From: Actinomyces sp. ZJ308
GTDB taxonomy: Bacteria; Actinomycetota; Actinomycetes; Actinomycetales; Actinomycetaceae
Reading direction: 5' to 3'
DNA length: 64,000 nucleotides
Assembly: GCF_011752065.1 (NCBI RefSeq)
Contig: NZ_JAAIJY010000003.1
Location: 62,001 to 126,000 of the forward strand
Shown: positions 1 through 64,000 of the stretch, piece after piece
Position numbering within the stretch: the stretch's first letter is position 1
How the letters are laid out: every line of letters begins with the position of its first letter
Made by a program: the position numbers and the translations under genes
The notes under the pieces: model-generated
Told to the model about the DNA's origin: nothing
Seen by the model: only the letters and a program-made list of their open reading frames with translations
The model's database searches: none

Positions 1-61
1 GATCGAGAGTCTCAAGGCCGGTCGTGTTGTGAGTGTGCGTCAGCATGGAGGACAACGTCAT
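1..61 (-). CDS. Partial antitoxin-position gene downstream of a BrnT-like toxin
   Basis: A reading frame opens with ATG at 61 on the minus strand. It shares one base with the toxin stop codon (TGATG) and runs off the window after about 20 codons. Only the amino end, starting [12 protein letters not shown], is visible, so no domain can be assigned. The position directly after a small BrnT-like gene matches the antitoxin of a toxin-first operon, and the second copy of this arrangement at 39905-40446 has a ribbon-helix-helix antitoxin there. The antitoxin role is therefore inferred from context only. Confidence 0.5.
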   Translation of the reverse strand, partial: MTLSSMLTHTHNTTGLETLD

Positions 62-297
62 CACCTCGGATAGTCGTAGAACTTCGGTCGCAGGCGGTCG
101 GCATGAATGATCCGGGTTGGCTCTGCGGTAGGAACCGCGACCAGCTCGAGCAAGGTGGCGTCAACTGCTGGCCCGATGACCAGAAGCCGTTCCTCTCCTT
201 CGTACTCGTACTCGACCAGTTTTAAGGCGTTGGTCCAGGCATGTTCCACATCCGTACGGGAGACCCCGTGCTTCAGTGCCGACCGCCCAACCCTCAT
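61..297 (-). CDS. BrnT-like small toxin, toxin-first TA operon
   Basis: This 78-residue protein has an HGVS segment followed by Asp-Val-Glu near residue 10, a central LLVIGPAVD strand pair, an LLELVAV strand and an [14 protein letters not shown] end. That order resembles the BrnT/RelE-fold pattern (KHG.., iG..dgr.l.vv, rIISAR.A..E...Y), but similarity is distant and no catalytic residue can be fixed. It resembles the protein at 40171-40446 in length and motif order. The next gene overlaps its stop codon, as in BrnT-BrnA operons. The ATG at 297 follows a -10 hexamer by six bases, so the message may be leaderless. It could instead be an unrelated small regulator; the TA reading is an inference. 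Confidence 0.6.
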
Positions 298-299
298 GT

Positions 300-332
300 G
301 TCAACTTTAGGTTGACGAGAGGTGTCGGTCAA
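300..332 (-). promoter_or_regulatory. Toxin promoter with inverted-repeat operator
   Basis: On the minus strand TTGACC (332-327) is followed after 17 bases by TAAAGT (309-304), six bases before the toxin ATG. A perfect inverted repeat GTCAAC-CTAAA-GTTGAC (316-300) covers the -10 element. The layout fits autorepression by the TA complex and a leaderless transcript. Confidence 0.55.
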
Positions 333-363
333 GGCAACGCACACGCGACATGGCGACAGGGTC

Positions 364-2385
364 TCAGCGGCGCCTCAGGGTGCCGAAGATGGAGCGCGTG
401 ATCTCGCGGGTGATCTGGCGGCCCACCGAGCCGATGGTCTTCTCAACCTCGCGTTTCCGGCGCTCGGCGGCCTTCTCCGTCTCCCGCTGGCGGCGCTGAG
501 CCTCCTTGACGGCTTCGCGCTCCAGACGCTCGGCCTCCTTCTGGCGCTGGGCCGCCTCGCGGGCGGCCTCCTTCTCCAGGGCCTTCTGGGCGGCGGCCTC
601 GGCCTTGGCCTGCTCCTTGGCGGCCTGCTCGGCGGCGCGGGCGGTCTCAGCGGCCTCGGCGTCGGCCTGGACCCGCTGGGCCAGCAGCTCGTAGGCGGAC
701 TCGTTGTCCACCCCCGTGGCGTACTTGGGCTTGAGCGCCGAGGAGGCCAGCACCTGGTTGACGGTACCGTCCTGGGCCGGGCCCATGACGGCGGCGGGCA
801 CGTTGATGACCACCGGGGCGACCGGGGCCGGGCGGCCCTTCTCGTCCAGGACGCTCACGACGGCCTGGCCGGTCCCGAGCGACGTGAGCACCCGACTGAG
901 GTCGACGGGGCTGACCGGGAAGGTGGAGACCGCCTTCTTGAGGTTGGCGGCGTCGGCCGGGGTGTGGGCGCGCAGCGCGTGCTGGACGCGGCTGCCCAGC
1001 TGGGCCAGGACCTCGTCGGGCACGTCCGTGGGGGACTGGGTGATGAAGACGATGCCCACGCCCTTGGAGCGGATGAGCCGCACGGTGCGCACCACGGCCT
1101 CCAGGAAGGCCTTCGAGGCGCCGGAGAACAGTAGGTGGGCCTCATCGAAGAAGAACACCATGGTGGGCTTGTCCGGGTCGCCGACCTCCGGCAGGGTCTC
1201 GAAGAGCTCGGCGAGCAGCCACATGAGGAAGGTGGAGAACAGCGTGCCCTGGGACTGGATGTCGGCCAGCTCAAGGGCGGAGATGACGCCCCGCCCGTCG
1301 GGGGACAGGCGCATGAGGTCGCGCACGTCGAGCGCCGGCTCGCCGAAGAAGGCCTCACCGCCGGCGGCCTCCAGCGCCGCGATCTCACGCAGGATGACTC
1401 CGGCCGTGGCGGCCGAGACCCCGCCGATGGTCTTGAGCTCCTCCTTGCCGGCATCGGTGTTCGTCAGGTAGTCGACGACGGCGCGAAGGTCCTTCAGGTC
1501 CAGCAGTGCCAACCCCTGAGCATCGGCCCAGTGGAAGACGAGCTGGAGGGCGGAGGCCTGCGTGTCGTTGAGGCCCAGGACCCGCGAGAGCAGGATCGGC
1601 CCGAACTCGGTGACGGTGGTGCGGATCGGGGTGCCGCTGATGCCGCTGGAGTCTCCCCCTCCGAGGTTGAACAGCTCGATGGGGAAGGACTGGCCCTTCC
1701 AGTCCTGACCGGTGGAGGCGACCCGAGCGGTGATCTTGTCATTGGAGGCGCCGGGCTCGGCCAGTCCGGTCAGGTCGCCCTTGACGTCGGCCAGGAAGAC
1801 CGGGACGCCCGCGCTGGACAGGCCCTCGGCCAGGAGCTGGAGCGTGCGGGTCTTGCCCGTGCCGGTCGCGCCGGCCACCAGCGCGTGCCGGTTGAGCAGC
1901 CCCAGGGGAATGCCGACCGACAGACCCTTGACCGGTGCGGGCTCGCCGTCGGAGAGCGTGTCGAGGTAGGTGCCCACGGGGAGGGTGGGGGAGGAGAAGC
2001 TGTAGCCGGAGCGGACCTGGGCGGTGTAGCCGGTCTCCTCAGTGGTCTCCGTGACCTGACCGACCTCCTCCACCGGAGCGGCCGCCTCAGCCTGAGGGGC
2101 GGTCTCCGCCGGGGTCCCCTCCGCCACTGGCGCCGCGGCGGGAGCCGCGGGCTCTGTGGGACCAGCGGGTGCGGCGGCGTCGACCGCTTCCGTGGGCGTC
2201 TGGGGCGGAGCGCCTGCGTCGGCTTCTGTCGCCTCCACGGCAGGGGCCGCCTCTGCGGAGGCGGGACTGGAGGCGATGGCGGCATCGAGGGCTGCTTGAG
2301 CGGCGGCGGCCTTGGCCGCGGCGGCGTCGGCGGCGGCCTGAGCGGCCTCGGCCTTGAGGCGTGCGATCTCAGCGGAGTCGGTCAT
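364..2385 (-). CDS. HerA-like helicase / DUF853 family ATPase
   Basis: The 673-residue protein carries a Walker A motif GATGTGKT at residues 172-179 and a Walker B segment FFFDEAHLL near residue 415, both typical of the DUF853/HerA-FtsK branch of P-loop ATPases. Residues 1-110 are an Ala/Pro/Glu-rich low-complexity stretch. Residues after about 560 form a highly charged Ala/Glu/Lys/Arg coiled coil. The family is conserved in bacteria, but its cellular substrate is not settled; hexameric DNA pumping is inferred from HerA. The gene is monocistronic. A TACGAT hexamer six bases before the ATG may be its -10 element. Confidence 0.85.
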   Translation of the reverse strand: MTDSAEIARLKAEAAQAAADAAAAKAAAAQAALDAAIASSPASAEAAPAVEATEADAGAPPQTPTEAVDAAAPAGPTEPAAPAAAPVAEGTPAETAPQAEAAAPVEEVGQVTETTEETGYTAQVRSGYSFSSPTLPVGTYLDTLSDGEPAPVKGLSVGIPLGLLNRHALVAGATGTGKTRTLQLLAEGLSSAGVPVFLADVKGDLTGLAEPGASNDKITARVASTGQDWKGQSFPIELFNLGGGDSSGISGTPIRTTVTEFGPILLSRVLGLNDTQASALQLVFHWADAQGLALLDLKDLRAVVDYLTNTDAGKEELKTIGGVSAATAGVILREIAALEAAGGEAFFGEPALDVRDLMRLSPDGRGVISALELADIQSQGTLFSTFLMWLLAELFETLPEVGDPDKPTMVFFFDEAHLLFSGASKAFLEAVVRTVRLIRSKGVGIVFITQSPTDVPDEVLAQLGSRVQHALRAHTPADAANLKKAVSTFPVSPVDLSRVLTSLGTGQAVVSVLDEKGRPAPVAPVVINVPAAVMGPAQDGTVNQVLASSALKPKYATGVDNESAYELLAQRVQADAEAAETARAAEQAAKEQAKAEAAAQKALEKEAAREAAQRQKEAERLEREAVKEAQRRQRETEKAAERRKREVEKTIGSVGRQITREITRSIFGTLRRR

Positions 2386-2784
2386 GGCGTCATCGTAAAC
2401 GCCGAACCTGCCAACGCGCTGACCCAGGCGTTCCAGGATCCTGACGCGTCTGAACGCGTGAGCGGATCAAGCCTCTGGAAAGCCACGTCCCCGAGATCGC
2501 CCACAGGGGCCTCACAGACGCGAATACCCGGTATCCAGGACAAACGGAGAGAAATGTGGTCTTGATGCCGTTTCCGGTCTTGTGGGCGGCGCAGACCCGG
2601 TCGACAGGGTAGCCTCTAGGACCGAGAGATCCGAGACCGCGTGTCCGGCCCCGATCCTCCACTCGTCCCCTGTGCCGTGAGGTTTGCGCGCCCCCATGTT
2701 GCCCCCTGCGTCGTCGTACCCGAACGTGCCGTCCCTGCGGGGCCAGCGGCTGCGGCCCTCAGGTTGCGGGATCGGGTGAGCGTC
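2386..2784. other. Divergent intergenic region, no gene seen
   Basis: About 400 bases separate the starts of the DUF853 gene and the glycosyltransferase. It must hold both promoters. Reading frames that cross it lack coding character and family matches. The glycosyltransferase frame is open through part of it, but the conserved start of that family is at 2785. Confidence 0.5.
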
Positions 2785-4059
2785 ATGCGGATCGCCTTCT
2801 TCATCGACGACTACCTCCCCTCCGTCCACGGCGTGGCCACCTCCACCGCCACCTTCCGGGCCGCGCTGGAGCGCATGGGCCACGAGGTCTACGTGGTCGC
2901 GCCCAAGGCCGAGGGCTATGAGGAGACCGACGGCCACGTCATCCGCCTGCCCTCCTCGCGCTACTACGTCTTCGACAGCCGCGAGGTCGCCACCATCTAT
3001 CCCGGCCTGGCCAGACGCTTCGACGCCTACGACTTCGACATCGTCCACAGCCAGACCCAGTTCAGCCTGGGGGTCCTGGCCCACTGGGTGGCCAAGCGCC
3101 AGAACATCCCTCACGTCACCACCATCCACACCCTCTACACCGAGCTCATCGACGACTACCCGCTGGCCGTGGTCTCCGGCCTGCTGGCCCTGTCCGTCGC
3201 CTTCCCCGTGGCGCTCAAGTCGCTGCCGGTCCTGCCCAGGGTCCACCGCGACTCCATCAAGCACCTCAACAAGCGCGACATGAAGACGGCCCTGTCCCGC
3301 CAGGGGTGGCGGCTGACGGCGGCCTTCGCCAACAAGTGCGACGCCTGCCTGTCTCCCTCCCAGCACCTGGCTCAGATCCTCATCGACGACGGCGGGCTGA
3401 CCGCCCCCTGCATGGTGCTGCCCAACGGGCTGGACTCCAGCCGCTACCGGCGGGCCCGCGCCGCTGACTCGCCGATTCCCAAGGCCCCCGGCGAGAAGAT
3501 CATCATCTGCGTGGCCCGCCTCAGCCCCGAGAAGCGGCAGATGACGCTCATCGAGGCCATGCCCCACCTGGCCGACATGCCGGTCAAGCTGGTGCTGGTG
3601 GGGCCCGGACCCTCCCAGGAGGAGCTGGGCCGGCGCGCCGAGGAGCTCGGGGTCGCCGACCGGGTGGTCCTGACCGGTAAGTGCTCGCCGGAGGAGGTCG
3701 CCGTCCTGCTCAAGCAGGCCGACGTCTTCTCCCTGGCCTCCTACCACTTCGACAACCAGCCCATGGTGTTCCTGGAGGCCGCCGCCTCCGGGCTGCCGAT
3801 CGTCTACTGCGACGAGCGGATGACCGAGTGCCTCACCGAGCACAACGCGATCCTCACCGACGGGATCGAGGGGAAGGACTTCGCCCGGGTCTTCGCCTCG
3901 CTGCTGTCCGACGACGCCCGGCTCTCCGAGCTGTCCGACGGCGCCCTGGAGGTGGCCAGGCAGTTCGACTCCGAGACGATGACCGAGCGGCTCGTCAACC
4001 TCTACGACGACCTCCTGGCCTCTCGCAGCGCAGGACTCCCGGGGGCGGGAGGCCGGTAG
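2785..4059 (+). CDS. GT4 family glycosyltransferase
   Basis: The 424-residue protein begins MRIAFFIDDYLPSVHGVATS, the typical GT4 opening with the Gly-Val loop. It continues with an HSQTQFSLG segment and ends in a second Rossmann domain holding CVARLSPEKRQ and the donor-site region MVFLEAAASGLPIVY. It resembles actinobacterial mannosyl/glucosyl transferases acting on phosphatidylinositol or diacylglycerol lipids, but the substrate cannot be read from sequence. The ATG at 2785 is preferred; GTG at 2776 would add three residues. It should act at the cytoplasmic membrane face. Confidence 0.85.
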   Translation: MRIAFFIDDYLPSVHGVATSTATFRAALERMGHEVYVVAPKAEGYEETDGHVIRLPSSRYYVFDSREVATIYPGLARRFDAYDFDIVHSQTQFSLGVLAHWVAKRQNIPHVTTIHTLYTELIDDYPLAVVSGLLALSVAFPVALKSLPVLPRVHRDSIKHLNKRDMKTALSRQGWRLTAAFANKCDACLSPSQHLAQILIDDGGLTAPCMVLPNGLDSSRYRRARAADSPIPKAPGEKIIICVARLSPEKRQMTLIEAMPHLADMPVKLVLVGPGPSQEELGRRAEELGVADRVVLTGKCSPEEVAVLLKQADVFSLASYHFDNQPMVFLEAAASGLPIVYCDERMTECLTEHNAILTDGIEGKDFARVFASLLSDDARLSELSDGALEVARQFDSETMTERLVNLYDDLLASRSAGLPGAGGR

Positions 4060-4134
4060 CCGCAGGCCCTGGGTGTTGCCGCCACGGACGGCGCCTGGCC
4101 GGTGATCGCGCGGCTTGCCGATAAGGTAGGTGGC

Positions 4135-5040
4135 ATGTCGCTCGCCGTCGTCACCGACTCCGCCGCCTGTCTGACGGAGACCCTGGTGCGCGACCGTGCG
4201 ATCGAGGTGGTCCCCCTTCACGCCGTCCCCGGCGAGGACGGCGCCCCCGGGACCACGTCGCGGCCCAGCGTCCAGGAGCTCGTGGACGCCTACCGGCGCG
4301 CAGCCGGCCGAGCCGGGGAGGTCCTGGCCATCCACATCTCCTCGGCACTGTCCGGGACCATGGACAACGCTCGGCTCGCCGCAGCCCAGCTGGACGCTGA
4401 GTACTCCGGGTACTCCGGGTACTCCGGGTACTCCGGGGGCGCCGGGACCGACGGTGCGGGGAGGGCGCAGCGTCGCCGGCCGCAGTGGCTGCGCGTCGTG
4501 GACTCCGGTACCAGCTCGGGAGCCCTGGGGCTCTCGGTGCTGGCCGCTGCCCGCGCCCACGACGCCCGCCGCGGTGCGGCTCTGGCTCAGGCCAGCACCG
4601 CCCGCTCCTGCCAGCTCTTCGTCGTCGACGACCTGGGCCGCCTGGCCCGCTCGGGGCGGATCGACCGCACCACCGCCCGCCTGGACGGCGTCCTCGGGAT
4701 CCGCCCGGTCCTGGCCCTGACCCGTGATGGCATCCGGGCGCTGGAGACCGTGCGCGGCGCGGCCCGTGCCAGGCGCCACCTCATCGCCCAGGCCGTTCGC
4801 GCCGCCGGCGGGACCGCCCTGTCCGGCCCCAGGCGTCCCGCCGACCCGGTGCGCCTGGCCATCCAGGGCGACGACGCCGACATGCTGGCGCGGCTCGAGG
4901 CCGGCCTGCGCGAGGCCATGGAGGAGGCCGGAGCCATCGTCACCGAGGTCCTCACCCTCCCGGTCGACGAGGCGACGCGCACCCACGTGGGTCCCGGTGC
5001 CCTCGGTATCGCCGTCGCCCCCGACCTACGGGCCCACTGA
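4135..5040 (+). CDS. DegV family fatty-acid-binding protein
   Basis: The protein opens LAVVTDSAACL and contains HISSALSGTMDNA and RIDRTTARLDGVLGIRPVLAL, the three signatures of DegV proteins, which bind a fatty acid and in some bacteria feed fatty acid kinase. It is 301 residues, close to the family norm, with an extra loop of tandem Tyr-Ser-Gly at residues 90-101 from a 9-bp DNA repeat. The ATG at 4135 starts the conserved domain; an upstream frame extension has no support. The gene stands alone and is followed by a strong hairpin. Confidence 0.88.
   Translation: MSLAVVTDSAACLTETLVRDRAIEVVPLHAVPGEDGAPGTTSRPSVQELVDAYRRAAGRAGEVLAIHISSALSGTMDNARLAAAQLDAEYSGYSGYSGYSGGAGTDGAGRAQRRRPQWLRVVDSGTSSGALGLSVLAAARAHDARRGAALAQASTARSCQLFVVDDLGRLARSGRIDRTTARLDGVLGIRPVLALTRDGIRALETVRGAARARRHLIAQAVRAAGGTALSGPRRPADPVRLAIQGDDADMLARLEAGLREAMEEAGAIVTEVLTLPVDEATRTHVGPGALGIAVAPDLRAH
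4402..4437 (+). repeat. Four perfect 9-bp tandem repeats inside degV
   Basis: The unit TACTCCGGG occurs four times in succession and encodes Tyr-Ser-Gly repeated four times. Nine is a multiple of three, so copy-number change would lengthen or shorten a loop without frameshift. Confidence 0.9.
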
Positions 5041-5099
5041 GCCCGTTCCGACGGCGTAAGCCGGATGCCACAGGTGGCCGGGTGCAAGCGCTCTCCACA

Positions 5100-5133
5100 G
5101 GGCGTGCGGGTCGACTGCACGGCCCGCACGCCC
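5100..5133 (+). terminator. Hairpin after degV
   Basis: GGGCGTGCGGG (5100-5110) pairs perfectly with CCCGCACGCCC (5123-5133) across a 12-base loop. It lies 60 bases after the degV stop and before comEA. There is no T tract, so termination is inferred from position and stability. Confidence 0.5.
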
Positions 5134-5152
5134 AGCACCTACCGTCAAGGAC

Positions 5153-5974
5153 ATGGGCGTTAGAAGGAGCAGCGGGAACCGGTCCCTGGACGACCTCGTG
5201 CGTCTGGCCTGCTCAGCCGATCCCGAGGAACCGATCCACAGGCCGCGCCGCCTGGCGATCGCGCCGAGAGCCGCCGTCGTCGCCGGCTGCGTTCTTCTCA
5301 TTCTGGCCGCCGTCCTGGCGCTGAGAGCCGTCCTGTCCTCCACCGACGCAGGAGGTGAAGCGGATCGCGCAGCAGCAGCCGGAGCCTCCGCGTCGATAAG
5401 GACCCCGGCCACAGGACCGGCCACTGCGCCTGCCACGGGACCGCCCTCAGGAGCGGCCAAGGGGCCAGGCGCGCCTGCTGCGAGCGGACCGGCCGCCGGA
5501 GCCGGCAAGGTCGTCGTCCATGTCACTGGGGCGGTCACCAGGCCGGGCGTTGTCGCCCTGGAGGCGGGCAGCCGCGTCGCCGACGCCATCAACGCCGCCG
5601 GAGGAGCCTCCTCGGACGCGGACACCGAGCAGCTCAACCTCGCCCGAGTGCTGAGCGACGGCGAGCAGATCCGGGTGCCGCGCAACGGCGAGGTCCTGCC
5701 CGAACCCGCACCGCAATCCGCGGGACCCGCCGGTGCGCGAACGGGATCGGCCACAGGAGGGCCCGGTGGTGGCAGCGGCGCAGGAACGGTGAACATCAAC
5801 ACGGCCTCGGCCTCCGAGCTGGAGAAGCTGCCCGGAATCGGCCCGGCCCTGGCCCAGCGGATCGTGGAGTACCGCGACTCCCACGGCCCCTTCGCCAGCG
5901 TCGACGCGCTCACCGACGTCCCCGGCATCGGTCAGGCCAAGCTGGAGGCCCTGCGGGAACAGGCCACCGTATGA
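5153..5974 (+). CDS. comEA: ComEA-type DNA-binding competence protein
   Basis: The 273-residue protein has a short cytoplasmic end, one membrane segment at residues 40-60, an Ala/Pro/Gly-rich spacer, an SLBB-like domain at 119-176 and a C-terminal double helix-hairpin-helix at 211-272 (VNINTASASELEKLPGIG, then DVPGIGQAKLEAL). This is the ComEA architecture: a membrane-anchored receptor that binds double-stranded DNA outside the membrane and hands it to ComEC. It overlaps comEC by ATGA. Whether the host is naturally transformable cannot be told from this locus alone. Confidence 0.9.
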   Translation: MGVRRSSGNRSLDDLVRLACSADPEEPIHRPRRLAIAPRAAVVAGCVLLILAAVLALRAVLSSTDAGGEADRAAAAGASASIRTPATGPATAPATGPPSGAAKGPGAPAASGPAAGAGKVVVHVTGAVTRPGVVALEAGSRVADAINAAGGASSDADTEQLNLARVLSDGEQIRVPRNGEVLPEPAPQSAGPAGARTGSATGGPGGGSGAGTVNINTASASELEKLPGIGPALAQRIVEYRDSHGPFASVDALTDVPGIGQAKLEALREQATV

Positions 5975-8013
5975 GTGCCGATCCTGCTGTCGTCGACTCC
6001 CGGGCCCCGTGGGACGACCCCGCCCTCTACGAGCGCCTGCGCCAGGAGCAGGAGCAGCACCAACGCCGAGTGCGCGGCGTGCACGCCACCTTCTCCAAGG
6101 CTCCCGAGGCCCTCGACCTGCGACTGCTCGCCCCGGTGATCGCCTGCTGGGGCGGTGCCTGGTGGGCCGTCGGACACGATGGGGCGGCGCCGTGGAGACC
6201 GGTCCTCCTCCTGGCCGCCGGATGCATCGTCCTGGGCGCGGCGCTGATCGTGCCCGTGCTGCGCTTCCGGCCGCCGCGTCACCGGGCAGACCCGTGCCCC
6301 GGAGCCCCCGCGCAGGACCCCGGCGCCATCGGCACCGTCAGCGCCAGCCTGCTCGTGTGCGCCCTGTGCGCCGCGACAGTGCTCACCATCAGCGCCGCCC
6401 ATTTGTGGGCGCGCCAGCGCGACCCCCTGACCGTGGCAGTGGCCTCCGGACGCCCGGTCACCCTGATCGGTACCGTCTCCCAGGAGCCACGGGTCTCGGC
6501 CACCGGTCGGTCCACCCTGGTCATCACTGCCCTCGACGTCGAGCAGGTGGACGGGCGGGCCTCATCCCTGAGCGCCACCGTCCTGGCGGACAAGCAGTGG
6601 CTGAGTCTGCACATGGGTACCCGCATCCAGGTCCGCACGCGCCTGAGACCCACCGATCCGGGGCGGGCCGAGGCCGCCATCATCCCCAAGCGCGCGGGCC
6701 TGACGATCCTCGACCCGCCCTCCGGTGTGCTCGGAGCCGTCACCAGTATCCGTTCCGGTCTGGCCCAGGCCGTCGGAGCACAGGACGCCGGAGGAGCGCA
6801 GAGCACGGGAGAGACGGAGGATGCGCAGGGCCCCTGGCCACCGGGCGCCCGAACCCTCGTGCCCGGTGTCGCCCTGGGCGACGACCACGCCCTGCCGGCC
6901 CAGGTGCGCGAGGACATGCGCACCGTGTCCATGACCCACCTGACCGCCGTCTCCGGGCAGCACGTGGCCATCGTCCTGGGCCTGAGCCTGGCCGCCCTCG
7001 GGGCCCTTCCCCGGCGGTGGCGGGCACTGCTCGGAACGGTCCTGCTCACCCTGCTGGTGGTGCTGGTGCGGCCCTCCGGCTCCGTGCTGCGCGCGGCCAC
7101 CATGGGGGCCGTCATGCTCCTGGGCGTCGTCGCCGGACGGCGCGCCGCCTCCGTGCCCGCGCTGTGCGCCGGGGCCATCGTCCTGCTGCTCGTCGACCCC
7201 TGGCAGTCCCGGGACTACGGCTTCGCCCTGTCAGTGGTGGCCACCGCCGGCATCGTCGTCGGAGCCAAACCCGTTGCGACCCACCTCTCACGCCGCCTGC
7301 CCCGCTGGCTGGCCGCCGCCGTGGCCCTGCCGCTGGTGGCCCAGGCCGCCTGCGGGCCGGTTCTCGTCCTCCTCCAGCCCTCGGTGGGCGCCTGGTCGGT
7401 TCCCGCCAACCTGCTCACCGAGCCGGCAGCCGTCATCGCCACGATCAGTGGGCTCCTGGCCGCGCTGGTCCACCCGGCTTGGCCCGCGGCCGCCACTGTT
7501 GTCGCCTGGCCGGCGCTCGCGGCCTGCTCCTGGATGGTGCGGGTCTCCCGGTTCTTCTCCCACCTGCCCGGCGCCGCGGTGCCCTGGCTGCCGGGGATCC
7601 CCGGAGCGCTCGCGCTGGGAGCCTGCGAGATCGGGCTTCTGCTCCTGGTGGCTCCCCGTACGCGCCGCGCCCTGTCGGGGACGCTGAGGCGGTTCGTGCG
7701 GCCTGCTCGTGGCAGGCTTGCCCCATGGCAGCGACCAGAACCTCCCGCCCCCGGGGCCAGCGCAGCGCATCGTCAGGACTCCGGTGGGACCAGGCCCGGC
7801 TGGCGCCGATCGTCCTCATCCGCGCCGGCGAGGAGATCCTCGCCGACCGCGCGGTCTCAAGCCTCCTGGCGCAGGCCAGGGCGAAGGACGCGACCACCGA
7901 GATCACGCGCCTCGAGGCCGCCACCTACGAGCCCCACCAGCTCGACACCCTCGTGTCCCCCTCGCTGTTCGGCGAGCCCCGGCTCGTCTACGTCCCCGCC
8001 CTGGAGCAGATGA
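5971..8013 (+). CDS. comEC: ComEC/Rec2 DNA-uptake channel, unusual long 3' overlap
   Basis: The protein carries the competence domain hallmark MTHLTAVSGQHVAIVLGL near residue 315, after an N-terminal two-helix region and an OB-like extracellular domain, and continues with many membrane segments to about residue 570. It lacks the C-terminal metallo-beta-lactamase domain found in many ComEC proteins. The frame does not stop where membrane coding character ends near 7700. It runs to 8013, reading 289 bases of holA in another frame and adding about 95 Ser/Pro/Arg-rich residues that look like an out-of-frame translation. Either the overlap is real or the native stop was lost through a nearby base change or frameshift. 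Confidence 0.85.
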   Translation: MSADPAVVDSRAPWDDPALYERLRQEQEQHQRRVRGVHATFSKAPEALDLRLLAPVIACWGGAWWAVGHDGAAPWRPVLLLAAGCIVLGAALIVPVLRFRPPRHRADPCPGAPAQDPGAIGTVSASLLVCALCAATVLTISAAHLWARQRDPLTVAVASGRPVTLIGTVSQEPRVSATGRSTLVITALDVEQVDGRASSLSATVLADKQWLSLHMGTRIQVRTRLRPTDPGRAEAAIIPKRAGLTILDPPSGVLGAVTSIRSGLAQAVGAQDAGGAQSTGETEDAQGPWPPGARTLVPGVALGDDHALPAQVREDMRTVSMTHLTAVSGQHVAIVLGLSLAALGALPRRWRALLGTVLLTLLVVLVRPSGSVLRAATMGAVMLLGVVAGRRAASVPALCAGAIVLLLVDPWQSRDYGFALSVVATAGIVVGAKPVATHLSRRLPRWLAAAVALPLVAQAACGPVLVLLQPSVGAWSVPANLLTEPAAVIATISGLLAALVHPAWPAAATVVAWPALAACSWMVRVSRFFSHLPGAAVPWLPGIPGALALGACEIGLLLLVAPRTRRALSGTLRRFVRPARGRLAPWQRPEPPAPGASAAHRQDSGGTRPGWRRSSSSAPARRSSPTARSQASWRRPGRRTRPPRSRASRPPPTSPTSSTPSCPPRCSASPGSSTSPPWSR

Positions 8014-8759
8014 CCGACGCCCTCCTGGCAGACCTCATCGCCTACGTGGGGGCCGCCGACCCCGAGGTCAGCGTCATCCTTCGCCACAACGGCGGTCAGC
8101 GGGGCAAGCGCCTGCTCGACGCCATCAAGGCCTCGCCCTACCCGACCATCCAGTGCGACGCCATCAAGAGCGCCAAGGACAAGTCCTCCCTCGTCGTGGC
8201 CGACGTGCGCCGCGCCGGGCGGAGCATCGCCTCCGATGCCGTCGGCGCACTCGTCGACGCCCTGGGCAGCGACGTGCGCGAGCTGTGCTCCGCCGTCGAC
8301 CAGCTCCTTGCCGACACCCAGGGCACCATCAGTGTCGACCACGTGCGCACCTACTACGCCGGGCGCATCGAGGCGACCGGCTTCACCGTGGCCGACGCCG
8401 CCGCGGCCGGCAACACCCCGGCCGCCATCACCGCCCTGCGTCACGCCGTGGCCACCGGCACCGACCCGGTGGCCATCGTCGCCGCCCTGGCCATGAAGGT
8501 GCGCCAGCTCGCCCGGGTCGCGGCCGCTGGAGGCCGGCGCATGAGTCCCGCCGAGCTGGGCATGGCCCCCTGGCAGGTGGACCGGGCCCGACGCGAGCTC
8601 CAGGGCTGGTCCGACGACGCCCTGGCCACCTCGATCCTGGCGGTCGCCCGCGCCGACGCCGAGGCCAAGGGTGCCAGCCGCGACCCCGTCTACGCCGTCG
8701 AGCGGGCGGTCCTGACGATCTGCCGCGCCCGCGCCGCCGGCGCCTCCCGGCGGCGCTGA
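7725..8759 (+). CDS. holA: DNA polymerase III subunit delta
   Basis: The 344-residue protein has the delta-subunit opening (APIVLIRAGEEILADRAVSSL), the LFGEPRLVYV segment and the C-terminal region ending AVERAVLTICRA. HolA opens the beta clamp within the clamp loader. Gene order comEA-comEC-holA is common in Actinobacteria. No good ribosome-binding site precedes the ATG at 7725, which lies inside the extended comEC frame, so expression may depend on translational coupling. Confidence 0.88.
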   Translation: MAATRTSRPRGQRSASSGLRWDQARLAPIVLIRAGEEILADRAVSSLLAQARAKDATTEITRLEAATYEPHQLDTLVSPSLFGEPRLVYVPALEQMTDALLADLIAYVGAADPEVSVILRHNGGQRGKRLLDAIKASPYPTIQCDAIKSAKDKSSLVVADVRRAGRSIASDAVGALVDALGSDVRELCSAVDQLLADTQGTISVDHVRTYYAGRIEATGFTVADAAAAGNTPAAITALRHAVATGTDPVAIVAALAMKVRQLARVAAAGGRRMSPAELGMAPWQVDRARRELQGWSDDALATSILAVARADAEAKGASRDPVYAVERAVLTICRARAAGASRRR

Positions 8760-8760
8760 C

Positions 8761-10248
8761 TCAGCGCTTCTTGTACAGGGACTTGGTGGCGTAGACCGGC
8801 TCGTTGGTGACCTGGACACCCAGGGCGCGGAAGATGCCCTCGTCCACCGAACCCAGGATCGTCGAGGTGTGCACGTCGCAGCCCCGCAGCGTCTCGAGCT
8901 GGTCGAGGGCCTTGCGGGCGTTGTCGTCCCCGTTGGCGGACACGGCCAGGGCGATGAGTACCTCGTCGGTGTGCAGCCGAGGATTGCGGCTGCCCAGCCC
9001 CTGGGTCTTGAGCCTCTGGATGGGCTCGATCGAGGCCGGGGCCAGCAGGTCGATGCCGTCGTCGATCCCGGCCAGGACCTTGAGGGCGTTGAGCAGCATC
9101 GCCGAGGAGCACCCCAGCAGGGCCGAGGTCTTGCCCGTCACGATGCGTCCGTCGGGCAGCTCGATCGCCGAGGCCGGCTCGCCGGTGGCCGCGGCCACCT
9201 CCAGCGTGGGCGGCACGACGGGGCGGTCCTCCTTGCTGACCCCCACCTTGGCCATGAGCAGCGCGATCCGCTGGGACTGGATGGGGGCGATGGCGTCGCG
9301 CTTCTCGGTCACCAGGGCCCGGTAGTAGCGGCGGATGATCTCCTGGTTGGCGGCCTGCCGGCAGGCCTCGTCGTCGCAGATGCAGTTACCGGCCATGTTG
9401 ACACCCATGTCCGTGGGGGAGGCGTAGGGCGAGGATCCCAGGATCTCCTCGAACAGGCGGGTCAGGACCGGGAAGACCTCGACATCGCGGTTGTAGTTGA
9501 CGGTCTGGACGCCGTGGGCGGCCAGGTGGAAGGGGTCGATCATGTTGACGTCGTCGAGGTCGGCGGTGGCGGCCTCGTAGGCGATGTTGACCGGATGGTC
9601 CAGGGGCAGGTTCCAGATCGGGAAGGTCTCGAACTTCGCGTAGCCCGAGGAGATGCCCCGCTGGTGGTCGTGGTAGATCTGGGACAGGCAGGTCGCCATC
9701 TTGCCGCTGCCCGGGCCGGGGGCGGTGACGACCACCAGGTCCCGGCGGGTCTCGATGTACTCGTTGCGCCCGTAGCCCTCCTCGGAGACGATGCGGGCGA
9801 CGTCGCCGGGGTAGCCGGGGATGGGGAAGTGGCGGTAGACCGTGATGTCCAGCGCCTCCAGCTTGCGCTTGAAGTCGTGGGCCTGGCGGTTGTCCTCGGT
9901 CCACTGGGTCACGACGACGCTGCCCACGTAGAGCCCGTAGCTGCGGAAGGCGTCGATGTGGCGCAGCAGGTCGTCCTCGTAGGAGATGCCCAGGTCCGCG
10001 CGGACCTTGTTGCGGGCGAGGTGCTTGGCGTTGACGGCCATGACGATTTCGACCTCGTCGGCCAGCTCGGCGAGCATGACGATCTTGTTGTCCGGGGTGA
10101 AGCCGGGCAGCACACGCGAGGCGTGCATGTCGTCAATGAGCTTTCCGCCGAACTCCAGATAGAGCTTGCCGCCGAACTGGGCGCGGCGCTCCGCGATGTG
10201 GCTGGACTGCATCCGCAGGTACTTGTCGCGGTCGAATCCGATGCGCAA
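8761..10248 (-). CDS. DUF1846 domain-containing protein
   Basis: The 495-residue protein begins [18 protein letters not shown] and keeps long conserved blocks such as [33 protein letters not shown] and [19 protein letters not shown], characteristic of the DUF1846 family at full length. The GSGK loop suggests nucleotide binding, but no reaction is established. An AAGGAGA ribosome-binding site precedes the ATG at 10248. It is convergent with holA with one base between stops. Confidence 0.9.
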
Positions 10249-10336
10249 TGGGCTCTCCTTGAAGCGGTCTGATGGGCGTGATGGGTGATTGCGGGGTGAT
10301 TCTGAGAAGGGGGTGGGGGGCTGGGAAACGGCTCAG

Positions 10337-10374
10337 CAAAAAGGGGGAGGGCGCCTCCCCGGTGGGAGGCGCCC
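10337..10374 (-). terminator. Rho-independent terminator of rpsT
   Basis: Arms 10349-10359 and 10364-10374 (GGGCGCCTCCC and its complement) pair perfectly over a 4-base loop. On the minus strand the stem is followed by TCCCCCTTTTT. The site lies 26 bases after the rpsT stop. Confidence 0.9.
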
Positions 10375-10400
10375 TTCGGATTCTCACTGCTGCGGTGACC

Positions 10401-10661
10401 TCAGATGGAGGCGACGCGCTTGGCGAGCTTGGACTTGCGGTTGGCGGCCTGGTTCTTGTGGATGACGCCCTTGGAGACGGCCTTGTCCAGCTTGCGGGAG
10501 GCGGCCTTGAGGTGCTCGAGCGCGGCGTCCTTGTCACCGGCCTCAACGGCCTCGCGCACGCGGCGCACGTAGGTCTTGAGCTCGGACTTGACGGACTTGT
10601 TGCGCAGGCGGGCCTTCTCGTTGGTCTTGATGCGCTTGATCTGGGACTTGATGTTCGCCAC
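10401..10661 (-). CDS. rpsT: 30S ribosomal protein S20
   Basis: The 86-residue basic protein matches S20 throughout: [20 protein letters not shown], then [19 protein letters not shown] and a KSKLAKRV end. It binds 16S rRNA in the small subunit. The start is a GTG at 10661, preceded by GAGAAAG on the minus strand; upstream frame extension is not conserved. It is a single-gene unit closed by a clear terminator. Confidence 0.95.
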
Positions 10662-10889
10662 GGTGAAACTTTCTCGCGTCTGATTGGTCGATGGCCGGAG
10701 AGAGGGTTCGCGCCACGGGCTGACATGAGGTGGTGGGGCACCTGGCTGGACCCGGTCGCCGGACCCCGCAGCCGGCCAGGCCAGAGGTCCAGTAGGCGAC
10801 TGTATCATTCGGGATCGCCGCGTCCCCAGGAGCGAACCGGTGGTCGGGCGTGAGGTGCATCGCCCCCCGGATCCGGGCGGTCCGGGTGC

Positions 10890-11561
10890 TCAGGCGTGGT
10901 GGCGGCGCAGGGCGACGACGACGCCGTCGAAGACCTCCCGGCTCATCGTGGCCCCCTCGCGGCGCACCGCGGCGGGCTCCACCAGGAGCAGCCGGTCAAG
11001 GCGCACCTCGCTGGGGCGACCCTGACGGTCCCAGCCGCCGGTGCCGACGTCGTGCCAGAAACGGCCCCAGCGCGCCTCCTGGGCGGCGTCGCGGTCATGG
11101 TCCTTGCTGGTCATCTGCGCCACGACGAGGCGGGTCTCGTGGCGCGCCAGGACCAGCACCGGCCGGTCCTTACCCTGGGCCGGGTCCTCCTCGAAGGGGA
11201 CCCAGGTCCACACCACCTCTCCGGGGTCGGCGTCGCCGTCGGGGTCGGGGGAGTAGCTGAAGGCGGGCAGCCCCAGGACGGCGACGTCGTAGACGCCGAC
11301 GTCCTGGGGTGATGATGATCCTGCTGCTGGTGCCGTTGCGGCAGAGCCGGCTCGCTGGGAGTCGGGACGCGACCCAGGAGAGGCTGACGCAGGAGATGGC
11401 GACGGCTTCGATGTCCCGGTGCGGACGGGGTCAGCGGATCCGGTCGCCGCGCTCTCCGACGTCCCCTGCGAGGCTGAGGGTTTCTGGGTGAGTGCGTCGC
11501 TGACGGCGTCGGAGGCGGCGCGTCCGAGCAGGGTGAGGATCCGGTTGAGAATGCTGGCCAT
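10890..11561 (-). CDS. PemK/MazF-fold protein with long N-terminal linker
   Basis: From ATG 11561 the 223-residue protein starts MASILNRILTLLGR, passes through a Ser/Ala/Pro-rich linker (about residues 25-90) and ends in a PemK-like domain (VWTWVPFEEDPAQGKDRPVL, ARHETRLVVAQMTSKDHDRD, SEVRLDRLLLV). Actinobacteria carry a family of such long, solitary PemK-like proteins. No antitoxin gene adjoins, so a classical toxin role is uncertain. An upstream in-frame GTG would extend through a strong hairpin and is less likely. Confidence 0.75.
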   Translation of the reverse strand: MASILNRILTLLGRAASDAVSDALTQKPSASQGTSESAATGSADPVRTGTSKPSPSPASASPGSRPDSQRAGSAATAPAAGSSSPQDVGVYDVAVLGLPAFSYSPDPDGDADPGEVVWTWVPFEEDPAQGKDRPVLVLARHETRLVVAQMTSKDHDRDAAQEARWGRFWHDVGTGGWDRQGRPSEVRLDRLLLVEPAAVRREGATMSREVFDGVVVALRRHHA

Positions 11562-11607
11562 GGGCGCCACCCTACCGCCGGGCCCACGTGCCGCGACGTA
11601 GACGGCT

Positions 11608-11643
11608 CGGCGGTCCCTCCCCGGTGCTGGGGAGGGACCGCCG
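11608..11643 (-). terminator. Strong hairpin downstream of the surface-protein locus
   Basis: A 15-bp perfect stem (11608-11622 with 11629-11643) closes a 6-base loop about 50 bases after the end of the truncated surface protein and just before the PemK-like gene. No T tract is present. Confidence 0.6.
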
Positions 11644-11691
11644 GTCATGCAGCAGGGTGCCGCTGGAAGCTGGACGGTGCGCCCGAGCGTC

Positions 11692-12129
11692 CTAGTTCTT
11701 GGCGCGCGTCACGATGGTGCAGGTCGAGTAGGTTCCGGCCTCGATGCCGGCTCCGCTGTCGGCGACGTCGACCGCGGTGGTCAGGCCCTTGGAGGGGTCC
11801 TTGGGGTCGCAGGTGCTCAGCGCCTTCCACCCCTCCTCGGTGATCGTGTCGGCGTTGACCGTGTAGGTGTTCCAGAACGTCATGGTGGTTGACGACCCGG
11901 CAGGCAGAGTGTCTTCCGTCGGCAGTGACACGGAGCCGTCCGGCTGGATGGCGTAGTCATCCAGGGTGATCCACCAGGGGCCGCCGCTGCCCCACACGCT
12001 CTTCAGCGTCACGCCGGCGGGCACCTGAGGCCGCAGGGCGATGTTGGAGGTGCGCCCGTCGGCGTCGGTGGTGTTGGTGAAGGTGACGGTGTAGCCGACC
12101 TCGACCTCGTAGGTGCCGGTCGGGGCGGC
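11692..12129 (-). pseudogene. C-terminal part of the surface protein, cut off by an in-frame amber codon
   Basis: Directly after the TAG at 12132-12130 the same frame stays open for 145 more codons (AAPTGTYEVEVGYTVTFTN onward) and ends at 11692. The segment looks like an extracellular beta domain of the DUF11 kind: VGYTVTFTNTTDADG, VPAGVTLKSVW, LPAGSSTTMTFWN. The frame is clean and has coding character but lacks a good start of its own; the first GTG is at 12024. It is best read as the severed or read-through end of the preceding protein. Confidence 0.7.
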
Positions 12130-13224
12130 CTAAATGCTGCCCTGGGAGCCCTGAACGGCTACCTTGCCCACCGGGCGGTCATCGACGTAGTCGCTGGAGA
12201 AGGTCTGGCCGCCGGCAGCGAGCTCCGCCTTCACCGTATTGCGCCCGACGACGCCGGTCAGGTCCACCTGGCAGGTGACCTCCTTGCCTTCGGGCACCTT
12301 CGCCTTGTCGCTGGAGACCTTGAGACTCTCGGCCGGCCCCTGGGCGGAGACGACCTCGCCGCCGAAGGCGGTCAGGTCGCAGGTCAGGGAGGTCACCTGG
12401 GCCTGTCCCCTGGAGCGTCCCGTGGAGACGGTGAAGTCGGACAGGGGCGTGGTGGAGTCGTTCCTCGCCCTCATGGTGAAGCGCCCGGCGTCCCTGGCGG
12501 CGCCGTCGACCTTGACCGCCTCAGTGGTGACGGTGGCGTGGGTGGCACTGGCGGCCGGCTTGTGCGCCGTGGCCGTGGGGGTGAGAACCAGGCTGCCCGT
12601 GGAGGTCGTGATCGTGGGACTGATGCTGTAGCTGCGCGCGTCCGCTCCGGGTGCCACTGTCGTCGTCCCGAGGTCCAGGTCGAGGTAGGAGCTCTGGTCC
12701 CAGGCGGCGTTGAAGTTGACCTCGTAGGTCAGGCTCAGGTGCTCGGGGGTGCAGCTGACGGCCTTGACCGAGCCGGCGCTGTCCCCATGCTGGTTGTAGT
12801 ACAGGTGGTCGAAGAACCCCAGGCCGGAGTCGGCCAGCTTGGTTGCGGGCTCGCCCTGACCCTTGTTGATGTAGAAGGTGCTTGTTCCGGCGACCCTGTC
12901 CCCGTCCGGTGAGGGGCAGGACCAGGTCCACTGACCCGGTGCGGAGTCCGCCTCGATGGTGACGGTGGTGGAGCTGTTCGGGGCGATGGCGGAGGGGACG
13001 CGGACTCCCCAGCTCAGGCAGCCATCGGCGTTGTCGGAGCCGTGACAACCGGTACCCGCGGTGTTGTATCGCCCTTCGACGGTGATGGAGCCGCTATCGG
13101 CCGCGGGGGAGGGGGCTGCGCTCGCTGGAGCGGCGACGGCGCCGGCGACGAGCAGGGGAAGCGCCATGGCCACGCCCAGAAGGCGCCGCCAGGGCCGAGT
13201 GGGTTGAGAAGGTGGGGTGCGCAT
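12130..13224 (-). CDS. Secreted surface protein, truncated by TAG
   Basis: From ATG 13224 the 364-residue protein has a twin-basic signal peptide (RPWRRLLGVAMALPLLVAGAVAAPASAAP, cleaved near residue 37), then a domain with SITVEGRYNTAGTGC, LSWGVRVPSAI, TVTIEADSAPGQWTW and FFDHLYYNQHGDSAG, and a second beta-rich region. It ends at a TAG with the frame continuing beyond. It is a paralog of the protein at 13418-14080. No LPXTG or membrane anchor is present. A GAGAAAGG ribosome-binding site supports the start. The function is unknown; four cysteines in the first domain suggest disulfides in the exported form. Confidence 0.8.
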   Translation of the reverse strand: MRTPPSQPTRPWRRLLGVAMALPLLVAGAVAAPASAAPSPAADSGSITVEGRYNTAGTGCHGSDNADGCLSWGVRVPSAIAPNSSTTVTIEADSAPGQWTWSCPSPDGDRVAGTSTFYINKGQGEPATKLADSGLGFFDHLYYNQHGDSAGSVKAVSCTPEHLSLTYEVNFNAAWDQSSYLDLDLGTTTVAPGADARSYSISPTITTSTGSLVLTPTATAHKPAASATHATVTTEAVKVDGAARDAGRFTMRARNDSTTPLSDFTVSTGRSRGQAQVTSLTCDLTAFGGEVVSAQGPAESLKVSSDKAKVPEGKEVTCQVDLTGVVGRNTVKAELAAGGQTFSSDYVDDRPVGKVAVQGSQGSI

Positions 13225-13273
13225 GAGCACGCCTTTCTCCGAGGTGATCGGGATGGGAACCAATTGCCTCATT

Positions 13274-13302
13274 AATATATCGCCGGGCAGGACATCATTG
13301 AA
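13274..13302 (-). promoter_or_regulatory. Promoter of the surface-protein gene
   Basis: On the minus strand TTCAAT (13302-13297) and TATATT (13279-13274) are 17 bases apart, 50 bases before the ATG at 13224. The paralog upstream has the same TATATT element. Confidence 0.55.
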
Positions 13303-13353
13303 TGGTTGAGGTACCCATTCACGTGAGACGTCTTCATCGACTAAGAATGGTCC

Positions 13354-13401
13354 AGACGTAGGTCGGGTACACGAATGTCTTCGTGTACCCGACCTACGTC
13401 T
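13354..13401. terminator. 22-bp perfect palindromic hairpin
   Basis: Arms 13354-13375 and 13380-13401 are perfectly complementary around a 4-base loop (TGTC). It lies just past the stop of the 13418-14080 gene and before the promoter of the next, so it probably ends transcription of the first paralog. It has no T tract and is unusually long and perfect. Confidence 0.7.
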
Positions 13402-13417
13402 CTGTGGTCTCAGTGCT

Positions 13418-14080
13418 TCAGTTGGGTGCTGCGTTCTCGGCAGGCTTCTGCACGGTTGCCGTGATCTTCTGAGGGGTGTTGTCTGCGGAGGTCGTGACGG
13501 TTGGTGAGAAGGAGTAGGTGTGTTCGGCGGATCCCGGAGTCACCGTGGTCGTCCCCAGGCTCAGGTCGAGGTATGAGCCCTCGGAGCGCACCAGGTAATC
13601 GATCGTGTAGGTGATGCTCAGGTGCTCCGGGGTGCACGTGATGGCGTCGACCTGTCCGGCACTGTCTCCGTACATTCCGTAATAGAGGTGCGCGAAGTAT
13701 CTGAGATCGGACTCGCTCAGCTTCTTGTTCTCACCCGCGATCGGGGCGTCGTAGAACGACGCCGTACCGGCGACCCGATCGCTCGCGAGGCAGTTCCATA
13801 CCCACTGACCGGGAACGGAGTCGGCCTCGATGGTGACGGTGAGATCCTTCTTCGGTGTGATGGTGGACGGAATGCGCAGGCCCCAGCTGAGGCAGTCGGT
13901 GCTGGTGCCCGAGCCCTGGCATCCGGCGCCGTTCGAGTTGTAGATCCCGGAGGCGATGATGCTGTCGGAGGCGGGGGCGGCCTGTGCCGGCGATGCCAGG
14001 AGGCCGGCGACGAGCAGAGGAAGGACGGCGGCGACGCCGGCAAGGCGTCGCCAGGATGGAGCTGGGTGTCGTAAATGCAT
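13418..14080 (-). CDS. Secreted protein, short paralog of the 12130-13224 protein
   Basis: The 220-residue protein has a signal peptide (HPAPSWRRLAGVAAVLPLL then ASPAQAAP) and one domain closely matching the first domain of its neighbour: SGIYNSNGAGC, DCLSWGLRIPSTI, TVTIEADSVPGQWVW, YFAHLYYGMYGDSAG, TCTPEHLSITY and SYLDLSLGTTTVTPG. It lacks the second region of the longer paralog. The four cysteines are conserved between the two, which suggests a disulfide-stabilised exported domain. ATG 14080 follows AAAGAGGT. The family is not recognised. Confidence 0.8.
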   Translation of the reverse strand: MHLRHPAPSWRRLAGVAAVLPLLVAGLLASPAQAAPASDSIIASGIYNSNGAGCQGSGTSTDCLSWGLRIPSTITPKKDLTVTIEADSVPGQWVWNCLASDRVAGTASFYDAPIAGENKKLSESDLRYFAHLYYGMYGDSAGQVDAITCTPEHLSITYTIDYLVRSEGSYLDLSLGTTTVTPGSAEHTYSFSPTVTTSADNTPQKITATVQKPAENAAPN

Positions 14081-14128
14081 GAGCAACCTCTTTTCCGGAG
14101 TAGTCAGGACGGAAATGACTACCCGGTC

Positions 14129-14157
14129 AATATAGCGTGGTGCACGTCACTCGTAAA
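14129..14157 (-). promoter_or_regulatory. Promoter of the short secreted protein
   Basis: TTTACG (14157-14152) and TATATT (14134-14129) on the minus strand are 17 bases apart and about 50 bases before the ATG, the same geometry as the paralog's promoter. Confidence 0.5.
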
Positions 14158-14200
14158 GAGGTTGTGGCCTCCTGTCGTCACGCAGCGGACCGATACCGGT

Positions 14201-15076
14201 TCAGCGCTGGCGCGTGGCCTCCTTCATGGCGGCGGTGAAGGCGACGAGCTCGCTGCGCAGCGCTCCGAGTGCGTAGTGGCGGCGCTCCTCACCACCCTGA
14301 CCACTGTTCTCAACGGAGGTGGCGGCCACGATCTCGGGGGCGTAGCGCTCGACGATCTTGACCGTGGCCGAGCCGCTGATCGCGCCGTCGGCCCCGGCGG
14401 CGATCGCCTCGGCGACCTGCTCGGGCGTCGAGATGCCGAAGCCCAGCATGACGGGGGCGGCGGCGTCGGCACGCAGGCGCTCCACCGACTCGGCGAGCCC
14501 CACGGTGGACGAGGCCCTCTCGGTACCCGTCACACCCACCCGGGAGACGGCGTAGACATAACCGCGTGAGGCGGCCGCCACCGCGTCCAGGGTCTCGGCG
14601 GCGGCCGACGGCGGCGCGATGTAAACGGCGTCGACACCGGCGGCCTCGGCAGCCCGGCTGAAGGCGGCCGACTCGCGAATCGGGACGTCGGGCAGCAGCA
14701 CCGAGTCGATGCCGGCCTGGGCGCACTGCGCGTAGAAGCGCTCCAGACCCATCGCGAAGGGCACGTTGCCGTAGATGAGCATGCCGATGGGCAGCTGCGG
14801 GTGGCGTCGGCGCACCCGCTCAACCACCTCCAGGCAGTCACCGAAGCCCGCCCCCGCGGCCAGGGCCCGCACGTGGGCCCTCTGGATCGTGGGCCCGTCG
14901 GCGACCGGGTCGGTGAAGGGCACGCCCAGCTCGAGGGCATCGGCCCCGCCGGCGATGAGGGCCTCGATGACGGCCTCGCTGGTGGCCGGGTCCGGGTCGC
15001 CGACCATGACGAAGGGGACGAAGGCGCCCTCGCCGCGCTCCCTGAGGGCGGCGAACATCGCGGGATAGCGGCTCAT
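14201..15076 (-). CDS. trpA: Tryptophan synthase alpha chain
   Basis: The 291-residue protein has the alpha-chain signatures: FVMVGDPDP, ELGVPFTDPVADGPTIQRA with the catalytic Glu and Asp, MLIYGNVPF, LLPDVPIRES and GFGISTPEQV. It cleaves indole-3-glycerol phosphate to indole, which tunnels to TrpB. It is the last gene of the trp operon and starts one base after the trpCB stop codon, so it is probably translationally coupled. Confidence 0.97.
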   Translation of the reverse strand: MSRYPAMFAALRERGEGAFVPFVMVGDPDPATSEAVIEALIAGGADALELGVPFTDPVADGPTIQRAHVRALAAGAGFGDCLEVVERVRRRHPQLPIGMLIYGNVPFAMGLERFYAQCAQAGIDSVLLPDVPIRESAAFSRAAEAAGVDAVYIAPPSAAAETLDAVAAASRGYVYAVSRVGVTGTERASSTVGLAESVERLRADAAAPVMLGFGISTPEQVAEAIAAGADGAISGSATVKIVERYAPEIVAATSVENSGQGGEERRHYALGALRSELVAFTAAMKEATRQR

Positions 15077-15077
15077 C

Positions 15078-17366
15078 TCAGAACTCCTCGTCCGGGCCGG
15101 TGCTCATGGCGGTACTCAGGCCGGCGTACTCGGTGCGCTTACCCATCTGCTCGACCATGCGCGAGGCCCGGGCCACGGCGCCGTCGGTGGAGAAGGACCC
15201 GCCCAGCCGCGCCCGCACCTGGTCGAGGTCCTTGTCCCCACGACCGGACAGGCACACCAGCAGGATCGGGGGCTCGTCGCCGTCGGGGACCGCACGGGCC
15301 ATGGCCAGGGCCTGGGCCAGGGCGTGAGCGGACTCCACTGCCGGAATGATCCCCTCGTGGCGCGACAGCAGCCGGAAGGCCTCGATCGCCTCGTCGTCGC
15401 TGATGCCCACGTAGCGGGCCCGGCCCGTGTCCGACAGCCACGCGTGCTCGGGCCCCACACCGGGATAGTCCAGGCCCGCCGACACGGAGAAGGACTCCTC
15501 GACCTGTCCCTCGGAGGTGCGCATGAGGTAGCTGCGCGCCCCGTGGAGGATCCCCACCAGGCCCTTGTTGATGGGGGCGCCGTTGCGGGGCGTGTCCAGT
15601 CCCTCGCCTGCGGGCTCCACACCGATGAGCTCGACGTCGGGATCGTCGATGAACTCGGCGAACATGCCGATCGCGTTGGAGCCCCCGCCCACGCAGGCGA
15701 TGACCGAGTCCGGCAGGCGCCCCGTCAGGCCCAGGACCTGGGCACGGGCCTCCCGGGAGATGACCCGGTGGTACTCGCGCACGATCGTGGGGAAGGGGTG
15801 GGGGCCGGCGGCCGTGCCCAGCAGGTAGTGGGTGTCGGCGAAGGAGGCCGTCCAGTCGCGCAGCGCCTCGTTGACGGCGTCCTTGAGCGTCCCGGCGCCA
15901 CTGTTCACCGGTACCACCGTGGCGCCCATGAGCTCCATGCGCTCGACGTTAGGGGCCTGGCGCACGACGTCGGTGGCCCCCATGTAGATGGTGCAGTCAA
16001 GTCCCAGCAGGGCGCAGACCATGGCCGTGGCCGTCCCGTGCTGGCCGGCACCGGTCTCGGCGATGATGCGCTGCTTGCCCATCCGCCTGGCCAGCAGCGC
16101 CTGGCCCAGGACCTGGTTGCCCTTGTGGGCGCCGCCGTGGACCAGGTCCTCGCGCTTGAGCAGGATGCGGGCGTTGCCCTCCAGGGGCAGGTTGCGCAGC
16201 TCGGTGACCGCCGTGGGCCGTCCCAGGTAGCGGGTCATGAGCGTGTCCAGCTCGGCGGCGAAGGCGGGGTCCGCCTGGGCGTCGATGAAGGCGTCCTCGA
16301 GCTGGTCCAGGGCCGGGATGAGCAGCTCGGGCACGAACTGCCCGCCGTAGGGGCCGAAGAAGGCGGGCAGGCGCGGGTGGTGCCCCGCCCGCTCGCCCAC
16401 GTCCTGGCCCGACGGCGACGCCTCCTCACTCCGCGCGCTCTGCGCCCGTCCCTCGGCCGGCTGGGGCAGCGGGACCGCGGTGGCCAGGTCCCGGGCGGCC
16501 CCGGCAGGATCCTCGGCCCCGGACAGGGACGAGCCCACCAGGAGGGCGTCCACCAGGCCCGACAGTCGCCGCACGTCGTCGGGCGCGCCGACCCCCGACT
16601 CACCGACGAGGACCACCCCGGCCGGGGCCAGTGGGGCCAGTTCCTCGGTGCGAGCCAGGTCCGTGTCCAGAGTGCGCAGGTCCCGGTTGTTGATGCCGAT
16701 GACCTCGGCGCCCAGCGTCGCCGCCCGGTGCATCTCCTCGGGGGTGGAGACCTCCGTGAGCACCTCCATGCCCAGGTGGTGGGCCAGGTCGGCCAGCTCG
16801 CGGTAGACGTCGTCGGGCACCACCGAGAGCATGAGCAGGACCGCGTCCGCCCCCAGGCTCCGCGCCGCCAGCACCTGGACCTCATCGACGATGAAGTCCT
16901 TGCACAGGACGGGTACGTCCACCACCTCGCGCACGGCCGCCAGGTCGTCGAAGGAGCCGTTGAAGCGGTCGGGCTCGGTGAGTACCGAGACCGCAGCGGC
17001 GTGGGGCGCGTACTGCGCGGCCAGCGAGGCCGGGTCGTAGTCGGAGCGGATGGTGCCGCGCGAGGGCGAGGCCGCCTTGCACTCCATGATGAGGGCCGGC
17101 TGCGGGCTGGGGGCCCGGCCGCTGCGGGTGCGCAGGGCGGCGGCGAAGGAGCGCTGCGAGCGCTCCAGCTCCTCAGCGCTCAGGTGCCCGAAGCGGGCGC
17201 GCAGCTCGTCGATGCGCTCACGGCGCGCCTGGACGATCGAGTCCAGGACCGTGCCCGTGGCGATGAGCCGTGCCTCGACCGGCTCGCGGTGCGCGCGCTC
17301 GGGGCCCGGGGTGCCGGGAGCTGCGGGATCCGCTAAGGGACTGGGGGCGGTGTCGGGGGTGGTCAT
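15078..17366 (-). CDS. trpCB: TrpC-TrpB fusion: indole-3-glycerol phosphate synthase / tryptophan synthase beta
   Basis: One 762-residue frame joins two enzymes. Residues 35-300 are TrpC ([54 protein letters not shown]). A 35-residue charged linker follows. Residues 335-745 are TrpB ([29 protein letters not shown] with the PLP lysine, [35 protein letters not shown]). Making IGP and consuming indole in one chain skips the TrpA step that lies between, so TrpA must dock onto the TrpB part. No trpF is present; in many Actinobacteria PriA supplies that activity from the his pathway. Confidence 0.95.
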
Positions 17367-17375
17367 GGTCTCTCC

Positions 17376-18500
17376 TCAGGCCCGCTCGGCGGTCGTCTCA
17401 CCGGTCGTCTCACCGGCCAGATCATCGGCCAGATCATCGGCCTTGGTCATGGACTTCAGGTGACGGGCCACGCCGCCGGAGCGGATCTGCTCCAGCGCCA
17501 TGGCGGTGCCGTCGGCAAGATTGTCGGCCGGGCCGGCCAGATACAGCAGGGCACCGGCGTTGACGGCGATGGCGTCACGGTGGGCGGGCCTGCCCTCACC
17601 GGAGACGGCCTCGCGCAGCAGGCGGGCGTTGTCGGCCGGCTCCCCGCCCAGCAGGTCGGCCAGCTCGTGGGTCGCCACCCCCAGCTCCTCGGGAGTGACC
17701 TCATAGGCCTTGACCCCGCGGGGAGTCGCCTCGCGCACGAGGGTCGGTCCGTGGACGGCGATCTCGTCCAGGCCCGAGCCGTGCACGACCAGCGCCCGCT
17801 TGCGTCCCAGCTGAACCATCGCCTCGGCGATCATGTCCAGCATATTCGGGTCCCACACGCCCATGAGCTGGAAGGTCAGGTGGGCCGGGTTCACCAGCGG
17901 CCCCAGGACATTGAAGATCGTGGGCGTCGCCAGAGCCCGGCGCACCGGAGCCACGTGCCGCATGGCCGGGTGGTAGGCCTGGGCGAACAGGAAGGTGAAA
18001 TGGTCCCGGGCCAGCAGCTCGACCGCCATGGCCGGCTCCACGTCCAGGGGCAGCCCCAGCTCGGCGATGACGTCGGCCGCCCCCGTCTTGGAGGAGACGG
18101 CCCGGTTACCGTGCTTGGCCACCGCGATCCCCATCGAGGCGGCCACCAGGCCCGCGCCGGTGGAGATGTTGATGGTGCCCACGCCGTCGCCCCCGGTGCC
18201 CACGACGTCCACCAGCGGGAAGGTCACCGACGGGAAGGTCCGGGCCGCCTGACGGAAGGCGCTCGCGGCTCCGGCGACCTCCTGGGGCTCCTCGCCGCGG
18301 GCGTGCAGCGCCGCCAGCAGCGCCGCCGTCTCCGCCTCGGACAGGTCCCCGGCACCCAGGGCGGCGAAGACCGTGGATGCCTGCTCGCGGGTCAGGCGCC
18401 GGCCCTGAACGACTTCGCGCAGCAGCTCGTGGGCCTCCTGCGCCGTGGCAACGTGGGTGCCGTCCCCAACGGTGGGGGTGGCGCTGTTGGTCTCACTCAT
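17376..18500 (-). CDS. trpD: Anthranilate phosphoribosyltransferase
   Basis: The 374-residue protein has the TrpD core: DVVGTGGDGVGTINISTGA, KHGNRAVSSKTGAADVIAELG, FAQAYHPAMRHVAPVRRAL, FNVLGPLVNPAH and VHGSGLDEIA. It transfers phosphoribose from PRPP to anthranilate. The last 20 residues (ADDLADDLAGETTGETTAER) form a low-complexity tail made by two 12-bp duplications, absent from typical TrpD. It sits between trpG and trpCB in the operon. Confidence 0.96.
   Translation of the reverse strand: MSETNSATPTVGDGTHVATAQEAHELLREVVQGRRLTREQASTVFAALGAGDLSEAETAALLAALHARGEEPQEVAGAASAFRQAARTFPSVTFPLVDVVGTGGDGVGTINISTGAGLVAASMGIAVAKHGNRAVSSKTGAADVIAELGLPLDVEPAMAVELLARDHFTFLFAQAYHPAMRHVAPVRRALATPTIFNVLGPLVNPAHLTFQLMGVWDPNMLDMIAEAMVQLGRKRALVVHGSGLDEIAVHGPTLVREATPRGVKAYEVTPEELGVATHELADLLGGEPADNARLLREAVSGEGRPAHRDAIAVNAGALLYLAGPADNLADGTAMALEQIRSGGVARHLKSMTKADDLADDLAGETTGETTAERA
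17391..17438 (-). repeat. Two adjacent 12-bp tandem duplications in the trpD tail
   Basis: GGTCGTCTCACC is present twice (17391-17414), followed at once by GGCCAGATCATC twice (17415-17438), plus the start of a third unit. Both keep frame and encode the acidic TrpD tail. Confidence 0.9.
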
Positions 18501-18611
18501 CGGTTTGTGGCTCCTTCGCGGGTGGTTGAGGCGTGGGGTGCCCGGGGATGATTCTGCCCGAGCGGTGCCGCAGTCGTCGGGATCTGGGGGATGACGCGGC
18601 AGTGGCGTGGC

Positions 18612-19301
18612 TCAGGGGGTTCGGGCCAGGTCGGCGGTGATGGCCTTGAGCAGGGCCGGCCCCTGCGGGGTGAGGATGGACTCGGGGTGGAACTGCAGCC
18701 CGATCGCGGGAAGCGACCGGTGCCGGGCCGCCATGACGACGCCGTCGACCCCTTCGACCGGCGCGGTGCGGGCCAGGGTGATGAGCGCCGTGGGCAGCGT
18801 GCGCGTGCCCAGTGAGTGGTAGCGCGCCACGTCGAGCGCTCCGCCGTCGAGCACCGTGAAGGCCGGGTCCTGGCGACCCGCCTCGGTGACCTCCACGCGG
18901 TCGGAGCGGCCGTGGACCGGGCCGACCGGGGTGACTCGTCCGCCGCAGGCCTCGACGAGGGCCTGGAAGCCCAGGCAGATGCCCAGCGTGGGGATCGCCT
19001 GCTCCAGCGCGGTGGTGGTGAGTTCCATGAGGCAGCCCGACGTCGCCGGGTAGCCCGGGCCGGGGGACAGGCACAGGACCGGGCGGCGCCCGGCCTCGCG
19101 CTCGGCTCCGGTGGGCGTCAGCGCGGTGAGTACCCGGGAGGCCGGCACGTTGTTGCGGTAGACCTCGATCCGGGAGCCTAGCGTGGCGAACTGGTCGACG
19201 AGGTTGTAGACGAAGGAGTCGCGGTTGTCCAGCAGGACCACGCGGGCAGGGACAGTGCTCGTGGTGTCCTTCTCGGCGCTCTGGATGCTGGAGATGGTCA
19301 T
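18612..19301 (-). CDS. trpG: Anthranilate synthase component II (glutamine amidotransferase)
   Basis: The 229-residue protein is a class I glutamine amidotransferase: LLDNRDSFVYNLVDQF, LSPGPGYP, the nucleophile Cys in LGICLGFQAL and the His-Glu pair in LQFHPESILT. It supplies ammonia to TrpE. It starts three bases after the trpE stop, which supports balanced synthesis of the two subunits. A 110-base gap separates it from trpD. Confidence 0.95.
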   Translation of the reverse strand: MTISSIQSAEKDTTSTVPARVVLLDNRDSFVYNLVDQFATLGSRIEVYRNNVPASRVLTALTPTGAEREAGRRPVLCLSPGPGYPATSGCLMELTTTALEQAIPTLGICLGFQALVEACGGRVTPVGPVHGRSDRVEVTEAGRQDPAFTVLDGGALDVARYHSLGTRTLPTALITLARTAPVEGVDGVVMAARHRSLPAIGLQFHPESILTPQGPALLKAITADLARTP

Positions 19302-19304
19302 GGC

Positions 19305-20996
19305 TCAGGCCTCCTTACCGGACGTGTCGATGACGAGCGTGGCGCCCTGGGCGGCGGCGACCGCCTCCAGGACGGCGCGGGCCTTGTGGACGGTCTCGGC
19401 GGCCTCTGCTGCCGGGGAGGAGGCCGCCACCACCCCGGCGCCGGCCTGGACCAGGGCGGTTCCCTCTGTCACGAAGCCCGAGCGGATGACGATGCAGGTG
19501 TCCAGCTCGCCGTCGCCTCGGATGTAACCCACCGAGCCGCCGTAGGAGCCTCGGCGTACGCCCTCGGCCTGGCGGATGAGCTCGGCGGCTCGCAGTTTGG
19601 GGGCGCCGGTGAGGGTGCCCATCGTCATGGATGCCCGGAAGGCGTCCAGGGCGTCCAGGTCGTCGGCCAGGTCGCCGGAGACCTCGGAGACCAGGTGCAT
19701 GACCCGGCTGTAGCGATCCACGCGCAGGAGGTCCTGGACGCTGCGGGTTCCCGGGCGGCTGACCCGGGCGACGTCGTTGCGGGCCAGGTCCACGAGCATG
19801 ACGTGCTCGGCGACCTCCTTGGCGTCGGTGCGCAGCTCCAGCTCCAGGCGGGTGTCGCGCTCGTGGTCCACCGAGCCGTCTGGGTGCAGGCCGCGCGGCC
19901 GGGTCCCGGCGATCGGGCGGATGGCGACCCGGCCGGTGCGCGCCGAGTGCAGCAGCGCCGACTCCGGGGATGCGCCGAACAGCTCGAAGTCCGGGGCGGC
20001 CACGTAGAACATGTAGGGGCTGGGGTTGGCGTGGCGCAGCACGTGGTAGGCGGCCAGCGTGTCCGGGCAGGCGATGGTGAAGCCGCGCGAGGGCACCACC
20101 TGGTAGACGTCGCCATCGGCGATGTAACCGCGCATCTCCTCCACGACCGCCTCGAAGTCGGCGTCGGAGGTGGTGGGGACCGCGTGCAGGACCGGGGCAC
20201 TCGCTGCGGCCGCAGGCGCGGTCGCAGCCTCATCGGATGCTGCGTCGATGGCGGCGGCCAGTGCGTTCATGCGCCGCTCCAGGTCGGCGGCGTCGACCGA
20301 GGCCCCCACCAGGGTGGCCTCCTGCGTGGGGTGGTCGACGACGAGGATGATGCGCGCGTCGTAGAAGAGGTAGTCCGGGCAGGTGTTGGCGCCCTGGGCG
20401 ACCTCGGGCAGGGACTCGAAGGTGGACAGGTAGTCGAAGGCGAAGGCTCCCGCCTCCAGCGGCAGGTGGGGGTGGTCGACCTCGACCCGGGCCAGGACCC
20501 GCAGCGGCTCGATCGTGGACAGGGCGGTGAGGCGCTGGCGCTCCTCGATGGAAGGGTCGTCGTCGGCGCTGGTGGGCAGGTTGAGGGTGAGCCGTCCGGG
20601 GGAGTGGTCGACGACGTGCTCGCCCAGGTGTTCCTCCAGGCGGGCCAGGGCGGCGAGGCCGTCGGCCCCGGGGCCCTCGCCGTCGACGGCGTCCAGGGCC
20701 TCGGCGGTGACGGTCCCGCCCCAGCAGGTCAGCCTGGCCGATGCCTCCAGGACGGCGACCGTGGTGCGTGAGGCCTTGGTCGTGATGTCGGCGCTCTCCA
20801 GCAGGACGCAGTCCACGGGGCGTGCCGCCGTGCTCTCGCCGGCCGGGTTCCCGGTGGCGCGCAGCAGGCCGGCTCGGGTCAGGTGCTCCAGGAGGGCGCC
20901 GCCGTCGGCGTGGTAGCGCACCGGGCGCGTCAGGACGGTCGGCGAGGCCGCAGGCGGTGCTGCCGGGAGTGCGGTGTCTTCCTCTGTGGGTGGCAT
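19305..20996 (-). CDS. trpE: Anthranilate synthase component I
   Basis: The 563-residue protein contains the N-terminal LLES motif of the tryptophan feedback site (VDCVLLESADI) and the catalytic chorismate-binding region (YQVVPSRGF, SPYMFYV, IAGTRPRG, VDLARNDVARV, TLTGAPKLRAAELI, QAGAGVVAASSP). It makes anthranilate from chorismate with TrpG. The ATG at 20996 follows AGGAAAGAGG; an upstream GTG is possible but less supported. It is the first enzyme gene of the operon, downstream of the Trp leader peptide. Confidence 0.96.
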   Translation of the reverse strand: MPPTEEDTALPAAPPAASPTVLTRPVRYHADGGALLEHLTRAGLLRATGNPAGESTAARPVDCVLLESADITTKASRTTVAVLEASARLTCWGGTVTAEALDAVDGEGPGADGLAALARLEEHLGEHVVDHSPGRLTLNLPTSADDDPSIEERQRLTALSTIEPLRVLARVEVDHPHLPLEAGAFAFDYLSTFESLPEVAQGANTCPDYLFYDARIILVVDHPTQEATLVGASVDAADLERRMNALAAAIDAASDEAATAPAAAASAPVLHAVPTTSDADFEAVVEEMRGYIADGDVYQVVPSRGFTIACPDTLAAYHVLRHANPSPYMFYVAAPDFELFGASPESALLHSARTGRVAIRPIAGTRPRGLHPDGSVDHERDTRLELELRTDAKEVAEHVMLVDLARNDVARVSRPGTRSVQDLLRVDRYSRVMHLVSEVSGDLADDLDALDAFRASMTMGTLTGAPKLRAAELIRQAEGVRRGSYGGSVGYIRGDGELDTCIVIRSGFVTEGTALVQAGAGVVAASSPAAEAAETVHKARAVLEAVAAAQGATLVIDTSGKEA

Positions 20997-21105
20997 GGGG
21001 CCTCTTTCCTGAGATCGTGGGTCAGGCGGGCCTCTCACTCATGCGTCGGGCGGGCCCGCGGTGAGCGAGCCGGTACGTCCTAGCGCGTCAGGATGGCGGC
21101 TCGCC
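20997..21105 (-). promoter_or_regulatory. Candidate trp attenuator, alternative pairings
   Basis: In the leader RNA, GGCGAGCC (21105-21098) can fold back on the GGCTC after the Trp codons, or pair with GGCTCGCT (21071-21064) downstream. GCGGGCC and GGCCCGC further on can form a later stem before trpE. Competing stems of this kind are expected of ribosome-controlled attenuation. There is no U tract, so the terminator itself is not certain. Confidence 0.5.
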
Positions 21106-21148
21106 TCGAGGGGAGCCACCACCACTGCCGGTCGCGGAACGCTGTCAT
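21080..21148 (-). CDS. trpL: Trp operon leader peptide with three consecutive Trp codons
   Basis: A 22-codon frame from ATG 21148 to TAG 21080 contains RQWWWLPSRRAA, that is TGG TGG TGG in a row, 84 bases before trpE. This is the classical sign of ribosome-mediated attenuation: stalling at Trp codons when charged tRNA-Trp is scarce lets transcription continue. The ATG has no ribosome-binding site and follows its -10 hexamer by seven bases, so it is probably leaderless. Triplet position and operon context make the call strong despite the small size. Confidence 0.88.
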   Translation of the reverse strand: MTAFRDRQWWWLPSRRAAILTR

Positions 21149-21155
21149 GGCACCG

Positions 21156-21184
21156 AGGGTAGAACGAGGTCGTGACGTGGCCAA
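21156..21184 (-). promoter_or_regulatory. trp operon promoter
   Basis: TTGGCC (21184-21179) and TACCCT (21161-21156) on the minus strand are exactly 17 bases apart. The -10 ends seven bases before the trpL start codon. Confidence 0.65.
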
Positions 21185-21239
21185 ATCGGCGGCAAGGGAT
21201 GAGACGCGTGTCCGTATGATCCGCATGGGCGGCGCAGGT

Positions 21240-21833
21240 TCATGGACCACTGGTTGCCAGAAGAAGACCTGCTCCGACCGGAACGAGGACGGTCTCGGTC
21301 CCGGGTGTCTCTCGAACGAGGGAGATGAACTCTGCCACCTCGGCGGCGTGCGATATGCAGTTGTCCACTGCCAGAAGACCGCCTGGGCGCAGGATGCGCA
21401 GCAGATCCGGCCAGTAGTCGGCGTAGGCGCGTCTGTCGGCATCCAGGAACACGAAGTCGACCGACTGTGACCGGGTCTTCTCCAGGACCTGCCTCGCGTC
21501 GCCGAGGACGAGGTCGACGCGATCGTCAAGACGCGCCGCCGCCAGGTTATCGATGGCCTCACCGTGGCGCCGCTGGTCGCTCTCAACCGACACCATGCGT
21601 GCCCGATCATCGAGGCCGTCGGCGAGCCAGATCGTCGAGCAGCCGTTCGAGGTGCCGATCTCCAGCACCGAGCTCGGTCGCAATGACCTGATCAGCAGGT
21701 GCATGAGCTCGGCCGTGGCCTGGTCCACGTTGCGGTAGCGGCGGTCATGCTCGGGCTCAGAGCTGTCATGCTCTCTGCCCCGGACCAACAGGGCCTCGAC
21801 CAGGGCCAGTCTCTCCGGTGTCATGATCTTCAC
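21240..21833 (-). CDS. Class I SAM-dependent O-methyltransferase family protein
   Basis: The 197-residue protein has SVLEIGTSNGCSTIWLADGL (SAM-binding motif I), VSVESD (motif II), VDLVLGDARQVL and FVFLDADRRAYADYW (motif III), then LLAVDNCI. This fits the O-methyltransferase family 3 group acting on small phenolic or catechol-like substrates; the true substrate is unknown. It is just upstream of the trp operon on the same strand but has its own spacing, so linkage to tryptophan metabolism is not implied. Confidence 0.8.
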   Translation of the reverse strand: MKIMTPERLALVEALLVRGREHDSSEPEHDRRYRNVDQATAELMHLLIRSLRPSSVLEIGTSNGCSTIWLADGLDDRARMVSVESDQRRHGEAIDNLAAARLDDRVDLVLGDARQVLEKTRSQSVDFVFLDADRRAYADYWPDLLRILRPGGLLAVDNCISHAAEVAEFISLVRETPGTETVLVPVGAGLLLATSGP

Positions 21834-21942
21834 GGTGAGCCATCGCCCCCGGCCGGGTCAAGCGCCCAGGTCAAGCGCCACCACGGGCCAGGCTGGTGCA
21901 TGAGCCGACGAGCGCTCGCCTTACCGCTCCGGTCCAGCCGTA

Positions 21943-22413
21943 CTAGTCCTGATCATCGCGTACGGTGGCTCGACGGCGCCGAATCACAGCGGCGAGCACC
22001 AGGGCCGCGATCACCAGGACGATGACGATACGACCGACCGGGCCGGTGAGCCATGCCGTCAGGATCGCCATGCCGATGGTCGTGTAGACGGCCGCCCAGG
22101 CGACCGCGCCGACGGCCGTGGCCGCCACGTAGCGGCGCAGCGGCATGCGGGCCACGCCCGTGGAGATCTGGATGAAGCTCTGCAGTCCGACGGTCAGGAA
22201 GGACATCGGCACGGCCAGCACGCCCCAGCGGGCCGACCACGACTGGGCGCGGGCGTACATGGGGGAGTCGATCAGCGAGGCCCACCGGCTGCGCGCGGTG
22301 CCGGCGGTGATGCCCCGACCGATCCAGTACATGGTGTGCGAGCGCATCATGGCCAGGCACCAGAAGAACAGGAAGACCCAGGGATAGGGCAGGCTGTGGA
22401 TCCGTTCCAGCAT
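21943..22413 (-). CDS. DedA/VTT-like small membrane protein
   Basis: The 156-residue protein has about four hydrophobic segments with the DedA-like blocks [35 protein letters not shown] and [17 protein letters not shown], and ends in a basic tail (RRRRATVRD). It is shorter than typical DedA proteins (around 200 residues) and lacks the first part of the VTT domain. A role as a flippase-type lipid transporter is known for the family; for this short form it is only inferred. Confidence 0.65.
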
Positions 22414-22599
22414 GCGAGGAAGGCTAGCCTAAGCCGATCGGTGTCCGGTTGTGGAGTCGCCTACGCCCACGGGAGCTCGGTGTGCGGCCGCACCTCACAC
22501 TGCGGGCGGGCCCGGCGGGCTGGGGCGGCGGGCCGACGTCGTGGGACACTTGGGCCAGACCCATGCCGGATACTGAGGAAGAGCCAGGAACCGATCTCC

Positions 22600-24483
22600 G
22601 TGTCACCGATCCCCACACCAGAGCAGATGACCAGCGTCCAGCCCGCCGCCACCGAGCAGGCGCGGCTGCGCAACTTCTGCATCATCGCGCACATCGACCA
22701 CGGCAAGTCCACCCTGGCCGACCGCATGCTCCAGGCCACCGGCGTCGTCCAGCCCCGAGACATGCGCGCCCAGTACCTGGACCGCATGGACATCGAGCGT
22801 GAGCGCGGCATCACCATCAAGTCCCAGGCCGTACGCATGCCCTGGGCCATCGAGGACGGCGATGGCGTCACGCGCGCCTACGCCCTCAACATGATCGACA
22901 CCCCCGGGCACGTCGACTTCTCCTACGAGGTCAACCGCTCCCTGGCCGCCTGCGAGGGCGCGGTCCTCCTGGTCGACGCCGCCCAGGGCATCCAGGCCCA
23001 GACCCTGGCCAACCTCTACATGGCCATCGAGGGCGACCTGACCATCATCCCGGTCCTCAACAAGATCGACCTGCCCGCCGCCGAGCCGGAGAAGCATGCC
23101 GAGGAGATCGCCTCCCTCATCGGCTGCGACGTCGACGACGTCCTCAAGGTCTCCGGCAAGACCGGCCAGGGCGTGCCCGAGCTCCTCGACCGGATCGTCG
23201 AGACCGTCCCGGCCCCGCACGGCGATCCCGACGCTCCGGCCCGCGCCATGATCTTCGACTCCGTCTACGACACCTACCGCGGCGTGGTCACCTACGTGCG
23301 CGTCGTCGACGGCGCCCTCAAGCCCCGCGAGCGCATCGAGATGCTCTCCACCGAGGCCGTCCACGACCTGCTGGAGATCGGCGTCATCAGCCCCGAGCCC
23401 ACCCCGTCGGCCGGCCTGGGAGCCGGCGAGGTCGGCTACCTCATCACCGGCGTCAAGGACGTGCGCCAGTCCAAGGTCGGTGACACGGTCACCTCCGCAG
23501 TGGCGCCGGCCGCCGAGCCGCTGTCGGGCTACCAGGACCCCAAGCCCATGGTCTTCTCCGGCCTGTTCCCGGTGGACGGCTCGGACTTCCCGGCTCTGCG
23601 CGACGCCCTGGACAAGCTCAAGCTCAACGACGCCGCCCTGACCTACGAGCCGGAGACCTCGGTGGCCCTGGGCTTCGGCTTCCGCTGCGGCTACCTGGGC
23701 CTGCTGCACCTGGAGATCATCCGCGAGCGCCTGGAGCGCGAGTTCAACCTGGACATCATCTCCACGGCGCCCTCGGTGGTCTACGAGGTGACCATGGAGG
23801 ACCGCACCACGCACACGGTCACCAACCCCAGTGAGTTCCCCGAGGGCAAGGTCGCTGCCGTCTCCGAGCCGGTCGTGCGGGCCACGATCCTGACCCCGAG
23901 CGAGTTCGTGGGCACGGTCATGGAGCTGTGCCAGTCGCGCCGCGGCACCATGCAGGGCATGGACTACCTCTCGGAGTCCCGTGTGGAGATGCACTACGTG
24001 CTGCCGCTGGCGGAGATCGTCTTCGACTTCTTCGACGCCCTGAAGTCGCGCACCCGCGGCTACGCCTCCCTGGACTACGAGATGGACGGCTCCCAGGACG
24101 CCAACCTGGTCAAGGTCGACATCCTGCTCAACGGGGACAAGGTGGACGCCTTCAGCGCCATCGTCCACCGCGACTCGGCCTACTCCTACGGCGTCATGAT
24201 GACCAAGCGCCTCAAGGACCTCATCCCGCGCCAGCAGTTCGAGGTACCCGTGCAGGCGGCCATCGGCACCCGGGTCATCGCCCGCGAGACCATCCGGGCC
24301 CTGCGCAAGGACATGCTCGCCAAGTGCTACGGCGGTGACATCACCCGTAAGCGCAAGCTGCTGGAGAAGCAGAAGGAGGGCAAGAAGCGCATGAAGGCCA
24401 TCGGCCGCGTCGAGGTCCCCCAGGAGGCCTTCATCGCCGCCCTCGGCGCGGACACGCCCACCGGCGCCAAGCCGGGCAAGTAG
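22600..24483 (+). CDS. lepA: Elongation factor 4 (LepA)
   Basis: The protein has all translational GTPase motifs ([50 protein letters not shown]), then the LepA-specific blocks [20 protein letters not shown] and [26 protein letters not shown]4 back-translocates or remodels stalled ribosomes. GTG 22600, 10 bases after AGGAA, gives 627 residues; ATG 22627 gives 618. The longer upstream frame lacks family similarity. Confidence 0.96.
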
Positions 24484-24588
24484 CGAAAGCAGGACCGATA
24501 AGCAGCGGGCAGGTACGGGCCGGATACGAGCACAGGACGACTCAAGGCGAGGACAGCACCGCGGGACCACGGAAGGATGGGTGCGGAC

Positions 24589-25422
24589 ATGGCTGACATG
24601 ACGAGGAAGAGCACGCCGAGCACGGTGGGCACGGTCGAGGCCGCGTTGAGCGACGACGGCGCCGGCCTGGCTCTCACCCGTGAGCTGGCCCGGGTCCTGG
24701 ATGAGCCTCATGCCGGCGCCGACGGCCGCCACCGTGACGAGCCCTCACCGTTCCACGACGGCGACCCGGTGGGAACCGTCAGCGCCGTGTGCACCGTCAA
24801 GCAGCTGCGGCCCGACGCCGGCCCGGCGGGCGTCTCGGCGATCCACAAGGGCGCCGTCGACGGCCCGGTCGAGGTCACCCGCACCGGAATCGTCACCGAC
24901 GAGCACGGGGACCGTGCCCACCACGGCGGGGCCGACAAGGCCCTCTACGCCATGAGCGCCGCCGAGCAGCGCCACTGGTCGCAGGTCCTCGGCGGCATCG
25001 AGCCGGGCCGACTGGGGGAGAACCTCCTGATCGAGGGCGATATCGACGACGTCGAGATCGGCGCGATCCTGTCCATCGGAGACCCGGCAGCAGGGGGCCT
25101 GCGGGTCAGGGTGACCGGTGTGCGCAACCCGTGCGCCACCTTCGCCCGCGGCGTGGGCCGGGCCGACTGGGTGGAGGTCTTCTCCTCGCGCAGCCGGGTG
25201 GGCGTCTACCTCGCGGTCCTCGCCGAGGGAGTGGTGCAGGCCGGAGACGAGGTGCGCGTGGTCGCCTCCCCGGGGCACCGGGTCACCTGCCGGCGCTGGT
25301 TCGCCCACCACGACCCGCGCGACGCTCAGGCGCTGCTCAACTCCGAGATCTTCGGCAACTGCGTCATCGCGCCCTTCACCAAGAAGTACGTGCGTGCCGC
25401 CGCCCACGAGCAGGTCGGCTGA
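24589..25422 (+). CDS. MOSC domain-containing protein
   Basis: The protein carries MOSC signatures: VTRTGIVTDEHGDRAHHGGADKALY, GRLGENLLIEG and VRNPCATFARG with the conserved Cys. MOSC domains in the YiiM/MOCS group bind sulfur or molybdenum cofactor and detoxify N-hydroxylated compounds; a specific reaction cannot be read here. ATG 24589 has GGAAGGA at a usable distance, while the ATG at 24577 overlaps that site. It sits between lepA and trmB on one strand. Confidence 0.88.
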   Translation: MADMTRKSTPSTVGTVEAALSDDGAGLALTRELARVLDEPHAGADGRHRDEPSPFHDGDPVGTVSAVCTVKQLRPDAGPAGVSAIHKGAVDGPVEVTRTGIVTDEHGDRAHHGGADKALYAMSAAEQRHWSQVLGGIEPGRLGENLLIEGDIDDVEIGAILSIGDPAAGGLRVRVTGVRNPCATFARGVGRADWVEVFSSRSRVGVYLAVLAEGVVQAGDEVRVVASPGHRVTCRRWFAHHDPRDAQALLNSEIFGNCVIAPFTKKYVRAAAHEQVG

Positions 25423-25499
25423 GGGCGCCGTCGGGCACCGAGCAGACGGCATCGAGAGATCACAGAAGCAGAAGCAAGTAGAAGGATTCAAGGCTCCGC

Positions 25500-26510
25500 A
25501 TGGCTCAGCAGCATCCGCTCCGCTCCCACGCCATCCACTCGCGCGTGCGTTCCTTCTCGCGCGCCGGCGGCAGGCTGCGCCCCGTCCAGGCCGAGGCCCT
25601 GGCCGAGCTCGGTCCCCGTTACGTGGTCAGCGTCCCGCGGGCCGACGCCGTGCGCACCGTCTCCCCGGGCTTCCGGCTGGAGCCGGACCGGCTCTTCGGG
25701 CACGTGGGCCAGGTACGGCCGCTCATCGTCGAGGTCGGCTCGGGCAGCGGTGAGGCGCTGCTGGCCCACGCGGCCGCCCACCCGGGGGCGGACTACCTGG
25801 CGGTGGAGGTCTGGGAGACGGCGATCGCCCGGCTGGTGACTTCGATCCACCGGCAGGGTCTGCACAATGTGCGCGTCGTCCCGGCGGATGCCTCCCAGCT
25901 GCTGGCCACGGCGCTGCCGGTGGCCTGCGCCAGCGAGGTGTGGGTGTTCTTCCCCGATCCCTGGCGCAAGCCCCGTCACCGCAAGCGCCGCCTGGTGACC
26001 ACCGCCTTCGCCGACTCGGTGGCACGGGTCCTGCGCCCCAGCGGCGTGTGGCGCCTGGCCACCGACTGGGCGGACTACGCCTGGCAGATGCGCGACGTCG
26101 TCGAGGACGTGGCGGCCCTGCCCACGGGACTGCGGCCCGACGCGACCCTGCCCTACTTCCGGCACGACGATGCCGCAGCCCGCCCCGACCTGGAGGCTGA
26201 GACCGCCGAGGAGGGAAGCCTGGGCAACGGTCTGGACCCGGGGTCCCCGGCCGGCGTGCGCGGCGGCTGGTCGCCCCGTTACGAGGGGCGGGTCATGACC
26301 CGGTTCGAGCAGCGGGGACTGGACGCCGGGCGCACGATCCGCGACCTGACCGCGGTGCGCACCGAGGTGGCGTGGATCCCCGAGCGGGGTGCCTCCATGC
26401 TGGAGCGCCTCGAGGCCGAGGGGCAGGCCTGGGACCACCTGGAGACCCGGCCCTGGCGCCTGCGCGAGGGCCGTGGTGACGGCCTGCTCCATTCGGCGGA
26501 CCGGTCGTGA
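25500..26510 (+). CDS. trmB: tRNA (guanine-N7-)-methyltransferase
   Basis: The 336-residue protein has RPLIVEVGSGSGEALLAHA, VEVWETAIARL, DASQLLATALP, VWVFFPDPWRKPRHRKRRLV and, near the end, YEGRVMTRFEQRGL, the TrmB pattern with the PDPW..KRHxKRR signature. It methylates G46 of tRNA. It is longer than typical TrmB (about 230) because of insertions around residues 225-255. Its TGA overlaps the GTG of the next gene. Confidence 0.93.
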   Translation: MAQQHPLRSHAIHSRVRSFSRAGGRLRPVQAEALAELGPRYVVSVPRADAVRTVSPGFRLEPDRLFGHVGQVRPLIVEVGSGSGEALLAHAAAHPGADYLAVEVWETAIARLVTSIHRQGLHNVRVVPADASQLLATALPVACASEVWVFFPDPWRKPRHRKRRLVTTAFADSVARVLRPSGVWRLATDWADYAWQMRDVVEDVAALPTGLRPDATLPYFRHDDAAARPDLEAETAEEGSLGNGLDPGSPAGVRGGWSPRYEGRVMTRFEQRGLDAGRTIRDLTAVRTEVAWIPERGASMLERLEAEGQAWDHLETRPWRLREGRGDGLLHSADRS

Positions 26511-27823
26511 GCACTGCCGCCGGGCTGCCCCGCCGCGCCTGGCTCATGATTATCGTCGTCGGCTTTCTGGGCTTCTGCGCGGTGCTGCGGGCCCCGGTGG
26601 GGGTCATCCCGCCGCTGCTGACGCGCCTGGGGCAGGACCTGGGCATGGGGGAGGTGGCTCGCGGCGCCCTGACCTCCGTGCCGATCCTGTGCTTCGGACT
26701 GCTCACCCCGCTGGCCTCGCTCGTGGTGCGCCGCATCGGCGTCAACACCGCGGGCCTGCTCACCTTGGCACTGGCACTCATCGGGGCGCTGCTGCGCTCG
26801 GCCGGGACCACCTGGGCGGCCTTCGCCGGAACCGTCATCATCGGGGCCGGGCTCACGGTGGGCAACCTCGTGGCCCCCATGGTCATCGGCCGCGACTTCT
26901 GGCACCGCACCGCCCTGATGACTGGCCTGTACTCCTCCACCTGCAACGTCATCGTCACCGCGGCCACGGCCCTGGCCGTGCCGCTGGCACTCGTCATCGG
27001 CTGGCAGGGCTCAGCCGCAGCCTGGACCGCGATCCCGGTGCTGCTGGCCGGCGCCATGTGGATCTGGGTCTTCCCTCCCGGCGGCCGGGCTCCCCGGCAG
27101 AGCCTGCGGGAGCGGTCGGGCATGACCTCCTGGGTGACGGAGCACTCCCTGGCCCGGCCGACGTCGTCGACCGGTGCCGCCGTCTGGAGGCGCCCTCTGA
27201 CCTGGGTGATGGCCGTGGCCTTCGCGGGCTCCACCTTCTCCTACTACGCGGTCTCGGGCTGGCTGCCCACTGCTCTGGCCGACGAGCTCGCCATGACCGA
27301 GGCCGGAGCGGGCGTGGCCGCCTCCGTGTTCTCCCTGCTGGGGATCGTGGGGCCCCTGCTGGTTCCGGTCATGTTCGAGGCGCTGGGGTGGTCGGCCGGC
27401 CGCGTGCTCGGCGTCATCTGCGCCTGCTGGCTGACGCTGCCGGTCTGCCTGGTCGTTGCGCCCGGCTACTGGCTGGTGCCCTGCATGCTCTCGGGCATCG
27501 CGCAGGGCGCCTTCTTCGCCGCCCTGTTCACCCTGGTCATCCGCCGCTCGGAGTCGGTCGACGAGACCCGCCAGACAACCGCCCTCATCCAGACGACCGG
27601 CTACTGCGTGGCCGCCGTCGGCCCCGTCATCATGGGTTGGGTTCATGAGCGCAGCGGTGGCTGGGTAGCCCCGTTCACCATGGTGGTGGGCGTCCTGGTG
27701 CTCATGACCGTGTGCTCCCAGGTCGCGGCCCGCACAGGCGAGTCCGGCGGAGCCGAGCGCGCCGTTGCGGCCGGTGCCCGGCAGGGCGAGAAGCAGGCCG
27801 GCGCTTACGGCGGTGCCGCATGA
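26507..27823 (+). CDS. MFS transporter, CynX/NimT-like
   Basis: The 438-residue protein has about 12 membrane segments and the NimT/CynX pattern: LRAPVGVIPPLL near residue 25, RGALTSVPILCFGLLTPLA and a C-terminal half with ASVFSLLGIVGPLLVPVMFE. Relatives export cyanate, nitroimidazoles or other small anions. It starts with GTG overlapping the trmB stop and overlaps hemW by ATGA, forming a tight trmB-MFS-hemW run. Confidence 0.85.
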   Translation: MSTAAGLPRRAWLMIIVVGFLGFCAVLRAPVGVIPPLLTRLGQDLGMGEVARGALTSVPILCFGLLTPLASLVVRRIGVNTAGLLTLALALIGALLRSAGTTWAAFAGTVIIGAGLTVGNLVAPMVIGRDFWHRTALMTGLYSSTCNVIVTAATALAVPLALVIGWQGSAAAWTAIPVLLAGAMWIWVFPPGGRAPRQSLRERSGMTSWVTEHSLARPTSSTGAAVWRRPLTWVMAVAFAGSTFSYYAVSGWLPTALADELAMTEAGAGVAASVFSLLGIVGPLLVPVMFEALGWSAGRVLGVICACWLTLPVCLVVAPGYWLVPCMLSGIAQGAFFAALFTLVIRRSESVDETRQTTALIQTTGYCVAAVGPVIMGWVHERSGGWVAPFTMVVGVLVLMTVCSQVAARTGESGGAERAVAAGARQGEKQAGAYGGAA

Positions 27824-29094
27824 GCCCGGCCCAGCCGGTGGGCGAGCCCCTGCCGGGACGGGGGGAGCTGCCGGCGCGGGTGGCCGCACCCGCGCCGGAT
27901 CAGAGCACGCGCCCGTTCTCGGTGTACCTGCACGTGCCCTACTGCCGGGTGCGCTGCGGCTACTGCGACTTCAACACCTACACGAACCTGTCCATGGGGC
28001 AGGGAGCCTCCGCCGAGGACTTTGTGGGCACGCTCGCCGGCGAGCTGCGCGCCGCCCGCCGCGCCATGGATGCCGCGGGCCTGCCGGTGCGCCAGGTGCA
28101 GACCGTCTTCGTGGGCGGAGGAACACCGACGATGCTGCCCGCCTCGGACCTGGTGGGCATGCTGGACCTCGTGCGCGAGTGCTTCGGTCTTGCGCCGGAC
28201 GTTGAGGTGACCACCGAGGCCAACCCGGACTCCGTGGACGAGGCGGACCTGGTGGCCCTGGCTCAGGGCGGTTTCACCCGGGTCTCCTTCGGGATGCAGT
28301 CGGCCGTGCCCCACGTGTTGAAGGTCCTGGAGCGCACCCACGAGCCCGCTCGGGTGCCTCACGTCGTCGAGTGGGCGCGGCGGGCCGGGCTGAGCACCTC
28401 GCTGGACCTCATCTATGGCGCCCCGGGGGAGTCACTGGAGGACTGGCAGCGATCCCTGGACGCGGTGACGCGGATCGGCCCGGATCACGTGAGCGCCTAC
28501 GCCCTGGTCATTGAGGAGGGCACCAGGATGTGGGGCCAGGTCAGTCGCGGCGAGCTGCCGATGCCCGAGGACGACGACGAGGCCACCAAGTACGAGATGG
28601 TCGACGCCGCCCTGGGGCAGGCCGGCTACGAGTGGTACGAGATCTCCAACTGGGCCCGTCCGGGCTCCGAGTGCCGCCACAACCAGGCCTACTGGCTCGA
28701 CTGGGACTGGTGGGGCGCCGGGCCCGGTGCCCATTCCCACCTGGGCGACGTGCGCCTGTGGAACACCAAGCACCCGGTGGCCTGGGCCGGACAGATCACC
28801 ACCGGACACCTGCCCGTGGCCGGGCACGAGGTCATCGACGCCGACTCCCGCGAGCTGGAGCGGATCATGCTGGGCATCCGCCTGCGCGAGGGCATCGAGC
28901 TGGCCGGCCTCGCAGACCCGTCAGCGGGCTCGGCCGACGGCGCCGGAGCCATGCCGTCGCACCTGGTGCCCGCCGTGGCAGGCCTCGTGGCCGACGGGCT
29001 CCTCGACGCAGGCGCGGCCATGAGGGGGCGGGCGGTTCTCACCCTGCGCGGCCGCCTCATGGCCGACACCGTCACCCGAGCCCTGACCCAGTGA
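27820..29094 (+). CDS. hemW: HemW radical SAM heme chaperone
   Basis: The 424-residue protein has the radical SAM motif YCRVRCGYC (CxxxCxxC), VFVGGGTPTML, TTEANPDSV, FGMQS, SLDLIYGAPGES and the HemW-specific HNQAYW box with WWGAGPGAHSH. HemW carries heme to respiratory enzymes; the HNxxYW box separates it from true coproporphyrinogen dehydrogenase HemN. ATG 27820 overlaps the MFS stop. Confidence 0.93.
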   Translation: MSPAQPVGEPLPGRGELPARVAAPAPDQSTRPFSVYLHVPYCRVRCGYCDFNTYTNLSMGQGASAEDFVGTLAGELRAARRAMDAAGLPVRQVQTVFVGGGTPTMLPASDLVGMLDLVRECFGLAPDVEVTTEANPDSVDEADLVALAQGGFTRVSFGMQSAVPHVLKVLERTHEPARVPHVVEWARRAGLSTSLDLIYGAPGESLEDWQRSLDAVTRIGPDHVSAYALVIEEGTRMWGQVSRGELPMPEDDDEATKYEMVDAALGQAGYEWYEISNWARPGSECRHNQAYWLDWDWWGAGPGAHSHLGDVRLWNTKHPVAWAGQITTGHLPVAGHEVIDADSRELERIMLGIRLREGIELAGLADPSAGSADGAGAMPSHLVPAVAGLVADGLLDAGAAMRGRAVLTLRGRLMADTVTRALTQ

Positions 29095-29130
29095 TCCTGG
29101 GTGGCCGGCTCATGATGGGTGGCGCGCCTG

Positions 29131-29544
29131 CTACTCGCCGCCCGGCCGCATGTACTCCCGAATCGCCTGGAACAGCTCAGGTGGCAGCTCCACGTGGCCA
29201 AAGCGAAGCTTCGGCGCCACCTCGTGCCATCCGGGAAGGGTGCGCAGCACGTCGAGCGGTACCTCTCGCACCGGCGTCTGCCACTCGATGTCGCGTCGGT
29301 ACGGGATGAAGCCCGGAAACATCTCGTGCTGGTAGACCTCGTCACCCACGACCACTCCGCAGGCGGTAATCGCCTGGCATGGTTGCTTGGAGGCGAACTC
29401 CTGCTTCGGCGAGTAGTAAAGGATGTAGTCGCCTCGCTGCATGCGCTGCAGCGGTGCCTTCTTGCCGTGGCACAGCTGGCAGAACCCCTCAGCCACTCCT
29501 CGAGCCACATGATCCTTCGAGGCAACGCCGAGCCAGTACTTCAT
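29131..29544 (-). CDS. EVE domain-containing protein
   Basis: The 137-residue protein opens MKYWLGVASKDHVARGVAEGF and contains GDYILYYSPKQEF, ACGVVVGDEVYQ and FGHVELPPELF, the EVE/UPF0310 layout of a PUA-like fold that reads modified bases in RNA or DNA. Many EVE proteins sit in defence loci, but this one has no such partner nearby. ATG 29544 is preferred over GTG 29556, which overlaps the ribosome-binding site. Confidence 0.87.
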   Translation of the reverse strand: MKYWLGVASKDHVARGVAEGFCQLCHGKKAPLQRMQRGDYILYYSPKQEFASKQPCQAITACGVVVGDEVYQHEMFPGFIPYRRDIEWQTPVREVPLDVLRTLPGWHEVAPKLRFGHVELPPELFQAIREYMRPGGE

Positions 29545-29589
29545 CGTGATGCGCACCTTTCCTCGTGCTTCTCGTGCTGGGTGACGTCG

Positions 29590-29961
29590 TTACGACGCCT
29601 TCTCGTGGACGGTGATGGCGTAGCCGTCGGGGTCGGCGAAGGTGAAGGTCAGTCCGAAGGGGCCGGGACTCGGGGCGCTCAGGATCGTGATGCCCGCGGA
29701 GCTCAGGGAGTCATGCAGCTCCTGGACCGCGTCGCAGTGCAGCCAGAGCGCCACCCCGAGGCCGGGGCGAGGAGTCGCGGAGAGATCGGTGCCGGGCAGG
29801 GGCTCGCGTACTGCGAAGGGGATCGGCGTCGTCGTGAACAGGACGGCACCAGGAGGCGCCGCAGGGGCACGTCGCAGCCCCAGCCTGCTCTCGTAGAACT
29901 CCGCGGAACGCTCGAGGTCTCGCACCTGCAGGGCGATGAAGTCGGGACCGGTGACGGTCAT
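29590..29961 (-). CDS. VOC family (glyoxalase/bleomycin-resistance fold) protein
   Basis: The 123-residue protein shows the paired beta-alpha-beta-beta-beta modules of the vicinal oxygen chelate fold: IALQVRDLERSAEFYESRLGL at the front and TFTFADPDGYAITVHEK at the end. The metal-binding His/Glu set is incomplete by eye. Its ribosome-binding site is GAGAGGAGAT. It is divergent from a MarR gene with twin operators between them, so it is probably under MarR control in response to a small toxic compound. Confidence 0.82.
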   Translation of the reverse strand: MTVTGPDFIALQVRDLERSAEFYESRLGLRRAPAAPPGAVLFTTTPIPFAVREPLPGTDLSATPRPGLGVALWLHCDAVQELHDSLSSAGITILSAPSPGPFGLTFTFADPDGYAITVHEKAS

Positions 29962-29984
29962 GGTGATCTCCTCTCAGATAATGT

Positions 29985-30029
29985 ATGTCAGGTTTCTGAC
30001 ATATCGAGAGTATGTCAGAATGCTGTCAT
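29985..30029. promoter_or_regulatory. Twin MarR operators between VOC and MarR genes
   Basis: ATGTCAGgtttCTGACAT (29985-30002) is a perfect 7-4-7 inverted repeat. ATGTCAGaatgCTGTCAT (30012-30029) is a second copy with one mismatch, 27 bases further on and overlapping the marR start codon. Both divergent promoters would be covered. Confidence 0.75.
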
Positions 30030-30459
30030 GAGTCAAGACGACCCCAGGGAGCTCCTCGGCTACCAGCTCAAGCACGTTCAGGCTGCGCTTCGAACGCGCA
30101 TGGATGAGGCACTTCGCCCCCTGGGTCTGAGTGCCCCGCAGTACCTCTGTCTCGAACTGCTCAGTCGCGCGCCGGGGGCCTCGACCTCCGACCTCGCCAG
30201 GGAGGCCTTCGTGACTCGCCAGACCATGAGCACGCTCCTGCGCTCCCTCATGGATCGAGGACTGGCTCAGCGCGTGGAGCAGGCGCCCAGCGGACGCGCC
30301 CTGCCGCTGCGGCTCACCCCTGAGGGGCGGAGCCTACTCAAGGAGGCGTCGAAGGTGACGTTGGAGATCGAGCGAATCATGGTCGCTCCGCTGAGTGAGG
30401 CCCAGCTGCGAATGGTGCAGGAGGCGCTATCGGCCTGCGTCGCGGCGCTCGAGGAGTAG
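30028..30459 (+). CDS. MarR family transcriptional regulator
   Basis: The 143-residue protein has the MarR winged-helix order: QAALRTRMDEALRPLGLSAPQYLCLELL, STSDLAREAFVTRQTMSTLLRSL (recognition helix) and the wing region ALPLRLTPEGRSLL. It probably binds the two 18-bp inverted repeats in front of it and represses itself and the VOC gene until a ligand is present. ATG 30028 sits inside the second operator. Confidence 0.88.
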   Translation: MSQDDPRELLGYQLKHVQAALRTRMDEALRPLGLSAPQYLCLELLSRAPGASTSDLAREAFVTRQTMSTLLRSLMDRGLAQRVEQAPSGRALPLRLTPEGRSLLKEASKVTLEIERIMVAPLSEAQLRMVQEALSACVAALEE

Positions 30460-30540
30460 GTGCTGGGTCGGTGGCTGTCCTCCCCGCTCGCGTAGCGATA
30501 TTTCCAGGACGATCTCAGGGATCTGTGGCATTTTAGCCGG

Positions 30541-31542
30541 ATGACTGATTCACAGTACCCAGGTTATTCAGGTGACGGTTCCCAATCCGGTGACAACCCT
30601 CAGGGTGCTCCGGGCTACGGGGCACAACCCGGCTATGGCCCTCAGGGGGGAGATGCTCCCGGCTACGGTCCGCCACCCGGGTACGGAGCCGGATATGGAG
30701 CACAGCCCGGCAGTAACCAGCAACCCGGTTACGGCTCCCAGCCCGGCGCCGCCCCGGGTTACGGCCCTCAGTTCGGCGCGGCCCCGGGATACGGTCCCCA
30801 GCCCGGCGCGGCCCCGGGATACGGTCCCCAGCCCGGCGCGGCCCCGGGGTACGGTCCCCAGGCCGCCATGGGTGCCGGAGGAGGTGTACCCCCATATTCC
30901 GGAGGGGTTATGGGTGGCGTGCCGATGAGTGTTGGTGATGGCCTGTCCTGGGCCTGGTCCAAGTTCAAGGAGAACGCACTTATTCTCATTGTTGGGATCG
31001 GGCTGTGGACCATCCTCTCAAGAGCTGGATTCGATGCCCACATCACCCTCAATAACCAGGAGTATGGTGTCAGTACGGGAATTCCTTTCGGTAACGTCAT
31101 CTCCTTTGTTGTGGGACTGTTCGCTCCCATCGTGATCGCCAACATGTCGCTCAAGGTGGCTACTGGGCGACCTCTGGAGTGGAGTGACCTCTTCACGTTC
31201 CCGAACATGGGGGCGGGTGTTTTGGCGATCCTTCTAAGTACGCTCGCCACGTTGGTCGGTATACTTCTGTGTATTGTCTCCGGCATCATCGTGACCTTCC
31301 TTCTCTACTACTCCGTCTACTTCACCGTGGACAGGGGTGTGGACGGCATCGAGGGCATGAAAGCATCCTGGAGGACCCTGTCCAGCCACGTCGGTGAGCT
31401 CCTCCCCTTCGCGCTGACCGGTGTCGGCCTCTACATCCTCGGTACGATCACGCTGGTCGGCTGGCTTGTGACGATCCCGCTGGCGGTGCTCATGACCGGT
31501 TACTCCTACGTGCGCATCCAGGGCTACGACGTCGTCCGCTGA
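30541..31542 (+). CDS. Membrane protein with Gly-Tyr-Gly/Pro-Gln repeat N-terminus
   Basis: The 333-residue protein has a soluble front of about 120 residues rich in Pro, Gly, Tyr and Gln, with repeats of GAAPGYGPQP, then about five membrane segments (ALILIVGIGLWTIL, VISFVVGLFAPIVIA, VLAILLSTLATLVGILLCIVSG and others) in a DUF975-like arrangement. Such proteins with GYG fronts are common in Actinobacteria; the job is unknown. The GYG front could drive self-association in the cytoplasm. A hairpin follows the gene. Confidence 0.75.
   Translation: MTDSQYPGYSGDGSQSGDNPQGAPGYGAQPGYGPQGGDAPGYGPPPGYGAGYGAQPGSNQQPGYGSQPGAAPGYGPQFGAAPGYGPQPGAAPGYGPQPGAAPGYGPQAAMGAGGGVPPYSGGVMGGVPMSVGDGLSWAWSKFKENALILIVGIGLWTILSRAGFDAHITLNNQEYGVSTGIPFGNVISFVVGLFAPIVIANMSLKVATGRPLEWSDLFTFPNMGAGVLAILLSTLATLVGILLCIVSGIIVTFLLYYSVYFTVDRGVDGIEGMKASWRTLSSHVGELLPFALTGVGLYILGTITLVGWLVTIPLAVLMTGYSYVRIQGYDVVR
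30745..30861 (+). repeat. Nearly four 30-bp tandem repeats
   Basis: Thirty-base units encode GAAPGYGPQ(F/P). Units 2 (30775-30804) and 3 (30805-30834) are identical at DNA level, unit 1 and partial unit 4 differ at a few bases. The array keeps frame. Confidence 0.9.
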
Positions 31543-31559
31543 TCTCGCCGCCGTCCTGC

Positions 31560-31595
31560 TCTGCGCCCCGCACGCCTCGGCCTGCGGGGCGCAGA
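31560..31595 (+). terminator. Hairpin after the GYG membrane protein
   Basis: TCTGCGCCCCGCA (31560-31572) pairs perfectly with its complement at 31583-31595 across 10 bases, 18 bases past the stop codon. No T tract. Confidence 0.6.
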
Positions 31596-31684
31596 CTCAT
31601 CGTGGGCCGAAGCGCTCTCCGGCTCGGCTAGAGTGAGGACCGACGTCATCCCCGAGAACCATCCTGCCCGCCACAAGGACTTCC

Positions 31685-32728
31685 GTGCCCCCGAGCCCAG
31701 CCACCCCCGACCCGCGTGAAGCGGAGGAGCGCCCCGCCCTCATTCTGGCCAACCTCGGCACCCCGGCCGAACCGACCCCCAAGGCGGTCCGCTCCTTCCT
31801 GCGGGAGTTCCTCTCCGACCGGCGTGTCATCGAGATGCACCCCCTCCTGTGGCGCCCCGTCCTGGAAGGCATCATCCTGCGGGTGCGTCCGCGCGCATCG
31901 GCCGCCAAGTACGCCACCGTTTGGCGCCCCGGTCAGGAGACCAGCCGTTCCGGCTCCCCGCTCATGCACTACAGCGAGCGCCAGTGCGAGCTTCTTCAGC
32001 GTGAGCTGGGCGAGGCGGTCCAGGTCCGCATCGCCATGCGCTACGGCCGGCCGTCCCTGCGGCACGTCATGGGCGAGCTCATGGAGGCCGGCTGCCGCCG
32101 GATCGCCCTCATCTCGCTCTACCCGCAGTACGCCGCCTCCTCGGCGGGCACCGTCGTCGACGAGGCCGCCCGCTTCATCCTGGGCTCCCGCAACCAGCCC
32201 GAGCTGCGCACCATCCGCTCCTTCGAGGCGGCCCCTGCCTACATCGAGGCCCTCGCCACCGCCCTGGAGCGGCACTGGCAGGCCCACGGGCGCCTCGACC
32301 CGGCCGCCGGCGAGCGTCTCCTGCTGTCCTTCCACTCCATCCCCCAGGCCATGCACGACGCCGGAGACCCCTACCGAGCCGAGTGCGAGCGCACCGTCGA
32401 GCTCCTCTCACGCAGGCTCGACCTGCCCGACGGGCTCGCCCGGCTCACCTTCCAGTCCGTCTTCGGGCCCGCCGCCTGGATCGGGCCCGCCACCATCGAC
32501 ACGGTCGGCGAGCTGGGGCGTGCCGGCTGTCCGCGTCTTGACGTCATCTGCCCCGGCTTCTTCTCCGACTGCCTGGAGACCCTTGAGGAGATCGACCAGC
32601 TCAACCGCGAGACCTTCACCACTGCCGGAGGCGGCACCTTCCACTACATCCCCTGGGGAAACGACTCCGCCGGCGCCATCGCCACCCTGGCTGAACAGGC
32701 AAAAAACGTGCTGGCCGGGTGGATCTGA
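31685..32728 (+). CDS. hemH: Ferrochelatase
   Basis: The 347-residue protein has LILANLGTPAEPTPKAVRSF, LREFLSDRRVIEM, GIILRVRPRASAAKYATVW, SGSPLMHYSERQ, the FHSIP motif with the metal-site His, and CPGFFSDCLETLEEI. This inserts iron into a porphyrin. The DRRVIE / LLWRPxLEGIILRxRP blocks look more like proteobacterial HemH than like the usual actinobacterial coproporphyrin ferrochelatase. The start is GTG 31685 after AAGGAC. Confidence 0.92.
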   Translation: MPPSPATPDPREAEERPALILANLGTPAEPTPKAVRSFLREFLSDRRVIEMHPLLWRPVLEGIILRVRPRASAAKYATVWRPGQETSRSGSPLMHYSERQCELLQRELGEAVQVRIAMRYGRPSLRHVMGELMEAGCRRIALISLYPQYAASSAGTVVDEAARFILGSRNQPELRTIRSFEAAPAYIEALATALERHWQAHGRLDPAAGERLLLSFHSIPQAMHDAGDPYRAECERTVELLSRRLDLPDGLARLTFQSVFGPAAWIGPATIDTVGELGRAGCPRLDVICPGFFSDCLETLEEIDQLNRETFTTAGGGTFHYIPWGNDSAGAIATLAEQAKNVLAGWI

Positions 32729-32873
32729 GCGGGAGGAGGCCCTGCTGCACCCGGCTACGTCGTCGGCTCCGGCAGCAGGTCTCAGCACCAGAGACCACAA
32801 CGCCTCATCGGGGGAACGGCCGCATGGGGCGGTATGGTGACGTTATCAGCCCCGATTCTGTAAGGAAGTCGCC

Positions 32874-34301
32874 GTGCATCTTGAGTGGTGGTCCGTCCTG
32901 CCCTTCGCGGGCATGCTCGCCTGTATCGCCGTCCTGCCGCTGATCCCGGCCACGGCGCACTGGTGGGAGAAGCACTCCAGCCAGCTGCTCGTCTCCGTGA
33001 GCCTGGGCGTGCCCGTGGCCGCCTGGATGTGGGTCGCCGGTGGCTGGCAGGTCGTCTTCGCCTCCGTGGTCGAGTACCTCCAGTTCATCTGCCTTCTGCT
33101 GTCCCTGTTCGTCGTCTCCGGCGGGATCTTCCTCAAGGGCGACATCCGCGCCACTCCCCGCAACAACACGATCTTCCTGGCGATCGGCGGAGTCATCGCC
33201 TCCTTCGTCGGCACCACCGGCGCCGCCATGCTCCTCATCCGGCCCCTGCTGGCCACCAACAAGGAGCGCCGCTACCGTGTGCACACGGTGCTCTACACGA
33301 TCTTCATCGTGGCCAACTGCGGCGGCCTGCTCACCCCGCTGGGCGACCCGCCCCTGTTCCTGGGCTTCCTGCGCGGCGTGCCCTTCACCTGGACCTTCAA
33401 CCTCCTGCGCGAGTACCTCTTCGTCAACATCATGCTGCTGGTGAGCTACTACGCCCTGGACTCCTACTACTACTCCCAGGAGCCCGCCAAGTCCGTGCAC
33501 GACGACGACACCGAGATCGAGCCCCTCGGCCTGAAGGGCTCACTCAACTTCATCTTCTTCGCCGTCATCATCGCCGCCGTCGCCTTCGCCCCCTCCATCG
33601 ACGTCGAGGCTATCGAGCATGGGCAGGCCGTCCTGGGAGACTGGGTCCCCGTGCGCGAGATCATCATGCTCTCGGCCGCGGCCGGCTCCTACTTCCTGGG
33701 CAGCCGGGAGGTCCGCTTCAAGGACAACCAGTTCACCTGGGGCCCCATCGCCGAGGTCGCGATCCTGTTCGTCGGCATCTTCCTCACCATGATCCCGGCC
33801 CTGCACTACCTCGACGAGGTCGCTGGATCACTGCCCCTCAACGAGGTCACCTTCTTCGTCTTCACCGGCGGACTCTCCTCCGTCCTGGACAACGCCCCCA
33901 CCTACGCCACCTTCTTCGAGATGGCCGGGCAGGTCACCCACCCCGGTGGGGCCACCGTGGCCGGGGTCCCCGAGATCTACCTCGTGTCCATCTCGCTGGG
34001 CGCCGTCCTGTGCGGCGCCATCACCTACATCGGCAACGGGCCGAACTTCATGGTCAAGTCCGTGGCCGAGTCCGATGGCGTCGAGATGCCCAGCTTCGGC
34101 GGCTACGTGGGCCGCACCATGAAGCACCTGGTCCCGGTCATCGCCGCCATGGTCCTGCTCTTCATCGCCCCGGGCACTCTGTGGAAGGTCCTGGGCGGGG
34201 TGCTGACCGTGGTGCTCCTGGGGCTCGACGCCCGTCTGCTGTCCCAGTCGCGTCGCCTGGCCCTGGCCGACCAGTCCGAGAGCTCCGAGAACAAGGGCTG
34301 A
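32874..34301 (+). CDS. Sodium:proton antiporter (ion transporter superfamily, NhaD-like)
   Basis: The 475-residue protein has about 12 membrane segments and motifs of the NhaD-like Na+/H+ antiporters: GDIRATPRNNTIFLAIGGVIASFVGTTGAAMLL, NCGGLLTPLGDPPLFLGFLRGVPF, FTGGLSSVLDNAPTYATFFEM and GAITYIGNGPNFMVKSVAE. The last two hold the ion-binding Asp/Asn residues typical of this group. The start is GTG 32874 after AAGGAA. It stands alone between hemH and a convergent DUF3097 gene. Confidence 0.87.
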   Translation: MHLEWWSVLPFAGMLACIAVLPLIPATAHWWEKHSSQLLVSVSLGVPVAAWMWVAGGWQVVFASVVEYLQFICLLLSLFVVSGGIFLKGDIRATPRNNTIFLAIGGVIASFVGTTGAAMLLIRPLLATNKERRYRVHTVLYTIFIVANCGGLLTPLGDPPLFLGFLRGVPFTWTFNLLREYLFVNIMLLVSYYALDSYYYSQEPAKSVHDDDTEIEPLGLKGSLNFIFFAVIIAAVAFAPSIDVEAIEHGQAVLGDWVPVREIIMLSAAAGSYFLGSREVRFKDNQFTWGPIAEVAILFVGIFLTMIPALHYLDEVAGSLPLNEVTFFVFTGGLSSVLDNAPTYATFFEMAGQVTHPGGATVAGVPEIYLVSISLGAVLCGAITYIGNGPNFMVKSVAESDGVEMPSFGGYVGRTMKHLVPVIAAMVLLFIAPGTLWKVLGGVLTVVLLGLDARLLSQSRRLALADQSESSENKG

Positions 34302-34315
34302 GCCGGCTGGCCGGC

Positions 34316-35374
34316 TCAGTGCGTGCCGGGAGCGGTCACGAAGTCGATGAGCTCCTCCATGCGGCCCAGCAGGCTCGGCTCAAGGTCCTTGTAGGAGCGC
34401 ACCGTCGCCAGGATGCGCTGCCAGCCCCGGGCGACGTCGGCCTGGGTGGCGTGCGGCCAGCCCAGGGCCTCCAGGGTCCCGTGCTTGATGTCGGTGCCCC
34501 GCGGGATGTCCGGCCAGCGCTTCAGCCCCACCCGGGACGGTTTGACCGCCTGCCACACGTCCACGTACGGGTGCCCCAGGACCAGCACGTTCTCCCCGCC
34601 GGGCATCTCGGCCACCCGCTGCGCGATCCGAGACTCCTTGGAGCCGGCCACCAGGTGGTCCACGAGGACCCCCGCCCGCCGCTCAGGCGCCGGACCGAAC
34701 TCGGCCATGACCTCCTTGAGGTTATCGACGCCGTCGAGCATGAGGACCACGACGCCCTCATGGCGCAGGTCATCGCCCCAGACCTTCTCCACCAGCTCGG
34801 CGTCGTGCTTGCCCTCCACCCAGATGCGTGAGGCGCGCGCCACCTTGGCCCGCTCGCCCTCGACGGCGTAGGAGCCCGAGGCCGTCAGCCGGCGCCCGGC
34901 CGCGCTCACCGGCCCCGAGGGCTTGCGCTTGCGCGCCACGGGCGGATCCAGGATGACTGGACGGCCCTCGATCCAGAAGCCGGGCCCCAGGGCGAAGCCG
35001 CGGCGCGTTCCGTGACGGTCCTCCAGGACCACGACGTGCTGGCCACCGGACTTCTCCACCGCCACCGCGGCACCGACGAAACCGGTCTGTCGGTCCTCGA
35101 CCACCAGGCCCGCTGAGACCGGCACATGCACCGACTCCGGGCGCACGGCGCCGGGCCCCGTCCGGTGAGGGTTAACCGACAGGACGTCCCCGCCGTAGCG
35201 GTCGCCCGCCGACGGCCTCCGGGCAGCGCCGCCGTCGGAGCGCGCACCGGCCGGAGCGCGCTGCGCCTGCTGCTTCTGCTCGGCCTCGGCACGGGCCCTC
35301 AGGGCGGCGCGGCGGGCGGCGGTCGAGCCGGGGACGGGGGAGCGGTACGGGGTGGGCGTGTTCACCCTCGGCAC
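34316..35374 (-). CDS. DUF3097 domain-containing protein
   Basis: The 352-residue protein has a variable basic front, then GDVLSVNPHRTGPG, the RIWVEGKHDAELVEKVWGDDLRHEGVVV block resembling a Toprim-like fold (Glu in VEGKHD, acidic pair in LDGVDN) and a conserved end GVGLKRWPDIPRGTDIKHG-like. The family is restricted to Actinobacteria and has no assigned role; a Toprim-like nuclease or primase function is an inference from the acidic motif. The start is GTG 35374, possibly GTG 35365. Confidence 0.87.
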   Translation of the reverse strand: MPRVNTPTPYRSPVPGSTAARRAALRARAEAEQKQQAQRAPAGARSDGGAARRPSAGDRYGGDVLSVNPHRTGPGAVRPESVHVPVSAGLVVEDRQTGFVGAAVAVEKSGGQHVVVLEDRHGTRRGFALGPGFWIEGRPVILDPPVARKRKPSGPVSAAGRRLTASGSYAVEGERAKVARASRIWVEGKHDAELVEKVWGDDLRHEGVVVLMLDGVDNLKEVMAEFGPAPERRAGVLVDHLVAGSKESRIAQRVAEMPGGENVLVLGHPYVDVWQAVKPSRVGLKRWPDIPRGTDIKHGTLEALGWPHATQADVARGWQRILATVRSYKDLEPSLLGRMEELIDFVTAPGTH

Positions 35375-35402
35375 GGTAGGGGAAACTCACGGCCCGGAGA
35401 CG

Positions 35403-35455
35403 TTGGACCCGCCGGGCCACGGCGTAGGATGGCACTCGCGTGGGGTGAGTGCTAA
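35403..35455 (+). promoter_or_regulatory. hrcA promoter with CIRCE operator
   Basis: TTGGAC (35403-35408) and TAGGAT (35425-35430), spaced by 16, form a promoter. A CIRCE element, ATGGCACTC - 9 bases - GAGTGCTAA (35429-35455), overlaps its -10 and start site. The left half deviates at two bases from consensus TTAGCACTC. HrcA should repress its own operon here. Confidence 0.85.
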
Positions 35456-35518
35456 TCGCTTGCCGACACGCACCGGCACCACATCGATCGTGTCCAGGCA
35501 GTGACGGGAGGAGGACCC

Positions 35519-36601
35519 ATGGCCAACGACCGACGTCTCAAGGTCCTGTCCGCCATCGTCACCGACTACGTGCGCACGCGCGAGCCCGTGGGCTCCAAGG
35601 CCCTCGTGGAGCGCTACCGCCTGGGCGTGTCCCCGGCGACCATCCGCAACGACATGGCGGCTCTGGAGGATGAGGGCTACATCCACCAGCCGCACACCTC
35701 CGCCGGACGCGTCCCCACCCAGAAGGGCTACCGGCTCTTCGTCGACGAGGTCGCCCGCATCAAGCCCCTGTCCGCTCCCGAGCGCGCCGCCATCACCGCG
35801 CTCCTGTCCGGGGCGGTCGACCTGGAGCAGGTCGTGGCCCGCACGGTGCGGGCGCTGGCCCAGCTGACCGGCCAGCTCGCCGTCGTGGAGTACCCCAGCC
35901 TCAGGTACGCCGCCCTCCAGCACCTCGAGCTCGTGGCCCTGGGGCCCGAGCGCGTCCTGCTGGTCATCATCACCGACACCGGCCGGGTCGACCAGCGCAC
36001 CGTGACCCTGAGGTCCAGGGGCGGCTCAGGGGCGCGTCACGACAACGGCTTCGACATCGCCGACGTTGTCGACCCCCTCGTCCTGGAGCGGCTGCGCACC
36101 CGTCTCAACAGCGCCCTCGTGGGCCGCCGCGCCGCCGACGTCGCCCCGATCCTGGCCTCCCTGGCCGATCAGGCGCCCGCCGAGGAGCGGTTCCTGCTCG
36201 AGGCCGTGTCCGACGAGCTCATCGCCGCGCTGCGCCCCGACGCCGAGGAGAGGCTCGTCGTCGCCGGAACCGCCAACCTGGCTCGCGCCACCCCGGACTT
36301 CTCCTCCCTGGGGCCCCTCCTGGACGCCGTCGAGGAGCAGGTGGTGCTGCTGCGCCTGTTCACCTCCGATGACGCCCCGACCGGCGAGAACCGGATGCGC
36401 GTGAGCATCGGCTCGGAGAACAACGACGACGCCCTGGCCGAGGCCTCCGTCGTCACCACCACCTACGGGCCGGGAACCGGCGAGGCCGTCGCCCACCTCG
36501 GGGTCATCGGCCCCACCCGCATGGACTACCCGGCCACCATGACCGCCGTGCGGGCCGTGGCCCGCTACCTGTCCAGGTTCCTCTCCCCGCCGGAGACGTG
36601 A
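35519..36601 (+). CDS. hrcA: Heat-inducible transcription repressor HrcA
   Basis: The 360-residue protein begins with the HrcA winged helix (RRLKVLSAIVTDYVRTREPVGSKALVERY, SPATIRNDMAALEDEGYI, HTSAGRVPTQKGYRLFVD) and has the usual GAF-like dimer domain. HrcA binds CIRCE and represses chaperone genes until heat shock titrates GroE. ATG 35519 follows GGGAGGAGG. It is 103 bases upstream of dnaJ, with which it probably forms an operon. Confidence 0.95.
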   Translation: MANDRRLKVLSAIVTDYVRTREPVGSKALVERYRLGVSPATIRNDMAALEDEGYIHQPHTSAGRVPTQKGYRLFVDEVARIKPLSAPERAAITALLSGAVDLEQVVARTVRALAQLTGQLAVVEYPSLRYAALQHLELVALGPERVLLVIITDTGRVDQRTVTLRSRGGSGARHDNGFDIADVVDPLVLERLRTRLNSALVGRRAADVAPILASLADQAPAEERFLLEAVSDELIAALRPDAEERLVVAGTANLARATPDFSSLGPLLDAVEEQVVLLRLFTSDDAPTGENRMRVSIGSENNDDALAEASVVTTTYGPGTGEAVAHLGVIGPTRMDYPATMTAVRAVARYLSRFLSPPET

Positions 36602-36692
36602 GACCCGGCAGGCCCGGGCCCGCCCCAGAGCGATTCGGTCAAGCACGTGAGTAGACATCTTCAGACAACCACCGCATGAGTCGTAGCTGTAA

Positions 36693-37829
<1,137 letters not shown>

Positions 37830-37832
37830 GGG

Positions 37833-38639
37833 CTACCGGGCCGCAGGGGACTCGGGCCAGTAGTGGGAGTTCGGGGTGGCCCGGGCCCCGAAGATCGCCT
37901 GGCCCACCCGCACGCAGGTGGAGCCGCCCTCGATCGCGGCCTCGAAGTCCCCGCTCATCCCCATCGACAGCAGGCCGTCGCCGACGGTGCCGGCCTGGAG
38001 TCCGGCGTCGCGCAGGTGGCGCATGACGCGGAAGCACTCGCGCACCCGCTCCGCGTCGTCGGTGTGGGCCGCCAGGGTCATGAGCCCGCGCACCCGCAGC
38101 GAGGAGTAGGCCGGAAGTGCGGCGAGGAAGGCGGCGACGTCGACCGGCTCCAACCCGAACTTGCTGGGCTCGCCCGAGGAGTTGACCTGCACGTAGACGT
38201 CCAGGGACCGCCCGGCCGCCTGCAGGCGCCGATCGAGGGCCTCGGCCAGGCGCAGAGAGTCCAGGGCCTGGAACTCGTCGGCGAAGGCGGCCACGTTCTT
38301 GGCCTTGTTGGTCTGCAGATGACCGATGACGGACCAGGAGATGCCCAGGTCCGCGAGGTTCTCGCTCTTGCGCTGGGCCTCCTGGACCTTGTTCTCGCCC
38401 ATCTGGGTGATGCCCGCGGCGAAGGCGGTGCGCAGGCGCTCCTCGGGGACCGTCTTGGAGACCGGCAGCAGACGGATCTCGGCGGCGTCACGTCCCGCGC
38501 GCTCGGCGGCGGCGGCGATCCGGGCACGGATGGCCGCCAGGTTACGGCGGAAGTCCTCCACGGTGAGGGCGGCGGCATAGGCCGGTGTCGGGGCGGGCGA
38601 GGACTGCGGGGAGGCGGAGGCGGCTGAGGGCTCGGTCAT
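37833..38639 (-). CDS. YggS family PLP-binding protein
   Basis: The 268-residue protein contains LLPVSKTVPEERLRTAF (PLP lysine), FGENKVQEAQ-like MGENKVQEAQ, WSVIGHLQTNKAKNVA, VYVQVNSSGEPSKFGLEP, RGLMTLA, LSMGMSGDFEAAIEGGSTCVRVGQAIFG. It is the pyridoxal-phosphate homeostasis protein, which buffers PLP and affects amino-acid pools. ATG 38639 is chosen because family similarity starts about 25 residues after it; an upstream open frame runs antisense to rsmE. It is convergent with dnaJ. Confidence 0.93.
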   Translation of the reverse strand: MTEPSAASASPQSSPAPTPAYAAALTVEDFRRNLAAIRARIAAAAERAGRDAAEIRLLPVSKTVPEERLRTAFAAGITQMGENKVQEAQRKSENLADLGISWSVIGHLQTNKAKNVAAFADEFQALDSLRLAEALDRRLQAAGRSLDVYVQVNSSGEPSKFGLEPVDVAAFLAALPAYSSLRVRGLMTLAAHTDDAERVRECFRVMRHLRDAGLQAGTVGDGLLSMGMSGDFEAAIEGGSTCVRVGQAIFGARATPNSHYWPESPAAR

Positions 38640-38699
38640 ATCTGCTGACGCTAGCACCGCCTGCGGCCGCCGGTTCGACACCGCCCGTAGGCTGGGGGC

Positions 38700-39512
38700 G
38701 TGACCGCACCCGTCTTCCTGTTCACGCCCGAGACCATCGAGCCCGCCGACGCCGCCGCGTCGGCCGCACCCGGCACCATCCTCATGCTCACCGGGCCCGA
38801 GGCCCGTCACGCCGTGACCGTCAGGCGCCTGCGGAGCCAGGAGCGCGTGGACCTCGTTGACGGGACCGGCCTGCGCCTGGTGTGCGAGGTGACCGGCGCC
38901 GGCGTCGGCGGGGCCAAGGACCGCCTGGCCGTGCGCGTCCTGGAGCGCATCGAGGAGCCGGCACCGCCGCTGAGGCTCACCCTTATCCAGGCCCTGGCCA
39001 AGGGTGGCCGCGACGAGCAGGCCGTCGAGACCGCTACCGAGGTCGGGGCGGAGCTGGTTCTGCCCTGGCAGGCTGAGCGCTGCGTGTCCGTGTGGCAGGG
39101 GGCCAAGCAGGCCAAGGGACGTCAGCGCTGGCAGGCCACCGCCCTCCAGGCCGCCAAGCAGGCCCGACGGGCCCGCGTGCCCGAGGTCGAGGCGGTCCGG
39201 GACACCCGGGCGCTGATTGACTGGGTGAGATGGACGGTTCGGGCAGGGGGAGTGGTGCTGGTCCTGCACGAGGAGGCGCGCACGCCCATCAGCACCGCGA
39301 TGGAGGCGGTGCGCCTGCCCGCGTCGGGGGCTGCTCCGCTGGTGATGGCCGTCGTCGTGGGGCCCGAGGGCGGTATCAGTCCCGAGGAGACCGCGGCTCT
39401 GGAGGCTGCCGGAGCGACGACGGTGCGGCTCGGTCCCCACGTCATGCGTACTGCGTCCGCCGGCCCGGTGGCCCTGGCGGTCCTCGCCCACAGCAGCGGC
39501 CTGTGGGAGTAA
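38700..39512 (+). CDS. rsmE: 16S rRNA (uracil1498-N3)-methyltransferase
   Basis: The 270-residue protein has the N-terminal PUA-like part (GPEARHAVTVRRLRSQERVDLVDG) and the knotted SPOUT domain (LIQALAKGGRDEQAVETATEVGAELVLPWQAERCV, VVVGPEGGISPEETAAL, RLGPHVMRTASAGPVAL). It methylates U1498 in the decoding site. Start is GTG 38700. In related genomes rsmE is soon followed by phoH; here 6.8 kb of accessory DNA intervenes. Confidence 0.95.
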   Translation: MTAPVFLFTPETIEPADAAASAAPGTILMLTGPEARHAVTVRRLRSQERVDLVDGTGLRLVCEVTGAGVGGAKDRLAVRVLERIEEPAPPLRLTLIQALAKGGRDEQAVETATEVGAELVLPWQAERCVSVWQGAKQAKGRQRWQATALQAAKQARRARVPEVEAVRDTRALIDWVRWTVRAGGVVLVLHEEARTPISTAMEAVRLPASGAAPLVMAVVVGPEGGISPEETAALEAAGATTVRLGPHVMRTASAGPVALAVLAHSSGLWE

Positions 39513-39522
39513 GGCAGTGACG

Positions 39523-39738
39523 ATGGTGACGATTCCGGTGGATGCCCATGTGAAGGAAGAACTGTGCAGACTGGCAGATGAACGTGGCATCAGTGTGGAC
39601 GCGGTTGTTCGTGAGCTGCTTGCCCAGGCTCGTTGCGACGAGCGGTTCGCCGAGATGAGCGAGGCGATGGAGATGAACCCTCCCGACAGTTCCTATTTCG
39701 CAGAGCTACGCCACTGGGAGTCTGAGGCATGGGACTGA
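39523..39738 (+). CDS. Orphan ribbon-helix-helix antitoxin-like protein
   Basis: From ATG 39523 the 71-residue protein has VTIPVDAHVKEELCRLADERGISVDAVVRELLAQA, an MetJ/Arc-type ribbon-helix-helix front, and an acidic Trp-rich end (YFAELRHWESEAWD) like antitoxin toxin-binding tails. It starts 10 bases after rsmE. The overlapping ATG at 39729 opens a frame (MGLIGTHSGES) in toxin position, but no toxin family is recognisable in it, so the toxin seems lost or replaced. Confidence 0.6.
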   Translation: MVTIPVDAHVKEELCRLADERGISVDAVVRELLAQARCDERFAEMSEAMEMNPPDSSYFAELRHWESEAWD

Positions 39739-39904
39739 TTGGAACTCATTCTGGGGAGTCTATGGTTGCTGTTGGTGTCCATGCGGCAGACATGACCAGC
39801 TCCTCAGTCGAGGTGACTGTCGGGCAGTCTTGGAGTCCTGCAGTTGTTACTCAGTTCGTAACCTCTCAGTGCTGCTCACATCCGCTGTGTGGACACTATG
39901 TGCT

Positions 39905-40174
39905 TCAAGCTAGCGCCTTCTCGAGTGTCTCACGCATGAACTCGCTGCGAGTCTCGCCTCGAGCCTCAGCCTTACGGTCTAGAGCGTCTCGGTGAGAGCG
40001 TGGGACTTTGAATGCGATGGTGACAAGTTCCTCGTCTGAGATTCGAGGCCTTCCTGGAGAAATGATGAACTCTCCTGGAGTTCCGGGGTAGTTCCCTCGT
40101 TCTGCTGCCTGAGCGAGGCTCTCAATCTCCTCGTCAGTGAGTGTGGCTCCGCTCTTCGTTCTGTAGGTGCTCAT
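39905..40174 (-). CDS. Ribbon-helix-helix antitoxin of BrnT-like pair
   Basis: The 89-residue protein has an acidic front (TLTDEEIESLAQAAERGNYPG) and a C-terminal ribbon-helix-helix (LVTIAFKVPRSHRDALDRKAEARGETRSEFMRETLEKAL). DNA-binding end at the C-terminus and position behind the toxin match BrnA-type antitoxins. It overlaps the toxin by four bases (ATGA). It probably neutralises the toxin and represses the operon. Confidence 0.75.
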   Translation of the reverse strand: MSTYRTKSGATLTDEEIESLAQAAERGNYPGTPGEFIISPGRPRISDEELVTIAFKVPRSHRDALDRKAEARGETRSEFMRETLEKALA

Positions 40175-40446
40175 ATTTCCTCCTTTCCAATCTTTAGCTC
40201 CTGAGCCATCTTGTGGGTGAGTCGCATGGCATGAAATATCAATAGGCTGCTGTCATCGAGCTCCACTCCAACCATCTCGAGTAGTCGTCCATGAGAGTCG
40301 GCTCCGGCTGCTGCGTAGTATTCAGGTGGGTCATAGTTCCTTCGGCGGACTGCGATGGCGCTGCGCCAGGCCGACTCGACGTCCTCGACCTGGATGTCGG
40401 GGTGACGGCGGGTGATGCGAGGGTGAACGGTGATCCTGTCCAACAT
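40171..40446 (-). CDS. BrnT-like small toxin
   Basis: The 91-residue protein has DVESAWRSAI near residue 23, a GADSHGRLLEMVGVEL strand pair and LLIFHAMRLTHKMAQEL at the end. The same order of motifs (DVE.AW..A, G.D...LLE.V.V, iiHA.RL) appears in the 61-297 protein, so the two are homologous. The fold guess is BrnT/RelE-like. It precedes its antitoxin in the operon. The start ATG 40446 lacks a strong ribosome-binding site. Confidence 0.65.
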   Translation of the reverse strand: MLDRITVHPRITRRHPDIQVEDVESAWRSAIAVRRRNYDPPEYYAAAGADSHGRLLEMVGVELDDSSLLIFHAMRLTHKMAQELKIGKEEI

Positions 40447-40468
40447 CCGCGTAACCTTCTACGACACG

Positions 40469-40483
40469 TTTTGTTGAACAAAA
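40469..40483. promoter_or_regulatory. 15-bp palindrome between toxin and TetR genes
   Basis: TTTTGTTGAACAAAA is a perfect 7-1-7 palindrome in the divergent region between the toxin (start 40446) and the TetR gene (start 40566). It could be the operator of either regulator. Confidence 0.6.
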
Positions 40484-40565
40484 TTCTAGCACGTTCTGCT
40501 GTGGTGTCGCTTCCCAACGGGGCGGATCGCGGGCATGCTCTGTTCATGAGCGAGACGAGTGAGCG

Positions 40566-41183
40566 ATGAGCCCGCGGGGGCGGCGGCCGGCGGGGAGTCC
40601 GGACACGCGTGAGGCCATCCTGGCGGCGGCCCGCGCCGCCTTCGCCCGCGACGGCTACCAGACCTCCCTGCGCGGTATCGCGCGCGACGCCGGGGTCGAC
40701 CCTGCATTGGTCCACCACTACTTCCCGGATCGGGCCATGCTCTTCGCCAAGGCCATCATCGAGCCGTTCGCCGGCGTTCAGGCCGACCTGATGGGCCGGG
40801 CCGCCGCCATCACCGAGCTGGAGCCGGAGAAGTTGGGGGAGGGGATCGTGCGCTCCTTCATCACCCTGTGGGATGAGGCCGGCGCCGACCGCTTCACCGC
40901 CCTCATCCACGCCGTGCTCGGTCAGGGCGGCAACATCACCCCTTTTCGAGACTTCATCGCCGCCGGCATCCTTCAGCCCATCGTCACACGCTTCTGCTCC
41001 GACCGCCCCGAGCTGCGCGCCCAGCTCATTGCCAGTCAGGTCATCGGGCTGGGCATGACCCGGTGGGTTGCCCGGATGGACCACATCGCCGGACTCGATG
41101 CTGAGGCCGTTGCCGCACTCGTCGGCCCCACCATCCAGCGCTACGCCTTCGACGACCTGCCAGACGTCGCCGATCCCGCCTGA
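40566..41183 (+). CDS. TetR family transcriptional regulator
   Basis: The 205-residue protein has the TetR DNA-binding front (TREAILAAARAAFARDGYQTSLRGIARDAGVDPALVHHYFPDRAMLFAKAI) and an all-helical ligand-binding part of the TetR_C_33-like kind (ILQPIVTRF, LIASQVIGLGMTRWV). It lies upstream of an ABC exporter on the same strand and may control it, or bind the palindrome at 40469-40483, or both. The ligand is unknown. Confidence 0.87.
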   Translation: MSPRGRRPAGSPDTREAILAAARAAFARDGYQTSLRGIARDAGVDPALVHHYFPDRAMLFAKAIIEPFAGVQADLMGRAAAITELEPEKLGEGIVRSFITLWDEAGADRFTALIHAVLGQGGNITPFRDFIAAGILQPIVTRFCSDRPELRAQLIASQVIGLGMTRWVARMDHIAGLDAEAVAALVGPTIQRYAFDDLPDVADPA

Positions 41184-41218
41184 GGTCCGTTCCCACCGCG
41201 GCTTCCGGGTCGAATTTT

Positions 41219-41337
41219 GTCCACATGGGACGACTTTGAAGCCGCTTTTCCAGTGCTGATTAACTTTAAAACGCTCTGACCAGCGCAGATGTGAACCGCC
41301 TTGGCCGAGCGCTCCGTCAAAGTCGTCCCGTTTGGAC
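41219..41337. repeat. Long imperfect inverted repeat in the TetR-ABC gap
   Basis: Arms 41219-41239 and 41317-41337 match at 19 of 21 positions in inverted orientation and enclose 77 bases. No gene lies in the 273-base gap. It could be a large stem, a relic of a small mobile element, or a terminator. Confidence 0.65.
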
Positions 41338-41448
41338 AGTTTCACGCTCCTTCCTGCTCCTACGGCGCCCCCGGTGGGCCCGCCCGCGCAGGCTGATCCA
41401 GTCGCGCCTGCACAGTCCCCTGGACAGAAGGCCTGTCATAGACCTATA

Positions 41449-41464
41449 TTCATCATATGATGAA
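41449..41464. promoter_or_regulatory. 16-bp perfect palindrome over the ABC gene start
   Basis: TTCATCATATGATGAA includes both candidate ATG codons of the ABC ATPase gene and abuts a TATATT -10-like hexamer (41445-41450). A repressor bound here would block the promoter or start codon; an mRNA hairpin could hide the start. Confidence 0.65.
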
Positions 41465-42293
41465 AGGCGATGAAGGAGACGCGCCCCGAGAGTCGGGGGC
41501 CGGCAGCCAATCGCACGACTCAGCCCGGAAGACCAGCACTCCCGCGAGGCCCGCGTCGCCGGCCGTCACCACGACGGACCTGCGCGTGACCCGCGGAGGC
41601 AAGGAGATCCTCCACGGCCTGGACCTGAATTTGGAGCCCGGTACCATCACCGGCCTGCTCGGCCCCTCGGGCTGTGGCAAGACCACCTTCATGCGCACGC
41701 TCGTCGGCGTCCAGCACTACCGCGGACAGGTAAAGGTCCTCGGGCACGTCCCCGGCGCCTCCGCCGTGCGCGGCCGGGTCGGCTACGTCACCCAGGACCA
41801 GGCCGTCTACACCGACCTGACCGCCCGCCAGAACTTGCGCTACTTCGCCTCCCTGGCCGGCAGTCGGGCCCGCGACCTGGACGAGGTTCTCGACGTCGTC
41901 GGGCTGAGCGCCCTGGCCGACCGGCCCGTGGCCACCTACTCCGGAGGGGAGGCCGGGCGGGTGAGCCTGGCCTGCGCGCTCGTGGCTGACCCCGACCTGC
42001 TCGTCATGGACGAGCCGACCGTCGGCCTGGACCCCGTCACCCGCGAGGAGCTGTGGTCCACCTTCCATGCCCTGGCTGAGCGCGGTGCCACCCTCTTGGT
42101 CTCCAGCCACGTCATGGATGAGGCCTTCCGCTGCGACCAGGTTCTCCTCATGCGCCAGGGCCGCATCCTGGCCACCACCACCACCGTCGGCGACCTCCTG
42201 GCCAGCACCGGGGCGGAGACCGTGGACGCCGCCTTCCTGGCCGTCATCGCCGACTCCGAGGCCGCTCCTGCGCAGAAGGGAGGGCAGCACTGA
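41457..42293 (+). CDS. ABC transporter ATP-binding protein
   Basis: The 278-residue protein has Walker A GPSGCGKTTF, Q-loop VTQDQAVYTDLT, signature YSGGEAGRVSLACAL (the usual SGGQ.. with Gly-Glu), Walker B LLVMDEPTVGLD and switch His SSHVMDEA. It is a DrrA/NodI-type drug or polysaccharide exporter ATPase. It starts at ATG 41457 or 41460 inside a palindrome and overlaps the permease gene by TGATG. Confidence 0.92.
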   Translation: MMKGDEGDAPRESGAGSQSHDSARKTSTPARPASPAVTTTDLRVTRGGKEILHGLDLNLEPGTITGLLGPSGCGKTTFMRTLVGVQHYRGQVKVLGHVPGASAVRGRVGYVTQDQAVYTDLTARQNLRYFASLAGSRARDLDEVLDVVGLSALADRPVATYSGGEAGRVSLACALVADPDLLVMDEPTVGLDPVTREELWSTFHALAERGATLLVSSHVMDEAFRCDQVLLMRQGRILATTTTVGDLLASTGAETVDAAFLAVIADSEAAPAQKGGQH

Positions 42294-43039
42294 TGCACCT
42301 GCGCACCTACCTGGCCACCACCCGCCGCATCCTCACCCAGCTGCGCGCCGATCGGCGCACGGTCGGCCTCATCGCGATCGTGCCCGCGGCGCTGCTGACT
42401 CTGCTGTACTTCGTCTACCGCGACTACCCCGGCGCGGATCTGTTGTTCAACCGCATCGCCGTCTCCATGATGGCCATCCTGCCGATGGTCGTCATGTTCC
42501 TGGTCACCAGTGTCGCCATGCTGCGCGAGCGCGTCGGCGGCACTCTGGAGCGGCTGTGGACCACACCGATCCACCGGGCCGACCTCCTGTTCGGCTACGC
42601 CACCGCCTTCGCGCTGACGGCCGTCATCCAGTCACTCATCCTGTGCGCCGTGGCCGCGTGGGGGCTGGACGTGGACATCTCCGCCGCCTGGGGGTGGGTG
42701 GTGCTCACCGCCCTGGTCGACGCCTTCGTCGGGGTGTCCCTGGGGCTGCTGGTGTCGGCCTTCGCGCGCACCGAGTTCCAGGCCGTCCAGTTCATGCCCG
42801 TGGTCATCGCGCCTCAGCTCTTCCTGTGCGGGCTCCTGGTCAGTCGCGACCAGCTACCGCGCGCCCTGGAGGTGATCGGCGACGCCCTGCCCATGAGCTG
42901 GGCGGTCGACGCCGTCACCGAGCTGACCACGGCCAGCGAGCCGTCCGACGATTTCTTCCGATACCTGGCCTACCTGGTCTGCTTCGGCCTGGTGATCCTG
43001 GGAGTCGCGGCCTCCACCGTGCCGCGTAGGACCCGCTGA
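42293..43039 (+). CDS. ABC-2 type permease
   Basis: The 248-residue protein has six membrane segments in the ABC-2 arrangement (MMAILPMVVMFLVTSVAMLRERVGGTLERLWTTPI, IQSLILCAVAAWGL, PVVIAPQLFLCGLLV, YLAYLVCFGLVILGVAA). The ERxxGTLERLxxTP block is characteristic of ABC-2 exporters of the YadH/DrrB kind. It forms an exporter with the ATPase upstream. The substrate is unknown; a TetR gene upstream points to an inducible efflux system. Confidence 0.9.
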   Translation: MHLRTYLATTRRILTQLRADRRTVGLIAIVPAALLTLLYFVYRDYPGADLLFNRIAVSMMAILPMVVMFLVTSVAMLRERVGGTLERLWTTPIHRADLLFGYATAFALTAVIQSLILCAVAAWGLDVDISAAWGWVVLTALVDAFVGVSLGLLVSAFARTEFQAVQFMPVVIAPQLFLCGLLVSRDQLPRALEVIGDALPMSWAVDAVTELTTASEPSDDFFRYLAYLVCFGLVILGVAASTVPRRTR

Positions 43040-43124
43040 TCAGGGATTGGACAGTAACGGCGGGCACGAGGACTGTGGGTCCTCGTGCCCGCTACCTGGT
43101 TCCGGGTGGGGTTAGGGTTGCCTC

Positions 43125-43997
43125 ATGTGGATCGTCTTCGCCTGCGGCTCAGCACTTTTTGCCGGCATCACCGCTGTCCTGGCCAAGGAGGGGATCCGCA
43201 CCACGGACTCGACCGTGGCCACGGCGCTGCGCACCTTCGTGGTGCTGGCCGGTGCCTGGGGCATGGTGTTCATCGTCGGATCGCAGGCTGATCTCACGCA
43301 CCTGGACGCTCGTAGCACCGGACTGCTGGTGCTCTCAGGGTTGGCGACCGGAGCCTCCTGGTTGTGCTACTTCAAGGCGCTCCAGCTCGGCAACGTCAGC
43401 AAGGTCGTCCCGATCGACAAGCTGAGCACCGTGCTGACGGTGCTGCTCGCCCTCATCTTCCTGGGGGAGAGGGTGAGCCTTATCGGGGCGCTCGGGGTCG
43501 TGCTCATTACGGTGGGGACGCTGCTGATGCTCGACGCCGATGACCTGCGCGGCCTGCCCCGTGCGGTTCGCGACGGCGGGGGCTGGCTGCTCTACGCGCT
43601 CGGTTCAGCCTTCTTCGCGGCGCTCACCGCGATCCTCGGCAAGGCCGGTATCACTGGGGTGGAGTCGAACCTCGGCACCGCGATCCGTACCGGGGTGGTT
43701 CTAGTGATGGCCTGGCTGATGGTTGCCATCACCGGGAAGCTCCACGAGGTCCGCAGTGTGCCGCGCGGGGAGCTCGGCTTCGTCCTGGCCTCCGGGGCTG
43801 CGACGTGCGCCTCGTGGCTCTGCTACTACCGGGCTCTCCAGGACGGCCCCGCCAGCGTGGTCGTCCCCATCGACAAGCTGAGCGTGCTCGTGACCGTCCT
43901 CTTCTCCGCCCTTGTCCTGCGAGAGGTTGTCGGTAAGCGCTACCTTGTTGGGCTAGCCCTGCTCATCGGTGGGACTCTCGCGATGGTGGTTCTCTGA
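43125..43997 (+). CDS. EamA/DMT superfamily transporter
   Basis: The 290-residue protein has ten membrane segments made of two EamA repeats. Each ends with the same block: ASWLCYFKALQLGNVSKVVPIDKLSTVLTVL in the first and ASWLCYYRALQDGPASVVVPIDKLSVLVTVL in the second. Relatives move amino acids, sugars or drugs. About 700 bases downstream lies a decayed copy of its second half, showing a recent tandem duplication. Confidence 0.9.
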   Translation: MWIVFACGSALFAGITAVLAKEGIRTTDSTVATALRTFVVLAGAWGMVFIVGSQADLTHLDARSTGLLVLSGLATGASWLCYFKALQLGNVSKVVPIDKLSTVLTVLLALIFLGERVSLIGALGVVLITVGTLLMLDADDLRGLPRAVRDGGGWLLYALGSAFFAALTAILGKAGITGVESNLGTAIRTGVVLVMAWLMVAITGKLHEVRSVPRGELGFVLASGAATCASWLCYYRALQDGPASVVVPIDKLSVLVTVLFSALVLREVVGKRYLVGLALLIGGTLAMVVL

Positions 43998-44058
43998 GTC
44001 CTTGCAACCAAGAGCCTCGATGCCGGAGTGAGGAAGAACCGGTCGCTGGGACCTTGGT

Positions 44059-44189
44059 ACTTGGTGCCTCCACTTAGTGTCTTAGTGCCTCGTCTTGGTG
44101 CCCTGACTTAGTAACTTAGTGCTTCGACTTGGTGCCTTGTGGAGCCGACTTACAGACTCAACTTAGTGATCCGACTTGATGACTTGGTG
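44059..44189 (+). repeat. Degenerate direct-repeat array of ACTTRGTG
   Basis: Eleven copies of ACTTAGTG, ACTTGGTG or close variants start at about 44059, 44073, 44081, 44094, 44106, 44114, 44127, 44149, 44161, 44174 and 44182. Gaps alternate around 8 and 13 bases, a period near 21. The array is non-coding. It resembles iterons in form, but no replication gene is adjacent. Confidence 0.7.
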
Positions 44190-44291
44190 ACTCAACACGC
44201 TGACTGATCTCTGCAGAACCGTGCCTGGGTGGGTATACCGCTGCCTTCATGCGATCGAACCAATACCTCGCTGGTCGACATACCCAGGCCG

Positions 44292-44322
44292 GACGGTAGA
44301 CAACATCCTGTTGTCTACCGTC
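44292..44322. terminator. Hairpin upstream of the EamA remnant
   Basis: GACGGTAGACAACA (44292-44305) pairs perfectly with 44309-44322 over a 3-base loop. It may be the terminator of the intact EamA gene displaced by the duplication. No T tract. Confidence 0.5.
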
Positions 44323-44330
44323 TACTTAAT

Positions 44331-44703
44331 TTGCTTACGGCTCAGCCTTCTTCACTGCGTTCTCCGCGATCTTCGGCAACACCTGCGTCGCTGGATAGCG
44401 GGGTGAACCTTGGTACTGCGATTCGTACCGGGGTGGTGCTGGTGATGGCCTGGGTGATGGTTGCCGTCACCGGGAAGCTCCACGAGGTTCGCAGTGTGCC
44501 GTGTGGGGAGCTCGGCTTCGTTCTGGCGTCCGGGGCTGCGACGTGCGCCTCCTGACTCTGCTACTACCGGGCCCTCCAGCTCGGCAATGTCAGCAAGGTC
44601 GTCCCCATCGACAAACTGAGTGTGCTCGTCACTGTCCTCTCATCCGTCTTCGTCCTGCGGGAAGCCGTCAGGAGACGTTACCTCGTCATGCTGAGAACGC
44701 CGT
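44331..44703 (+). pseudogene. Decayed copy of the second half of the EamA gene
   Basis: Positions 44404-44690 closely match 43671-43960 of the intact transporter (NLGTAIRTGVVLVMAW, GKLHEVRSVPCGELGFVLASGAATCAS, then YRALQLGNVSKVVPIDKLSVLVTVL). TGG of the ASWLCYY block is TGA here, the front is frameshifted and there is no start. The LQLGNVSKVVPIDK stretch matches the first EamA repeat rather than the second, so the copy looks like a recombinant of both halves. Confidence 0.88.
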
Positions 44704-44720
44704 AGGTGAAATAGTTTATA

Positions 44721-45770
44721 TTACTGATTTAACAATAAAGGATTTCCATCTTCGTTAAATTCCACCCATTTCGCCCCTTCGGGAAGTCCTTCTTTATTCA
44801 ATTCAAGGTCTTGAGGGAAAGAAATTTTGTCTTCATCTTTAAGGTTCACGTTAAATAAAGATCCGCGAAAGTTAACCCCCTCCTTAAACGTCACGCCAGA
44901 GAAGTCTGCTGCTCCAACAAAGTGTGCCCCTGTATGTTGGTAGCTGGAAGACTTGCATTCTCCTGGAGAGCATAATGGACAGCTGAAGCTAACTTGTTTT
45001 TCGAATATGGAGCCCGTGAATTTTGTGTCGCCATAAAACTTTGTTCCACAAAAAGCGACGTCTTTTTCGAAGTGAATGAACTTAAATCGATGTTCCAGTG
45101 CTGAAATATTTTTGAATTCTGAATTCGAAAAGTTGACCGTACTTTTGAAGTGAGCGTTATCGAACTCCGCTCTCCCAAAGTATGCGTTATAAAAGTTGGC
45201 GGCCTTGAAGAATGTTGCTTCTTTAAAGCCGGCTTTTTCTTCAATGGAGAGACCCGTAAAACTGCAGGTTGAAACCAGAGTTGTCTCTTGAAGATTGATT
45301 GAACTAATGCGAGCTAGGTTTAGGCTAATATCTTCCACTAGCGTAGTTCGGTGAAGATCTAAATCAAGATAACTCCATTGGCTTGTGCCTTTTCTAGGTA
45401 CTCTCTCTGTGCGGTTTGATATTGCATTCCAAATCGTTGATTCTATGGCGTGGTCTAATCGTGTAGGTATGGAGCGATTGGTTCGAAGGTAGCCGCATAG
45501 GATTTCGACAACGCGTTTGTTATAATCAACCCCGTACTTTTCGCTTCCGTAGGTATCGGCGACGTCGGCCAACGCGTAGACACCTGCGATGCGAACCTGA
45601 GGTGATTCGGAGCCCAATTGTTGAACTGCGTCAGCAAGTTTTTGTCGGCTTCAGTTTCTTCTAGGTGCGCTCGGTCCTTTTCCGCACCAGACTGCTCTCG
45701 GTACTTAATGACAAGATAGCCGACTCCTCCTATTCCACCAATGGTGGTCAAGGTTGTCTTGACTTGGTCT
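44721..45770 (-). pseudogene. Frameshifted pentapeptide-repeat protein gene
   Basis: The 3' part (44721 to about 45630) encodes pentapeptide-type repeats (FKEATFFKAANFYNAYFGRAEFDNAHF and CGTKFYGDTKFTG-like units) after a helical LGSESPQVRIAGVYALADVADTYG block. The 5' part (about 45640 to 45751) gives a membrane segment then YREQSGAEKDRAHLEETEAD in another frame. They meet at a run of five A residues in the message (TTTTT at 45639-45643). One extra A would join them as EADKKLADAVQQLGSESP, the expected sequence. The region is AT-rich relative to the core. Function of the intact family is unknown. Confidence 0.85.
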
Positions 45771-45817
45771 AACGGATCTGCTGTTAAACGATGTCATCCT
45801 GAAAATAGTCGATCAGG

Positions 45818-46144
45818 CTAGCTGCCTGAACCCCATACGGCACTGAGGAGTGTATATGCAATTAACCCGAAAAGCACCCAGATTGTAATCGCAAGAAATA
45901 GCGGCAGTCTTCTTTTTCTTAAATAAAGCGTGGCGATAAATGGTGTTATAGCGATGCCGACAGAAAAGACAAGTGCCCTGAAGTCGTAATTGTATTCATT
46001 GTTGATTCTGAATTCAATTCCCAGTAGGTAGCAGAGGGTTGTTGTTGATGTAGTTAAAAATACTGTCGCTACGATCGCTTCTACTGCGTAAGTCTCTATT
46101 GTGTTTCTGATGCGACTTTTGTTTGTTTGAGTCTGCTCGTTCAT
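45818..46144 (-). CDS. Small AT-rich membrane protein of unknown function
   Basis: The 108-residue protein has a polar front (NEQTQTNKSRIRN) and three membrane segments (IVATVFLTTSTTTLCYLLGI, ALVFSVGIAITPFIATLYL, PLFLAITIWVLFGLIAYTLL). No family is recognised. Its base and codon composition is clearly more AT-rich than the core genes, as in the pentapeptide gene next to it, which suggests they arrived together. Confidence 0.6.
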   Translation of the reverse strand: MNEQTQTNKSRIRNTIETYAVEAIVATVFLTTSTTTLCYLLGIEFRINNEYNYDFRALVFSVGIAITPFIATLYLRKRRLPLFLAITIWVLFGLIAYTLLSAVWGSGS

Positions 46145-46287
46145 TCGTTTCCGGCTTTCGTGATATGCGATTCAATTGTTAAGTGGGGTGTGGGGTATTG
46201 CTGCTATAGACTACAGCAACTACATCGACGCGTGTTCTTGTTGGTCTGATCGCTCTCATGCACGTTGCGCAGTACCATCGGAGCACG

Positions 46288-47490
<1,203 letters not shown>

Positions 47491-47561
47491 GACTGGGAGG
47501 CGCGAAGCATTCATACCTCACGAAAACGTCGAATCATCTGTTTGCATGACGTGGATTGTGC

Positions 47562-47576
47562 TATAGTTACGAACTA
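47562..47576 (+). promoter_or_regulatory. Promoter region and operator-like palindrome of the islet
   Basis: TATAGT (47562-47567) is the best -10 in an AT-rich leader. TAGTT-ACG-AACTA (47564-47576) is a perfect inverted repeat over it, placed for autoregulation. The spacing to the TTGCAT upstream is short (14), so the -35 is uncertain. Confidence 0.4.
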
Positions 47577-47641
47577 AGAAGTTCCGCGCGGATGGTGTGA
47601 TCTATTGCGTGAACTGATATCTAACGAGACCGGAGAGGGCG

Positions 47642-48769
47642 ATGACTACAATCATCTCAATGTTCAACCATAAAGGTGGGGTTAGTAAAACCACCACAGT
47701 ATTTAACTTGGCTTGGAGGTTAGCTAAATCTGGGAAACGGGTTATTATGGTGGACGCCGATCCCCAATGTAATCTCACTGGTGTGGTTCAAGGCTTGAAC
47801 CCTATCTGGTCCGACGGTGAATTTGCTGAGGTTTCGGATACCCAGGAAAGAGAGTATGCCGAAGTTCAGGATCGTGTTGAGAGCGAATGGGCGGGCATCG
47901 AAGATAAATCTCTTTATGAGGCGCTTCGCCCGGCTTTTGAATCTGAGCCAAGACTTATGGAGCCGGTTGAGTGTATTCCCGTCGATGGCTGCTCGGGGTT
48001 ATTTCTTCTTCCTGGAAGTCTTAGGCTCGGAGAGTATGATGTCACTTTGAGTGTGGCCTCGGAGCTCAGTTCAAGTCTTCTTTCTTTTAAGAATGTTCCG
48101 GGGGCGGCCAATTATCTCCTGCGCACAACTGCCGATGCGATTGATGCGGATTATGTCATAGTTGACATGAATCCAAGTTTAGGCGCTCTTAATCAGAATC
48201 TTGTATGCATTAGTGATTTACTTATAGTTCCAACAGCGCCAGACTATTTCTCTGTGATGGCTTTGAGGTCGCTTGCTCAAATTCTACCTCGGTGGATAAG
48301 GTGGGCAAAGAGAGCAAGTAAGAATGAAATCTTGCGCAGCGCGTCTTACCCGTTCCCTGAGCCTAAACTTAAGTTGGCGGGAGTGGTAATTCAACGCTAT
48401 CGGCTATACAAGTCTCCAACCGAAGATAACTTGTATGGGACCCCTTCTGGGTCATTTGCTGCGTGGATTGAGCGTGTATCGAAAGCAGTTTCTGAAAACT
48501 TTGTGCCAAGTCTCCGGGATGCTGGAATGCTATTCGATGAAGATGAGTATAAGCGTGCAGGAGTGCCTAGTTCTCTAGTCTTAGCTAGGATTCAAGAGTT
48601 CAACAGCTTGTTGCCGAAGTCTCAGGAATATAGAGTGCCTGTCTATGAGCTGACGGATAAGCAGTTAAGGCAAGCTGGCGTGGTACTAGATGCGTCTAAA
48701 AAGCAGATTCGTAGCCTATCGAGAATCTTTGAGGAATTCGCGAGTCGCGTCATCAAGTTGAATGGGTGA
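47642..48769 (+). CDS. ParA/MinD-like ATPase paired with HEPN protein
   Basis: The 375-residue protein has the deviant Walker A motif KGGVSKTTT with signature lysine K11 and K16, the A' motif VDADPQCNLTG (D40), and Walker B YVIVDMNPSLGALN (D175). These mark the ParA/MinD/Soj family that switches between dimer and monomer on ATP. Residues 50-150 form an unusual insertion and the C-terminal 130 residues are unrelated to plasmid ParA by eye. There is no parB or plasmid replication gene. GGAGAGGG lies just before the ATG. It overlaps the HEPN gene by GTGA, so the two products are likely made together and act as one system. AT-rich codon use points to transfer. Confidence 0.88.
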   Translation: MTTIISMFNHKGGVSKTTTVFNLAWRLAKSGKRVIMVDADPQCNLTGVVQGLNPIWSDGEFAEVSDTQEREYAEVQDRVESEWAGIEDKSLYEALRPAFESEPRLMEPVECIPVDGCSGLFLLPGSLRLGEYDVTLSVASELSSSLLSFKNVPGAANYLLRTTADAIDADYVIVDMNPSLGALNQNLVCISDLLIVPTAPDYFSVMALRSLAQILPRWIRWAKRASKNEILRSASYPFPEPKLKLAGVVIQRYRLYKSPTEDNLYGTPSGSFAAWIERVSKAVSENFVPSLRDAGMLFDEDEYKRAGVPSSLVLARIQEFNSLLPKSQEYRVPVYELTDKQLRQAGVVLDASKKQIRSLSRIFEEFASRVIKLNG

Positions 48770-49440
48770 TTACTGTGTCGTTAGGTGAAGTGGCAACGAC
48801 CGTCGCCTATGCGCTTCTTGAACAGGCTGATGAACTCAAGAAGACTGCTTTACTGGTTAACTTGAGTGATGATGCAAAATCTGCATGCTTGAGAGCTTCG
48901 TACTTATTCTGCGTGGCTAGTGTGGATTCATATTTCGGTGAACTTGCCTATGATGCTTCCACTCGTGTGGTGAACTACGGGGAAATTGGCGACCTTCGAC
49001 GTCTTGCTGATTTCCTAGGTGTTAAATTTGATGTCCTTCAGGATGAGCGTGGCTCTGAACGAATTGACTTAAAGATTAGGCAAGAGGTCGATAAGATGAC
49101 TTTACTTAAGCCGGACAAAATTGATAGAATGATACTGAATATATTCGGGTTTGATGGTAGTCGTCAAGGCGATACAGTTTGGCACGACATAGCACTGCTT
49201 GCTCGATCTAAATATAATAGTGTGCGCATGCAGCTTGATTTGATATATGAGCGCCGTAATAAGATTGCCCATGCTGGCGACTGGGATATGCGAGAGTTTT
49301 CTTTTCGTCCTATTAGTGAAGAACGTGTCGACGAATCTCGTAGGTTCGTTGGGGATGTGATTCGTGGTACGCAAGTGTGGATTGAAAGAAATTCTCAGTC
49401 ATTCAATGGTGGTCGTTTGTTTTCTGCTGAAGTGAAGTGA
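48766..49440 (+). CDS. HEPN-domain protein, predicted ribonuclease
   Basis: The 224-residue helical protein has the HEPN catalytic signature RRNKIAHAGD, with R164 and H169 in an Rx4H motif, inside the fourth helix region. It has the RiboL-PSP / MAE_28990-like layout (SYLFCVASVDSYFGELAYDA early, then a long helical core). HEPN domains with this motif are usually RNases acting as toxins or anti-phage effectors. The start is GTG 48766, overlapping the ParA-like stop codon. The ATPase upstream may restrain, place or trigger it. RNase activity is predicted from the motif only. Confidence 0.8.
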   Translation: MITVSLGEVATTVAYALLEQADELKKTALLVNLSDDAKSACLRASYLFCVASVDSYFGELAYDASTRVVNYGEIGDLRRLADFLGVKFDVLQDERGSERIDLKIRQEVDKMTLLKPDKIDRMILNIFGFDGSRQGDTVWHDIALLARSKYNSVRMQLDLIYERRNKIAHAGDWDMREFSFRPISEERVDESRRFVGDVIRGTQVWIERNSQSFNGGRLFSAEVK

Positions 49441-49462
49441 TTTAATAAATCATTTGTTTGCA

Positions 49463-49487
49463 GAGAGGAACCCGCATGACCACTGAG
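49463..49487 (+). repeat. Right flanking direct repeat of the ParA-HEPN islet
   Basis: Matches 47467-47491 at 23 of 25 positions and includes the ribosome-binding site and start codon of ybeY. Confidence 0.85.
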
Positions 49488-49934
49488 GTCATCAATGAGA
49501 CCACCACCGTCATCGACGCCGCCGAGTTCGCGGACCTCGCCGACCACGTCCTGACTGCCATGCACGTCAGCCCCGCTGCCGAGCTCAACATCATGTTCAT
49601 CGACCCCGAGCCCATGGAGGAGCTCCACGTGCGCTGGCTCGACCTGCCCGGCCCCACCGACGTCATGAGCTTCCCCATGGACGAGCTGCGCCCCGGCTCG
49701 GCCGACTCGCCCACCCCCGCCGGAACCCTCGGCGACATCGTCCTGTGCCCGCAGGTCGCCGCCAAGCAGGCCCTGGCCGCCGGCCACTCGGCCGTCGAGG
49801 AGATGCTCCTGCTCACCGTCCACGGCATCCTCCACCTCCTGGGCTACGACCACGCCGAGCCCGAGGAGAAGAAGGAGATGTTCGACCTCCAGCGCCGCCT
49901 CCTGCTGACCTTCCTCGCCGAGCGCGGCAAGTGA
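49476..49934 (+). CDS. ybeY: Endoribonuclease YbeY
   Basis: The 152-residue protein has the YbeY zinc site [11 protein letters not shown] (three His, at about residues 121-131), [11 protein letters not shown] and [10 protein letters not shown]. It matures 16S rRNA and acts in ribosome quality control. ATG 49476 follows AGAGAGGAA. In related genomes it follows phoH directly; the islet now lies between, and its start lies within the right flanking repeat. Confidence 0.95.
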
Positions 49935-49941
49935 GGACCGC

Positions 49942-51228
49942 GTGACTGGTATCCCCACCGCCGCGCTCATCGCCTGCGCGGTGATCGTCCTGGCCCTGGG
50001 CGCCCTGCTGTCCGCCGGCGAGTCCGCCCTGCTGCGCTTCACCCGCGCCGCCGCCGATGACCTCATCGAGGAGGGCCGCCGCGGCGCCGTCCGCGTGCGC
50101 CGCCTCGCCGAGCACCGCACCCGGGTCCTGGCCTCCCTCAGCGTCGCCCGCGTCGCCGTCGACATGCTCGCCGCCGTCCTCATCACCCTGGCCGCCTCCG
50201 GGCTCGTGCGCGCCTGGTGGCAGGTCCTGGCCCTGGCGCTGCTGGCCAACATCATCCTGCTGGGCGTCGTCGTCGGCTTCTCCCCGCGCAGCTACGGGCG
50301 GCGCAACCCCGCCGCCACCCTCCTGACCCTGGGCCGCCTGCTCACCTGGGTCGACGTCCTGGGCGCCCCGCAGCGCCGCCTCCTGTCACGCACCCGCCGC
50401 GCCGAGGCCGCCCCCACCGACGCCGAGACCCGCGAGGCCGTCAACGAGGACCTGCGCGAGATGATCGACGAGATCGGCGAGACCGACACCATCGAGGACG
50501 AGGACCGCGAGATGATGCGCTCGGTGGTCGAGCTCGGCCAGACCCTCGTGCGCGAGGTCATGGTCCCGCGCACCGACATGGTCACCATCGACGCCCACAA
50601 GCCCGCCTCCGCCGCCATGCGCCTGTTCATCCGCTCCGGCTACTCGCGCGTGCCCGTCATCGGGGAGGACGCCGACGACGTGCGCGGCATCCTCTACCTC
50701 AAGGACGTCCTGCGGCGCCTGGCCGCCCACCCCGAGCACGAGGGGCTCGCCGTGGCCGGCTTCGTGCGCGACGCTGAGTACGTCCCCGAGATGAAGCCCG
50801 CCGACGACCTCCTGCGCGAGATGCAGACCGGCCGCTTCCACATGGCCCTGGCCGTCGACGAGTACGGCGGCACCGCCGGCCTCGTCACCATGGAGGACCT
50901 CCTGGAGGAAGTCGTCGGCGAGCTCACCGACGAGCACGACCCCGAGCTGCCCGAGGTTGTCGAGGTCGCCCCCGGCACCTACCGGGTCCCCGCCCGACTC
51001 GCCCTGGACGAGCTCGGCGAGCTGTTCGACCTCGAGATCGACGACGACGACGTCGACACCGCCGGCGGCCTGCTCACCAAGGCCATCGGCCGCGTCCCCC
51101 TGCCCGGCGCCGCCGGCGACATCCAGGGCGTCCACCTCCAGGCCGAGGAGACCGCCGGACGCCGCCGCCAGGTCGCCACCATCCTCGCCTCCCGCACACC
51201 CGCCCCAGACAAGGACACCGATGACTGA
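49942..51228 (+). CDS. HlyC/CorC (CNNM-CBS) family transporter
   Basis: The 428-residue protein has a CNNM-type membrane part (about four segments in residues 1-130), two CBS domains ([22 protein letters not shown], then [40 protein letters not shown]) and a CorC_HlyC C-terminal domain. The group handles magnesium or cobalt efflux. It starts at GTG 49942, eight bases after ybeY, and overlaps era by eight bases. Confidence 0.93.
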
Positions 51229-52435
51229 CAGCACCGACAGCTCCTCAGATCCCCTTGAGATGCCCGCTCCCGGGCCGGCCCCGGCCGGCTTCCGCTTCCC
51301 CACCGACGCCGAGCTCATGGACGGCCCCAACCCGTTGACCGATCCCGATGAGGAGGAGGTCGACGACGAGGACGAGACCGAGGAGGCTGCGGTCGATGAT
51401 GAGCCCGACGGTTCCGACGCCGCGGCCCGGCTGGACGCCGACGGCTTCCCGATCCTCGACGAGGACGACGAGGACGACGAGGACTCCGCCCGGGTCGAGA
51501 TCGTCGTCCCCGACTTCCCCGAGGACTTCCGTGCCGGCTTCGCCTGCATCGTGGGCCGCCCCAACGCAGGCAAGTCCACCCTCACCAACGCCATGGTCGG
51601 CACCAAGATCGCCATCACCTCCGGTCGCCCCCAGACCACCCGCCACAACGTGCGCGGCGTCATCCACAAGGACAAGGCCCAGATCGTCCTGGTCGACACC
51701 CCCGGCCTCCACCGCCCCCGCACCCTGCTGGGCAAGCGCCTCAACGACCTCGTGCGCGAGACCCTCACCGACGTCGACGTCGTCGTCTTCTGCATCCCCG
51801 CCAACGAGAAGATCGGCCCGGGCGACCGCTTCATCACCCGCGACCTCGCCGAGCTGCGCACCCCCGTGGTCGCCGTGGTCACCAAGGCCGACACCGTTAC
51901 CCGCGAGGCCCTGGCCGCCCAGCTCCTGGCCGTGGGTGAGCTGGGGGACTGGGCCGACATCGTCCCGGTCTCGGCCAAGCGCGACGAGCAGATCGACGTC
52001 CTGGAGGAGGTCCTGCTGAAGCACATGCCGCTGTCCCCGCCGCTGTACCCCACCGGCGAGATCACCGACGAGCCCCAGCAGGTCATGATCGCCGAGCTCG
52101 TGCGTGAGGCCGCCCTGGAGGGCGTGCGCGACGAGCTGCCCCACTCCCTGGCCGTCGTCGTCGACGAGATCGCCGACCCCGACGACGAGCGCGAGGTCGG
52201 CCGCATCAAGGGGGTGGGAGGCCGCCTGCAGGTGCGCGTGAGTCTCGTCGTCGAGCGGGACTCCCAGAAGGCCATCATCATCGGCAGGGGAGGCCGGCGA
52301 CTCAAGGAGGTGGGCGTCAACGCCCGCAAGGGCATCGAGGAGCTGCTGGGTCGCAAGGTCTACCTCGACCTGCACGTGCGCACCGCCAAGGACTGGCAGT
52401 CCGACCCCAAGGCCCTGGCCCGACTCGGCTTCTAG
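51221..52435 (+). CDS. era: GTPase Era with acidic N-terminal extension
   Basis: The 404-residue protein has G1 GRPNAGKST, G2 GRPQTTRHNVRG, G3 DTPGL, G4 TKAD and the C-terminal KH domain (IIIGRGGRRLKEVGVNARKGIEELLGRKVYLDLHV). Era binds 16S rRNA and checks 30S assembly. About 100 residues before the G domain are extremely acidic (DEEEVDDEDETEEAAVDD, DEDDEDDED), absent from typical Era of about 300. It starts inside the corC-like gene end. Confidence 0.95.
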   Translation: MTDSTDSSSDPLEMPAPGPAPAGFRFPTDAELMDGPNPLTDPDEEEVDDEDETEEAAVDDEPDGSDAAARLDADGFPILDEDDEDDEDSARVEIVVPDFPEDFRAGFACIVGRPNAGKSTLTNAMVGTKIAITSGRPQTTRHNVRGVIHKDKAQIVLVDTPGLHRPRTLLGKRLNDLVRETLTDVDVVVFCIPANEKIGPGDRFITRDLAELRTPVVAVVTKADTVTREALAAQLLAVGELGDWADIVPVSAKRDEQIDVLEEVLLKHMPLSPPLYPTGEITDEPQQVMIAELVREAALEGVRDELPHSLAVVVDEIADPDDEREVGRIKGVGGRLQVRVSLVVERDSQKAIIIGRGGRRLKEVGVNARKGIEELLGRKVYLDLHVRTAKDWQSDPKALARLGF

Positions 52436-52639
52436 GGCCTCGCCTTCCCGACTCGATCAGGCACCGGGACCAGAAGCGGCCGCGGTACAGGAAGCGGTAT
52501 AGGACAAGGTCAGGACTGACATAGGACTTAGGTGTCTTGCGAAACGCCGGCGACCTGTTCACCGGATCGGTCGCGCACTGGGGGTGTTGTACCGCACACT
52601 ATGAGTGTCTGATGCCGACCCGAGCCCGGAGGCCCACGC

Positions 52640-55600
52640 ATGACGAACACCGCCGTTCCCAGCCCGCCCCAACGCACCGACGCCGGCGCCACGAGCCGCC
52701 GCTGCCCCGACGACCTGTGGGAGCTGGGGGAGCGGGCCGTCGCCCGAGCGCGCCGGTGGGCTGACGAGTCGGCCTCCGAGTCCACGCCCCGCTCGGCCAA
52801 GCTCCTGTCCCGGATCCTCGCCGACCCCGAGGGCCTGACCTTCACCACACGCTTCGTCGACGACGTCGTGCGCCCCACGGACCTCGACGTCGCCAGCGAC
52901 GCCCTCAAGCGCCTGTCCACTGGCCGCACCGACTTCCTGCCGCCCGCCCTGGCCGGGGCCATGGGCCTGGGCTCGGCCGCCTCCCGCCTCGCCCCACGCA
53001 CCGTCACCGCCGTCGCCAGGCGGGTCTTCCGGGAGATCGTCGGCGACCTCGTCGTCGACGCCACCGACAAGGGGCTCGGCCCGGCCCTGGCCCGCCTGCG
53101 CAAGGGCGGCAACCGCCTCAACGTCAACCTCCTGGGTGAGGCCGTCCTGGGGGAGAAGGAGGCCGCCCGTCGCCTGGCCGAGGTCTCCCGCCTCGTGACC
53201 CGCGACGACGTCGACTACGTCTCGGTCAAGGTCTCCGCCGTCACCGGACCGCACAACCCCTGGGGCTTCGAGGAGGTCGTCGCCCACGGCGTCCAGGCCC
53301 TCCTGCCCCTCTACCGGCTGGCCCGCGACCACGGCACCTTCCTCAACCTGGACATGGAGGACTACAAGGACCTGGACCTGACCATCGCCGTCTTCACCGC
53401 GATCCTGGACCAGGAGGACATGCGCGGCTACGAGGCCGGCATCGTCCTGCAGGCCTACCTGCCCGACTCCCTGGGCGCCATGCAGCGCCTCCAGCAGTGG
53501 GCCTCCCGGCGCGTGGACGCGGGCGGCTCACGCATCAAGGTCCGCATCGTCAAGGGCGCCAACCTGTCCATGGAGAAGGTCGACGCCGAGATCCACGGCT
53601 GGGAGCTGACCACCTGGCCCACCAAGCAGGCCACCGATACCAACTACAAGCGCATGCTCTCCTGGGCGATGACCCCCGAGCGCACCCGCGCGATCCGCCT
53701 GGGCGTGGCCGGCCAGAACCTGTTCGACATCGCCTTCGCCTACGAGCTGCGCGCCGCACGAGGCGTCGAGGATGATGTCGAGTTCGAGATGCTCTCGGGG
53801 ATGGCCACAGACATCCAGGAGGTCGTGCGCCGCGAGACCGGGCACCTGCTGCTCTACGTGCCCGTTGTCGACCCCGGCGAGTTCGACGTCGCCATCTCCT
53901 ACCTGGTGCGCCGCCTGGAGGAGAACGCGGCGCCCGAGAACTTCATGTCCGACGTCTTCGACCTGGCCGACGACGAGGCGGTCTTCAACCGCGAGCGCGA
54001 CCGCTTCCTGGCCGCTCTGGCCGACCTCGACCCGGACGCCCCCGTGCCGACCCCCAACCGCACCCAGGACCGCCTGGCCGAGCGGGAGGCCGGTATCCCC
54101 GAGGAGACCGGGACCCTGGAGGAGCGCGCCAGGCGTCCATTCGTCTCCGAGCCCGACTCCGACCCGGCCCTGGCCGCCAATCGCCAGTGGGCCCGTGACA
54201 TCGCCGCCGCCATCCCGGACTCCACGCGGGGCATGGCCGAGGTGGAGGCAGGGGCCGCCCGCCTGGCCACGAACGGAGAGGTCGACGCCCTCGTGGCCGC
54301 CACCGCCGAGGCCGCCGAGGTCTGGCAATCCATGGAACCGGCCGAGCGGGCCGCCGCCCTGCACCGGGTCGGGGACGTGCTGGCCGCCCGGCGCGCCGAG
54401 CTCATCGAGGTCGCCGGCTCCGAGGCCGGCAAGACCATCGACCAGTCCGACCCGGAGGTCAGTGAGGCCATTGACTTCTGCCACCACTACGCCGAGTCCT
54501 CCCTGCTCCTGCACGATGACGACTACATGGTCGGGGCGCGTTTCGCCCCGGTGGACGTCACCGTGGTCGCCTCGCCCTGGAACTTCCCGCTGGCCATCCC
54601 CACCGGGGGCGTGGCCGCGGCCCTGGCGTCCGGCAGCGCCGTCATCCTCAAGCCCGCCCCGCCCGCCCGGCGCTGCGCGGCCGAGCTCGTGCGCGCCTTC
54701 CACGACGCCGGGATCCCCGACGACCTCGTGGTGCTCGCCCCGCTGGAGGACGGCGACGTCTCACGTCACCTGGTGACCCACAAGGACGTCGATCGGGTGG
54801 TCCTCACCGGCTCCTACGACACCGCCCGCCTCTTCCGCTCCTGGAGGCCGGACATGCACCTGTTGGGGGAGACCAGCGGCAAGAACGCCATCATCGTCAC
54901 CCCCTCGGCCGACCCTGACATCGCCGTGCGCGACGCCGTCTACTCGGCCTTCGCCCACGCCGGCCAGAAGTGCTCGGCCTCCTCCCTGCTGGTCCTGGTC
55001 GCCTCGGCCGGCACCTCCGAGCGCATCGCCCGCCAGCTCGTGGACGCCACCGCCTCCCTGCGGGTGCGCCTGCCGCTGTCCCTGGACTCCCAGATGGGGC
55101 CCGTCGTCGTGCCCGACGACGAGAAGGCCGTGCGCGGCCTGACCACCCTGGGATCCGGCGAGCACTGGATCCTCAAACCCCGCTACCTGGGTGACGGGCT
55201 GTGGACACCCGGCATCCGGGCCGGGGTCGTGCCCGGCAGCGAGTTCCACCTCACCGAGTACTTCGCACCCGTCATCGGTGTCATGCGCGTGGACACGCTT
55301 GAGGAGGCGATCGAGGCGGTCAACGCCGTCGACTACGGGCTCACCTCCGGGCTCCAGACCCTGGACGCCACCGAGCTGGCCATCTGGCTCGAGGGCGTCC
55401 AGGCCGGAAACCTCTACGTCAACCGCGGCATCACCGGGGCCATCGTGCGCCGCCAGCCCTTCGGCGGCTGGAAGCGCTCGGCCATCGGTTCGACGACCAA
55501 GGCCGGTGGCCCCTCCTACCTGCTGGGGCTGGGCGAGGTCGAGCCCGCTCGCGGCCAGGGCGAGGGGGAGGCCGGTGACCTGGGGGAGCAGGGAACCGCC

Positions 55601-56224
55601 GCCCTGGACCCGCGCGTGGCCAGCCTCTGCGACGCCGTGAGCGGCCAGCTGGATAGCGAGGACCTGGCCGAGCTGCGCCGCGCCCTGGTGGCCGACGCCT
55701 CCGCCTGGAGGACCGGCTACGGCGCGAACCGCGATGTGACGGGCCTGGCCTGCGAGCGCAACATCCTGCGCTACCGCCCCGTCGACGTCGTCGTGCGCGC
55801 CGGACGGGGAACCGCCCTGGCCGACGTCGTGCGTGTCATGGCGGCCGGTGTGCGAGCCGGCGGCTTCATCAGCCTGTCGGTGGCCGACCGCCTGCCCCAG
55901 CCACTGCACAACGCGCTGCTGGCCGCAGGCGTCCAGGTGACGGCTGAGGACCAGGACGCCTGGGACATCCGCCTGGCCGAGCTGGCCGCCTCCGGCGGGC
56001 TGGGCGCGCGCGTGCGCGTCATCGGCCCACGTGAGGAGGCCCCGGCCGCCCGTTGGAGTCACGCCAGCCGGGTGACCGGAGGGAGTCCCGACATCGCCCT
56101 GTACACGGGGGCCGTGACGGCCTGCCCGCACTCCGAGCTGCTGCCCTTCCTGCGTGAGCAGGCGGTGGCCATCACCAACCACCGCTTCGGCACGCCGCTC
56201 GACCTGGCCGAGGGCCTTTTGTAG
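52640..56224 (+). CDS. putA: Bifunctional proline dehydrogenase / L-glutamate gamma-semialdehyde dehydrogenase
   Basis: The 1194-residue protein has a PRODH barrel (VSVKVSAVTGPHNPWGF, FLNLDMEDYKDLDLT, QAYLPDSLGAMQRLQQW, RIVKGANLSMEKVDAEI) and an aldehyde dehydrogenase half (SPWNFPLAIPTGGVAAALASGSAVILKPA, LLGETSGKNAIIV with the Glu, HAGQKCSASSLL with the catalytic Cys, RQPFGGWKRSAIG) plus a C-terminal domain of about 190 residues. There is no ribbon-helix-helix front, so it is not a self-regulating PutA. It stands alone, with a 200-base upstream gap. Confidence 0.95.
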   Translation: MTNTAVPSPPQRTDAGATSRRCPDDLWELGERAVARARRWADESASESTPRSAKLLSRILADPEGLTFTTRFVDDVVRPTDLDVASDALKRLSTGRTDFLPPALAGAMGLGSAASRLAPRTVTAVARRVFREIVGDLVVDATDKGLGPALARLRKGGNRLNVNLLGEAVLGEKEAARRLAEVSRLVTRDDVDYVSVKVSAVTGPHNPWGFEEVVAHGVQALLPLYRLARDHGTFLNLDMEDYKDLDLTIAVFTAILDQEDMRGYEAGIVLQAYLPDSLGAMQRLQQWASRRVDAGGSRIKVRIVKGANLSMEKVDAEIHGWELTTWPTKQATDTNYKRMLSWAMTPERTRAIRLGVAGQNLFDIAFAYELRAARGVEDDVEFEMLSGMATDIQEVVRRETGHLLLYVPVVDPGEFDVAISYLVRRLEENAAPENFMSDVFDLADDEAVFNRERDRFLAALADLDPDAPVPTPNRTQDRLAEREAGIPEETGTLEERARRPFVSEPDSDPALAANRQWARDIAAAIPDSTRGMAEVEAGAARLATNGEVDALVAATAEAAEVWQSMEPAERAAALHRVGDVLAARRAELIEVAGSEAGKTIDQSDPEVSEAIDFCHHYAESSLLLHDDDYMVGARFAPVDVTVVASPWNFPLAIPTGGVAAALASGSAVILKPAPPARRCAAELVRAFHDAGIPDDLVVLAPLEDGDVSRHLVTHKDVDRVVLTGSYDTARLFRSWRPDMHLLGETSGKNAIIVTPSADPDIAVRDAVYSAFAHAGQKCSASSLLVLVASAGTSERIARQLVDATASLRVRLPLSLDSQMGPVVVPDDEKAVRGLTTLGSGEHWILKPRYLGDGLWTPGIRAGVVPGSEFHLTEYFAPVIGVMRVDTLEEAIEAVNAVDYGLTSGLQTLDATELAIWLEGVQAGNLYVNRGITGAIVRRQPFGGWKRSAIGSTTKAGGPSYLLGLGEVEPARGQGEGEAGDLGEQGTAALDPRVASLCDAVSGQLDSEDLAELRRALVADASAWRTGYGANRDVTGLACERNILRYRPVDVVVRAGRGTALADVVRVMAAGVRAGGFISLSVADRLPQPLHNALLAAGVQVTAEDQDAWDIRLAELAASGGLGARVRVIGPREEAPAARWSHASRVTGGSPDIALYTGAVTACPHSELLPFLREQAVAITNHRFGTPLDLAEGLL

Positions 56225-56280
56225 GCCGGGCGGCGCCTGCCCGGACCTGCCCGACCCGCTCGGCAGCCGCCATCACACGT

Positions 56281-56343
56281 ACGGGGACATCCTGCACCTA
56301 CGGGGACGGTTTTTCTGTCCCCGTAGGTGCAGGATGTCCCCGT
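56281..56343. terminator. 27-bp perfect hairpin after putA
   Basis: Arms 56281-56307 and 56317-56343 are perfectly complementary around a nine-base loop containing TTTTT. It lies 56 bases past the putA stop and before a TA pair. The length and perfect match exceed those of ordinary terminators. The T run is in the loop, not after the stem. Confidence 0.75.
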
Positions 56344-56395
56344 CGGCGTTGGATGTCTTCTCCAGTGCCCGCGATGGCTTGTCAGCTTCGCTCCG

Positions 56396-56425
56396 TTGCT
56401 ACCATGTGTGCTACCGAAGTAGCAT
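56396..56425 (+). promoter_or_regulatory. Promoter and operator of the MazEF-like pair
   Basis: TTGCTA (56396-56401) and TAGCAT (56420-56425) are spaced by 18; the start ATG follows six bases later, so the message is probably leaderless. TGCTAC-CGAA-GTAGCA (56409-56424) is a perfect inverted repeat over the -10. Confidence 0.6.
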
Positions 56426-56431
56426 GACGGT

Positions 56432-56671
56432 ATGAAACTCAGCGTGAGTCTGTCGGAAGCGGATCTGGCCCTGCTGGACGAGTGCGTCAAGCGCGACGGC
56501 CTGACATCGCGTTCGGCTGGTGTTCAGAACGCGATCCAGCTGCTCGGCAAGGCCGGCCTCCAGGATGCCTACGCCGAGGCATGGGGGGCCTGGTCTGATT
56601 CCGAGGATGCAGCCCTGTGGGACGGGACTGTTGCCGACGGGCTCGACGGAGACTCCCGTGCTGCGCGGTGA
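56432..56671 (+). CDS. Ribbon-helix-helix antitoxin (MazE-like)
   Basis: The 79-residue protein has MKLSVSLSEADLALLDECVKRDGLTSRSAGVQNAIQLL, a ribbon-helix-helix DNA-binding front, and an acidic tail with Trp (AWGAWSDSEDAALWDG). It overlaps the toxin gene by 14 bases, the usual order for MazEF. It should bind the palindrome upstream. Confidence 0.88.
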   Translation: MKLSVSLSEADLALLDECVKRDGLTSRSAGVQNAIQLLGKAGLQDAYAEAWGAWSDSEDAALWDGTVADGLDGDSRAAR

Positions 56672-57005
56672 GATCCGCATCGTTGATCTCGAACCTGTCG
56701 TCGGAAGTGAGGCGAACAAGCGACGCCCTGCGCTTATCGTCAGTAACGACCACGCTAATGCGGCAGCCGCGCGTCTCGGCCGTGGTGTTGTGACCGTCGT
56801 CCCGTTGACGAGCTCAACCGCTCGAGTCCTTCCCTTTCAGGTCTTCCTTCCCTCTGAAGCAACCGGCCTGCCTCGGGACTCGAAGGCTCAGGCGGAACAG
56901 GTCCGTTCCATTGCTGTGGAGAGAATCGGGGAGGTTGTCGGTTGGTTGCCCGGCAGTCTGATGAAGCGAGTGAATGAGGCTCTCGCGCTGCATCTCGATC
57001 TGTGA
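56658..57005 (+). CDS. MazF/PemK family endoribonuclease toxin
   Basis: The 115-residue protein has RGEIRIVDLEPVVGSEANKRRPALIVSND, VVTVVPLTSST, FQVFLPSEATGLPRDSKAQAEQVRSIAVERIG and LMKRVNEALALHL, the full MazF pattern. It cleaves mRNA at a short motif unless bound by the antitoxin. The start is GTG 56658, since upstream frame residues are antitoxin codons read out of frame. Confidence 0.92.
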   Translation: MLRGEIRIVDLEPVVGSEANKRRPALIVSNDHANAAAARLGRGVVTVVPLTSSTARVLPFQVFLPSEATGLPRDSKAQAEQVRSIAVERIGEVVGWLPGSLMKRVNEALALHLDL

Positions 57006-57046
57006 AGCAGGTTCGACGTGTGCGGCGTCTGCTTCGGGTTGGTGCG

Positions 57047-57271
57047 TCACCTGAGGCGGGGGAACTCCTCGAGGGAGAAGACCGACTCCACGGGCACCTC
57101 GAAGTAGCCCGCGATGCGCAGGGCCAGGTGCAACGAGGGTGCGTACTCGCCGCGCTCGAGGTAGCCCACAGTCTGGTAGTGGACGCCGAGCGCCTCGGCG
57201 AGCTCACGGCGGCTCACCCGCCGATCGGTGCGCAGCACCGCGATCCGGTTGTGGACGACGTCGTCGGACAT
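57047..57271 (-). CDS. XRE-type helix-turn-helix regulator
   Basis: The 74-residue protein is a single Cro/CI domain (RIAVLRTDRRVSRRELAEALGVHYQTVGYLERGEYAPSLHLALRIAGYFEVPVESVFSLEEF), of the YozG-like small type often linked with ABC-2 transporters. It is the last gene of the ABC operon and overlaps nothing by stop codon but follows at two bases. The ATG at 57271 is chosen over GTG 57277. Confidence 0.88.
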   Translation of the reverse strand: MSDDVVHNRIAVLRTDRRVSRRELAEALGVHYQTVGYLERGEYAPSLHLALRIAGYFEVPVESVFSLEEFPRLR

Positions 57272-57273
57272 GG

Positions 57274-58110
57274 TCACAGGCCGGTCTGGGAACGGATGGT
57301 GGACTGCATGCGGGCCAGGCTACCGATCGTCTCCTTGCGGAAGCTGCGCCGTACGACGAACGACGCCCCCGCGAAGCCGATGACCGTCCAGGCCACCAGG
57401 ACCCCGACGGCGAGCACCGGGGAGAAGATGCCGCCCACCTCCCACGAGGGGTCGTCCACCAGCGCCCACCGGGTCAGGTGTCCCGACCAGTATGTGGGCA
57501 GTGCCAGCTGAACCGCCTGAACCCACTGGGGGAGCCGGTCCATGGGCATGAAGAAGCCGCTCGTCCCGATCAGGGCGAAGACGGGCAGGTAGGTGATCAT
57601 GAAGGTGTAGACGCCGCGCACGAAGGCGCCCAGGAGGAAGCCCAGCGGAGCCGTCGCGACGGCGGACAGCACGATGAGCGGCAGGCAGGCCAGCACCTGT
57701 GAGGCGCTCAGGGGAAGGGCCTCAACGAAGAGGGCCCCGCCCAGGAGAATGGTTCCCTGGAAGACGACGGTCTGGGTGATCGACGACATCGTCTTGCCGA
57801 TCGCCCACGTCAGGGGGCCGTGGGGCAGGACGCGCACCCGCAGCAGAGCGCCGCCGATGCGGTCGGTGTAGGCCTCGCCGGCGATCTGCAAGGTGATGAA
57901 GCAGCTGATCGTGCCGATGCTGCTGGCGATGAACATCGGGCCGAAGGTCGCGTGGGCCTCGGCGGTGGCCTGGGTGTGCCTACCGACCACAATGATGCCG
58001 GTGACGGCGATCAACAGCGCGCCGCTTGTTCCGACAAGACCGGCTCGCAGGTCCGAGCCTGCCTGACGGGAGGCCGCGCGCAGAACGGCCTGGACGGTGC
58101 GGGTGCTCAT
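57274..58110 (-). CDS. ABC-2 type permease
   Basis: The 278-residue protein has six membrane segments in the ABC-2 pattern (ALLIAVTGIIVVG, MFIASSIGTISCFITLQIAGEAYTDRIGGALLRVRVLPHGPLTWAIGKT, VLACLPLIVLSAVATAPLGFLLGAFV, FALIGTSGFFMPMDRLPQWVQAVQLALPTYWSG). The FMPMDRLPxWVQ block is seen in drug-export permeases. It overlaps the ATPase by ATGA. The substrate is unknown. Confidence 0.9.
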   Translation of the reverse strand: MSTRTVQAVLRAASRQAGSDLRAGLVGTSGALLIAVTGIIVVGRHTQATAEAHATFGPMFIASSIGTISCFITLQIAGEAYTDRIGGALLRVRVLPHGPLTWAIGKTMSSITQTVVFQGTILLGGALFVEALPLSASQVLACLPLIVLSAVATAPLGFLLGAFVRGVYTFMITYLPVFALIGTSGFFMPMDRLPQWVQAVQLALPTYWSGHLTRWALVDDPSWEVGGIFSPVLAVGVLVAWTVIGFAGASFVVRRSFRKETIGSLARMQSTIRSQTGL

Positions 58111-58958
58111 GCTCGGGACTCCTTGCTGACAAGGGAGAGGTAGGTCTCCTCCAGGGTGGGACGGGTGATGGTCAACCCGGTGACGGCGTCGAGGTCGAGT
58201 TCCTTGACGAAGCGCTCGGGGCAGTGGGTGGTGTGGACGTGATGGGCGCCGTCCTGGACCCAGGTGACCTCGGCGCCGCCCTCGAGGCGCTCACGAAGCT
58301 CGGTGACCGTGCCGTCGGCGATGATCCGCCCCTCGTTCATGATGAGCACCCGTGAGGCCAGGCGCTCGGCCTCGGTCAGGTCGTGGGTGGTCATGACGAT
58401 GGTGGCGTCGTCGTCGACCCGGGCCAGGATGAGATCGTGCAAGCGCGCCTTCGACGCCGGGTCCAGGCCGGTCGTCGGCTCGTCCAGCACGAGGAGTTCG
58501 GGTGCGGCCAGGAGGGCGGCCGCGAAGTCGATGGTGCGTCGCTGTCCTCCGGACAGGCGCGACAGGCGCGAGTCGGCCTTGCCGGCCAGCCCGACGGCGT
58601 CGAGCACCTCCTCGACAGTGCTCACCCGCCTCGCCGCTGTCAGCTGGACCGAACGGATCCACTCCAGCTGGTCCCTCACCCGCCACTTGGCGTGGTCGGT
58701 CCAGCTCTGCTGGACCAGCCCGACCCTGGCCCAGAAGTCGGCGCCCGCCCGGCGCGGGTCGGTGTCGAGCACGCGCACCCTGCCGCTCGTCGGGGTCAGG
58801 GAGCCCAGCAGGTTCTCCACGAGGGTTGTCTTGCCCACGCCGTTGGGACCGAGCAGGCAGACGACCTCGCCGGCCTGGACCGACAGGTCGAGTCCGCGCA
58901 GGACCGGGACGTCCCCGTAGGAGAACTCGAGGTTCTCCGTGATGATGACTGGAGGCAT
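58107..58958 (-). CDS. ABC transporter ATP-binding protein
   Basis: The 283-residue protein has Walker A LGPNGVGKTTL, Q-loop VQQSWTDHAKWRV, signature LSGGQRRTIDFAAAL, Walker B LLVLDEPTTGLD and switch His TTHDLTEA. It is a DrrA-type exporter ATPase. The ATG at 58958 follows GAGGAGGG; the upstream open frame has no similarity. It is the first gene of an ATPase-permease-XRE operon. Confidence 0.93.
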   Translation of the reverse strand: MPPVIITENLEFSYGDVPVLRGLDLSVQAGEVVCLLGPNGVGKTTLVENLLGSLTPTSGRVRVLDTDPRRAGADFWARVGLVQQSWTDHAKWRVRDQLEWIRSVQLTAARRVSTVEEVLDAVGLAGKADSRLSRLSGGQRRTIDFAAALLAAPELLVLDEPTTGLDPASKARLHDLILARVDDDATIVMTTHDLTEAERLASRVLIMNEGRIIADGTVTELRERLEGGAEVTWVQDGAHHVHTTHCPERFVKELDLDAVTGLTITRPTLEETYLSLVSKESRA

Positions 58959-58991
58959 CACACAAACCCTCCTCAGTAGAAGCGCGACTGA

Positions 58992-59011
58992 ATGTAGCAG
59001 AAATACTACAT
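58992..59011 (-). promoter_or_regulatory. Inverted repeat at the ABC/XRE operon promoter
   Basis: ATGTAG - 8 bases - CTACAT (58992-59011) lies about 35 bases before the ATPase start. TACATT on the minus strand (58996-58991) could be the -10. The repeat is placed for control by the XRE protein of the operon. Confidence 0.5.
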
Positions 59012-59104
59012 AGTGGTGTTGATATTCGTCGAGTCGGAGGGGCTGCTCGGTGGCTGACCGCCTCGTCGGTCGTCTCACCCAGCGGTCCCGCCCGGCGGCC
59101 TTAC

Positions 59105-59133
59105 CTGACGACGGGTCGTCATCGGGGTAGGGT
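59105..59133 (+). promoter_or_regulatory. leuL-leuA promoter
   Basis: CTGACG (59105-59110) and TAGGGT (59128-59133) are 17 bases apart. The -10 ends seven bases before the GTG of the leader peptide. Confidence 0.65.
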
Positions 59134-59140
59134 CTACGCC

Positions 59141-59212
59141 GTGCGAGCGACTCCACGGCCTGATGCCTGGCAGCGGGTAAGCCTCCTGCTTAGTCGCCGC
59201 GGCGGGGCCTGA
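59141..59212 (+). CDS. Leucine leader peptide with three Leu codons
   Basis: A 23-codon frame from GTG 59141 to TGA 59212 contains RVSLLLSRRGG, with CTC CTG CTT in a row, upstream of leuA. Actinobacterial leuA genes are known for such leader peptides, which sense charged tRNA-Leu by ribosome stalling. It has no ribosome-binding site and is probably leaderless. The 139-base gap to leuA should hold the attenuator; the visible stems there are not clear-cut. Confidence 0.78.
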   Translation: MRATPRPDAWQRVSLLLSRRGGA

Positions 59213-59351
59213 CAGGCCGGCACCCCGACCGCGGCTGACCCGTCCTGCTCGGCCACGTTCCCGACCGCGTCTCCCGCATCTCCGGAGCTCTCCAGGCCTC
59301 CACCGGGACCGCCGTCGGAACCACGAAGCACCTGATCCCAGGAGAACCCCG

Positions 59352-61133
59352 ATGCGCCACGCCCGCCCCGCCCCCCAGCAGCCCTCCGGCATGCCCTTCG
59401 CCAAGTACCGGCCCTTCCTCGACGTCGTCAGCATCGACCTGCCCGACCGCACCTGGCCGGACGCGCATATCACCACCGCCCCCCGCTGGCTGAGCACCGA
59501 CCTGCGCGACGGCAACCAGTCCCTCATCGAGCCCATGGGACCGCAGGCCAAGCGCGCCATCTTCGACCTCCTGGTGTCCATGGGCTTCAAGGAGATCGAG
59601 ATCGGCTTCCCGGCCGCCTCCCAGACCGACTACGACTTCGTGCGCTCCCTGGTCGAGGACGGCGCGATCCCCGAGGACGTCACCATCTCGGTCCTCACCC
59701 AGTCGCGCGGCGAGCTCATCGACCGCACCCTGGACGCCTGCGTCGGCATCCCGCGCGCCACCGTCCACCTCTACAACGCCCTGTCGCCCCTGTTCCGCAA
59801 CGTCGTCTTCCGCATGGACCGCGACCAGATCCGCGAGCTCGCCGTCGACGGCACCCGCCAGATCATGGCCCGCGCCGAGAAGGTGCTCGACGAGGACACC
59901 GTCTTCGGCTTCGAGTACTCCCCGGAGATCTTCGTGGACACCGAGCTCGAGTACAGCCTCGAGGTCTGCCGGGCCGTCATGGACGTGTGGGAGCCCGAGG
60001 GGGACCGCGAGATCATCCTCAACCTGCCCGCCACCGTCGAGCGCGCCACCCCCAACGTCTACGCCGACCAGATCGAGTGGATGAGCCGCCACCTGCCCCA
60101 CCGCGACGCCGTGTGCCTGTCCCTGCACAACCACAACGACCGCGGCTCGGGCGTGGCCGCCGCCGAGCTCGGCCTCATGGCCGGCGCCCAGCGCGTCGAG
60201 GGCTGCCTGTTCGGCCACGGCGAGCGCACCGGCAACGTCGACCTGGTGACCCTGGCCCTCAACCTCTTCAGCCAGGGCGTCGACCCCATGCTCGACCTGT
60301 CCGACATCGACGAGGTCCGCCGCATCGTCGAGCGGGCCACCGGCATGGACGTGCCCCCGCGCACCCCCTACGTCGGTGAGCTCGTCTACACCTCCTTCTC
60401 CGGCTCCCACCAGGACGCCATCAAGAAGGGCTTCGCCGCGCGCGCCACCCAGGTCGACGCCAAGAAGGCCGAGGGACTGACCGAGGCCGACGCCGAGATC
60501 GCCGTGCCCTGGTCCATGCCCTACCTGCCCATCGACCCCCACGATGTGGGCCGCTCCTACGAGGCCGTCGTGCGCGTCAACTCCCAGTCCGGCAAGGGCG
60601 GGGTGGCCTACCTGCTGGGCACCACCCGCAAGCTCGAGCTGCCGCGCCGCCTGCAGATCGAGTTCTCCCGCATCGTCCAGCGCCACACCGACACCTACGG
60701 CGGCGAGGTCGACGGTGCCCGCCTGTGGTCCATCTTCGCCGACGAGTACCTGCCGGCCGCCGCCGCCCCCGAGGCCGGGCTCAGCCGCTGGGGCCGCTTC
60801 GAGCTGCGCGGGGCCACCCTGACCTCCACCGGTGACGACGAGGACTCCACCCTCACCATCACCCTCGTCGACGGCGGCCAGGAGAAGCACCTGACCGCCA
60901 CCGGAAACGGGCCCCTGGACGCCTTCGTCACCGCCCTGGAGAGCACGGGCCTGAGCGTGCGGATCCTCGACTACGCCGAGCACGCCCTGAGCGAGGGGCG
61001 TGACGCCCAGGCGGCCAGCTACGTGGAGTGCGAGGTCGACGGTCAGGTCCTGTGGGGCGTGGGCATCGACCCCTCCATCACGACCTCCTCCTTCAAGGCC
61101 GTCATCTCCGCCCTCAACCGCGCCCTGCGCTGA
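59352..61133 (+). CDS. leuA: 2-isopropylmalate synthase
   Basis: The 593-residue protein has the DRE-TIM barrel (STDLRDGNQSLIEPM, LHNHNDRGSGVAAAELG with metal-binding His) and the C-terminal LeuA regulatory domain. It is the longer actinobacterial form, close to 600 residues. It makes 2-isopropylmalate from 2-oxoisovalerate and acetyl-CoA, the first step to leucine. ATG 59352 follows CAGGAGAA. Confidence 0.95.
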   Translation: MRHARPAPQQPSGMPFAKYRPFLDVVSIDLPDRTWPDAHITTAPRWLSTDLRDGNQSLIEPMGPQAKRAIFDLLVSMGFKEIEIGFPAASQTDYDFVRSLVEDGAIPEDVTISVLTQSRGELIDRTLDACVGIPRATVHLYNALSPLFRNVVFRMDRDQIRELAVDGTRQIMARAEKVLDEDTVFGFEYSPEIFVDTELEYSLEVCRAVMDVWEPEGDREIILNLPATVERATPNVYADQIEWMSRHLPHRDAVCLSLHNHNDRGSGVAAAELGLMAGAQRVEGCLFGHGERTGNVDLVTLALNLFSQGVDPMLDLSDIDEVRRIVERATGMDVPPRTPYVGELVYTSFSGSHQDAIKKGFAARATQVDAKKAEGLTEADAEIAVPWSMPYLPIDPHDVGRSYEAVVRVNSQSGKGGVAYLLGTTRKLELPRRLQIEFSRIVQRHTDTYGGEVDGARLWSIFADEYLPAAAAPEAGLSRWGRFELRGATLTSTGDDEDSTLTITLVDGGQEKHLTATGNGPLDAFVTALESTGLSVRILDYAEHALSEGRDAQAASYVECEVDGQVLWGVGIDPSITTSSFKAVISALNRALR

Positions 61134-61158
61134 GAGGGCGTGAGAGACTGCGTCCGTG

Positions 61159-61905
61159 ATGAGCAGGCTCTACCGGGACGAGGCGATCGTCCTGCGCACC
61201 TACAAGCTGGGGGAGGCCGACCGCATCATCGTGCTCCTCACCCGCCACCACGGGCAGGTGCGCGCCGTGGCCAAGGGCGTGCGCCGCACCAGCTCGCGCT
61301 TCGGGGCGCGCCTGGAGCCCTTCTCCATGATCGACGTCCAGCTCCACGCCGGACGCAACCTCGACGTCGTCACCCAGGCCGAGATCATCGACCCCTTCGG
61401 CCGCGCCATCTGCGCCGACTACGCCATGTTCACCTGCGCCTCGACCATGGTGGAGACCGCCGAGCGCCTCAGCGCCGACGACGGCGACCTGGGCACGGAG
61501 GCCAGCCCCCAGCAGTACCTGCTGCTGGCCGGGGCCCTGGCCGCCATGGCGCACCGGCGCCACGCGCCCGGACTCATCCTCGACTCCTACCTGCTGCGGG
61601 CCCTGGCCCTGGGGGGCTGGGCGCCGTCGTGCTACGACTGCGCCCTGTGCGGCGCGCCCGGACCGCACCGGGCCTTCCACGTGCAGGTCGGCGGCGCGGT
61701 GTGCGAGTCGTGCCGCTCGGCCGGCGCCGTCGAGGTTGAGCCGGCCACGATGGTGCTCCTGGGCGCCCTGCTCTCCGGTGACTGGGCCGTGGCCGACGCC
61801 TCCGGCCAGAGGGAGCGTTCGCAGGCCTCCGGGCTCGTCTCGGCCTACACGACCTGGTATCTGGAGCGGCGCCTGCGCTCCCTCGCACTGGTGGAAAGGG
61901 CATGA
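61159..61905 (+). CDS. recO: DNA repair protein RecO
   Basis: The 248-residue protein begins [27 protein letters not shown] (OB fold), has the [29 protein letters not shown] block and a zinc finger [11 protein letters not shown] / CESCRSAG with four Cys. It loads RecA with RecR. ATG 61159 starts three bases after GTG 61156. Its stop overlaps uppS by ATGA. Confidence 0.93.
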
Positions 61906-62807
61906 CCATGGCAGACGCCACGAAGGACCCGGCCGCGGGCGCGACGCGGGACATGACGATTGATGAGGCCCCGCCCCTGCACCGTCCGGGCCTGACCCCG
62001 CCCGCGCTGCCGCCGGCCGCCCTGCCCCGGCACGTGGCCGTCGTCATGGACGGCAACGGGCGCTGGGCCAACGCCCGCGGCCTGCCCCGCACCGAGGGCC
62101 ACCGGGTGGGGGAGGCCAACCTGCTCGACGTCGTCGCCGGAGCCGTCGAGATCGGCGTGAGCGAGCTGAGCGCCTACGCCTTCTCCACCGAGAACTGGCG
62201 GCGCTCGCCCGGCGAGGTCCGCTTCATCATGGGTTTCGCCCGCAAGGTGCTGCGCGCCCAGCGCGACATCCTCCACTCCTGGAACGTCAAAGTGCGCTGG
62301 GTCGGGCGCGCCCCGCGCCTGTGGAAGTCCGTGCTGCGTGAGCTGCGCGAGGCCGAACGCCTCACCGCTCACAACACGGGGCTGGTCCTCAACCTGTGCA
62401 TCAACTACGGCGGGCGCGCCGAGATCGCCGACGCCACCCGCGCCATCGCCGAGGACGTCGCCGCCGGCCGACTCAAGGCCTCCTCCATCAACGAGAAGAC
62501 CATCCAGCGCTACCTGTACTCGCCCACCATGCGGGACGTGGACCTGTTCATCCGCACCGGGGACGAGCAGCGCACCTCCAACTTCCTCATGTGGTCCTCC
62601 TCCTACGCCGAGCTCTACTTCTCACCCCTGGCCTGGCCCGACTTCAACCGCACCGAGCTGTGGAAGGCCTGCGAGGTCTACGCCGGGCGTGAGCGCCGCT
62701 ACGGCGGGGCCGTGGACAAGGTGCTTCAGGAGCCCGGCGAGGCCGGGGAACCTCAGGACGACGAGGACACCGAGGACACCGAGGACCCGGACGATGGCGA
62801 GCAGTAG
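61902..62807 (+). CDS. uppS: Isoprenyl transferase (undecaprenyl diphosphate synthase)
   Basis: The 301-residue protein has the cis-prenyltransferase motifs [78 protein letters not shown]. It makes the lipid carrier for cell wall precursors. The last 20 residues are an acidic tail of [11 protein letters not shown] type. It overlaps recO by ATGA. Confidence 0.95.
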
Positions 62808-62827
62808 CCGGCTGCCGTCAGCCTCCG

Positions 62828-63265
62828 TCAGCCCCGCGGCGCGTCGTGTGAGGACTCCTGGGCCGAGCAGGCGGCGCACAGGCCGAAGAACTCGGCGGTG
62901 TGCTCCATCTGGGTGAAGCCCTGCTGGGCCGAGACCCGGCGGATCCACTCCTCGAGCTCGCCGCCGGCGACCTCCACGGTGTGTCCGCAGCGGCGGCACA
63001 CGATGTGGTGGTGGTGCTCCTGCCTCTCACAGGCCCGGTAGAGGACCTCGCCCTCGGCGCTGCGCACCTGGTCCACCGCACCGCCCTCCGCCAGGGTCTG
63101 CAGGTTGCGGTAGACGGTGGCCAGCCCCACCTTGGTGCCCTCGGCCTCCAGGGCCGCGTGGATCTGCTGGGCGGAGCGGAACTCATCGGTGCGCGCCAGG
63201 ATGTCGGCGACGGCGGCGCGCTGACGAGTGGCGCGGGGACGCTGCGCCGTGCTGCGTGCGCTCAT
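62828..63265 (-). CDS. Fur family metal-responsive regulator (Zur-like)
   Basis: The 145-residue protein has the Fur order: RATRQRAAVADILARTDEFRSAQQIHAAL, VGLATVYRNLQTLAEGGAVDQV, EHHHHIVCRRCGHTVEV with metal-binding His, then CAACSAQE with paired Cys. It overlaps a ZnuB-type permease gene by ATGA, which favours a zinc uptake regulator (Zur) over iron; this is an inference from context. Confidence 0.9.
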   Translation of the reverse strand: MSARSTAQRPRATRQRAAVADILARTDEFRSAQQIHAALEAEGTKVGLATVYRNLQTLAEGGAVDQVRSAEGEVLYRACERQEHHHHIVCRRCGHTVEVAGGELEEWIRRVSAQQGFTQMEHTAEFFGLCAACSAQESSHDAPRG

Positions 63266-64000
63266 GATCTATCTCCTGAGGTGATGCGGTGCCGTCGGGA
63301 GCGGCTGACGAGCTGCCACAGTCCTGACAGGAGGGCGACGATGGCGTACCCCCCTACCAGGAGTACCACGATCATGGCGCCGGGGGAGGCCGCAACCAGG
63401 TAGGTGATCGTCAACCCGGACACGCAGGCCACCACCCCCAGTCCCATCGCCAGGTACATGGTGCGCGAGAACGAGTGCGAGACGAGCTGGGCGATGGCCA
63501 CCGGCACGATCATGACGGCCGAGACCAGCAGGGCGCCCACCACCCGCATGGACACCGAGACCGTCAGGGCCGCCACCACCGCCACCAGGACGTTGAGGGC
63601 ACTGGTCGGCAGCCCGCAGGCGCGGGCGAACTCCTCGTCGTTGCACAGGGCGAACAGCGGTCCGCGCAGCCCCAGCCCCACCAGGAGCACCAGGGTGGCC
63701 AGGGCGATGGTGAACCAGGCGTCGGAGACCGAGACCGTGGAGATCGACCCGAACAGGTAGGAGTTGAGGTTCGTCGTCGTGCCGCCGGCCAGACGGATGA
63801 GGATGACCCCGCCGGCGATCCCCCCGTAGAACAGGATCGCCAGGGCCACGTCGCCCCGGGTGCGGCCGTTGGCGCGGATGACCTCGATCGTCACGGCGCC
63901 CAGCACGCTGATGACGATCGCCCCGGGCACGGCCCAGGCGTCATGGGGGGTGACGTTGGCGGCGGCCCCGGCCAGCCAGCCCAGGGCGATACCGGTCAGG
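63262..64000 (-). CDS. Metal ABC transporter permease (ZnuB-type), 5' end cut by the window
   Basis: The visible 245 residues are membrane segments of the MntB/ZnuB family (GRTRGDVALAILFYGGIAGGVILI, SYLFGSISTVS, LCNDEEFARACGLP, VSMRVVGALLVSAVMIVPVAIAQL, GLTITYLVAASPGAMIVVLLVGGYAIVALLSG). The frame is open to the window edge, so the start is missing. The neighbouring Fur-like gene suggests zinc uptake. Confidence 0.9.
   Translation of the reverse strand, partial: LTGIALGWLAGAAANVTPHDAWAVPGAIVISVLGAVTIEVIRANGRTRGDVALAILFYGGIAGGVILIRLAGGTTTNLNSYLFGSISTVSVSDAWFTIALATLVLLVGLGLRGPLFALCNDEEFARACGLPTSALNVLVAVVAALTVSVSMRVVGALLVSAVMIVPVAIAQLVSHSFSRTMYLAMGLGVVACVSGLTITYLVAASPGAMIVVLLVGGYAIVALLSGLWQLVSRSRRHRITSGDRS

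What the first reader, a model, noticed from the sequence alone, without database searches (positions are those of the whole stretch)
44059..44189. Iteron-like array of ACTTRGTG, period about 21 bases
Eleven degenerate direct repeats with gaps alternating near 8 and 13 bases put copies on one DNA face every two turns. There is no protein-coding reason. It may be a relic of a replication origin, a regulator array, or slippage product.
Basis: seen in the sequence. Interest (0 to 1): 0.5.

Follow-up and report, generated by a model that had tools for sequence, protein, structure and literature searches.

The report
Relic of a Schlafen-gene linker array
The repeats are the leftover middle of a lost bacterial gene; in related bacteria the same repeats sit inside the intact gene, where one DNA motif is read in all three reading frames and may also be a docking site for the gene's own DNA-binding domain.

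Summary
The array is real: 10 copies of ACTTRGTG with at most one mismatch in 44059-44189, mostly 8 or 13 bases apart. It is not an iteron. Of 21 same-genus (Actinomyces) genomes with such an array, 11 carry it on the opposite strand inside an intact gene: Schlafen AlbA_2, HATPase_c_4, then a winged helix. It encodes the linker before the winged helix. Six have decayed genes; four, this window included, keep little or nothing but the array. So 'no protein-coding reason' is wrong for the family and true only of this relic. Yet the repeat is a DNA unit: copies lie in all three frames; repetition exceeds protein plus codon usage in 27 of 37 related genes; linker DNA varies with winged-helix type. 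Other lineages carry period-11 and period-12 versions, and one 12-base unit also occurs in viral contigs outside recognisable Schlafen genes. I propose, unproven, that the winged helix binds the array in its own gene. Against: the unit is absent upstream of the gene, array conservation is mixed, and many relatives have no repeat.

The parts
44059..44189 (-). The array: 10 copies (<=1 mismatch) of ACTTRGTG (CACYAAGT on the - strand, the coding strand of the gene in relatives); relic of the linker-coding stretch
   Evidence: orthologous arrays inside intact genes; stops in all three - strand frames here
43125..43997 (+). EamA-like transporter gene, left neighbour; a same-cluster gene lies left of the array or gene in several relatives
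   Evidence: Pfam EamA 1.8e-36
44339..44708 (+). Degraded partial second copy of the transporter gene, right of the array (limits approximate); a comparable partial copy is seen in G014 and G021
46258..47490 (+). PhoH-like gene, right-hand neighbour that places the array at the same site as the intact gene in A. oris
   Evidence: Pfam PhoH 3.3e-94; order (clusters c7, c1, c2)

Best explanation
(1) Shown by comparison: the array is what remains of a gene on the minus strand between an EamA transporter gene and a PhoH gene. In relatives that gene encodes a Schlafen AlbA_2 domain, a histidine-kinase-type ATPase domain (HATPase_c_4) and a C-terminal winged helix (Fic-like_C); the array is the DNA of the linker just before the winged helix. 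Here body and winged helix are gone. (2) Shown: in the intact genes the repeat is a DNA unit, not a peptide unit: CACYAAGT, at steps of 8 or 13, is read in all three frames (HQV, S[P/L]S, TKS), and the variable base is not T in the one frame where T would be a stop. (3) Inferred, about 0.45: the unit is a binding site of the gene's own winged helix, placed inside the coding sequence and exchanged together with that helix, so that the protein can dock on its own gene, for autoregulation or to hold itself inactive. The stated confidence is for steps 1 and 2.
For: 21 of 49 same-genus genomes match the spaced pair; the reversed-pattern control gives 1 match in all. Of these 21: 11 intact genes containing the array, 6 decayed (G015, G024, G025, G028, G029, G043), 4 with little or nothing else (window, G014, G021; G035 with weak traces). 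Domains from Pfam on two proteins; AlphaFold2: linker 381-436 below 50 pLDDT, winged helix about 80-88, overall 48 from 11 sequences. Frames: 17, 28 and 22 exact copies in frames 0, 1, 2; T at the variable base 0 of 17 in frame 0, 33 of 50 elsewhere. Repetition beyond protein and codon usage in 27 of 37 genes, lower third-position GC in the linker in 36 of 37; Gln codon CAA 72 of 108 in linkers, 48 of 343 in bodies, 13 of 71 in winged helices (29 genes). Linker DNA follows the winged helix with body held fixed, partial Spearman 0.46, p=0.0005. Period-11 units read in three frames in L238 and L249. GAGTCRCGGCTA shared by two plasmid genes and viral contigs.
Against: Binding was not tested. No exact unit within 400 bases upstream of the 11 intact genes, 4 stray one-mismatch copies. 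The absence of T in frame 0 is partly forced by choosing open frames. Repeats and lower GC could come from recent duplications. All 7 type D linkers show no 8-mer excess, nor do 3 others of the 37. Of 8 cross-gene pairs tested, 5 share more 7-mers than simulated (p<=0.05), 3 do not. Only 2 of 15 readable PF13749 proteins from the phylum show such repeats, and 3 of 11 plasmid loci show none. Array identity exceeds the neighbouring body in 8 of 15 pairs, is lower in 6 and equal in 1. Joint exchange of linker and winged helix can arise from linkage alone. No unit of the Actinomyces kind in viral contigs.
Confidence: 0.85

Rival explanations
1. Protein-only linker: the repeat is a coding minisatellite. 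Block duplications lengthen a disordered hydrophilic linker; the unit is tolerated in every frame because each reading is hydrophilic, and the DNA has no role of its own. The window holds its relic.
For: Linker predicted disordered; readings hydrophilic in all frames; many relatives have peptide-like 12-base repeats; array conservation mixed.
Against: Units of 8, 13 and 11 bases shift the frame; codons in the linker depart from the gene's own usage; linker DNA varies with winged-helix type; the 12-base unit of the Azotobacter gene uses CGG and CTA three times each, codons seen 1 of 29 and 1 of 52 times in its body, and the same unit lies in viral contigs outside such genes.
Confidence: 0.4
2. 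Phase-variation switch: unit gain or loss of 8 or 13 bases shifts the frame and turns the winged helix off and on.
For: Unit steps are not multiples of three; in G024, G028 and G029 pieces of the winged helix align in another frame from the array onward.
Against: Those copies also carry lesions elsewhere; 11 species keep the frame open.
Confidence: 0.07
3. Free-standing regulatory array still under selection in this window, independent of the lost gene.
For: Between array-only G014 and G021 the array is 175/188 identical, against 1478/1811 at fourfold sites (p=2.6e-5), 49/60 and 94/123 in the flanks; window against G014 and G021 114/148 and 117/148, flanks 0.50-0.53.
Against: Window pairs are not above fourfold sites (2142/2649, p=0.24; 1148/1470, p=0.84); the window alignment has 40 gapped columns and repeats align easily; a mechanical open frame of 64 codons spans the array in G014.
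Confidence: 0.1
4. Iteron array of a replication origin, or its relic.
For: Direct repeats at 8 and 13; a ParA-like gene 3.5 kb away.
Against: No plasmid or phage match better than chance; in relatives the array is inside a gene; no replication initiator was seen among the frames I read, though I ran no profile search for one.
Confidence: 0.01

Closest known systems
Schlafen-family RNase fused to a minimal histidine kinase and winged helix, linked to BREX and related loci (PMC12839542; 12 of 28 passages shown)
   Same: Same order of domains as the gene that carries the array in relatives; one homologue lies between brxC and pglX, one between restriction subunits S and R.
   Different: The passages I saw do not mention repeats in the linker. 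In the Actinomyces loci with the EamA and PhoH neighbours I saw no BREX or restriction genes among the frames, but ran no profile search for them.
RptR, a small repressor of restriction-modification islands that binds three direct repeats (PMC12255303; abstract and passages)
   Same: A DNA-binding regulator near defence genes that binds short direct repeats.
   Different: A 9-kDa protein with a palindromic site in its promoter; here the repeats are inside the coding sequence.
Plasmid iterons (from general knowledge)
   Same: Tandem direct repeats at near-helical spacing.
   Different: Inside a gene in relatives, no plasmid match, no initiator gene seen.
Coding minisatellites and phase-variable repeats (from general knowledge)
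   Same: Tandem units inside a coding sequence, some with frame-shifting length.
   Different: Frame kept open in 11 species, unit tied to winged-helix type.

Membership tests
Schlafen AlbA_2 / HATPase_c_4 / winged-helix gene (carrier of the array in relatives) | The three domains in this order in the carrier gene | tested here: met
   Two of the 11 intact proteins scanned: SLFN_AlbA_2 9.2e-21 and 3.9e-23, HATPase_c_4 2.6e-25 and 5.5e-26, Fic-like_C 1.2e-14 and 7.7e-15
Schlafen AlbA_2 / HATPase_c_4 / winged-helix gene (carrier of the array in relatives) | The window itself still encodes the gene | tested here: not met
   Only linker-length matches at the array; the one genome match is a distant paralogue on another contig, 64.6 bits
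Schlafen AlbA_2 / HATPase_c_4 / winged-helix gene (carrier of the array in relatives) | RNase or anti-phage activity | not testable with these tools
   No NCBIfam model reaches its cut-off; PADLOC gives partial matches to pAgo-type models, best 1.8e-15
Iteron-type replication origin | Initiator gene beside the array | not tested
   No profile search for initiators; frames of 40000-48500 listed only
Iteron-type replication origin | Similar array on plasmids or phages | tested here: not met
   Best E-values 2 and 6
Operator array bound by the gene's own winged helix | Specific binding | not testable with these tools
   Needs gel shift or an in-vivo binding assay
Operator array bound by the gene's own winged helix | DNA-level unit that varies with winged-helix type | tested here: met
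   type D shows no 8-mer repeat excess
Operator array bound by the gene's own winged helix | Unit at the gene's own promoter | tested here: not met
   No exact copy within 400 bases upstream in 11 genes
Phase-variable coding repeat | Unit number varies between strains of one species | not testable with these tools
   The genome sets hold one genome per species

The most novel reading that the evidence does not exclude
Many bacterial Schlafen/HATPase/winged-helix genes carry the DNA target of their own winged helix inside their coding sequence, as an array that doubles as the disordered linker; array and winged helix are exchanged together as a cassette, and some phages carry the same units outside such genes, as decoys or triggers. 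The window keeps a fossil of one such array.
Probability: 0.4. Interest if true: 0.85.

Novelty: new variant of a known kind. Interest (0 to 1): 0.6.

Why it matters
If the inferred part is right, a class of putative anti-phage proteins carries its own binding site within its gene, which gives a direct handle on how bacterial Schlafens are controlled and what they sense. Even without binding, it is a clear case of one DNA motif read in three frames inside a coding sequence, and a warning that iteron-like arrays between genes can be gene fossils.

Tried and rejected
Iteron or origin: no plasmid or phage match better than chance. RNA element: no Rfam match in the window at gathering scores. Dispersed repeat: the own genome has one such array. 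Promoter operator: unit not upstream of the intact genes. Protein scans of viral contigs with L249 and L259 found no relative; with L255, 8 loci, of which L265, L267, L268, L271 and L272 show repeats (L267, L271 and L272 alike), L269 one unit, L270 none, and L266 was not readable. Actinomyces unit in viral contigs: none. The GAGTCRCGGCTA array gives no match in the phage and E. coli records, and the Azotobacter gene none in E. coli; one phage record with a distant protein match was not followed. In the two plasmids the array was found only in the gene, in the 25.0 and 21.7 kb I read. L416-L418 were not analysed.

Rows dropped: the 37 genes are de-duplicated open frames of at least 380 codons, in the loci held then, that match body (E<=1e-40) and winged-helix (E<=1e-3) models built from 11 Actinomyces proteins; broken copies and genes with other winged helices are left out. 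One search used 29 genes with boundaries set by hand-written patterns. In one search, 9 of 24 PF13749 loci (minus-strand matches) were not read. Of 11 plasmid loci, repeats are seen in 7 (L254 degenerate), none in L256, L261 and L264, and L258 was not readable. Other plasmid hits, the Legionella ones among them, were not fetched. Of 11 viral stretches I read the surroundings of 6.

Full report
Observation. The array is confirmed at 44059-44189: ten copies of ACTTRGTG with at most one mismatch, six exact, at steps of 8 or 13 bases apart from one step of 34 that holds a degraded copy. The window and composition controls do not come near it (best 2 elsewhere on that strand; at most 3 and 4 in controls).

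Where it sits. To the left is an EamA transporter gene (43125-43997), to the right a degraded partial second copy of it (about 44339-44708), then a pentapeptide-repeat frame and a PhoH gene (46258-47490). The window is part of contig C34 (214,854 bases) of a 3.28-Mb genome. The genus is Actinomyces: same-genus genomes coincide with named records, for example G001 with A. oris WE8B-23 (contig lengths agree). The species of the window is not known.

What it is. The own genome has one such array. Of 49 same-genus genomes, 21 including the window match two spaced copies with at most one mismatch; the reversed-pattern control gives one match in all. G002 also has one single pair elsewhere with a mismatch, which I take as chance. 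I fetched flanks for the other 20 and clustered their reading frames. In 11 the array lies inside an intact frame of 513-540 aa on the opposite strand. Pfam, run on two of these, gives SLFN_AlbA_2, HATPase_c_4 and Fic-like_C, with the array in the gap between the last two. AlphaFold2 gives a disordered linker there and a confident winged helix after it, from a shallow alignment with overall pLDDT 48. Six genomes have decayed copies (G015, G024, G025, G028, G029, G043). The window, G014 and G021 keep the array with no recognisable body, and G035 keeps it with weak traces. The order transporter, array, PhoH matches the surroundings of the intact gene in A. oris. Stops interrupt all three minus frames here. 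The array is therefore a gene fossil. Full-length genes without it exist in the genus (G048, G010, G041, G020, G012). Of these G048 is type D (L202) and G012 is type C with GAGCAAGT units (L206); A. oris CCUG 34288 (L119, on a contig of the same length as the G020 one) is type D too.

The unit is a DNA unit. In the 11 intact genes exact CACNAAGT copies (65 of 67 with C or T at N) fall in frame 0 (17), frame 1 (28) and frame 2 (22), read as HQV, S[P/L]S and TKS. In frame 0 the variable base is never T, a stop; in the other frames it is T in 33 of 50. This is partly forced by choosing open frames, but it explains the R of the motif. Steps across the 21 arrays are mostly 8, 13 and their sums 21 and 34, with a few others (20, 23, 35, 54). 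Against simulated linkers with the same protein and the gene's own codon usage, 27 of 37 related genes have more repeated 8-mers (p<=0.01); the ten others are all seven of type D, L221, L223 and L225. Third-position GC is lower in the linker in 36 of 37. Gln is CAA in 72 of 108 linker cases, 48 of 343 in bodies and 13 of 71 in winged helices (29 genes).

Wider family. Tessaracoccus, Pseudopropionibacterium massiliense and an actinobacterial MAG show CACYAAG at 13/8/13 in the same linker. Of 666 gene pairs, 157 have bodies at least 75% identical but different winged-helix types (mean winged-helix identity 0.46). Tessaracoccus L120 and Corynebacterium pacaense L123 share 92% of the body, 45% of the winged helix and 1% of linker 7-mers. 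Linker DNA follows the winged helix with the body held fixed (partial Spearman 0.46, p=0.0005) more than the body with the winged helix held fixed (0.21, p=0.004). With bodies 55-80% identical, same-type pairs share 0.171 of 7-mers (n=34), different-type pairs 0.030 (n=111). In 5 of 8 chosen pairs the sharing exceeds codon simulation (p<=0.05), in 3 it does not. This fits a cassette and does not prove binding.

Other lineages. L238 and L249, from other lineages of the phylum, have 11-base units running through the three frames; they are 2 of 15 readable PF13749 loci. Plasmid genes have 12-base units: ACCCCNCAAGTN in Deinococcus and Methylomonas, GAGTCGCGGCTA in Azotobacter (between brxC and pglX) and GAGTCACGGCTA in Pseudanabaena (beside a DNA methyltransferase). 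In the Azotobacter gene CGG and CTA are used 1 of 29 and 1 of 52 times in the body. A degenerate search for this coding in viral contigs gave 11 stretches; 8 carry exactly GAGTCRCGGCTA, in two sets with different gene content (5 and 3 contigs, alike within each set). A narrower pattern gave 10 stretches, those 8 and 2 new ones. In the 8 whose surroundings I read, no Schlafen-like frame covers the array; I judged this by eye, and small mechanical frames do overlap some. Of 72,556 plasmid records, the 45-base viral array matches only the two Schlafen genes just named.

Is the fossil still constrained? Between array-only G014 and G021 the array is 175/188 identical, against 1478/1811 at fourfold sites of nearby genes (p=2.6e-5), 49/60 in the left flank and 94/123 in the right. 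Window against G014 and G021 is 114/148 and 117/148: not above fourfold sites (2142/2649, 1148/1470), but above the flanks (0.50-0.53) and the transporter gene's own fourfold sites (125/191, 116/191). In 15 other pairs, intact or decayed, the array is more alike than the adjacent body in 8, less in 6, equal in 1. Repeat arrays align easily. This is mixed evidence.

Literature. The domain set is described as Schlafen RNases with a minimal histidine kinase and winged helix, linked to BREX-type loci in at least 1017 taxa (PMC12839542; 12 of 28 passages shown). RptR (PMC12255303; abstract, outline and passages) is a different protein binding promoter repeats. Searches for the repeat peptides, in-gene operators, the domain names and bacterial Schlafens listed no paper that I recognised as treating linker repeats (listings only, some cut, except the two papers named). 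The library is open-access only, so this is weak evidence of novelty.

Verdict. In this window the array is the relic of a linker-coding repeat, not an origin. As a lead it is stronger: an in-gene DNA array that varies with its neighbouring winged helix. Binding is inferred and untested.

Noticed in passing
L420, L421, L422, L426, L429; L423, L424, L428; L432, L433: IMG/VR contigs carry GAGTCRCGGCTA arrays outside recognisable Schlafen genes, the same 12-base unit as in the linkers of the Azotobacter and Pseudanabaena plasmid genes.
   Followed up: partly
L120 and L123; L092 and L098: Schlafen-type genes with 92-96% identical bodies but different winged helices and linkers, as if the C-terminal part were exchanged as a cassette.
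   Followed up: partly
47642-48769: A ParA-like (AAA_31) gene between the PhoH gene and the next conserved gene, in a stretch absent between those two genes in 8 of 8 relatives where both were found.
   Followed up: no
44292-44322: Perfect inverted repeat of 14 bases with a 3-base loop just right of the array.
   Followed up: no
44721-45617: Minus-strand frame with pentapeptide repeats (Pentapeptide_3, 1.6e-18), right of the transporter-gene fragment.
   Followed up: no
30730-30865: Tandem repeat of period 30, 4.5 copies, the highest-scoring one in the window; the period keeps frame.
   Followed up: no
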